In this document: piece by piece, positions 1-30,932 of the stretch
How positions within the stretch are numbered: the first letter of the stretch is position 1
Layout: every line of letters starts with the position of its first letter
DNA from: a virus
Virus record (IMG/VR): IMGVR_UViG_3300020419_000058
Span: 1 to 30,932 of that record
DNA: 30,932 nucleotides
Direction: 5' to 3' (one strand)
Notes under the pieces: model-generated
Database searches by the model: none
What the model was told of the DNA's origin: nothing
The model's input: only the letters and a program-made list of their open reading frames with translations
Program-made: the position numbers and the translations under genes

Positions 1-306
1 TCTGCAGGGGGGGGGTGCAAAGTTTGCAGGGGTAGGGGTGCAAATTCTGCACCCTTACAATTAGACAATTATAATTCAATTAATACACAATTAGAAAATG
101 GCTCATTTTTGGCTTTTGAGGATGAGGGGAATTCATCCGGCACTCATCAGCCTTCTAAACTGCTCACAACACAGCACCCCCTCACTTTAGACATGATTAA
201 CGCTCTAGAGTCACAGGGCCACATAGGCCACGCTGAGAGGGTGCAATTTGCTAGAGAACATCTAAACATTAAACTATTAAAAGGGGGTTACTATGAACAA
301 ATCTAA
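1..306 (+). CDS. 3' end of a probable phage replication protein (partial)
   Basis: The reading frame is open from base 1 to the stop at 304-306, so this is the C-terminal end of a gene that starts before the window. A TTG at 109 could be taken as a start, but the frame runs through it without a break. The first residues form a Gly/Cys-rich stretch (AGGGCKVCRGRGAN) encoded by short imperfect repeats of TGCAGGGG and GGTGCAAA. Similar low-complexity linkers occur in helix-turn-helix phage replication proteins encoded just before a DnaC-like loader. The remaining part is hydrophilic and has no motif I recognise. It overlaps the next gene by 14 nt, which suggests translational coupling. The replication role is inferred from the linker and from position; the DNA-binding part lies outside the window. 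Confidence 0.45.
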   Translation, partial: SAGGGCKVCRGRGANSAPLQLDNYNSINTQLENGSFLAFEDEGNSSGTHQPSKLLTTQHPLTLDMINALESQGHIGHAERVQFAREHLNIKLLKGGYYEQI

Positions 307-1231
307 TAAGATGAGCAGGCTAGGTGATAGCCCTGAAATCAATAATCTACTCAAAAGCCTAAAGTCAGTTATTGCTGATAGGCCGGCTGAGCTGCCAGAG
401 CCTAAGCATTATTTATCATTTAAACACCTTAATGCTACAAATCTAGAGTCTGAGGGTGTGGTTTATCCGGCTTCAGCTTGCTACACTACAAAACCCCTGC
501 CCTACTGTGGCCGGTGTGGGGATGGGTGGGTGAGGGTAGTTCAGGCAGATGGCTCATCTGCTGTGCATATCTGTGAAGACTGCGAGCGGCCTAGGCGCAG
601 GCTCAAACGCCTTAATGATCTCAGCCTACCCTCTGATGCAACAGGGGCTCATCTAGATATGTATGAATGGGATAGCCCTGAGCAGAGACATAGAATCAAC
701 GGCTTGATGAGGTGGATGAAATACGGACAGGCCCATGAAGCGAGATCACCCTCAGTGCTTATGCATGGCCCTCAGGGCAATGGTAAAACTACATTACTCT
801 ATGCATTAGCAAAGGATGCCATCTTCAATGATTACAGGGTGCTATATACTACTCACTCAGAGCTACTAGAGAGCATTAAAACTACATGGTCGAGTAAAGA
901 GAAATCCCCTATCTCAAATGGCTCATGGCTTGATGGAGTAGAGCTGCTGCTATTTGATGAGCTAGGAGGTATAGGGGGCAATATTGAGCGGGGTGATTGG
1001 GTGTATAGAGACACAGTTAAAATGATAGGGCATATCTATGAGCGGTGGTCATCTGGCAGCCTGAGCATAGTGATGAGCACGAATATGAAGCCTAGGCACA
1101 TAGGCACCTTTTTTAATCGTAATTATGCAGTGATGAGCAGGATCGTAGATATATTTTCTGATCCTATTGAGATGACCGGTGCAGATCGCAGGGTAGTAGA
1201 TAATGCTAAATTTAAATTGTTTGGAATGTGA
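293..1231 (+). CDS. DnaC-like AAA+ helicase loader
   Basis: A 312-aa ATPase of the DnaC/DnaA-related type that loads a replicative helicase onto DNA. Residues 72-97 carry two CxxC pairs (C72/C75 and C94/C97), a probable zinc ribbon before the ATPase domain. Walker A is GPQGNGKT at 159-166, Walker B is LLLFDEL at 218-224, and a sensor-like STN lies at 262-264. Length and domain order suit phage helicase loaders. It overlaps the preceding probable replication gene by 14 nt and precedes a small gene after one base. No replicative helicase is visible here, so it probably loads the host DnaB or one encoded upstream. The ATPase class is clear; the loader role rests on context. Confidence 0.85.
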   Translation: MNKSNKMSRLGDSPEINNLLKSLKSVIADRPAELPEPKHYLSFKHLNATNLESEGVVYPASACYTTKPLPYCGRCGDGWVRVVQADGSSAVHICEDCERPRRRLKRLNDLSLPSDATGAHLDMYEWDSPEQRHRINGLMRWMKYGQAHEARSPSVLMHGPQGNGKTTLLYALAKDAIFNDYRVLYTTHSELLESIKTTWSSKEKSPISNGSWLDGVELLLFDELGGIGGNIERGDWVYRDTVKMIGHIYERWSSGSLSIVMSTNMKPRHIGTFFNRNYAVMSRIVDIFSDPIEMTGADRRVVDNAKFKLFGM

Positions 1232-1232
1232 T

Positions 1233-1535
1233 ATGAATGACAGCACTAGATATCTTATCCCTCGTGATCTATTTGACTCAGCAATTATAGAGGAGGGTGA
1301 GAGGGTGATCTATGATGAGAGCCAGATCAGAGCAATATTGATAGATGATTATTATCAGGCTATGAGACTAGACCCCCGATGCGCTAGTGCTCCTGATGGC
1401 TATATATATGAGCTATGTGAGAAGCAGGCTAACAAGTGGCTAATATTTTGGCAGCATGGCCTATTTGCATTTAGAGGGCCCTTGATCCTACATAAAAAAA
1501 TGCTTGATAAAAAAATACTTAGCACTCATAAATGA
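1233..1535 (+). CDS. Small hypothetical protein
   Basis: I take the ATG at 1233 (MNDSTRYL...), just after the stop of the helicase loader, over an in-frame ATG at 1203 that would overlap the loader by 29 nt. A weak TGGAA lies upstream. The product is about 100 aa, acidic in the first half (IIEEGERVIYDESQ) and lysine-rich at the end (KKMLDKKILSTHK). The middle is aromatic (WLIFWQHGLFAF) but too short and charged at its edges to be a convincing membrane segment. I do not recognise a family. It sits last in the replication-loader cluster, before a 125-bp gap with inverted repeats. Confidence 0.6.
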   Translation: MNDSTRYLIPRDLFDSAIIEEGERVIYDESQIRAILIDDYYQAMRLDPRCASAPDGYIYELCEKQANKWLIFWQHGLFAFRGPLILHKKMLDKKILSTHK

Positions 1536-1539
1536 CAGA

Positions 1540-1599
1540 GTGAGCCGCTTTACTTTAAACTTTTGTGTTTAAACCCCTTTCTATCTCCTGCCGGCTCAC
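1540..1599 (+). repeat. Nested inverted repeats in intergenic gap
   Basis: Outer arms GTGAGCCG (1540-1547) and CGGCTCAC (1592-1599) are exactly complementary. Nested between them is a second inverted repeat, TTTAAAC (1554-1560) and GTTTAAA (1567-1573), with a 6-nt loop. No T-run follows the outer arm, so it is not a standard intrinsic terminator. It could fold as an RNA or mark a DNA site such as an origin; the sequence alone does not decide. Confidence 0.5.
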
Positions 1600-1612
1600 A
1601 CCCTAATTACTA

Positions 1613-1635
1613 TAGTGTTAGTACTATTAACACTA
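1613..1635. promoter_or_regulatory. Operator-like inverted repeat
   Basis: TAGTGTTA and TAACACTA form a perfect 8-bp inverted repeat around a 7-bp spacer, 25 bp before the gene at 1661. The shape suits a dimeric repressor site. TAACACTA recurs at 8998-9005, and related CTAACAC starts at 2673 and 9135, all in non-coding gaps. The ribbon-helix-helix protein encoded at 2005 is a possible binder, but this is inference. Confidence 0.45.
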
Positions 1636-1660
1636 GTTGAATCGTTAAATAGGTGAGTCT

Positions 1661-2008
1661 ATGCAAGAGACAATTGATGCCATAAAATTAATATTAAGCC
1701 CTCTTACTGAGAGAGGGAAGGGATCAAGCCCTGAGGATTTAATGAGTGCATGTGTGCGTTTACATAATTTAGAAACACCCCTGTCTGAGAATTATAATTT
1801 AGAAACACATTTGTCTGAAAATCATAATTCAATGCCTGCGCATGAACAATCATTGAGAAGATCTGTATGCTTGCTATTGATAAATGAGGCACATGCATTA
1901 GGGGCTAGTGATGATTATGTAGAACAGATAGGCAGGTATTTGCAGGTTATAAAATGGGCTATCCGGCTAGGTAGAGTCCTCACTACTGAGAGAGAGTATA
2001 AGCGATGA
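1661..2008 (+). CDS. Hypothetical protein with 10-residue tandem repeat
   Basis: A 115-aa protein with start ATG 1661 and a good ribosome site (AGGTGA at 1651-1656). The N-terminal part looks helical. A central stretch contains LETPLSEN and LETHLSEN, two copies of a 10-residue unit from a DNA duplication. The C-terminal half (SLRRSVCLLLINEAHALGASDDYVEQIGRYL) is probably helical and globular. I do not recognise a family. It ends in an ATGA overlap with the ribbon-helix-helix gene, so the two are probably translated together, starting downstream of the inverted repeat at 1613. Confidence 0.6.
   Translation: MQETIDAIKLILSPLTERGKGSSPEDLMSACVRLHNLETPLSENYNLETHLSENHNSMPAHEQSLRRSVCLLLINEAHALGASDDYVEQIGRYLQVIKWAIRLGRVLTTEREYKR
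1766..1825 (+). repeat. 30-bp tandem duplication inside a gene
   Basis: Two diverged copies of a 30-nt unit (1766-1795 and 1796-1825), each beginning AATTTAGAAACAC. The unit is a multiple of three, so the frame is kept and 10 residues are repeated. A third partial start (AATTC) follows. Confidence 0.7.
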
Positions 2009-2229
2009 AATCAGATACAGTAGGCATAAGGCTGCCCCTTGATGATATACAATTACTCGATGAGATTGCTGCAGACCATCTGCACACACGATCTAGAGTA
2101 TGCGCTATAATGGTGAAAAAGGGGCTCAATGACTATCGAGAAATTAAAAAAGGATCTCAAAACGGCATCAATGTATTACGCCTTTTGGGATCAGAACAGA
2201 CATCTACCGACAGCAGCAGAGACGGCTGA
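2005..2229 (+). CDS. Ribbon-helix-helix (CopG/Arc-like) DNA-binding protein
   Basis: A 74-aa product. Residues about 6-45 match the ribbon-helix-helix pattern: a short beta strand (VGIRLPLDD), helix A (IQLLDEIAADHLHT), a turn, and helix B (SRVCAIMVKKGLNDY). Such proteins bind DNA as dimers through paired beta strands and often autoregulate. The tail after residue 48 is polar and of lower quality. The last 100 nt overlap another small frame starting at 2129. The gene starts in an ATGA overlap with its predecessor. Possible targets are the intergenic inverted repeats described here. Confidence 0.65.
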   Translation: MKSDTVGIRLPLDDIQLLDEIAADHLHTRSRVCAIMVKKGLNDYREIKKGSQNGINVLRLLGSEQTSTDSSRDG

Positions 2230-2338
2230 TTATTTTGCAGGTAGAATTAGACAACTAGAGAAAGAAATACATGATCAACAAAATCACATTAATAGGCAAT
2301 GCCGGCAAGGATGCAGTGCTCAAAAGCGCAGGGGCTGA
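2129..2338 (+). CDS. Small hypothetical protein overlapping RHH and SSB genes
   Basis: A 69-aa frame starting at ATG 2129, with AAGGGG closely upstream. The first 45 residues look like a real protein: a lysine-rich helix, an aromatic segment (MYYAFWDQNRHLPTAAE) and a charged helix (YFAGRIRQLEKEI). Only this frame plausibly covers the 41 nt between the end of the RHH frame (2229) and the SSB start (2271). It overlaps the RHH gene by 101 nt and SSB by 68 nt, which is long. The last 20 residues, over SSB, look like noise. It may be an independent coupled gene or the second half of a frame-disrupted RHH gene. Confidence 0.45.
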   Translation: MTIEKLKKDLKTASMYYAFWDQNRHLPTAAETADYFAGRIRQLEKEIHDQQNHINRQCRQGCSAQKRRG

Positions 2339-2672
2339 GCAGTATGCCCTGTTTACTCTAGCGACTAATGATCGCTATCAAGATGCGCATGGTGTGTGGC
2401 AAACGTCTACAGAGTGGCATACTGTTAAAATATGGGGGCGTAGTGCAGACATAGCAGCTAGACGCATTAAAAAAGGCGTTATGATCTATGTAGAGGGTAA
2501 ACTAAAATCTTATGAATATGAGGGGCGCACCTTGTGGGAAGTTAAAGCCATTTTATGGCGTGCACTCGATAAAGCAGAGAATGATGATGAGTATCAACCC
2601 TCATCTAGGCTACTAGGCCCTGAACCGGTCATAGAGCCTAAAACCTCACCGTGGGGTTATCCCATTAAATAA
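2271..2672 (+). CDS. ssb: Single-stranded DNA-binding protein
   Basis: A 133-aa OB-fold protein. The first 105 residues follow the bacterial SSB pattern: MINKITLIGNAGKDAVLK, then FTLATNDRY, then TEWHTVKIWGRSADIAAR, then KKGVMIYVEGKLKSYEYEGR and a closing beta strand. It coats single-stranded DNA during phage replication, which fits its place after the helicase loader. The C-terminal tail is short and ends SPWGYPIK, without the acidic DDDIPF-like tip that bacterial SSBs use to recruit repair and replication proteins. The fold is clear. Confidence 0.92.
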   Translation: MINKITLIGNAGKDAVLKSAGAEQYALFTLATNDRYQDAHGVWQTSTEWHTVKIWGRSADIAARRIKKGVMIYVEGKLKSYEYEGRTLWEVKAILWRALDKAENDDEYQPSSRLLGPEPVIEPKTSPWGYPIK

Positions 2673-2678
2673 CTAACA

Positions 2679-2716
2679 CCCTGCCTAGGTTCAACCCTCA
2701 GATTATCTAGGCAGGG
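2679..2716 (+). repeat. 10-bp perfect inverted repeat between ssb and the 467-aa gene
   Basis: CCCTGCCTAG (2679-2688) and CTAGGCAGGG (2707-2716) are exactly complementary, with an 18-nt loop that contains GGTTCAACC together with its flank. There is no T-run afterwards; the next gene's ribosome site (CAGGAG) follows within a few bases. The hairpin could affect translation of the 2731 gene or act as a protein site. A similar hairpin with CCCTGCC/GGCAGGG arms occurs at 9031-9097. Confidence 0.55.
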
Positions 2717-2730
2717 CATCAGGAGTCGTA

Positions 2731-4134
2731 ATGAACAATATGAGACATAACACACATCAGCCACTGTGGCAATTAGTACAAAATGAGCATGAATCATACA
2801 TCATGCAGCAGTCATCAAATAAGGTCATACCTTCTAAACAACGTGATGAGACATATATATGCGATATAGTAGAGCTAGATGTCGCCGGTAATCCTATCAG
2901 CTATACTGAGTGTAAAACATGGCTATGGTGGCATGAGTATCAGCACCCTCTGCACGCAGTCCAAAAAAATATACATTGGAAAAGAAATGAGCTGAGCAAG
3001 GGGATCTATAAACAGTGGTCAGCTCTGGCACATACACAAAGGCCTTACTGTATTATGATTACTCTATATAAGGGCAAGGCAGGTGAGCTAGAGCAAACAT
3101 GGCAGGGGCTTAATGCTCTACCGGCTCAGCACCTAATCTGCATGGGGCAAGGGGTGCAAGTGCATATTTATCAAGTGAGCACGCTTGATGAGCTGAGCCC
3201 TCTATATGAGCTATACGCTAAAGTGAAAGGTGCGCCCTGCCATGCTGATGTGATCAGGGGCACTCTGAGAGATAGGCCTACATTTGATGTTACAGAGCTG
3301 TTTAGAGCTTCTATGAATGAGACTATAGATCTTATTAATGGGGCAGACTATCACAGTTATATCAGCCGGCCCTCAGATCCTATTAAAAAGGCAAAGCCCC
3401 TGCCGGCTACAAGAGAGGTTTATGCTATGTCTAAAATAAAAGCTGTTGATTCTAAAAAAATATACACAATAGGAGGCGTGGGTCAAAGGTTCCCAACTAA
3501 AAGAGATCTTGAGATCAGCAAGCTGCTGAGAGAGTATTATTCTAAATATAGAAAAGTAACCGTAGTAGAAAAGTTCTTAATATTAGCAGGCCATAAATTG
3601 ACTTGTGCTATTAAAAATAGAATCTGCCCTGATCCGTTTATATTTTTAGATCTAGAGGAGCACTCCGAAGCAATAAAGGCACTATATGAAAAGCATATCT
3701 CATTAGCGGTTCAAACTAAATTTAAACGTTTAGGCCCTTATGATTATTTTTATTTTATTGATCATAATATGATGGATGACTTTATACCGTACATTACAGG
3801 TGATTTCGACAGTAAAAGCACAACTTACAAATCTAGAATTTTGAGATATCATCCTCAGGCTAATATATTTGCAAATATAAGAAATGATGTGTTTTCACAG
3901 CTAATGCCAGAGTCTAAGCCTAAGTCTAAGTCTAAGTCTAAGTCTAAGTCTAAGCCTAAGCCTAAGTCTAAGCCTAAGCCTAAGCCTAAGCCTAAGCCGC
4001 AGGCTGCCCTTTTATCAGAGCAGCCTGATCTTTTTACTGTCTCACATGAGCGTATCACTCATTTAGAAACGCAGGTATCAGAACTAAAAGAAGCTCTTAA
4101 TACAATACTAATGATATTAGAGGGGGGCAGATGA
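2731..4134 (+). CDS. Large hypothetical protein with Lys-Pro/Lys-Ser repeat and C-terminal coiled coil
   Basis: A 467-aa protein with start ATG 2731 after CAGGAG. Residues about 35-170 form a first domain that includes TECKTW; the E-x-K pattern recalls PD-(D/E)xK nucleases, but no other nuclease motif is clear. Residues about 230-390 form a second, lysine- and aromatic-rich domain. Then comes a run of 14 SK/PK dipeptides (about residues 395-422) encoded by a hexanucleotide repeat, a QPDLF-containing linker (resembling a clamp-binding QxxLF motif, seen by eye only), and a heptad-like helix (ITHLETQVSELKEALNTILMIL) that suggests oligomers. I do not recognise the family. It overlaps the next gene by ATGA, between SSB and the methyltransferase, so a role in DNA metabolism is only a guess. 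Confidence 0.75.
   Translation: MNNMRHNTHQPLWQLVQNEHESYIMQQSSNKVIPSKQRDETYICDIVELDVAGNPISYTECKTWLWWHEYQHPLHAVQKNIHWKRNELSKGIYKQWSALAHTQRPYCIMITLYKGKAGELEQTWQGLNALPAQHLICMGQGVQVHIYQVSTLDELSPLYELYAKVKGAPCHADVIRGTLRDRPTFDVTELFRASMNETIDLINGADYHSYISRPSDPIKKAKPLPATREVYAMSKIKAVDSKKIYTIGGVGQRFPTKRDLEISKLLREYYSKYRKVTVVEKFLILAGHKLTCAIKNRICPDPFIFLDLEEHSEAIKALYEKHISLAVQTKFKRLGPYDYFYFIDHNMMDDFIPYITGDFDSKSTTYKSRILRYHPQANIFANIRNDVFSQLMPESKPKSKSKSKSKSKPKPKSKPKPKPKPKPQAALLSEQPDLFTVSHERITHLETQVSELKEALNTILMILEGGR
3913..3996 (+). repeat. Hexanucleotide tandem repeat, 14 units
   Basis: Fourteen units of YCTAAG (TCTAAG or CCTAAG) in frame encode Ser-Lys or Pro-Lys dipeptides. Because the unit is six bases, gain or loss of units changes linker length without breaking the frame. 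The result is a strongly basic, extended linker. Confidence 0.9.
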
Positions 4135-4436
4135 GGGCGGTTATTGATAGAGCTATTGAGCTAAAACAGCAGGGGCTAACAGTGCCAGAGCTGCTGATCG
4201 TTCTCAAAGATGAGGGTTACACAAATCCAAATACAGGCAAGCCTTTTACTCAGAGCATTATACAGCCCTACACAGCCGGTATTAATTCACAGATAGGCAA
4301 GCGCAACCCACGCCACAAGGGCAAGAATGATGAGGAGATCAGAGCTATGCAGGAGGTGGCTAGGTTAAAGCGTAATAGCCAGATGAAGGCATGGCGAAAG
4401 CGCAACCCTGATTGGTATAAACGCTATGATTATTAA
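4131..4436 (+). CDS. Small HTH-like, basic protein
   Basis: A 101-aa product with GAGGGGGG just before its ATG, overlapping the preceding gene by ATGA. Residues 1-45 (AIELKQQGLTVPELLIVLKDEGY, then NPNTGKPFTQSIIQPY) resemble the helix-turn-helix-like segment of serine-recombinase accessory domains: a helix, a glycine turn, a second helix, then a conserved G-x-x-(F/W)-x-x-x-x-I stretch. The C-terminal third is very basic (RLKRNSQMKAWRKRNPDWYKRY). It probably binds DNA or RNA. No catalytic domain is present, so it is not itself a recombinase. Function unknown. Confidence 0.65.
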   Translation: MRAVIDRAIELKQQGLTVPELLIVLKDEGYTNPNTGKPFTQSIIQPYTAGINSQIGKRNPRHKGKNDEEIRAMQEVARLKRNSQMKAWRKRNPDWYKRYDY

Positions 4437-4463
4437 TTTACATTTTCAACAGAAAGGCGCGCT

Positions 4464-5717
4464 ATGCTGATTAATGGTGACAGTTTAGAGGAACTTAAAG
4501 CCCTGCCTGATTGCTCAGTAGATAGCATAGTGACTGATCCCCCATATGGCCTAGGTAATACCTCCTCAGCTAATGTGGCTGAGTGCCTAAAAGCATGGGC
4601 AGCCGGTGAAACTTGGCAGCCAAAAGGGGCGGGGTTTATGGGTAAGAGTTGGGATGCATGGGTGCCTCCTCCTGAGCTGTGGCGTGAGGTGCTAAGAGTG
4701 CTTAAACATGGTGGCCATGCTCTAGTATTTGCCGGCTCACGTACTCAGGATCTAATGAGCATATCACTTAGACTAGCCGGTTTTGAGGTGCGTGATTGTC
4801 TTATGTGGCTCTATGGCTCTGGGTTTCCTAAGTCTCATAATATTAGTCTAGCCATTGATAAGGCAGCAGGGGCTAAGCGAGTTGTAATTGGACATAGAAA
4901 ATCAGAAGGAGGCCGCAGTGGCAAAAGTGTTACGGTAGGTAACCACCTTATTAAATATAAAAATATTGTACCAATAATTGAATTACAGACAGAAGACGCT
5001 AAACAGTGGCAGGGATGGGGCACAGCCCTTAAGCCGGCTTATGAGCCTATCATCCTAGCAAGAAAGCCCCCACAGGGCAGCATAGCTAATAACACCCTGC
5101 TGCATGGGGTGGGGGGGTTGAATATAGATGGGTGTAGGGTAGAGACTGATGATAATCTGAAAAGAGATAACCCTTTTAGAGATGGGTCTTATGATATTTC
5201 TGCGATGCCAAGTGTGCCTAAGTTAGGCCACCCTGCAGGCAGATGGCCTGTAAACATCTTACTAGATGAGATAGCCCTCAAAGCTATGGGATCAACTGGC
5301 AGATACTTCTTTTGTGCTAAAGCAAGCAAAGCTGAGAGAGAAGCAGGGCTAGAGGGGTTTAAGGGTCAGGTATTAAATACATTAAATGGGGGGGCAGATG
5401 GCTCATTGCCAAAATTCGCCACTGAGGAACGAAAGAACATACACCCCACAGTTAAACCCATAGCCCTTATGCGCTATCTATGCCGGCTCATCACCCCTCC
5501 TGATGGCACAGTATTAGAGCCATTTGCCGGCTCTGGCACTACACTTATAGCAGCCCATTTAGAGGGCTTCAAATTCATAGGCATAGAAAGGCAGCCTGAA
5601 TATGTCGAAATCATCAAAGCTAGACTCGACCATTGGCAAGGCAGAGACACAGACACAGAGGACATTAAACCGGCTCAAGAAAAGGCTACTTCTAAACAGC
5701 TCAGACTCTTTAGCTAG
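4464..5717 (+). CDS. Beta-class DNA methyltransferase (probably adenine-N6)
   Basis: A 417-aa amino-methyltransferase of the N4/N6 family. The catalytic motif DPPY (residues 25-28, in SIVTDPPYGLG) comes first and the SAM-binding FAGSGTT (354-360, in VLEPFAGSGTT) comes last, the order of the beta class, with the target-recognition region between. Segments such as GTALKPAYEPI, NIDGCRVET and GRWPVNI are typical of phage-borne members. DPPY favours N6-adenine over N4-cytosine. The target sequence cannot be read from the protein. No restriction partner is nearby, so it probably acts as an orphan enzyme protecting phage DNA or altering regulation. The start has AAAGG upstream. The C-terminal 116 nt overlap a small gene in another frame. 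Confidence 0.9.
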   Translation: MLINGDSLEELKALPDCSVDSIVTDPPYGLGNTSSANVAECLKAWAAGETWQPKGAGFMGKSWDAWVPPPELWREVLRVLKHGGHALVFAGSRTQDLMSISLRLAGFEVRDCLMWLYGSGFPKSHNISLAIDKAAGAKRVVIGHRKSEGGRSGKSVTVGNHLIKYKNIVPIIELQTEDAKQWQGWGTALKPAYEPIILARKPPQGSIANNTLLHGVGGLNIDGCRVETDDNLKRDNPFRDGSYDISAMPSVPKLGHPAGRWPVNILLDEIALKAMGSTGRYFFCAKASKAEREAGLEGFKGQVLNTLNGGADGSLPKFATEERKNIHPTVKPIALMRYLCRLITPPDGTVLEPFAGSGTTLIAAHLEGFKFIGIERQPEYVEIIKARLDHWQGRDTDTEDIKPAQEKATSKQLRLFS

Positions 5718-5820
5718 TGAATCAAAAGCACTGTATGAGCTAATAGAGCACACATTACTAAATGAATTAGGGGGCAATCATGGCAGGGCGCAGGAGCAAG
5801 AAAACAGAGAAAGTAATTGA
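5602..5820 (+). CDS. Small hypothetical protein overlapping methyltransferase and TerS
   Basis: A 72-aa frame from ATG 5602. It overlaps the end of the methyltransferase by 116 nt and the start of the small terminase by 41 nt. The 62 nt between those two genes are otherwise unread, and this frame covers them with plausible helical protein (SLASESKALYELIEHTLLNELGG). The first part is basic and serine-rich (LNRLKKRLLLNSS). No family recognised. It may be a true overlapping gene or may start later than 5602. Confidence 0.4.
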   Translation: MSKSSKLDSTIGKAETQTQRTLNRLKKRLLLNSSDSLASESKALYELIEHTLLNELGGNHGRAQEQENRESN

Positions 5821-6184
5821 TGCCATATTGGCTAATCTCAGAGATGGGTTAAGCATAGAAGCTTCTGCCACACAAGCCGGTATATGTAGACAAACACTCT
5901 ATATATGGATGAAAGATGATCCTAAATTTGCTGAAATGGTAGATGAAGCTAAAGATTTTAGTGAGGCGGTCATATTGGCACAGATGAGAGCAAAAGCAGA
6001 AGCTAGGCAGGATTGGAGGGCTGATGCATGGCTACTAGAGCGCAGGTTTCCTGAGCGATATGGGCTTAAGCGTGAGCAAGAGATCACCATTAATAAACCT
6101 GATGGCTCTGATGTAGTAGTAAACATGATAGAGCAAGCTAGAGCAGATATGCTACAGCTAGAATCTGAGCAGGGTGATGATTAG
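5780..6184 (+). CDS. terS: Terminase small subunit
   Basis: A 134-aa protein directly before the large terminase. After a basic start (MAGRRSKKTEK) comes a helix-turn-helix: LRDGLSIEASATQAGICRQT followed by LYIWMKDDPKFAEMV, the pattern of small terminase subunits that recognise the packaging site. The middle (VILAQMRAKAEARQDWRADAWLLERRFPERYG) matches the common W-x-x-x-x-WLLER-x-x-P-x-x-(W/Y)G pattern of this family. The C-terminal tail is acidic and likely contacts the large subunit. The ribosome site TAGGGGG lies upstream. It overlaps the large subunit by 8 nt. Confidence 0.88.
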   Translation: MAGRRSKKTEKVIDAILANLRDGLSIEASATQAGICRQTLYIWMKDDPKFAEMVDEAKDFSEAVILAQMRAKAEARQDWRADAWLLERRFPERYGLKREQEITINKPDGSDVVVNMIEQARADMLQLESEQGDD

Positions 6185-7556
6185 CTTAAACCCTCTGCAG
6201 CGTGAGATCATAGCACGCATTATGAGAGAGGATGAGATCATTAGTGCTAGATGTGGGTGGGGCTCAGGTAAGACCTCTGCTCTAGTATTTGCTCTGCTCA
6301 TGGTGTCCAAATGGCGCAAGGGTAGAAGCTCACTACTCATCACAGACACTACACCAAGATACAACTCAGTGCTCATGCCAGAGATTAGCAAATGGCTAGA
6401 GCCTATGGGGTGGGCATATAACCACACTCTTAGGCAGTGGACAGATACACACACCGGATCTACTGTGTGGTGTAGATCCTATTTTAGGCCTAACACTAGA
6501 GAAGCTACCCACAACCCCCTTGAGGGCCTTAATGTTACCTCAGGAGTGTGCTTAGTAGATGAGTGCCAAACATTAAATGCAGAGGTGGCTCATAAAGCTT
6601 TAGGTAGACTAAGGGCCGGCCCATCCCCTATTATGATATTGGTAGGGCTGCCGGTCGCTGATGCATGGTGGTGCTCTATGGCTGAGAGGGCCGGTTATGA
6701 TCCCCTGCTCTATACAAGCTATGTAAATAAAGCGAATCTCTCAGAGCAGTGGTTTGAGTCTACTAAACTGCTACCACAAGCAGAGCGTGATGCAATGGTG
6801 CTGAATAAGCCGGCCCCTCCATCAGGCTTAATCTATAATGAGTTTACCTCTGCCCATGTAATAGAGGGGTGGCAGTATGATGAGAGTATGACAGGGCGCA
6901 TTAGTATAGATTGGGGATTTAGAAAGCCCTCAGTTTTAATCATGGCCTATGATGAGAGCAGAGGAGCTACTGTGATCTGTCATGAGATCAACCCTGCAGA
7001 AGTCACCACCTCACAGCTAGCTAATATGATCCTAGAGGTGGCATGGCCTAGGTCATTAAAAGCACAAGCCACAGGGCCTAAAATATGGCTAGATGATGGG
7101 GTGGCAGATAAAGCAGGGAGGGCCCGAAATGATCAGACAGGGGCATCAGCTTTTAGGGCTATGCGCAGGCCACCTGATCAGGGGGGAATAGGGCTAGTAC
7201 TACGCAATACTACAGACCCTATAAGGGTAGATATATTAAATGGAGTACAGAGACTCAAAAGGGCTTTCGATAGTAAAAAATATCTCATCACCTCTGAGCT
7301 ATGGCAGCAGGGTGAGAGGGCCAGAGGTAACAGCCTGAGAAAAGCCCTCCTCAGCTACTCATGGGATAATAAAGAGCAGCCTAAAAAGGATGGCAGAGAG
7401 GATCCATTAGATGCCCTTAGATACGATTGCATTATGTTTAATTGGCATGAGCTGCAGGTAGATCGCAGGGAGTATACATCTAGAAAAAGAGGCAGGGCTA
7501 GTGGTACTAATAGGCGAAAGGTTAAGATAGGCAGCTCATCAAATAGAACATTTTAA
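6177..7556 (+). CDS. terL: Terminase large subunit (ATPase-nuclease)
   Basis: The DNA packaging motor, about 459 aa. I choose ATG 6177; an in-frame GTG at 6174 is next to it. Near residues 26-33 is the Walker A-like CGWGSGKT, and near 125-129 the Walker B CLVDE. The nuclease domain starts at about residue 240 with RISIDWGF, whose Asp is the first metal ligand; later acidic motifs include WLDDGVADK and DPLDALRYD near the C-terminus, which closes the RNase H-like site. It drives DNA into proheads through the portal and cuts concatemers. In most phages the portal gene follows at once; here a cyclase, a membrane protein and a 386-bp gap intervene. Confidence 0.95.
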   Translation: MISLNPLQREIIARIMREDEIISARCGWGSGKTSALVFALLMVSKWRKGRSSLLITDTTPRYNSVLMPEISKWLEPMGWAYNHTLRQWTDTHTGSTVWCRSYFRPNTREATHNPLEGLNVTSGVCLVDECQTLNAEVAHKALGRLRAGPSPIMILVGLPVADAWWCSMAERAGYDPLLYTSYVNKANLSEQWFESTKLLPQAERDAMVLNKPAPPSGLIYNEFTSAHVIEGWQYDESMTGRISIDWGFRKPSVLIMAYDESRGATVICHEINPAEVTTSQLANMILEVAWPRSLKAQATGPKIWLDDGVADKAGRARNDQTGASAFRAMRRPPDQGGIGLVLRNTTDPIRVDILNGVQRLKRAFDSKKYLITSELWQQGERARGNSLRKALLSYSWDNKEQPKKDGREDPLDALRYDCIMFNWHELQVDRREYTSRKRGRASGTNRRKVKIGSSSNRTF

Positions 7557-7566
7557 GGGGGGTGCT

Positions 7567-8397
7567 ATGGAATACAGAGAGAGATATCTAGCAATTGTAT
7601 TACTCGATCTCATAGGCAGCACAGCTTTTGTGCAGAGGGCAGGGGCTATGAGGGGGGCAAAATGGCTGCAATATCATGACCGGCTAGCACGCTCATTAGT
7701 CTATAAATTTGAGGGGAGAGAGATTGATAGGTCAGATGGCTTTTTGCTCTCATTTGAGAGACCTATAGATGCAGTTAATTTTGCTCTTATCTATCAGCAG
7801 ACTGTACCCACTAAGACTAAGCTACAGGCTAGGATAGGTGTTCATTTTGGCAGGGTGGTAGAAGTGGCTCAGGATGAGCTACTAGTAGCAGTGGGGGCTA
7901 AGCAAGTAGAGCTAGAGGGCATTGCTAAAAATATAGCAGCACGCACCATGAGCCTATGCCAAGCAGGGCAGGTATTGCTAACAGCAGAAGCAATGAAAGC
8001 AGTTAAGCGTAGAACTAACACATTTACACCTAAAGGCACTCGCTATGCTCTGGCAGGTGAATACCGATTTAAAGGGGTTAAACGCCCTCAGATGATCTAT
8101 ACAGTAGGCGCAACCATTGAGAGTCTGCAGCCCCCACCCTCTACTGATAAAGTTAAGAAAGTGGCAGGGCCTAGCAGAATTAAAAGCCGGCTGAGAGATC
8201 GAAAATTAAAAGAGTGGATTTGGTGGGCACTCACAAGACTAGCCCTCATTAATTTGATATGGTTTATCTCTATTTTATGGCCCATCATCACTAGACCCCA
8301 TGCACGCAGGATGAGTGAGCTAGAGGGCCTTTTTTGGTGGGTAGATGATGTACTCCTATTTATTAGCATGATATTAGGGGGGCTGATTAATGGCTGA
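7567..8397 (+). CDS. Class III nucleotidyl cyclase with two C-terminal membrane helices
   Basis: A 276-aa protein. Residues 7-180 are a class III adenylyl/guanylyl cyclase homology domain. Metal-binding aspartates are D14 (VLLDLIGST) and D57 (RSDGFLLSF). GVHFGRVV at 91-98 matches the usual GIHTGEV strand. The ribose-orienting Asn and transition-state Arg are N122 and R126 (NIAAR). The closing AGEYRFKGVKRPQMIYTVG is the standard domain end. The base-selecting positions seem to be I53 and E115 by my alignment, instead of Lys/Asp of adenylyl or Glu/Cys of guanylyl cyclases, so the product (cAMP, cGMP, cCMP or cUMP) is open. Hydrophobic helices at about 217-241 and 255-274 anchor it in the membrane. 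Start has AAGGGGGG. It overlaps the next gene by 8 nt. Confidence 0.88.
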   Translation: MEYRERYLAIVLLDLIGSTAFVQRAGAMRGAKWLQYHDRLARSLVYKFEGREIDRSDGFLLSFERPIDAVNFALIYQQTVPTKTKLQARIGVHFGRVVEVAQDELLVAVGAKQVELEGIAKNIAARTMSLCQAGQVLLTAEAMKAVKRRTNTFTPKGTRYALAGEYRFKGVKRPQMIYTVGATIESLQPPPSTDKVKKVAGPSRIKSRLRDRKLKEWIWWALTRLALINLIWFISILWPIITRPHARRMSELEGLFWWVDDVLLFISMILGGLING

Positions 8398-8842
8398 GCA
8401 GACAGCAGTAGAGAGCGTGAGAGATCAGAAGCTGCGCAGGGGTTGGTGGTTTAGTGTCATCTTTTTGCTAATAGTAGTGTGCCTGATCTTATTCCTCACG
8501 TATGTAAAAATAGTTGATGAAAACCGAGACGTATTAGTAGGTATTTTAGGCATGATCACAGGCTCTATCTCTAGCATGATGGCTATAGCAAGTGGCAGAG
8601 ATCCCTCTGAGGTGGAAGAGTTAAAGGATAAACTCAGCTCAGCTAATGCAGATAGAGAGGCCCTCATAGCCAGATTGAGAGATGCACAGATTCAAATGCA
8701 GTTGAAAAATGATCACCTGCTAGATCTGCAATCTGCCATCATTAACCGGCTGAGTATGTTCTCTGATAAGCCACCCATCAAGCGCAGATCAGAGGATGAG
8801 GTAATTCTGCATCCTGATGTGGAGAGATGGCTAGATAAATAA
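8390..8842 (+). CDS. Two-helix membrane protein with coiled coil
   Basis: A 150-aa protein translated in an 8-nt overlap with the cyclase. After a charged start, a membrane helix spans about residues 19-40 (WWFSVIFLLIVVCLILFLTY) and a second about 47-67 (VLVGILGMITGSISSMMAIA). Residues 72-120 form an acidic/basic coiled coil (VEELKDKLSSANADREALIARL). The tail is charged (KRRSEDEVILHPDVERWLDK). No cyclic-nucleotide-binding fold is evident. It may be a partner or effector of the cyclase, or a holin- or spanin-like lysis protein, since Mu-like phages can keep lysis genes near terminase. A separate holin-like gene at 27939 weakens the lysis reading. Confidence 0.7.
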   Translation: MAEQTAVESVRDQKLRRGWWFSVIFLLIVVCLILFLTYVKIVDENRDVLVGILGMITGSISSMMAIASGRDPSEVEELKDKLSSANADREALIARLRDAQIQMQLKNDHLLDLQSAIINRLSMFSDKPPIKRRSEDEVILHPDVERWLDK

Positions 8843-8844
8843 AA

Positions 8845-8889
8845 AGCTCCAACTCTGCATAACTTTCCGACGGCTACCAGAGAGGAGCT
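8845..8889 (+). repeat. Hairpin 1: AGCTCC/GGAGCT with inner CTCTG/CAGAG
   Basis: AGCTCC (8845-8850) pairs with GGAGCT (8884-8889), and CTCTG (8853-8857) with CAGAG (8878-8882), leaving a small internal loop (AA against A) and a 20-nt apical loop. It begins three bases after the stop at 8842. Read on the minus strand the hairpin is followed by TTTT, so it could end minus-strand transcripts, although no minus-strand genes are seen. Confidence 0.5.
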
Positions 8890-8897
8890 AAAAAGCT

Positions 8898-8957
8898 AGG
8901 CTCATATTTACTACAGTATTATCTGTGAGATATGGCGACCCGAGCAAATATGAGCCT
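8898..8957 (+). repeat. Hairpin 2: 12-bp perfect inverted repeat
   Basis: AGGCTCATATTT (8898-8909) and AAATATGAGCCT (8946-8957) are exactly complementary. Inside, ACAG (8913-8916) and CTGT (8923-8926) form a small hairpin with loop TATTAT, followed by an unpaired stretch with GGCGACCCGAGC. This would make a long stem enclosing an inner hairpin and a single-stranded or weakly paired segment. Confidence 0.6.
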
Positions 8958-8983
8958 TAACCGAAATTAACCTTCAACACACA

Positions 8984-8998
8984 AGGATTAGCAATCCT
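8984..8998 (+). repeat. Short hairpin 3
   Basis: AGGATT (8984-8989) and AATCCT (8993-8998) pair around a 3-nt loop AGC. TAACACTA, the motif of the 1613-1635 inverted repeat, overlaps its end at 8998-9005. Confidence 0.45.
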
Positions 8999-9015
8999 AA
9001 CACTATTAAATAGCC

Positions 9016-9097
9016 GGTTCAAGTATTAAATGAACCCCTGCCCCTTAATGCTGTTGTGCATGTCTAATACTGCCATACTAGACAGGGGCAGGGTTCA
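9016..9097 (+). promoter_or_regulatory. Mutually exclusive hairpins (switch-like)
   Basis: GGTTCA occurs at 9016-9021 and again at 9092-9097, and the single complement TGAACC lies at 9031-9036, so only one pairing can form at a time. The first gives a short local hairpin. The second extends to a long stem, nine-plus pairs: 9031-9044 against 9085-9097 with one bulged base (CTGCCCC with GGGGCAG). Inside it TGTCTA (9061-9066) pairs with TAGACA (9079-9084). This is the layout of attenuators and riboswitches, though no T-run follows. Confidence 0.45.
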
Positions 9098-9114
9098 ACC
9101 TTGGTAGATATTTA

Positions 9115-9140
9115 TGTTAGCATTGTTTACTATACTAACA
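9115..9140. promoter_or_regulatory. Operator-like inverted repeat upstream of portal
   Basis: TGTTAG (9115-9120) and CTAACA (9135-9140) form a 6-bp inverted repeat with a 14-bp spacer that covers a possible -35 box (TTGTTT at 9123). The half-site resembles the arms of the repeat at 1613-1635, so the same regulator may bind both. Confidence 0.35.
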
Positions 9141-9150
9141 CAAGCATAAT
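9123..9150 (+). promoter_or_regulatory. Weaker tandem sigma70-like promoter
   Basis: TTGTTT (9123-9128), a 16-bp gap, then CATAAT (9145-9150). The -10 box has 5 of 6 consensus bases. It lies upstream of the stronger promoter and overlaps the inverted repeat at 9115-9140. Confidence 0.3.
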
Positions 9151-9160
9151 TATACAAATA

Positions 9161-9189
9161 TTGCTAAATATGTATTATGGGCTTATAAT
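9161..9189 (+). promoter_or_regulatory. Sigma70-like promoter for the structural genes
   Basis: The -35 box TTGCTA (9161-9166, 4 of 6 matches) and a perfect -10 box TATAAT (9184-9189) are separated by 17 bp. Transcription would start near 9196, about 33 nt before the portal ATG. It lies in the only large gene-free gap in the window and directly before the head genes, so it is the best candidate for their promoter. Confidence 0.6.
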
Positions 9190-9228
9190 ACGTGCTAAAG
9201 CCACTGAATAAACTATAGCAGGGGTACT

Positions 9229-10635
9229 ATGACTAAGCAGAGAAACCCACGCCATATAAGAGCTAATGCGCCTAGATTTGGGTCTAGAGGTATTACCGGC
9301 ACTCAGCTCAATGCAGGTGCGATCAGTGGCAAAGAGCAAAACCCTCAGCTTACCGGCCTGAGTTGGGTGCAAGAAGCAGAGGAGATGCTGAGAACTGATC
9401 CTATAGTGCGTAGATCATGGCACATGCTTAGGCAAACTCTACTATCTGCATCATGGCGTTTTGTAGCAGGGGTAGAGGGTGATGAGGTATCAGAAGAGCT
9501 AGCACGCTATGCCAATGAGGCATTTGGGTTTGATGGATTTAGCGGGCAGATGACTCTGAGTTTTGAGGATCAGCTAGCCTACCTATTTGAATTTGTGCCC
9601 CTTGGCTATCGCTATGCAGAGGAAATCTATAAAGTGGGGCCTGACTCAGAGGGCAGCATCAGGGTCTGGCTAGATCACTATGCAGATAGAGAGCCTTCAG
9701 CGCATAATAAGTGGCTTAGTAGAGACTCACAAAATCTAGATGGTGTTATGCAGAATATGGTAGGCAGCTCATACCCTCCTGAGCCTATCCCTGCTCATAA
9801 GCTGTTGCTGCTCACTCTAAATAAAACCGGCTCTAATTTTGAGGGCGTGGGTATGCTCAGGCCTGTATGGTGGTTTTGGCGTACTAAACAGCGTGCTAGT
9901 AATTTAATGTGTGTAGGGCTCGATAGATGGGCAGTGCCTACTCCTAAAGTAATTGTTGATAGATCACAGGCAGAAATGCAGGGGCTCACCGATGCAGATG
10001 TGAGTGCCATGATTGACGATGCAGAAGATCAAGCGCAGGCTTTTCTCTCATCAGAGCAGAGCTATTTAGTAGAGACTTCAGTAGTTAAATTTGAGACTTA
10101 TGCACAGCAGCCTAATTTATATGCTCAAGGCCCTCTAGATATTATTAGACTATGTGACTCTCAAATCGCTTCTGCTTTCCTCACTCAGTTTGCTGATCTT
10201 GGGAATACTGAAACAGGGGCTAGATCAGTGGGTGAGATCCACCTCTCAATTTTTCGCAGGGCTGCTATCAATCTATGTGATATTGTAGCCACTGCTATTA
10301 GTGGTGTAGATCGCAGGGGGGGTGGCACTATAGGCCGGCTCATCAGGTGGAACTATGGATGCATAGACCCCTCTAAACTGCCACGCTTAACACATACCGG
10401 ACTAGATACCGATGATCTAGCTGAGAGCATGGGTATGCTACCTCAATTAGTCACAGCCGGCATCCTCACTCCTGATGATGAATTAGAGCGGGCTATCCGA
10501 GAAAGATTAGGTGCAGGTGATCTGCCAGAGGAAGCACAGAGATCAAGCATTGAGCGCACTGCTGCTGCTAAGGGCGGGCTCTCCTCATTTGCTGAAACAT
10601 TGATTAAGAGGAGGGGGCAAAATGGCAAAGACTAG
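9229..10635 (+). CDS. Portal protein (DUF935/Mu gp29-like)
   Basis: A 468-aa protein with start ATG 9229 after CAGGGG. The pattern fits the DUF935 portal family of Mu-like phages: an early WVQEAEEMLRTDPIVRRSWHM-type segment (split here over residues 45-66), a central PIPAHKLLLLTLNKTGSNFEG strand region and GMLRPVWWFWRTK, then the helical stem and a late segment, LGNTETGARSVGEIH, which is the usual conserved signature. It forms the ring through which DNA enters the head and to which the tail joins. It is preceded by its own promoter and overlaps the protease gene by 14 nt. Confidence 0.88.
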   Translation: MTKQRNPRHIRANAPRFGSRGITGTQLNAGAISGKEQNPQLTGLSWVQEAEEMLRTDPIVRRSWHMLRQTLLSASWRFVAGVEGDEVSEELARYANEAFGFDGFSGQMTLSFEDQLAYLFEFVPLGYRYAEEIYKVGPDSEGSIRVWLDHYADREPSAHNKWLSRDSQNLDGVMQNMVGSSYPPEPIPAHKLLLLTLNKTGSNFEGVGMLRPVWWFWRTKQRASNLMCVGLDRWAVPTPKVIVDRSQAEMQGLTDADVSAMIDDAEDQAQAFLSSEQSYLVETSVVKFETYAQQPNLYAQGPLDIIRLCDSQIASAFLTQFADLGNTETGARSVGEIHLSIFRRAAINLCDIVATAISGVDRRGGGTIGRLIRWNYGCIDPSKLPRLTHTGLDTDDLAESMGMLPQLVTAGILTPDDELERAIRERLGAGDLPEEAQRSSIERTAAAKGGLSSFAETLIKRRGQNGKD

Positions 10636-12604
10636 AGCACAGACCCCCGCCCCACCTAAGGACAGAATTAAGGGCAGTAAGCGAAACCCTCAGGGCTCTG
10701 CAGCAGGTAGCAGAGGGGGCATTAAGATCGGGCCACAGGCTGAGAAGTCATTACAGAACCTATTAAATAAACATAAGGATAGGTACAAAGCACAATCTAA
10801 ACGTGTAGACATGGGCACACTTAAAGCTGTGTTTAGACGTGGTGCCGGTGCATTTAGTAGCAGCCATAGGCCTAACATGAATCGCACTCAATGGGCTCTA
10901 GCTAGAGTAAAAGCCTTTTTAAAATTAGTGGGCACAGGTGAGAGAAAAAAAGCCTATAATACTGATCTAGATCTACTACCTAAAGGCCATCCTCAGCGCA
11001 CTGAGAAGGGTGCAGAAGCTAAAGCGGAACTGAGTTCCGGTTTAACGCTAGCCCCTCAGAAATATGACCATATTGATTTTACCCCCCCTAAAGGTGCTCA
11101 GCAAGCGGCTAAACGTGCTTTAGAAGTGAGAGCCACTAAACCCCCCTCTCAAAGGGGCATGACCCCTGTAGGCATTGCTAGAGCTAGAGATTTAGCTAAT
11201 GGTGAAACCCTCAGCCCTGAGACGGTGCGCAGAATGTATGCTTATTTTAATAGGCATGAGGTAGATAAAAAAGGGGCCACATGGGATGAGCAGGGTAAAG
11301 GGTGGCAGGCATGGCATGGATGGGGGGGGGATGCAGGTTTCTCATGGTCTAAGAAATTGGTTAATCAGATGAATACAGCAGACAAAAAGACACAAGCTCT
11401 CAGGGCCTATGGTGAAGCTCTACAACTATCAGAGCCTATGCCGGCCTATGATGTGCCAGAGGGCCTGACCATAGGCAAGCCGTTTAAGACCCTTGCATTA
11501 GGTCAGGTAAGCAGCCGGATGAATGGCGATGCCATAGGTCAGGCCATAGATACTGATCTACTCACTGAAATGCTCAGAGTGTATAATGAGAGAAAGATCT
11601 CAGATCCTGTAATTATTGATTGGCAGCACGCTACTAGCCCATTCAATGGGGGCTCACCTGCCCCCCCTGAATCAGGCAATGCGTTAGGCCTAATCATTGA
11701 TTTAGATCTTAGAGATGATGGCCTATATGCTACCCCTGCTTATAATGAGCGGGGGCTAGAGGTCGTAAAAAATGCAGGGGGTGTGCTGTGGTCATCCCCT
11801 GAATTCATAGCCGGTGAGGTGTTTACAAGAGATGGAGGTAAACCCATAGGATCGGCACAATTACTAGCAATCACTTTAACCCCACGCCCTGCGCAATCTA
11901 ATGATAAAATTAGCAGGGTCACACTATCAGAAAGGCCCTCTATGATTGACAATCTAGAGTCTATGTCTGTTGATGATTTGCGCTCAATGCTCATTACTAA
12001 AGATGAGATGGTGCGTGAGTTGGAAGACAAGCTAAAAGAGATGAAAGCTGATTCTGAGTCTAAACTCACTGAGAAAAAGGATGAGGAAGATGCAGAGAAA
12101 ATGGCTGAGAAAAAGGATGATGAGGAGAAAGCAGAAACGCTAGCTCACACTCCTGAACACAAGGATGAGAAAAAAGGCTACAACATGAATGAGAATAGTA
12201 TCATGCTCTCAGAGGTCACTGCACTTAGAGAAGCTAATGCACAGCTATCAGAGCGGCTTGAAACTATTGAGTCTGAGAAACGTGCTGTAGAAATGAAAGC
12301 AGCAGTAGACAATTTACTTAGAGAGGGCCGCATCGCTCCATCAGATGAGGGCTATGCCAGAACGGCCTATGAGCTAAAAGAGCTACAGCCGGAATTTTGG
12401 AAAATGTTTTCAGAGCGACCTGCTAACAGTGCAGTGCCTTTGCAGAAAATAGGTCATGGTGCAAGCGGTGCAGAGATTAATCAAAAAGCACTGCATAAGC
12501 ACATTGAGGGAGTGGCAGAGGAAAAGGGCATCTTATTCTCAGAAGCTCTAAAGCACGTACAAAAAAATGAAACTGAATTTTATAATAAGGCTATGGGTGT
12601 TTAA
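10622..12604 (+). CDS. Head maturation protease (Mu gpI-like) with N-terminal extension and C-terminal scaffold
   Basis: A 660-aa multidomain protein. Residues about 60-110 hold a FRRGAGAFSSSHRP/WALARVKAFL segment. Residues about 155-250 hold a module often fused to phage proteases (GIARARDLANGETLSPETVRRM, read in pieces, then GWGGDAGFSW). Residues about 280-440 are the gpI-type protease: DPVIIDWQHAT, SGNALGLI, DGLYATPAYNERG and LWSSPEF. The rest is charged coiled coil (EKKDEEDAEKMAEKKDDEEK) and a scaffold-like end. It cleaves the scaffold and capsid during maturation. An internal start at 12185 may give the scaffold alone. A 25-bp palindromic element lies in a linker at 11020-11044. Confidence 0.85.
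   Translation: MAKTRAQTPAPPKDRIKGSKRNPQGSAAGSRGGIKIGPQAEKSLQNLLNKHKDRYKAQSKRVDMGTLKAVFRRGAGAFSSSHRPNMNRTQWALARVKAFLKLVGTGERKKAYNTDLDLLPKGHPQRTEKGAEAKAELSSGLTLAPQKYDHIDFTPPKGAQQAAKRALEVRATKPPSQRGMTPVGIARARDLANGETLSPETVRRMYAYFNRHEVDKKGATWDEQGKGWQAWHGWGGDAGFSWSKKLVNQMNTADKKTQALRAYGEALQLSEPMPAYDVPEGLTIGKPFKTLALGQVSSRMNGDAIGQAIDTDLLTEMLRVYNERKISDPVIIDWQHATSPFNGGSPAPPESGNALGLIIDLDLRDDGLYATPAYNERGLEVVKNAGGVLWSSPEFIAGEVFTRDGGKPIGSAQLLAITLTPRPAQSNDKISRVTLSERPSMIDNLESMSVDDLRSMLITKDEMVRELEDKLKEMKADSESKLTEKKDEEDAEKMAEKKDDEEKAETLAHTPEHKDEKKGYNMNENSIMLSEVTALREANAQLSERLETIESEKRAVEMKAAVDNLLREGRIAPSDEGYARTAYELKELQPEFWKMFSERPANSAVPLQKIGHGASGAEINQKALHKHIEGVAEEKGILFSEALKHVQKNETEFYNKAMGV
11020..11044 (-). repeat. 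25-bp palindromic element, copy in the protease gene
   Basis: An imperfect palindrome: outer TAAA/TTTA and inner CGGAACT/AGTTCCG around a central base. It is the exact reverse complement of the two copies at 28124-28148 and 28160-28184. Read in the protease frame it gives KAELSSGL, in a linker between domains. Confidence 0.85.
12185..12604 (+). CDS. Possible scaffold protein from an internal start
   Basis: An in-frame ATG at 12185 inside the protease gene has a good ribosome site, AAAAAGG at 12171-12177, seven bases upstream. Translation from it would give 139 aa: a coiled-coil start (MLSEVTALREANAQLSERLE) and a helical C-terminal part (KALHKHIEGVAEEKGILFSE). In Mu the scaffold Z is made from an internal start in the protease gene I, so this nested arrangement is expected by analogy. 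It would fill the prohead interior and be degraded by the protease. It shares its stop with the full-length protein. Confidence 0.5.
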   Translation: MNENSIMLSEVTALREANAQLSERLETIESEKRAVEMKAAVDNLLREGRIAPSDEGYARTAYELKELQPEFWKMFSERPANSAVPLQKIGHGASGAEINQKALHKHIEGVAEEKGILFSEALKHVQKNETEFYNKAMGV

Positions 12605-12982
12605 ATGAATCAGACAATTCAATCATTTGTCGCAGCCGGTGCAATCACAGAATTTGCACTTGTCTCAGTTAATACAGCAGGCAAGGTGGCAGTCACTACT
12701 GCTGCTACAGATACACGCTGCATAGGTGTGGCTCAGCGTGCTGCATCTACCGGTGAGACAGTAGACGTAATTATCTCTGGGCTTACTAGAGTGATCTCAG
12801 GAGCAGCAGGGGTAGCTAATTCAGTGACCTTAGTCATGGCCGCTACAGGTGGTACAGTGCTAGCTCATGGCACTTCAGGCAATTATTCAATTGGCTCTGT
12901 GATTCCTAATATTAATCAAGTGAGCAGCTCAAGTGGCGATCAGATCTTGATTAATTTTACCGGCCCACAAAACAAGATTTAA
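12605..12982 (+). CDS. Head decoration/cement protein (DUF2190-like)
   Basis: A 125-aa protein whose ATG follows the protease stop directly. It is made of small residues and beta strands: FVAAGAITEFALVSVN, then VAVTTAATDTRCIGVAQRAA, then GETVDVIISGLTRVI, which is the usual pattern of DUF2190 capsid cement proteins encoded between protease and major capsid in Mu-like and lambda-like clusters. It likely binds the expanded capsid surface and stabilises it. There are no signal or membrane segments. Confidence 0.75.
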   Translation: MNQTIQSFVAAGAITEFALVSVNTAGKVAVTTAATDTRCIGVAQRAASTGETVDVIISGLTRVISGAAGVANSVTLVMAATGGTVLAHGTSGNYSIGSVIPNINQVSSSSGDQILINFTGPQNKI

Positions 12983-12994
12983 GGAGTAATATAA

Positions 12995-13993
12995 ATGGCT
13001 TCATCATATAGTAATATACATCCTGTAGATCAGATCCTCACTAGCCTTGTAGCAGAAGCTGTGCCTAGTGATGATCAGTTAATTGCAGATAAAGTACTTG
13101 AAAATATTAAGATCCCTGAGCGATCTGGCACACTGCTATTAGAGCAGACTCGTAATTTCATGGGTGCAGGCACAGGCCTAGATCTAGAGCGTGCTGTAGG
13201 TGCGTCTAGAGCGATGATTGGCTCATTTGATCGCAGCTCACAAACATTTAAAGCTAAGATTTTCTCAGCGTCTGATAGCATTGCTATGGAGGATATATTT
13301 GATTCTCAATATGCCGGCTCAGAGGAGGCACGCATTGCTAAAAAGGTAGCACGTGTATTAAAGCTTGATCGAGAGAAGCGATGTGCAGACCTTCTATTTA
13401 ATACTGCATCATTTACTAACTCAGCAGCAGCTACCACATTTAACGCAGCCGGCGCAGAGCCCCTAAGCATTTTATTTGATCTCAAAGACACTGTATTTGA
13501 GGCGGCTCATGGCATTAACCCTGATACATTAATTCTAGGTCGCCAATGCTTTAGAGCCCTTGCTAAAAATCCTGAGGTGCGTGGCTATGTAGGTGATGCA
13601 AGTCAAAACGGTGCATTTAGCTCTGGCAATCAGATCCTTAATGATGGTGCTGTATTAGCAGTGCTAAGAGATGTTTTAGGCATCCCTAATATTCATGTAG
13701 GACAGGCTAGAAGAGAGACTGCTGTAGCAGGTGCAACTAGCTCAGAAGCTTATATCTGGGATGGGGCTAAATGCTTTATGGGCATCTTGCGTGGCTCTGA
13801 TGCAGTGGTTCAAAAATCCGGTAATGTGAAAGGGATGCCTGTGGCAGCTCTCGATCTACGCTATAGCGACATGGTAGCCGGTCAATATGACAGCTTAGAC
13901 AAGACTAGACGCTATGTATGGGGTGAGGAAGTTAATTCTTTTCATGCTGTAGATAGCACTCTAGGCCATGTACTCACCGGCTGCTTTGCATAA
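12995..13993 (+). CDS. Major capsid protein
   Basis: A 332-aa protein with a strong ribosome site (AAGGAG at 12981-12986), as expected for the most abundant product. Length and position after the cement gene fit an HK97-fold coat. Segments include an early N-arm (YSNIHPVDQILTSLVAEAV), NFMGAGTG, and in the A domain NPDTLILGRQCFRALAKNPE followed by RGYVG, similar to the coat of phages with gpI-type proteases. It builds the icosahedral shell around the scaffold. There is no obvious cleaved delta domain, so the separate scaffold part of the protease gene probably does that job. Confidence 0.85.
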   Translation: MASSYSNIHPVDQILTSLVAEAVPSDDQLIADKVLENIKIPERSGTLLLEQTRNFMGAGTGLDLERAVGASRAMIGSFDRSSQTFKAKIFSASDSIAMEDIFDSQYAGSEEARIAKKVARVLKLDREKRCADLLFNTASFTNSAAATTFNAAGAEPLSILFDLKDTVFEAAHGINPDTLILGRQCFRALAKNPEVRGYVGDASQNGAFSSGNQILNDGAVLAVLRDVLGIPNIHVGQARRETAVAGATSSEAYIWDGAKCFMGILRGSDAVVQKSGNVKGMPVAALDLRYSDMVAGQYDSLDKTRRYVWGEEVNSFHAVDSTLGHVLTGCFA

Positions 13994-14001
13994 GGTGATC
14001 T

Positions 14002-14916
14002 ATGCTCTGTTCATGTGGCCGCCCCATCTCTACACTATTGTCTGAGTCTGATGCTGATCAGCGTGCTGTTAATGATTTGAATCAGCAGGCTAAAAGCTCA
14101 TCAGGGGTTATGGGTACATTGATTAGAGCAAGGCGAGATCAGCTAAAAGCTGAGATTGCTGCAGAGAGTGAGTTTGAGATTGCTATGAATAAAAGCACCT
14201 CCTCGCTACTCGAAACCATAGAGCAGGCTGTGCAGACTGCAGGGCCTGATCTCATACTAAATGCATCAGATGATCAGCTTTTAGATCTCCTCATCAGAGG
14301 GGGCCTAGGGGCGGCTATTGATGATTTTATTACACAGCAGAATAGGATTAGATCGAGCATAGGCAAAACGCTCTCAGCAGTAGAGCCAGACTTTAGCCTA
14401 GACAGCCTATCTAATCAGATTGATACTCTATCAGGTCAGAATATTACTGATATATTTGAGGGCATAGTAGTACCCTCAGTTAAGCAGAGTATAAGGGATA
14501 GCCTGAGAGATCTAGAGCTAGCTGTGCCCCTCAATACTGTAATGAGTAATTTACAAACTAGAATGAAAAGGGCTCAAGGCTCTCAGCTCACAGAGATTAA
14601 AACAAAGATCTCTCAATATGGCAGAGGTATTACAGCCATAGCGGCTGAGGTGGCCGGCCTAGATCACTATTTATACACAGGGCCTAGAGATGGAATTACA
14701 AGGCCTTTTTGTAGGGCTCTAGTAAATAAGGTGGTTACAGAGTCACAGATGAGTAAATTAAATAATGGACAGGGTCTGAGTGTGAAAATCTCAGGGGGTG
14801 GCTATAACTGCCGGCACTCTTGGAGCCCTGTGACTGATTCATTTATACAGAGTGCAGATCTGACTAGAGCAAAATCTAATGATATTAGCGATGCTAATAA
14901 GGGGGGTAAAAAATGA
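14002..14916 (+). CDS. Minor head protein with MuF-type C-terminal motif
   Basis: A 304-aa protein. The N-terminus has CSCG, followed by a long helical region (residues about 30-210). The C-terminal end carries a MuF/SPP1 gp7-like signature: YTGPRDGITRPFCRALVNKV and GGGYNCRHSWSPV, with Cys, Arg and His conserved in that family. These proteins join portal and capsid or enter the host with DNA. In Mu the F gene precedes the protease; here it follows the capsid. It overlaps the next gene by ATGA. Confidence 0.7.
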   Translation: MLCSCGRPISTLLSESDADQRAVNDLNQQAKSSSGVMGTLIRARRDQLKAEIAAESEFEIAMNKSTSSLLETIEQAVQTAGPDLILNASDDQLLDLLIRGGLGAAIDDFITQQNRIRSSIGKTLSAVEPDFSLDSLSNQIDTLSGQNITDIFEGIVVPSVKQSIRDSLRDLELAVPLNTVMSNLQTRMKRAQGSQLTEIKTKISQYGRGITAIAAEVAGLDHYLYTGPRDGITRPFCRALVNKVVTESQMSKLNNGQGLSVKISGGGYNCRHSWSPVTDSFIQSADLTRAKSNDISDANKGGKK

Positions 14917-15857
14917 GAAAGGCTATCACTTCACAGGCCCATAGATTTATATGGACACCTCAAACCCCTATAACCGGCACCCCCTCGCTAAGCATAGTAA
15001 GTCCTATAGCAGTCAGTAGCAATCTGACTAGGTTTACTGATGATCTAACAATTACAGCTATAGCGAGTGATAGACGCACTTTAACCCTTAGTTCTGCCCC
15101 TGCTAATTATTATAGAGAGCAGCAGGCCGGCTTTGTACTGACTGCCAGAGACACACATTATTCAGTAAGAGTAGTTAGGCTAGGTGGCACTCAGGCCCTG
15201 CTAGCAGAGCCCCTGCCTAGAGAGATAGACCTCACTACTAATGCTACTCTACATCTGCCTACAGGCTATGTGGATATCGGGGCAGGGGTGCTGACTACCT
15301 CAGGCTACTATACATGGCAAGTAGACTATACACAGCTCTATATGTCTCAGCCCCATAAAGACAAGGGGCTAATTAAGGTCACACCTAGGCCATTTGATAC
15401 CGGCTTAACACATACTGAGCTAGTAGCCCTATTTGCTAATCTGGCTGATATGATCCCAAGGCGACAGGCTGATTTTGAGCCACAAATTCAAGCGGCTGAG
15501 GATGAGCTAATACTAGCAATTAGGGCTCATCTAAATAGTGATGATATTACAGAAGATGAGGTATTCAACCCTGAATCATTTAAACTTGCTCATGCTTATT
15601 GCACAGCTGCTATTATTTATGAGCAAGTGTTACAATTTGATAATGCAGAAGCTATGAGAGCTAGATGTGCTGATCTGCTAGATAGAGCCCTGCAGAGCAT
15701 AGCTTTAGATCTAGATGGGGATGGCATAATTGATGAGGGTGAGGAGAGCCTACAGAGGGCAGGGGGTAGCCCTAGGGATTTCAGGGCATCATGGAAGTCA
15801 TACACTAAAAAAGATAATGATCTGACTTTTACCCCTGCCAGAGGGATGCGCCACTAA
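14913..15857 (+). CDS. Probable head-tail connector protein with Ca-binding-like loop
   Basis: A 314-aa protein of unrecognised family in the position of head completion/connector genes. The N-terminal 160 residues are beta-rich (SLSIVSPIAVSSNLTRFTDD; LTLSSAPANYY). The C-terminal half is helical (LANLADMIPRRQ-like stretch, then AHAYCTAAIIYEQVLQFDNAEAM), which resembles connector adaptors. Near residues 266-278 is DLDGDGIIDEGEE, a canonical 12-residue EF-hand/dockerin-type calcium loop (D1, D3, D5, G6, D9, E12). One loop alone may bind Ca2+ and stabilise the virion. Start ATG overlaps the preceding stop, and TAATG links it to the next gene. Confidence 0.6.
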   Translation: MRKAITSQAHRFIWTPQTPITGTPSLSIVSPIAVSSNLTRFTDDLTITAIASDRRTLTLSSAPANYYREQQAGFVLTARDTHYSVRVVRLGGTQALLAEPLPREIDLTTNATLHLPTGYVDIGAGVLTTSGYYTWQVDYTQLYMSQPHKDKGLIKVTPRPFDTGLTHTELVALFANLADMIPRRQADFEPQIQAAEDELILAIRAHLNSDDITEDEVFNPESFKLAHAYCTAAIIYEQVLQFDNAEAMRARCADLLDRALQSIALDLDGDGIIDEGEESLQRAGGSPRDFRASWKSYTKKDNDLTFTPARGMRH

Positions 15858-16366
15858 TGGGGGCTACAGTAAATATTAATGTACCTCGCACCCTGTGGTC
15901 TGCTCGAGATACTATGAAACTAGCTCAGAATACCCTAGCGTCTATAAAATTACGCACCTCAAAGGGCATAGATGCCAATGGTGAGCAGTTTAAAGAATAC
16001 AGTACAGAGCCTATTTATGTGTCTAAAAAAGGGGCACGCTTAAGCCCTAAGGGCGGCAGACCCTCACGCACCGGCAATAGTGTGTATTATGCGCAGGGCT
16101 ATGAACAATACAAAGCAGAGAGCAAACGCACTAGTCGAAAAAAGCTAATAGTTGATTTAGTGCTTAGCGGTCAATTAATGAATAATTTAATTGTTATAGA
16201 TGCTACTGCCACAGAGTTTAAAATAGGATTAACTAAACACGCTAAGAGCTATGGCTACCATGTGAATGATAAGCGTGAGTTTATAGGCCTGTCTGATGAT
16301 GACATACAGATCCTTACAAATGCTGTGAACATTGAGATCAGGAAAAAGCTAGGATTATCGAAATGA
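15857..16366 (+). CDS. Virion morphogenesis/tail completion protein (gpG-like)
   Basis: A 169-aa protein. Basic, with GIDANGEQFKEYS near residues 37-49, the typical phrase in which such proteins describe a strand-turn after a long helix (lambda Z, Mu gpG, HK97 gp10-like groups). The end FIGLSDDDIQILTNAVNIEI matches the usual closing F-L/I-G-L-S-x-x-D-x-x-x-I motif of the phage virion morphogenesis family. It is expected to join the tail to the head. It starts on the TAATG of its predecessor and overlaps the next gene by ATGA. Confidence 0.7.
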   Translation: MGATVNINVPRTLWSARDTMKLAQNTLASIKLRTSKGIDANGEQFKEYSTEPIYVSKKGARLSPKGGRPSRTGNSVYYAQGYEQYKAESKRTSRKKLIVDLVLSGQLMNNLIVIDATATEFKIGLTKHAKSYGYHVNDKREFIGLSDDDIQILTNAVNIEIRKKLGLSK

Positions 16367-16827
16367 GTCAAGGCACTTTCTCAGCACTCGAATACTTAGA
16401 GAATTTGATAGAGGGTATTACACCCAAATCAGATGCGCATCATGGGTTTGTAGCTACTAATAGAGGAGATGGGTACACAGCCCCCCTTGATGATAGGCCT
16501 AACTCAAATAGGTATTTTGAGCTAGAGTTAGAGGGTTTTGCTCAGGATGATGGGCAGGCCGGCCTTAGCGGGCGCAAGCGCATTAGGGTTAATTGTCGAG
16601 TACGCTATGACATCCCCCATGATCAGGGCTATGTTAAACGCCTAATTAATGAAGACGTGAGCAGCCTGATCAACACACTCAAGGGCCCTAACTATGATAC
16701 AATCAATACCGGTATTGTGTCTCTAATCCCCCTCGCACCACTGCTAGAGCCTGTGCTAGATGCGCAGGGTGATACATTAGCGTTTATGCTATCTCTAGCC
16801 TTTGATCTTCTATACTTGGAGGTATAA
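16363..16827 (+). CDS. Probable tail terminator/minor tail protein
   Basis: A 154-aa protein between the morphogenesis protein and the tail tube gene, the usual place of the tail terminator (lambda U-like). It has the size and layout of that group: an N-terminal helix (FSALEYLENLIEGI), beta strands in the middle (RYFELELEGF; RKRIRVNCRVRYDIP), a helix (YVKRLINEDVSSLINTL) and a closing strand (DTLAFMLSLAFDLLYLEV). The assignment is by position and predicted fold, not by a clear motif. Overlap ATGA with the previous gene. Confidence 0.55.
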   Translation: MSQGTFSALEYLENLIEGITPKSDAHHGFVATNRGDGYTAPLDDRPNSNRYFELELEGFAQDDGQAGLSGRKRIRVNCRVRYDIPHDQGYVKRLINEDVSSLINTLKGPNYDTINTGIVSLIPLAPLLEPVLDAQGDTLAFMLSLAFDLLYLEV

Positions 16828-16830
16828 AAA

Positions 16831-18144
16831 ATGGCAGTTACACACAGATCCTTATCAGTGGCCCTTGAGGGCTCTGGCAATTTTGGCAATCTAGATTCTG
16901 ATGGGCTACCCTCAGCAGGTGGCTTAACTTTTGTTTCTATCCCCTGTGAGAGGGATCCTATTGTGATCAGTGGTGAGCCTGTGATCAGTGAGAGAAACGA
17001 TGCCAGAGATGGGCCTTATTTTGTACCCCCTGAGAATGACACAGTTTTCAATACATCAGGCAATCGAGTACATAGGCGCACAGGTCAAATTGTATGCAGA
17101 GTAGATCTAACGACCATAGGCTCTAGCCCTGCTGATTATACATCAAACTATCTAGGCTACTTACTAGGCGCAGGCCTTTTAACTCAGGTGCCTTCTGCTA
17201 ATGCTAAATCAGATACCCCATCATCTAAAACATCAGTTAATCAGTTTACCCCCTCAGCGGCCTATGCAGAGGCAGACATAGGCACACTTTTAAGCACCAC
17301 AATTGCAGGGCGTGCTGAGTATAGTGCTGTGACTGATAATGATCTCACAGGTGATGTAACTATCTCACCGGCCCTCTCATCTACCTCATTTACAGGGGTA
17401 CAAGGCCTGCAGACGTGGTATGTACCTAGCCGCACTGCATCAGGCACATATACTAGATCATTATGTTTTAGAATTGATGGTGTAAATTTTAGAACTTTTG
17501 CATTTGGCTGTGTACTTGAGAGCCTATCAATTACTCTAGATAATGGCCGCTTGATGGGTGAGTTTACATATAACTCTGCCTATATTACAGATGATCATGC
17601 TAATGCAGTAGGCCCTATTGAGCCTACCTATAATGCAGGAAATGCGCCTTTCTTTAGGGGCTCCTATGTAGTCATTAGTAATGGCTCACCTGCCAGCCTA
17701 ACCAATGGCATAGCCGGTGAGACTCAGGGGCGTACTGCTATAGATGTAGAAGATTTTTCTTTAACATTAACTAATACCCTAACACCACTAGGCCACTCTA
17801 ATAGCATACTTGCTATGAGTAATATGGATATCTCAGACGTAAGTGTAGAGTTAAGCCTGACCCTCAGCACTGTAAATACTACTGTAAAAGATGATTATCT
17901 AAACCGAGTAGTGAGACAGGTATTAGTAGGCACAGGCCCTGTAGGCAATGGCCTAGGCTGTGCAATTATGCTGCCGGCTGCCATGCTTACAGTAGATCCT
18001 AATGTCTATGACGTATCTGGCAATGATATAGTCAGACAGACCCTTACATATTCACAAAGCCGTTATGCAGGTGATTTCTCAGGGGCTGATGCCTATGAGA
18101 ATAATGCAGGCTGCTCGCCCTTTAGAATTGGATTAGGTGTATAA
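16831..18144 (+). CDS. Major tail (tube) protein
   Basis: A 437-aa protein with a strong ribosome site (GGAGGT). It is rich in Ser, Thr, Gly and beta strands, lies just before the tail chaperone and tape measure, and is the only candidate tube gene. Segments such as CERDPIVISGEPVISERND near the start and NILMDISDVSVELSLTLSTVN-like strands later suit a phage tail tube. At 437 residues it is long for a siphovirus tube, so it may carry an extra domain on the tube surface. No sheath gene is near, so the tail should not contract. Confidence 0.7.
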   Translation: MAVTHRSLSVALEGSGNFGNLDSDGLPSAGGLTFVSIPCERDPIVISGEPVISERNDARDGPYFVPPENDTVFNTSGNRVHRRTGQIVCRVDLTTIGSSPADYTSNYLGYLLGAGLLTQVPSANAKSDTPSSKTSVNQFTPSAAYAEADIGTLLSTTIAGRAEYSAVTDNDLTGDVTISPALSSTSFTGVQGLQTWYVPSRTASGTYTRSLCFRIDGVNFRTFAFGCVLESLSITLDNGRLMGEFTYNSAYITDDHANAVGPIEPTYNAGNAPFFRGSYVVISNGSPASLTNGIAGETQGRTAIDVEDFSLTLTNTLTPLGHSNSILAMSNMDISDVSVELSLTLSTVNTTVKDDYLNRVVRQVLVGTGPVGNGLGCAIMLPAAMLTVDPNVYDVSGNDIVRQTLTYSQSRYAGDFSGADAYENNAGCSPFRIGLGV

Positions 18145-18145
18145 A

Positions 18146-18664
18146 ATGGCTTTAACATTCCTCACCTCAGCAGAACAAATTATTAATGTAGTAGTCACCT
18201 GTGACAGTGCTATAGATTGCACCCCTGAACAGAGAGTGCAGTATTTATCAAGTGGCAATTTGGATGAGCTAGAATATGTGGGGGATGAGGTCACAACTTT
18301 TACACTAAAGGCCCTCTCTCCCTCAGAGCGTGAGCACGCAGAGCAGAGGGCAGGGGCTTATACTCGGTCTGAGTTAGGCCGGCTACTATGGACAGAAGCA
18401 CCCACAGAACAAAATGAGCGGGCCAGATGGCATCATGAATTATCTGATGATGAGAGAGCGGCTATGAGTGATTATCAAGCTTATTTAAACAGGGTGTATA
18501 TTGAAATGTTGAACAGTTCATTGACTCATATAGATGGTGAGCAGGCTACTGCTGAGCAGGTACAGTTGATTAGGCCTGATGACATTAGAGCTACTACTAT
18601 CTCAGAGCTAGTCATGCATATACAAAGGATCAGCATTTTAGGCCATGAGGGAAAATCGCTCTAG
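18146..18664 (+). CDS. Tail assembly chaperone, short form (gpG-like)
   Basis: A 172-aa acidic helical protein. I choose ATG 18146 (MALTFLTSAEQ), with TAGGTG just upstream, over an in-frame GTG at 18137 that overlaps the tube gene. Position before the tape measure and a downstream frame with no start of its own mark it as the G-type chaperone that coats the tape measure during tail assembly. Features include LKALSPSEREHAEQRAGAYT and an acidic middle. It ends three codons after the slippery heptamer at 18649. Confidence 0.75.
   Translation: MALTFLTSAEQIINVVVTCDSAIDCTPEQRVQYLSSGNLDELEYVGDEVTTFTLKALSPSEREHAEQRAGAYTRSELGRLLWTEAPTEQNERARWHHELSDDERAAMSDYQAYLNRVYIEMLNSSLTHIDGEQATAEQVQLIRPDDIRATTISELVMHIQRISILGHEGKSL
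18649..18655 (+). promoter_or_regulatory. -1 ribosomal frameshift site GGGAAAA
   Basis: The heptamer sits in phase as G-GGA-AAA, the canonical X-XXY-YYZ slippery form, and differs by one base from lambda's GGGAAAG. The zero frame stops at 18662-18664. A shift by -1 enters a frame open to 19087. Both frames and spacing agree with known G/GT chaperone pairs. Confidence 0.85.
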
Positions 18665-19089
18665 CTTCTGCTGTATGGCTCAATCATAGCAGGGGCAGAT
18701 CGTGGGCCTGTGATCAATGTAGATCTAAAAAGGGGCTGAGAGCCCTGAGGGGCAATTGTGGAGGGCCATTTAAACAAGGTCTTCCGCAAGCTCAAGTTGA
18801 TGATCAAGGGCTTTATATCATGGGCTATAGAGTCGCGCCTGATTGTGGCGAGGAGTATGCAGATTATGAGATCAGATCATGCCCTGTAGCAGGGGCTAAT
18901 CGAGTAGCCCCACTAGTGCAGGCGTATCAGCGACATAGAGCCGGCATATTATCTATAGACAAAAGCTATCCTACACCCTCATGTGCTCTAGTTGAAGCAA
19001 TTGAAATTCTACACTATAATGCAGATGAAGCACAGTACAGAACTAATGAACGTGCTATGAGAGAGGCCCATAATGTCAAATCAGGTTGA
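18655..19089 (+). CDS. Tail assembly chaperone extension (T part of GT fusion), made by -1 frameshift
   Basis: This frame (-1 relative to the short chaperone) is open from the slippery site to 19089 and adds 144 residues, for a fusion of about 314 aa. A first ATG appears only at 18820, without a clear ribosome site, which would leave 156 nt unexplained; the frameshift covers them. The extension begins IALASAVWLNHSRGRSWACD and carries Cys pairs (WACDQC, NCGG, then DCG and SCP), suggesting a zinc-binding fold. In lambda the T part binds the tape measure and GT joins it to tube protein. It overlaps the tape measure start by 17 nt. Confidence 0.8.
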   Translation: MALASAVWLNHSRGRSWACDQCRSKKGLRALRGNCGGPFKQGLPQAQVDDQGLYIMGYRVAPDCGEEYADYEIRSCPVAGANRVAPLVQAYQRHRAGILSIDKSYPTPSCALVEAIEILHYNADEAQYRTNERAMREAHNVKSG

Positions 19090-21190
19090 AATTGATGTCA
19101 TTCTCACAGGGGCTGAGGAGGCTAGCAGAGGGCTCAAGGGCATAGGTGAGACAGCCGGCCAAATGGCTGAGAGATTTACTGATGAGAATAGTAAATTAGG
19201 TGAGGGCTTAGGTGAGATTGCCGGCAGTGTAGAGGGGCTAGTAGGCTCATTTAAAGAATTTGGAGAAGTGGCGACTACTGTAGGCTCTGGCTCTAAGATG
19301 AGTATGCTAGCTCTAGTGCCGGCCTTAGGTGCAGTGGTAGGCGCAGGCTATGCCCTATATGAAACATTTATTAATATTAGTGGGGCTGCTGAAGAGGCTG
19401 AAACACGCACAGAAGCTATGGCAGCTGCTGCGAGTGATCTAGAGAGCAAATTAGAAGCTTTAGCAGAGAAAGGGGTAGTGCCTGCTCAGAAAGCTCTAGA
19501 TGATTTTATCAGGTCTAATCTGAGGGCTCAGTTTTCTAAAGAGATACTGCAGAAGCAGGTTGAAAAGCTAAAAAATGAGTTCACAAACTTATTAGAAGCA
19601 GAGCAAAATGTAGAGAAAGCACGCACAGGTCAAGAGGATTTTGCTACTGTATTAGAAGCAGGTCTAAGGGGGGTGAGTGCCCAAACAATAGCGCAAGAGG
19701 ATCTAAATAAGGCTACTACTGCATATAATAAAAAGCTAAAGGGGGTAATAGATGCACATGAGCAAGTGCTGCCCCTGCTAGATGCATCAGCTAAAAAAGA
19801 GAAGGGGCTAGAAGAAAATTCAGCAGAAGCCACTTTAGCCAGAGTGAGAGAAAATATTGCTCTAGCTACTACATTAGAACTCAGAAAAGCAGAGATTGAT
19901 CTTACAGGTACTCAGTTAAAAGTGAGACAAATTGAGATTAATGCAGCTAAAGAGAGCACACTAGTTAAAGTTAAAGAAAATGAAGAGGATGCCAAGGCCC
20001 TCAAGAAAATAGAGGACAATTTAAAGGCACGCATTGCAGAGTTTAATCAACTAGATCAGCTCAATAGACTAACAGAGGTGCGCAAAAGAAATGCAGAAGC
20101 AGAAGAAAACAAGGCCGCTAAACGATCTACTCAGCGTGTTAATAATAAGCGTATTCGAGAGATGGCCATTGAGAGACAAAGGCAGGCGGATCTCAAAAAG
20201 CTAAGACAAATAGAGCTACAAGAGTTAATGCTTAATGGGGCATCGGCTCTGCAGATTGCTCAAGATCGCTATGATGATGAGCTAGAAGCAGCCGGCAAAA
20301 ATCAATTACAACAGCAAATTGCTCTAAAGCGTTTTGAGCTAGAGAAAAGGCGCATAAAGCTAGTTGCAGGGGCTCAGGCTGATAGAGATAATGCTGAGAG
20401 GGCTAGACGTGATGAGGAGAGATTTGCTCATGCACAGAGATTAGCATTTGAGTCTCTGCAGTTTGATCTAGAAATGCAGACTCAAAAGGCTAGTCTAGTT
20501 GATGAGCTGCCCCTGTTTGGTAGATTAGGTGAGCTACAGGCACAGACAGATCAAGAGCTTAAAGTGTTGTCCATGAGATATGAGCTAGAAAAGCAGATTA
20601 ATGCTCAGACTCAAGATGAGATTACAGAACTCACTAGACGTGAGACAGCAGAGAGAACTAAAATTAATGCTGATGCAACTAGAGCGCAAATTAATCTAGT
20701 AGGTGAATTTGCATCACAGTATGCAGGGGGGCTAGCAGAAGCGGCCTATAACAATCTACTATTTGGTGAGAGCTTTAGTGAGTCAGTAGGTGAGATCCTC
20801 ATAGCATTAGGCAGACAGGCATCGATTGAAGCCCTCATGCAATTTGCCAAGGGTACAGCCGCCCTTTTTATGCCGGCAGGTCAAGCCATAGCAGCAGGCC
20901 ACTTTAAAGCCGGTGGTATGTTTCTAGCTGCAGCAGGGGCTGCAGGGATAGCCGGCAAAAGCTTAGGGGGTGGGGGCGGTGGTGCTTCTGCCGGTGCTTC
21001 TCCCTCTGGCTCACCATCAGTAGCCCCCACTCCTCAGCGTGAGGAGGTAGAGAGTGCGCCTATGGTGTTTAATATTAATTTTGGTGGGGCTGTGATCTAT
21101 GACACTAAACGCAGTGCAGAGCAGGCTCTAGCAGATCGAATTACATCATTACAGAATACACGCAGAAGAGGTGCAGCTAGGAGAGTCTAA
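19073..21190 (+). CDS. Tape measure protein
   Basis: A 705-aa, largely helical protein. After the opening VEIDVILTGAEEASRGLKGI comes a helix/glycine region with a hydrophobic stretch (MLALVPALGAVVGAGYALYE) and long coiled coils (residues about 110-540; NAEAEENKAAKRSTQRVNNK). The C-terminal part has membrane-active-like, Ala/Gly-rich helices (FMPAGQAIAAGHFKAGGMFL) then GGGGGGASAGASPSG. At about 0.15 nm per residue a tail of about 106 nm is expected. Its last stop codon adjoins the first parS site. Confidence 0.85.
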   Translation: MSNQVEIDVILTGAEEASRGLKGIGETAGQMAERFTDENSKLGEGLGEIAGSVEGLVGSFKEFGEVATTVGSGSKMSMLALVPALGAVVGAGYALYETFINISGAAEEAETRTEAMAAAASDLESKLEALAEKGVVPAQKALDDFIRSNLRAQFSKEILQKQVEKLKNEFTNLLEAEQNVEKARTGQEDFATVLEAGLRGVSAQTIAQEDLNKATTAYNKKLKGVIDAHEQVLPLLDASAKKEKGLEENSAEATLARVRENIALATTLELRKAEIDLTGTQLKVRQIEINAAKESTLVKVKENEEDAKALKKIEDNLKARIAEFNQLDQLNRLTEVRKRNAEAEENKAAKRSTQRVNNKRIREMAIERQRQADLKKLRQIELQELMLNGASALQIAQDRYDDELEAAGKNQLQQQIALKRFELEKRRIKLVAGAQADRDNAERARRDEERFAHAQRLAFESLQFDLEMQTQKASLVDELPLFGRLGELQAQTDQELKVLSMRYELEKQINAQTQDEITELTRRETAERTKINADATRAQINLVGEFASQYAGGLAEAAYNNLLFGESFSESVGEILIALGRQASIEALMQFAKGTAALFMPAGQAIAAGHFKAGGMFLAAAGAAGIAGKSLGGGGGGASAGASPSGSPSVAPTPQREEVESAPMVFNINFGGAVIYDTKRSAEQALADRITSLQNTRRRGAARRV

Positions 21191-21206
21191 TGTTTCACGT
21201 GAAACA
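21191..21206. promoter_or_regulatory. parS: parS site, copy 1
   Basis: TGTTTCACGTGAAACA is exactly the 16-bp consensus parS of bacterial chromosomes, the site on which ParB loads. It starts one base after the tape measure stop codon. Its flanks share TCTAA upstream with copy 2. Confidence 0.85.
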
Positions 21207-21232
21207 ATTTGCAATCATGTTAAACACTCTAA

Positions 21233-21248
21233 TGTTTCACGTGAAACA
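21233..21248. promoter_or_regulatory. parS: parS site, copy 2
   Basis: A second identical TGTTTCACGTGAAACA, 42 bp after the first start to start, or about four helical turns. With flanks it becomes a 20-bp perfect palindrome (AATGTTTCACGTGAAACATT). It ends 14 bp before the next gene, whose ribosome site GAGGGGG follows. Confidence 0.85.
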
Positions 21249-21262
21249 TTGAGGGGGATACT

Positions 21263-22468
21263 ATGCCATTAAATAACCCTGCGCCTAATTTCGCACTGCT
21301 CACAGCATGGGATATGAGAAGTCTCTCTAATACCACTGTGTTTACTCGAAACTCTAATAATATCACCCTGCCCACCTTCTCAGCCGGTCAAGGGGTGTAT
21401 GAGGATGTATTATTTTTTCTCAATGGTCGTATAAGCTCAGGGTCTGTATATGGCACAGGTCAATTCTCAGTGGCTACCTTTGGCTCATCATGGGCTATAT
21501 CTATTAATTCATCTGATAAAATACAGATCTCATCTAATACTAATTTTACTGTGACAAATACCGGCACAATTGACTCCCTAGGCTATGGCTCATCTATTGT
21601 CTCTGCTGTGCTGTCTGGCAGTACATACACAGCCACAGCCCCTAATGATTGGCTCAGGGGTTTAGTTGATCTATCAGATATGAGCTATAAAATAGATGAA
21701 GTGGGGGGCAGCAGTAGCACATTTAATATCCCTGCTGTGCTTACTGATGTGCAAGATGTCACTACATTTTTAAGAGCTTCGGGTTCAGGGGATGCTGATG
21801 ATTTTGGGCTGACCTCTCTACAAGCTCTAGATAATGATGCCGCAGGGGTGTCTGCTGATGATATTACATGGAATGTAACAAACTCAGGCTTTGCTCAATG
21901 CACATTTAGGACATCATTAGGGGGTATTACATGGGTAAGCACTGCCCTAAGAAATCTGCTAGGTTTCACCGGTTTAGAGACTGCTGTAGTAGATGGCACA
22001 CGCAGCCGGCTAACTAGTACATACAGAATACAGGGCGTTTTATTCCCCTCAAGGCCTTATCAAAATCATCATTTAAAAGTGGAAAATCTCAGCCAGAGTA
22101 GGCGCAAAATAGGCGGGGGGTATACATCTAATTACATTGGTACGTATGTCACTAGCTCACTGCTATTTGATCTAGATGCCAATTTAGATAGCCATGATGA
22201 CTATAGGCATATGACTAATAAATTTGCGCCCCTCTGTAGCAATGGTGAGCAGATCAATTTTTATCAGGCATGGGGGGATAGCAGACGCACCCTCATTACT
22301 GAAGATGTGAATGCAGAGCAGCCGGCCTATGATAGCCTATATACATCTGAGGGCAATGGCGATACAGGGCGCATTAGGGGCACTCTCCTGACTGCTGAAT
22401 TTGATCTTAGCTACCCCACTAGACTTAGGCGCAGGGTGCCGGTAAATATGGAGATCGAGCATTTATGA
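21263..22468 (+). CDS. Putative tail protein (distal tail region)
   Basis: A 401-aa protein after the tape measure and parS sites, the position of distal tail or baseplate genes. The first 20 residues (PNFALLTAWDMRSLSNT) start a Ser/Thr/Asn-rich beta region to about residue 250. A later part has KVENLSQSRRKIGGGYTSNY and ANLDSHDDYRHMTNKF. The whole is polar with no membrane segment. I do not recognise a family. The ATG has a strong ribosome site and it overlaps the next gene by ATGA. Confidence 0.65.
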   Translation: MPLNNPAPNFALLTAWDMRSLSNTTVFTRNSNNITLPTFSAGQGVYEDVLFFLNGRISSGSVYGTGQFSVATFGSSWAISINSSDKIQISSNTNFTVTNTGTIDSLGYGSSIVSAVLSGSTYTATAPNDWLRGLVDLSDMSYKIDEVGGSSSTFNIPAVLTDVQDVTTFLRASGSGDADDFGLTSLQALDNDAAGVSADDITWNVTNSGFAQCTFRTSLGGITWVSTALRNLLGFTGLETAVVDGTRSRLTSTYRIQGVLFPSRPYQNHHLKVENLSQSRRKIGGGYTSNYIGTYVTSSLLFDLDANLDSHDDYRHMTNKFAPLCSNGEQINFYQAWGDSRRTLITEDVNAEQPAYDSLYTSEGNGDTGRIRGTLLTAEFDLSYPTRLRRRVPVNMEIEHL

Positions 22469-23544
22469 GTAATAGTTACACATCACCCCCCACTCTCACA
22501 GATCCTAGCCGGCTTACAGCAGCTCAGACCATACGATCTACAGAGATCTCTAGGATGAGTGATCTAGCAAATTACTGTTTTGCTACAGGGGGCACTCATA
22601 ATATAGTTTCACAGTTATTTGATGATCTAACATTTATACAAGATAATACATCAACGTTTGTCACTATGGCTGAGTATGTAGTACCAAGAATCAGCAATCA
22701 TCATAATGCTCTAGTTGTTAATATTCAGGCCTATTCTAACTCAGCCGCTAACCCTACAGTGCAAGTGAATTACACAATAGGGGGCATTAAATATACTGCA
22801 AACATTAGTATTACAGATCAGAACAGATATATTAGTAGTTTTAACTCTGGCACTATCAGCATCACAGGCACTCATGCTGAGGAATATGGGCTACTATCTA
22901 TAGATGTGAAGGCTGTAACAGGGGCCGATTTGGTTGTGTTAGGTATACAAGCAAATTGGCAGGCCCTTAGCTCTCCTCTCACGACAGGTGAACTGTTACA
23001 GTATACTGATGTATTTACACCCATAGGACAGAATAGGCAGGGGGCAGATTTGCCGCTAACCTCTAGATGGGGGGTACAAATGCTAGAGAACATTAACACC
23101 CTGAGGAGGCGGCCTAGGGTGCTGTTTAATTGGTCAGGTATTCGCAATGCTTCTACAGCTCTAGCGATTACTGCAGCAGGGGCAGGGCCTAAGGCCATAG
23201 GCAGGGGGGATCTCAGCTCTTTTTATTCAGAAGCTGCTATATTTATGGGCACATCAGATGATAACAATTTAAAAATTAGAGTATGGGTTAATCTAGAGAA
23301 TTATACGTCAGGTTCAATAAGCTTTGATGTTATGGGCAATGCACTCATATTAGATCAGGCAGGATGGCAATATTTTGATATTGACTTAGTGCAAGATGAG
23401 CTACCACGCTCTAATCAATTTGGTTTGAGCATGTATCAAGCAGGGGCAGATAATACCCCCTCACAAATTAATGCAGTAGCAAGCCCTGCAAGGCTACCCT
23501 CTGCCACCCCTTATATAGCCGGCATGTGTATAGTAGGAGTCTAA
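22465..23544 (+). CDS. Putative tail protein
   Basis: A 359-aa virion-type protein, Ser/Thr/Asn-rich and predicted beta. After PPTLTDPSRLTAAQTIRSTE comes a helical start (EISRMSDLANYCFATGG). The rest is beta strands with no motif I can name, including LKIRVWVNLENYTSGSISFD, which is typical of carbohydrate-binding-like or jelly-roll folds by eye only. It is coupled by ATGA to the previous gene. A tail tip role is inferred from its place between the tape measure and the large hub-like gene. Confidence 0.55.
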   Translation: MSNSYTSPPTLTDPSRLTAAQTIRSTEISRMSDLANYCFATGGTHNIVSQLFDDLTFIQDNTSTFVTMAEYVVPRISNHHNALVVNIQAYSNSAANPTVQVNYTIGGIKYTANISITDQNRYISSFNSGTISITGTHAEEYGLLSIDVKAVTGADLVVLGIQANWQALSSPLTTGELLQYTDVFTPIGQNRQGADLPLTSRWGVQMLENINTLRRRPRVLFNWSGIRNASTALAITAAGAGPKAIGRGDLSSFYSEAAIFMGTSDDNNLKIRVWVNLENYTSGSISFDVMGNALILDQAGWQYFDIDLVQDELPRSNQFGLSMYQAGADNTPSQINAVASPARLPSATPYIAGMCIVGV

Positions 23545-23547
23545 AAA

Positions 23548-24201
23548 ATGCTTATCCCCTCAGCCTATAGAACTATGCCAAATGCAGCCGGATGCCATAA
23601 TGGGCAGATCGTTATGGGTGGAAGTGTGGCTCAAATGTCATCAGCTTTAGGCCAGCTATCACACTGTAAATTCTTAGGTGAGGCACACTATCAAATTAGC
23701 CACAGCACCTATAGTACTCAATGGGGCTCTGAGCAGTTCGGGGCTAGATTAGCTACTGCTACTAGAGTATTAAAAGTGTACTCATCATATGAATATAATT
23801 TCTTATACCAAAGCACCCCCCTCAGTGAGAGATTAGCGGTGCTTTTTGTGTATGGGTCTGATTATCGTACTGCGGCAGTTATTGCACAGATCAAGCTATT
23901 AGATACAGCTGCTAATAGCTATACCGGCACAGTGCTAGATCATGGGGTAGAGTTTACAGCCCCTGAGCATTTAGATGCTTTCGATGTACCCTTTGGCGAT
24001 GCCATAAGCCCTGATGCATGGGCATTTACAGGCACACGCCCTATAGCAGCCCCTACAAATACTAGCCCTGAGAGTCCTAGGCCCTTATATGTACCCTCAG
24101 CTAATAGAGGGCAGTTACTGAATATTAAAATGACGATCAGCAGTATGAGCCTAACAGCAGTGCATATCTATGATCTATACCGGCTAGAGGTGACACCATG
24201 A
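23548..24201 (+). CDS. Putative tail protein
   Basis: A 217-aa protein with ribosome site TAGGAG. It has beta-type composition and an aromatic centre (SAYRTMPNAAGCHNGQ; LKVYSSYEYNFLYQSTPLSE). No domain recognised. It ends in an ATGA overlap with the 1021-aa gene, so it is probably made in step with it and joins the same tail-tip complex. Three consecutive genes (21263, 22465, 23548) of similar style may be related in fold. Confidence 0.5.
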   Translation: MLIPSAYRTMPNAAGCHNGQIVMGGSVAQMSSALGQLSHCKFLGEAHYQISHSTYSTQWGSEQFGARLATATRVLKVYSSYEYNFLYQSTPLSERLAVLFVYGSDYRTAAVIAQIKLLDTAANSYTGTVLDHGVEFTAPEHLDAFDVPFGDAISPDAWAFTGTRPIAAPTNTSPESPRPLYVPSANRGQLLNIKMTISSMSLTAVHIYDLYRLEVTP

Positions 24202-27200
24202 GCATATTATCAGATCAGGGGCGCAGGGTATTTGCTCTAGAGGTGGGGGGGCTTATTTATCGTTATCACAGCGGGGCAGGCTGTGCCGGTTTAAACACTC
24301 TAGCTGTATCAGGGATCAGCTTTGTAGATGTAGAGGGCATAAGCACAGTCTCTGCATTTAGTGCTTCTATAGACCCCTCAGGGGGCATCGGTATATATGA
24401 GCCGGTGACTGTGACATTAAACATAAATAAAAGAGCTAGCACATCAGATGCAGGGGTTATTTTTGGCAGATGTGGTGCACGCTCTGCTAGTACTAGAGCA
24501 CGCATAACAGCTAATGTAAAACGGACAGACGGCACAATATCAGTAGACACTGATCTTACAGGCCTGAGCTATCCTAGAATTATGCATATAGGCGGTGAGT
24601 CTGTAAAGGTGAGCAGTGCGACAAGTACAGTTTTAACTGTTACAGGGGGCAGGGGTGTAGCTAATACGCCTAATCAATCTCACTCGATAGATCTTGAGGG
24701 TGTGACTGTGCCAGAGATCACAGATGAGATTACTACATTTAGAGGGCGCAGGGCTAAATTGTATTGTGCTCATCAGCACCCTGATCAGACCCTCAGCGCA
24801 TGGGTAGAAGTAATAAACGGCTTTATAGAAAGCACTCCTACTATAGAGCAGGGGGATAGTGTCTCATTGAGCATCGTGCCTATGGTCGCTTTAATAGATA
24901 CAGTAGTAACAGATAAAGGCATTAATCAAAGCAGGCTATTGCATGGGTACCATTTTTTTGGCAATAGGGGCAATTCGCTAGAGTATGCCATGAAGCTCAA
25001 TACAATTGGCAGTCGTAATCAATTCCAATATGAGATTCAACACAGTGCCACAGTCACAGCTAGTCAATTTAATGTATTCGCAGATCTAAACACATTAGAG
25101 CTAGATTATGATGTAGGCCGGCCCACAGGGCTAGATAGTAATGATGAGCTGTTATTACCTATGCCGCATCCTCGGTACCCATACATGAGAGCTAGAGGGG
25201 GATCAGGTGGCCCTATCTACCCTACAAGCATTGTGAGTGGCACGCATGGGGGCAGGGATGTATACACAATTAATGCTAACTCATTTGCTAATTCAGCAAG
25301 TCAAGCGCAGTTGCAGCAGAGCATAAAAGTGAGCTTACACGCTCCTGTAGAAATTAAACAGCATACTATAAGCGAGCTGCAGCAGTGGCCTGAGATCATT
25401 AATGATACATTAGAGTCTGATGGCCCATCTACTATAACCGGTGCATCAGGGGGTGTGCTGAAATGGCGTTTAACTGAAGACAATCAGGTTAGAGTATCAA
25501 AGCTCACCTCTGGCAATGCCTATAGTAATACTGCTGCTAGTTTATATTTATGGACACACCAAAATGCATTTATTAATAATGTGCCACCTAGCTATAGTGA
25601 AGCCAGAGCTTTTGATGATAATCAAACTAGTTTAGCTACTAATTCTGCTTATCGTGTGTGGTATGGGCTTGACATAGGGCAGGGGGATGAACCCCCCTTT
25701 GAAGACTACAGGGGTACTGCTAATAGAGAGGGCGGACAGTTTAGAACTATTATTGTGAGTGGTGCACAGTCATCAAATACACAGCAATTAAGGGATGTAG
25801 CAAAAGCTTATTATCAGATCTATGAAGATCGCATATTAGTAGAAGGTAGCCTAGGCCTGCCTACCACTGCCACTGCAGAGCTATTTGATGTAGTAGTGCG
25901 CTATTATGATAGACGATCAGAGACAATGCGTGAGCAGGTATTTAAAGCGACTCATCAAAGCACAGCCACATATAATAGCACTAATGTAGGTTATTATATT
26001 CATATAAACAGATCATTCCTCAGTGAGTGCATCTCTTTTGGTGATTGGTCTGAGGGTGAGAGGGCACTGATTAGCAGGGGTGGCAGATTCCAAAATGAGC
26101 GCATAGGCACAGCCCTATTGCAATTGCTCAGCTCAGGGGGTGGGGGCTCAGTTAATAGTACATATGATGTGTTTAGCGTGGGCTGTAATTTAGAGCTAGA
26201 GCATATAGATGAGGATAGTTTTCTGAGTATTGACAGTGCATCGCCTTTCACTGTGTCAGGTCAATTTGCAGGGGTGGGGGCAGATGTGAGAAAAATGATA
26301 AACAGCCTGCTCAGACTCATAGGAGCTATTATGATTATGAAGCGATCTGAAACAGGGGCTAGTCAGATTGCATTAGTGCCTATAGGTGCTGAGAGAGCAG
26401 CCGATGCCGGCACTGTAATTGCTGCAGGTGATTGGCTCACCGATCCCCCCCCACATTGGGATGCCCTTGATGATATCGTAACTCAGATTAAATATGAGTA
26501 TGATTATGATGTAGAGACTGATGAGTATCAGTCTGAAGTATTTTTTAATAATCAGGAGGCGGTCAGTAGATATGGTGGCGAACAATCAAAGATCACCCTA
26601 TCACTAGCAGGTATTACCTCTGATCAGTTTGGTAGAGGGGCCGGCAATGTCTATGCAGAATTCTTGCCCACCTCAGCTAGAATTTTTAATCTACTAAGCA
26701 ACCCTCTGAGGGTTTGGCGGGGCTCAATTGGCTCAGGTCATAGCGCACTATTAGACCTAGGCTCATATGTTAAATGCTCATCACCTCACCTAAGGGGCTA
26801 CTCTGATAGCTATGGGGTTACAGATGGCATCGGCATGGTGCGCTCTATTAGACAAGAGCTGATGAGTGAGGGGTGCGATCTAGAACTTGTTACTAGTGGC
26901 CTAAACCCTGTGGCATGGAATAGCTCAGCGACTGTGGCCACTGTGCCAGATACTACATCTGTTACAGTAAATGCTGATGATTTTAGTAATAGCTCTATAG
27001 ATGATGTGAGCTTTTTTAGTGTAGGTGATGTGGTCGATTATGTGCCAAATGGGGCTCAAGACACAGCGATTACAGGTCTTACTATTGATAGTATATCGAG
27101 TAATACAATTACATTTACAGGGGCTCATGGTATATCATCAGCGGGGGGCACTCTTGAGCCTACCACTTATGCAAATGCTAGCAATAATCATAAGGCGGAT

Positions 27201-27263
27201 GCATATTTAGCAGATAATTCTGATCTATTAAATAATACAGATACAGCACAGGAGTATAGTTGA
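24198..27263 (+). CDS. Large tail tip/baseplate hub-like protein
   Basis: A 1021-aa protein, the largest in the window, at the end of the tail-tip gene set. Near the start are GGLIYRYHSGAGC and repeated beta strands with VTVTLNINKRAS. A central segment about residues 370-470 includes SLHAPVEIKQHTISELQQ and SGGVLKWRLTEDNQVRVSKL, resembling the hub arrangement of tail tip proteins that hold the cell-contact end of the tube. Residues 890-1021 are Ser/Asn-rich (TVATVPDTTSVTVNADDF). It overlaps the lysin gene by one base. The hub role is from size and position. Confidence 0.6.
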   Translation: MSILSDQGRRVFALEVGGLIYRYHSGAGCAGLNTLAVSGISFVDVEGISTVSAFSASIDPSGGIGIYEPVTVTLNINKRASTSDAGVIFGRCGARSASTRARITANVKRTDGTISVDTDLTGLSYPRIMHIGGESVKVSSATSTVLTVTGGRGVANTPNQSHSIDLEGVTVPEITDEITTFRGRRAKLYCAHQHPDQTLSAWVEVINGFIESTPTIEQGDSVSLSIVPMVALIDTVVTDKGINQSRLLHGYHFFGNRGNSLEYAMKLNTIGSRNQFQYEIQHSATVTASQFNVFADLNTLELDYDVGRPTGLDSNDELLLPMPHPRYPYMRARGGSGGPIYPTSIVSGTHGGRDVYTINANSFANSASQAQLQQSIKVSLHAPVEIKQHTISELQQWPEIINDTLESDGPSTITGASGGVLKWRLTEDNQVRVSKLTSGNAYSNTAASLYLWTHQNAFINNVPPSYSEARAFDDNQTSLATNSAYRVWYGLDIGQGDEPPFEDYRGTANREGGQFRTIIVSGAQSSNTQQLRDVAKAYYQIYEDRILVEGSLGLPTTATAELFDVVVRYYDRRSETMREQVFKATHQSTATYNSTNVGYYIHINRSFLSECISFGDWSEGERALISRGGRFQNERIGTALLQLLSSGGGGSVNSTYDVFSVGCNLELEHIDEDSFLSIDSASPFTVSGQFAGVGADVRKMINSLLRLIGAIMIMKRSETGASQIALVPIGAERAADAGTVIAAGDWLTDPPPHWDALDDIVTQIKYEYDYDVETDEYQSEVFFNNQEAVSRYGGEQSKITLSLAGITSDQFGRGAGNVYAEFLPTSARIFNLLSNPLRVWRGSIGSGHSALLDLGSYVKCSSPHLRGYSDSYGVTDGIGMVRSIRQELMSEGCDLELVTSGLNPVAWNSSATVATVPDTTSVTVNADDFSNSSIDDVSFFSVGDVVDYVPNGAQDTAITGLTIDSISSNTITFTGAHGISSAGGTLEPTTYANASNNHKADAYLADNSDLLNNTDTAQEYS

Positions 27264-27946
27264 TGCCCACTAAACACACTAAAGCAGAACTTGAGACTAG
27301 AATTGAGTCATTAGAAAATGATGTAAGACGCATGAGCAGGGCCTTAGGGCAGGCTCATATTGATCTAGATATTACAGTCACTCAGGCTCATACATACCCT
27401 ACTCCTGCAATATCAGAGCACGCTATCAGAGCCATTAAAAGGGCTAAAGCTGAGCTTGATCTAGTAGTTAAAGAGCCCTCATCTAGAATCAGTGTATACA
27501 TAGGCGATAACGTAAATAAAAGCACTCAGGGCCTTGGTTGGACTTGGCTTGATCCCTATACACGCAATGGGCAGTTTGCATGGTGTGGGGCTTTTGCTGC
27601 ATTTGCGCACACAGAAGTTAGAGCGCAAATTAGGAAGAAGATCTTTCCCTCATGCTATAGGCTCTATTCAAATTGGTCGAATACCTCTAGACATATTGAC
27701 CCCTCAAAAGTGCAGGCCGGTGACATAGTTGTAATTTATACTAGTAAAAGATCAGTTCAAGGCGATCATATCACTCTGTGTATAGATACTAGCACCATAG
27801 CTGAGGGCTATATTAAAACAATTGAGGGTAATGCACATGGCACTCTAGGAGATGGCACACAGGGTGAGGGGGTCATTACTAGAGAGCGCACTACTGATGA
27901 GATTGCCCATGTGTATAGATTGCTAGCAGGTGATTTTGATGAGTGA
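27263..27946 (+). CDS. CHAP-type peptidoglycan hydrolase (endolysin or tail lysin)
   Basis: I choose ATG 27263 (MPTKHTK) with AGGAG eight bases upstream, instead of an in-frame TTG at 27260. About 227 aa. Residues 10-35 form a heptad-like coiled coil (LETRIESLENDVRRMSRALG). Residues about 85-220 look like a CHAP amidase/endopeptidase: active-site Cys C108 in FAWCGAF, His H169 in GDHITLCI, and Asn N190 in IEGNAHG. It should cut the peptide part of peptidoglycan. It could serve lysis, as the holin-like gene next to it suggests, or cell-wall entry from the tail. Confidence 0.75.
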   Translation: MPTKHTKAELETRIESLENDVRRMSRALGQAHIDLDITVTQAHTYPTPAISEHAIRAIKRAKAELDLVVKEPSSRISVYIGDNVNKSTQGLGWTWLDPYTRNGQFAWCGAFAAFAHTEVRAQIRKKIFPSCYRLYSNWSNTSRHIDPSKVQAGDIVVIYTSKRSVQGDHITLCIDTSTIAEGYIKTIEGNAHGTLGDGTQGEGVITRERTTDEIAHVYRLLAGDFDE

Positions 27947-28205
27947 GCTTACATTAACTGAGAGGCTAGGAGGGCGCAAGGCTCTAGCGTTTTATGCTGC
28001 ATTAGGCTGCTCTTTTACTCTAGCTCTATTAGATAAGGCACATGCAGAAGTGCTAGGCCTAATTGATACTCTATTTTTTATTTATGCAGGGGCTAATGTC
28101 ATGGCTAAACGCCAGAGCCCTATTAAACCGGAACTCAGTTCCGCTTTACAGCAAAACCCTAAACCGGAACTCAGTTCCGCTTTATCTCAGGAGCACACAC
28201 CATGA
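27939..28205 (+). CDS. Holin-like small membrane protein
   Basis: I choose ATG 27939 (MSELTLTERLGG), with AGGT before it, over an in-frame GTG at 27930. The product is about 88 aa. Residues about 15-55 hold two hydrophobic stretches (ALAFYAALGCSFTLALLD and VLGLIDTLFFIYAGANVM), as in small holins. The tail has two copies of KPELSSAL encoded by a palindromic DNA element. Its 8-nt overlap with the lysin gene supports a lysis cassette. It overlaps the next gene by ATGA. Confidence 0.6.
   Translation: MSELTLTERLGGRKALAFYAALGCSFTLALLDKAHAEVLGLIDTLFFIYAGANVMAKRQSPIKPELSSALQQNPKPELSSALSQEHTP
28124..28148 (+). repeat. 25-bp palindromic element, copy 1 in holin-like gene
   Basis: Same palindrome as at 11020-11044 but in the opposite direction. 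In the gene's frame it reads KPELSSAL. Inner arms CGGAACT and AGTTCCG flank one base. Confidence 0.85.
28160..28184 (+). repeat. 25-bp palindromic element, copy 2 in holin-like gene
   Basis: Identical to the copy at 28124-28148, 36 bp later and in the same frame. Both copies follow an ACCCTA- or CCCTAT-type flank, which suggests that a slightly larger unit was duplicated. Confidence 0.85.
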
Positions 28206-28579
28206 GTAAATTAGGCGTACAAAATCCAATCACAGCAGGGCAGATCATAGGCACATATGATGCTAGCTCTGTAAATGATACAGATTGGCACTCATTAACA
28301 TCTGATGAATTTTATAATGTGCAGTCAGGAGCTCAAATCACTGATGGGCTCAAGTTCGCCTATGTGGCCATTATCACTAATGCCACTGATCTCAGCTATC
28401 TCAAACTCAGAGCAGCAGCAGGGGCAGGCGATAGCAAAACTAATACAGCAGGGGTTATACCTGTATTCGGTGGTTTTGATGTAGACACACAGGCCCTTAA
28501 TACTCAAGTCACTGCTATAGCCTATGCTAAAGCAGCCGGTGCAAATAAGACTGTAATTTATGCAGGTTTTAACCTTTAA
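28202..28579 (+). CDS. Hypothetical virion-like protein
   Basis: A 125-aa protein coupled to the holin-like gene by ATGA. It is small-residue-rich and beta-like (FAYVAIITNATDLSYLKLRA; AGVIPVFGGFDVDTQ; NKTVIYAGFNL), similar in composition to structural accessory proteins. No family recognised. The fibre gene starts 14 bases after its stop. It may be a fibre-associated or decoration protein, on position only. Confidence 0.5.
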   Translation: MSKLGVQNPITAGQIIGTYDASSVNDTDWHSLTSDEFYNVQSGAQITDGLKFAYVAIITNATDLSYLKLRAAAGAGDSKTNTAGVIPVFGGFDVDTQALNTQVTAIAYAKAAGANKTVIYAGFNL

Positions 28580-28593
28580 GAAAGGATCAAAAA

Positions 28594-30228
28594 ATGGCAA
28601 TTTCACTAGGTGGGTTTTCAGGGGGTGGGGGTGGTGCTTCTACAGATACGCTTGATGATGTCACAGGCAGAGGGGCTACTACTACTAATGCAGTCACTGT
28701 AGGCGGCCTGAGCATAGGCACAGCTTACACTATGCCTACTTCTGATGGTTCTGCTAATCAGGTGCTCTCGACAGATGGCTCAGGCTCTATCTTATTCAGT
28801 ACTCTGAATATTACAGGGGGGCTAGAGTACAAAGGGGCATTTAATGCGACAGCCGGCACACCCTCTATAGCTAATGCTGAGAAAGGTGATTTTTATATTA
28901 TTGATACAGCCGGCACAATTTACGGTCAGACATGGGGTGTAGGTGATCACCTGCTGATTAATGAAAATATGGGCGGGTCTGTTACCAATTCTAAAATTGA
29001 TAAAATTGACAATACAGATGCAGTTAGCTCAGTGAATGGGCAGACAGGGCCTGTAAGCTTAGGAGTAGGCAATCTATCAGATGTCACTATCACAGGGGCG
29101 GCTAATGGCGAGGTGCTCAAGTATGATGGCTCAGCATGGGTAGATGCTACGCTTGCATATTCTGAGATCAGTGGCACGCCTACCAATATCTCTACATTTA
29201 CAAATGACTCAAACTATTTAACAGCTATTACAGGGCAGAGCATCGGCAGTCTCTCTGATGTGACTATTACAAGTGCCGCAAATGGGCAGGTCATTAGTTA
29301 TAATGGCAGTGCATGGGTCAATTCTGCAGCTTCTGCCGGCTCACTCGCAGGCCTATCAGATGTGACTATTACAGGGGCGGCTAATGGCGAGGTGCTCAAG
29401 TATGATGGCTCAGCATGGGTGGATGCCACACTCGCATATTCTGAGATCAGTGGCACGCCTACCAATGTCTCTGATTTTACAAATGACTCAAACTATTTAA
29501 CAGCTATTACAGGGCAGAGCATAGGCAGTCTCTCTGATGTGACTATTACAGGGGCGGCTAATGGCGAATACCTTAGATATAATGGCAGTGCATGGGTAGA
29601 TGCTGCGCTAGGTATTGCTGATGATACATCACCTAGCCTAGGTGGTAATTTAGATGTATCTGGCAATGATATAATCAGCGCGTCTAATGGAGCTATTGAG
29701 ATTGCCCCTGATGGCACAGGCTCAGTAATTATTAAGGGTAATACTGCAGCTTCTGCGACCAACACAGGGCACATTAAATTAAACTGTGAAAATAATAGTC
29801 ATCATGTAAAAATCGCAGCTCCTGCACATGCAGCGATTAGCGCAGGTGGCAGCTATACACTCACCCTGCCGGCAGATGATGGCGATGCTAATGAGGTATT
29901 ACAGACAGATGGATCAGGTAATTTATCATGGGTGGCCCAAAGTGGGGGGAGCGGTGGAGGCTTTACTTACTCAGCAATTAGCAGCACTACACCAGCACAG
30001 GCACAATATCACTATAGTTGTACAGGTACATTTACGCTGACCCTACCTGCTGCATCAGGTATCACTGCGGGTGAAGAGATTAGAGTTAAAAATATGGGAA
30101 CAGGCACGATTACAATTGACCGATCATCAACAGATACAATTGATGCTCAAGCTAGCATTACACTAGGGGTACAGTACCAAATGTTAAGCTTTGTCTCTAA
30201 TGGATCAAATGGGTATGAGGTGATCTAA
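28594..30228 (+). CDS. Tail fibre protein with internal repeats
   Basis: A 544-aa fibre-type protein. It opens with a Gly-rich stretch (FSGGGGGAS). Four units of LSDVTIT-(G/S)-AANG followed by Y-x-GSAW lie between about residues 160 and 340, encoded by a duplicated 279-bp unit. Next come GNLDVSGNDIISASNGAIEI and PDGTGSVIIKG, phrases common in fibres of cyanophages and other aquatic phages, and a C-terminal beta domain. Such repeats usually make a trimeric, extended shaft that carries a receptor-binding tip. Start has AAAGGAT upstream. It joins the next gene by TAATG. Confidence 0.75.
   Translation: MAISLGGFSGGGGGASTDTLDDVTGRGATTTNAVTVGGLSIGTAYTMPTSDGSANQVLSTDGSGSILFSTLNITGGLEYKGAFNATAGTPSIANAEKGDFYIIDTAGTIYGQTWGVGDHLLINENMGGSVTNSKIDKIDNTDAVSSVNGQTGPVSLGVGNLSDVTITGAANGEVLKYDGSAWVDATLAYSEISGTPTNISTFTNDSNYLTAITGQSIGSLSDVTITSAANGQVISYNGSAWVNSAASAGSLAGLSDVTITGAANGEVLKYDGSAWVDATLAYSEISGTPTNVSDFTNDSNYLTAITGQSIGSLSDVTITGAANGEYLRYNGSAWVDAALGIADDTSPSLGGNLDVSGNDIISASNGAIEIAPDGTGSVIIKGNTAASATNTGHIKLNCENNSHHVKIAAPAHAAISAGGSYTLTLPADDGDANEVLQTDGSGNLSWVAQSGGSGGGFTYSAISSTTPAQAQYHYSCTGTFTLTLPAASGITAGEEIRVKNMGTGTITIDRSSTDTIDAQASITLGVQYQMLSFVSNGSNGYEVI
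29074..29554 (+). repeat. 279-bp direct duplication in fibre gene
   Basis: About 200 bp from 29074 recurs from 29353 with few changes, at a constant offset of 279 bp (93 codons). Long runs of identical bases show the duplication is recent. Recombination between copies would change fibre length in frame. Confidence 0.85.
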
Positions 30229-30659
30229 TGAGCTATAAAGCGGCTGCACAAATGAAACCCATTCTCGTTCATATTACAATGAGCACAAATCAAACGCTAG
30301 CTAGCGGCGATGCTCTAGCAGTTGACACAATTACAGGATCAACCGGTCATGGTGTCACTATATCGAGCGGCGTTGTGACTATACCAAGCGGCTATCAATG
30401 GTCGATCCAAGCGCAAGTCTCGCCAACAGCTTTAGTAAATGCCGATTTAGATTGGTATGTTGACAATTCAGCATCTACTACATTTCAGAATACAGGTATT
30501 AGTTTATTAAATTCGACAGGTAACACATCTAATTTAATGGGGTTTATAGCTCTAAATTCATCAAGCTCAAGTATTGATGTAGAGTTAAGAGCGGATGCTG
30601 CTGTTACTATAGATTCTGACTTTACCTGTATGATTTTAATGGGCTATCCTAGCCCTTAG
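30228..30659 (+). CDS. Hypothetical fibre-associated protein
   Basis: A 143-aa protein after the fibre gene with TAATG coupling. Ser/Thr/Asn-rich, predicted beta throughout (HITMSTNQTLASGDALAVDT; GVTISSGVVTIPSGYQWSI), which suits a jelly-roll or fibre-tip accessory. No family recognised. Base use differs from upstream genes: about 16 CpG in 432 bp by hand count. That may point to a separate origin of this host-range segment. Confidence 0.55.
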   Translation: MSYKAAAQMKPILVHITMSTNQTLASGDALAVDTITGSTGHGVTISSGVVTIPSGYQWSIQAQVSPTALVNADLDWYVDNSASTTFQNTGISLLNSTGNTSNLMGFIALNSSSSSIDVELRADAAVTIDSDFTCMILMGYPSP

Positions 30660-30669
30660 GAGTAAAACT

Positions 30670-30932
30670 ATGGCTTATTTAGAACAGGGGGCAATTGTTA
30701 AAATATCTGAAATAGCGAGCCCACCTTTTAGCGCAGGCATAGGCGGGGTTTCTATGTCGTTAATAAATTATGATTATAATACTGTTAATGTTCAGGAAGC
30801 AAACCGCCTAGCATTTGGCCAATTTAAAACTACATATGTGAGCGGATCTTATGCGGCTTGGTTCGGGCATACTATTGATACAGATGAAAATACAACGTCT
30901 ACATCTACACTACCCGACACATATAGAGCGGG
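30670..30932 (+). CDS. Partial hypothetical protein (runs off the window)
   Basis: ATG 30670, with TAGGAG just upstream at the end of the previous gene, opens a frame that stays open to the window end (87 codons): MAYLEQGAIVKISEIASPPF, then GGVSMSLINYDYNTVN. No stop is reached, so the C-terminus is missing. It continues the fibre/tail-accessory series and shares the higher CpG use of its neighbour. No family recognised from this part. Confidence 0.65.
   Translation, partial: MAYLEQGAIVKISEIASPPFSAGIGGVSMSLINYDYNTVNVQEANRLAFGQFKTTYVSGSYAAWFGHTIDTDENTTSTSTLPDTYRA

Follow-up and report, generated by a model that had tools for sequence, protein, structure and literature searches.

The window analysed here, the whole of a linear IMG/VR virus record of 30.9 kb from an uncultured family (relatives have about 36 kb, and a few kb may be absent from the record), carries two perfect parS sites of the type found on bacterial chromosomes in a gap of its tail operon. 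The explanation that we favour, with a probability of roughly 0.6, is that the two sites dock the ParB protein of the host and thereby tether or segregate the phage DNA. The features of the region are:

19073 to 21190, plus strand: upstream gene, putative tape measure protein of 705 amino acids (label from size and gene order only)
21186 to 21206, plus strand: first copy of a 21-bp direct repeat, TCTAATGTTTCACGTGAAACA, overlapping the upstream stop codon
21190 to 21252, plus strand: 20-codon open reading frame (MFHVKQFAIMLNTLMFHVKH, then stop) across both sites, probably incidental
21191 to 21262, plus strand: intergenic insertion of 72 bp, between the reading frame ending at 21190 and the one starting at 21263
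21191 to 21206, no strand: parS site 1, TGTTTCACGTGAAACA, perfect match to the consensus
21228 to 21248, plus strand: second copy of the 21-bp direct repeat
21233 to 21248, no strand: parS site 2, TGTTTCACGTGAAACA, perfect, at -30 to -15 relative to the downstream start codon
21263 to 22468, plus strand: downstream tail-module gene, 401 amino acids, kept across the family at 53-72% identity

Both sites are 16-bp palindromes matching TGTTNCACGTGAAACA, the parS consensus of B. subtilis (PMC7022226). An earlier note, made from the DNA letters, had called the site one of the host type, and with both copies matching this consensus the description stands. The window has exactly two perfect copies, 42 bp apart from start to start and 26 bp from edge to edge, and no further match with up to three mismatches; 0.02 are expected in shuffled sequences at this threshold. 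The earlier note was thus exact in placing both copies in the 72-bp gap after the putative tape measure gene and right to exclude chance. At 21 bp, with a period of 42 bp, the repeated unit exceeds parS in length, which suggests that a parS-bearing stretch beside the stop codon was duplicated. The putative tape measure protein has no Pfam or PHROG family match, and no known domain was found in the 401-amino-acid protein. A leader peptide running across both sites (MFHVKQ...MFHVKH, then stop) was considered and rejected, as neither frame nor stop is kept in the nearest relative.

Head genes of the window match the PHROG portal, protease and capsid families, and further genes encode an SSB, a DnaC-like ATPase and an N6/N4 DNA methyltransferase. 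As the earlier note had stated, no parA or parB is in view: ParB_N (PF02195) has no match in the window (which may miss a few kb), its nearest relative or four more relatives, and ParA (PF13614, AAA_31) has none in any of 22 family records (the window and 21 relatives, the majority 31-39 kb long). Tyrosine integrases (PF00589), the integrase type that was searched for systematically, are absent from the same 22 records, and because of this absence the family looks non-integrating. No tRNA genes were found. Searches of 84,980 species genomes of bacteria and archaea with the capsid and the terminase identified no relative, and neither protein has a match among the reference phages. With no tyrosine integrase in the family and no relative in these species genomes, the assumption of a prophage or episome in the earlier note is unsupported.

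Other parts of the window have unusual features of their own. A second perfect palindrome, CGGAACTNAGTTCCG, lies inside a nearly perfect 25-bp palindrome (TAAACCGGAACTCAGTTCCGCTTTA) at 11025-11039, 28129-28143 and 28165-28179; all three copies (0.02 expected) are in coding sequence, two of them 36 bp apart. It is absent from all 370 loci examined and from the reference phages, and is possibly a site for another host factor. A class III nucleotide-cyclase-like gene (7567-8397; Pfam PF00211, E 3e-6) overlaps a small membrane-protein gene (8390-8842); the pair is conserved in the family and unusual in a phage, and PADLOC assigns it no known signalling-defence component. The putative tail-fibre gene holds a tandem duplication of 254 bp with 90% identity (29074-29327 and 29353-29606).

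ParB is a CTP-dependent clamp that loads at parS, spreads and recruits ParA and SMC (PMC7022226; PMC12704722). If docking is the correct explanation, both palindromes would serve the host's chromosomal ParB CTPase as parS sites, with the phage supplying no detectable ParA or ParB. After entry of the phage DNA, dimers of host ParB would load at both sites, close as clamps and slide onto the neighbouring phage DNA; the loaded ParB would link the phage genome to ParA and/or SMC of the host, and this link would tether, position or segregate the phage DNA with the host origin in a slow or stalled infection. Recruitment of host ParB, proposed already in the earlier note, is the best reading of host-type sites in a phage with no parAB of its own in sight. 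Binding by the host's ParB is likely, and we infer that the benefit would come through tethering or segregation.

The parS element is not a family trait. There are 306 viral contigs related to the window by their capsid, and the junction between the tape measure gene and the next gene is covered in the loci of 61 relatives. At 60 of these 61 junctions the genes overlap or abut (gap of -11 to 3 bp), and the junction sequence examined in these 60 has no parS-like site with up to two mismatches. Only contig 3300008050_000405 (L130/L203), the nearest relative, has a junction gap: it is 41 bp long and contains one copy, TGTTCCACATGAAACA, which occupies -30 to -15 relative to the start codon, exactly as the second copy in the window does; the downstream protein is 72% identical between the two phages. 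The earlier note had asked whether the 16-mer is kept in the same gap of relatives; mostly it is not, with 60 of 61 having neither gap nor site and the nearest only one degenerate copy. It had also named a lack of both sites in related phages as a refutation of its reading, and most relatives do lack them. As most relatives have neither site, the element is limited to one subclade and was acquired within that lineage.

The copy in the nearest relative keeps 14 of the 16 bases. Measured against 4-fold degenerate sites, which are 42% identical between the two phages, such retention has a P of about 2e-4; with overall nucleotide identity (68%) as the neutral yardstick, P is only 0.07. The TGTTCCACATGAAACA variant is not among the 195 sites of the paired viral loci described below and may be a weak or decayed, non-functional site. 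The element is thus probably, but not certainly, under selection. Another sequence, GGTTCCACGTGGAACA, was considered as a conserved parS in ten relatives and rejected: it falls in conserved codons of the protease gene (KKGSTWN).

Paired parS sites recur in other viruses. A scan of IMG/VR for two parS-like sites 10-40 bp apart, with two palindromes with altered cores as controls, identified 102 stretches for parS and none for either control. ParB_N is rare in 80 pair-bearing viral records: it was found in 5 of 50 (3 over the cut-off) and in none of another 30. After removal of near-duplicates, 59 of 70 pair loci are intergenic; in the other 11 the parS lies within predicted open reading frames, at times as in-frame tandem repeats (L211:2833-2938, L245:7102-7224, L251, L264). 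Phage terminase, portal, capsid and tail families are represented among the reading frames flanking the pairs, indicating that many of the contigs are phages rather than origin fragments, and some pairs adjoin DNA polymerase or recombination genes. The closest parallel to the window is locus L267, with a pair (TGTTCCACGTGGAACA) in the gap directly 3' of a tape-measure gene. Two loci (L011 and L256), which resemble phi29 in their head, tail and connector genes, have two or three parS sites between structural genes. Locus L214 has a parS pair beside a neck gene, and its portal is 29% identical to the window portal.

A search of the reference phages with a 20-bp parS query matched 212 records, including 35 unannotated 'Listeria phage' records that may be virome contigs rather than isolates, compared with 5 and 0 for the control palindromes; the 5 control matches are all from one Erwinia lineage and lie inside an RNA polymerase gene. 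Among the matches listed, hosts are Bacillus, Lactobacillus, actinobacteria (Microbacterium, Gordonia, Arthrobacter), Ruegeria, Butyrivibrio and others, with no enterobacterial phage among them. Seven of the matching reference phages, each searched in full (B103, bajarodino virus 3, DSS3P8, Arian, BcoS-136, Racecar and Bacchae), have no match to ParB_N or AAA_31. Bajarodino virus 3 (L312), a filamentous phage (inovirus) of 6.2 kb, has six perfect parS sites and no detected ParA or ParB. The sequence specificity resides in the parS core, which recurs in ParB-less phages, apparently independently. The gaps between structural genes may just be spots where an insertion is harmless. One candidate, TGTTTCACGTGAAACC in locus L190, was rejected as parS: it is within thyX, where coding for the GVSRET motif can by itself produce a parS sequence. 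The GVSRET codons at L190:4952-4967 give a near-perfect parS (GTTTCACGTGAAAC), a pitfall for naive parS scans of genomes and phages.

Several other explanations of the two sites were weighed. Host ParB could act at the sites as a roadblock or sliding clamp that damps late (tail) transcription according to the state of the host and so delays the lytic programme. Site 2 is located within the late operon, with 14 bp between it and the start codon that follows; in other phages, too, many pairs are found within structural operons, and ParB and its relatives can repress nearby promoters (PMC5521831, PMC11790492). Still, such operators are rather unlikely: no sigma-70-like promoter was found at the 72-bp gap, and pairs that are next to DNA polymerase or recombination genes or inside coding sequence fit tethering of the genome better than control of one operon. 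That the sites are decoys, with many replicated phage copies titrating ParB off the host origins and disturbing chromosome segregation or replication control for the benefit of the phage, is improbable. The phage is apparently non-integrating, and a high copy number during infection would multiply its two perfect sites; against this, there are just two sites per genome, and the gain is unclear because ParB is non-essential in many bacteria (PMC7022226).

Very little probability goes to an element acting in the mRNA, where the palindromes would form an 18-bp stem or single hairpins that govern translation or stability between the two genes. A 111-nt region does fold at -28.5 kcal/mol (z = -2.6) with both sites paired, but such a stem arises from any two identical palindromes and the gap is no intrinsic terminator. 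This reading is further weakened by the nearest relative, whose single site has lost the hairpin: it has uncompensated changes and folds at -1.5 kcal/mol (z = +1.2, no better than shuffles), compared with -6.6 kcal/mol for a window site. The absence of the control palindromes from viral contigs likewise indicates that the exact parS sequence matters, rather than mere self-complementarity. Finally, the sites could be a neutral passenger, a captured parS fragment that was duplicated as a 42-bp tandem unit and has no function in the window phage. Almost all relatives are without the sites, the repeat resembles a recent duplication and the site of the nearest relative is degenerate, all as expected for a passenger. 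We nevertheless regard this as unlikely, given that both window copies are perfect, that the orthologous site of the nearest relative is better kept than neutral sites and that the same arrangement recurs independently in many phages. In favour of docking on host ParB we counted the perfect consensus present twice, the lack of detectable parAB, the recurrence in unrelated ParB-less phages, the precedent of phi29 described below and the position kept in the nearest relative; counted against it were the about 60 relatives that do without the sites, the possibly decayed variant and the P value obtained with the 68% yardstick.

The earlier note knew of no described case of such an arrangement, which was incorrect: the virulent phage phi29 is a precedent, its chromosome reportedly being taken into the spore by host Spo0J (ParB) (PMC9437464, citing Meijer 2005), and the site is present in hundreds of other phage records. 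The present case differs from phi29 in concerning an unrelated, apparently non-integrating phage group and in having its sites as a pair within a gap of the tail operon. No general survey of ParB-less phages that carry host parS turned up in the open-access literature searched, the coverage of which was incomplete. We would give about even odds to a wider reading, in which borrowing of the host centromere is widespread and convergent: many phages that are unrelated to each other and lack partition genes, among them virulent, single-stranded DNA and filamentous ones, would carry clustered host-type parS, often between structural genes, and enlist host ParB, ParA and SMC to position or keep their DNA, with the window as a clean case outside the phi29 group. 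If host ParB does load at these sites, a phage without partition genes rides on the chromosome-segregation or condensin machinery for free, without integrating. This would account for the persistence of some apparently virulent phages in cells that grow slowly or divide, and a mechanism known from phi29 would then hold for many phage groups. The 102 paired-site stretches, with none for the controls, and the 212 reference records make the question testable now, as many carriers are phages in culture whose hosts are easy to handle in the laboratory (Bacillus, Microbacterium, Gordonia, Arthrobacter, Lactobacillus and Ruegeria).

Among known systems, the parS sites of chromosomal ParABS have the same 16-bp sequence and are likewise present in clustered copies, but those of the window are carried by a phage, remote from any oriC, parA or parB; the chromosomal consensus is attributed to Livny 2007. 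Extrachromosomal phages with parABS (P1 and the actinobacteriophages) also have centromere sites on phage DNA, but encode their own ParA and ParB, whereas neither of these, nor a tyrosine integrase, was detected in the window; P1-type and actinobacteriophage parABS use site sequences that differ from host parS. Closer in arrangement are two phages with host-type parS in a gap of the tail operon: Butyrivibrio phage Arian, where it follows the major tail gene, and L267, where a pair comes directly after the tape-measure gene. Neither has a match to the window proteins tested, so that the tail-gap arrangement probably arose separately. The phi29-like phages (phi29, Nf, B103) are not recognisable kin of the window phage: window proteins have no match to B103 (L311), and neither capsid nor terminase matches a reference phage, which speaks against Salasmaviridae. 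B103 carries TGTTTCACGTGAAACA and TGTTTCACGTGGAACA 5.5 kb apart and overlapping genes, whereas the window sites form a pair, spaced 42 bp, within a gap of a long-tail operon. The partition role of phi29 concerns sporulation and need not transfer to the window phage, whose host need not sporulate. What the window phage has in common with this virulent group, and with B103 in particular, is a host-type parS in the genome of a phage without parAB.
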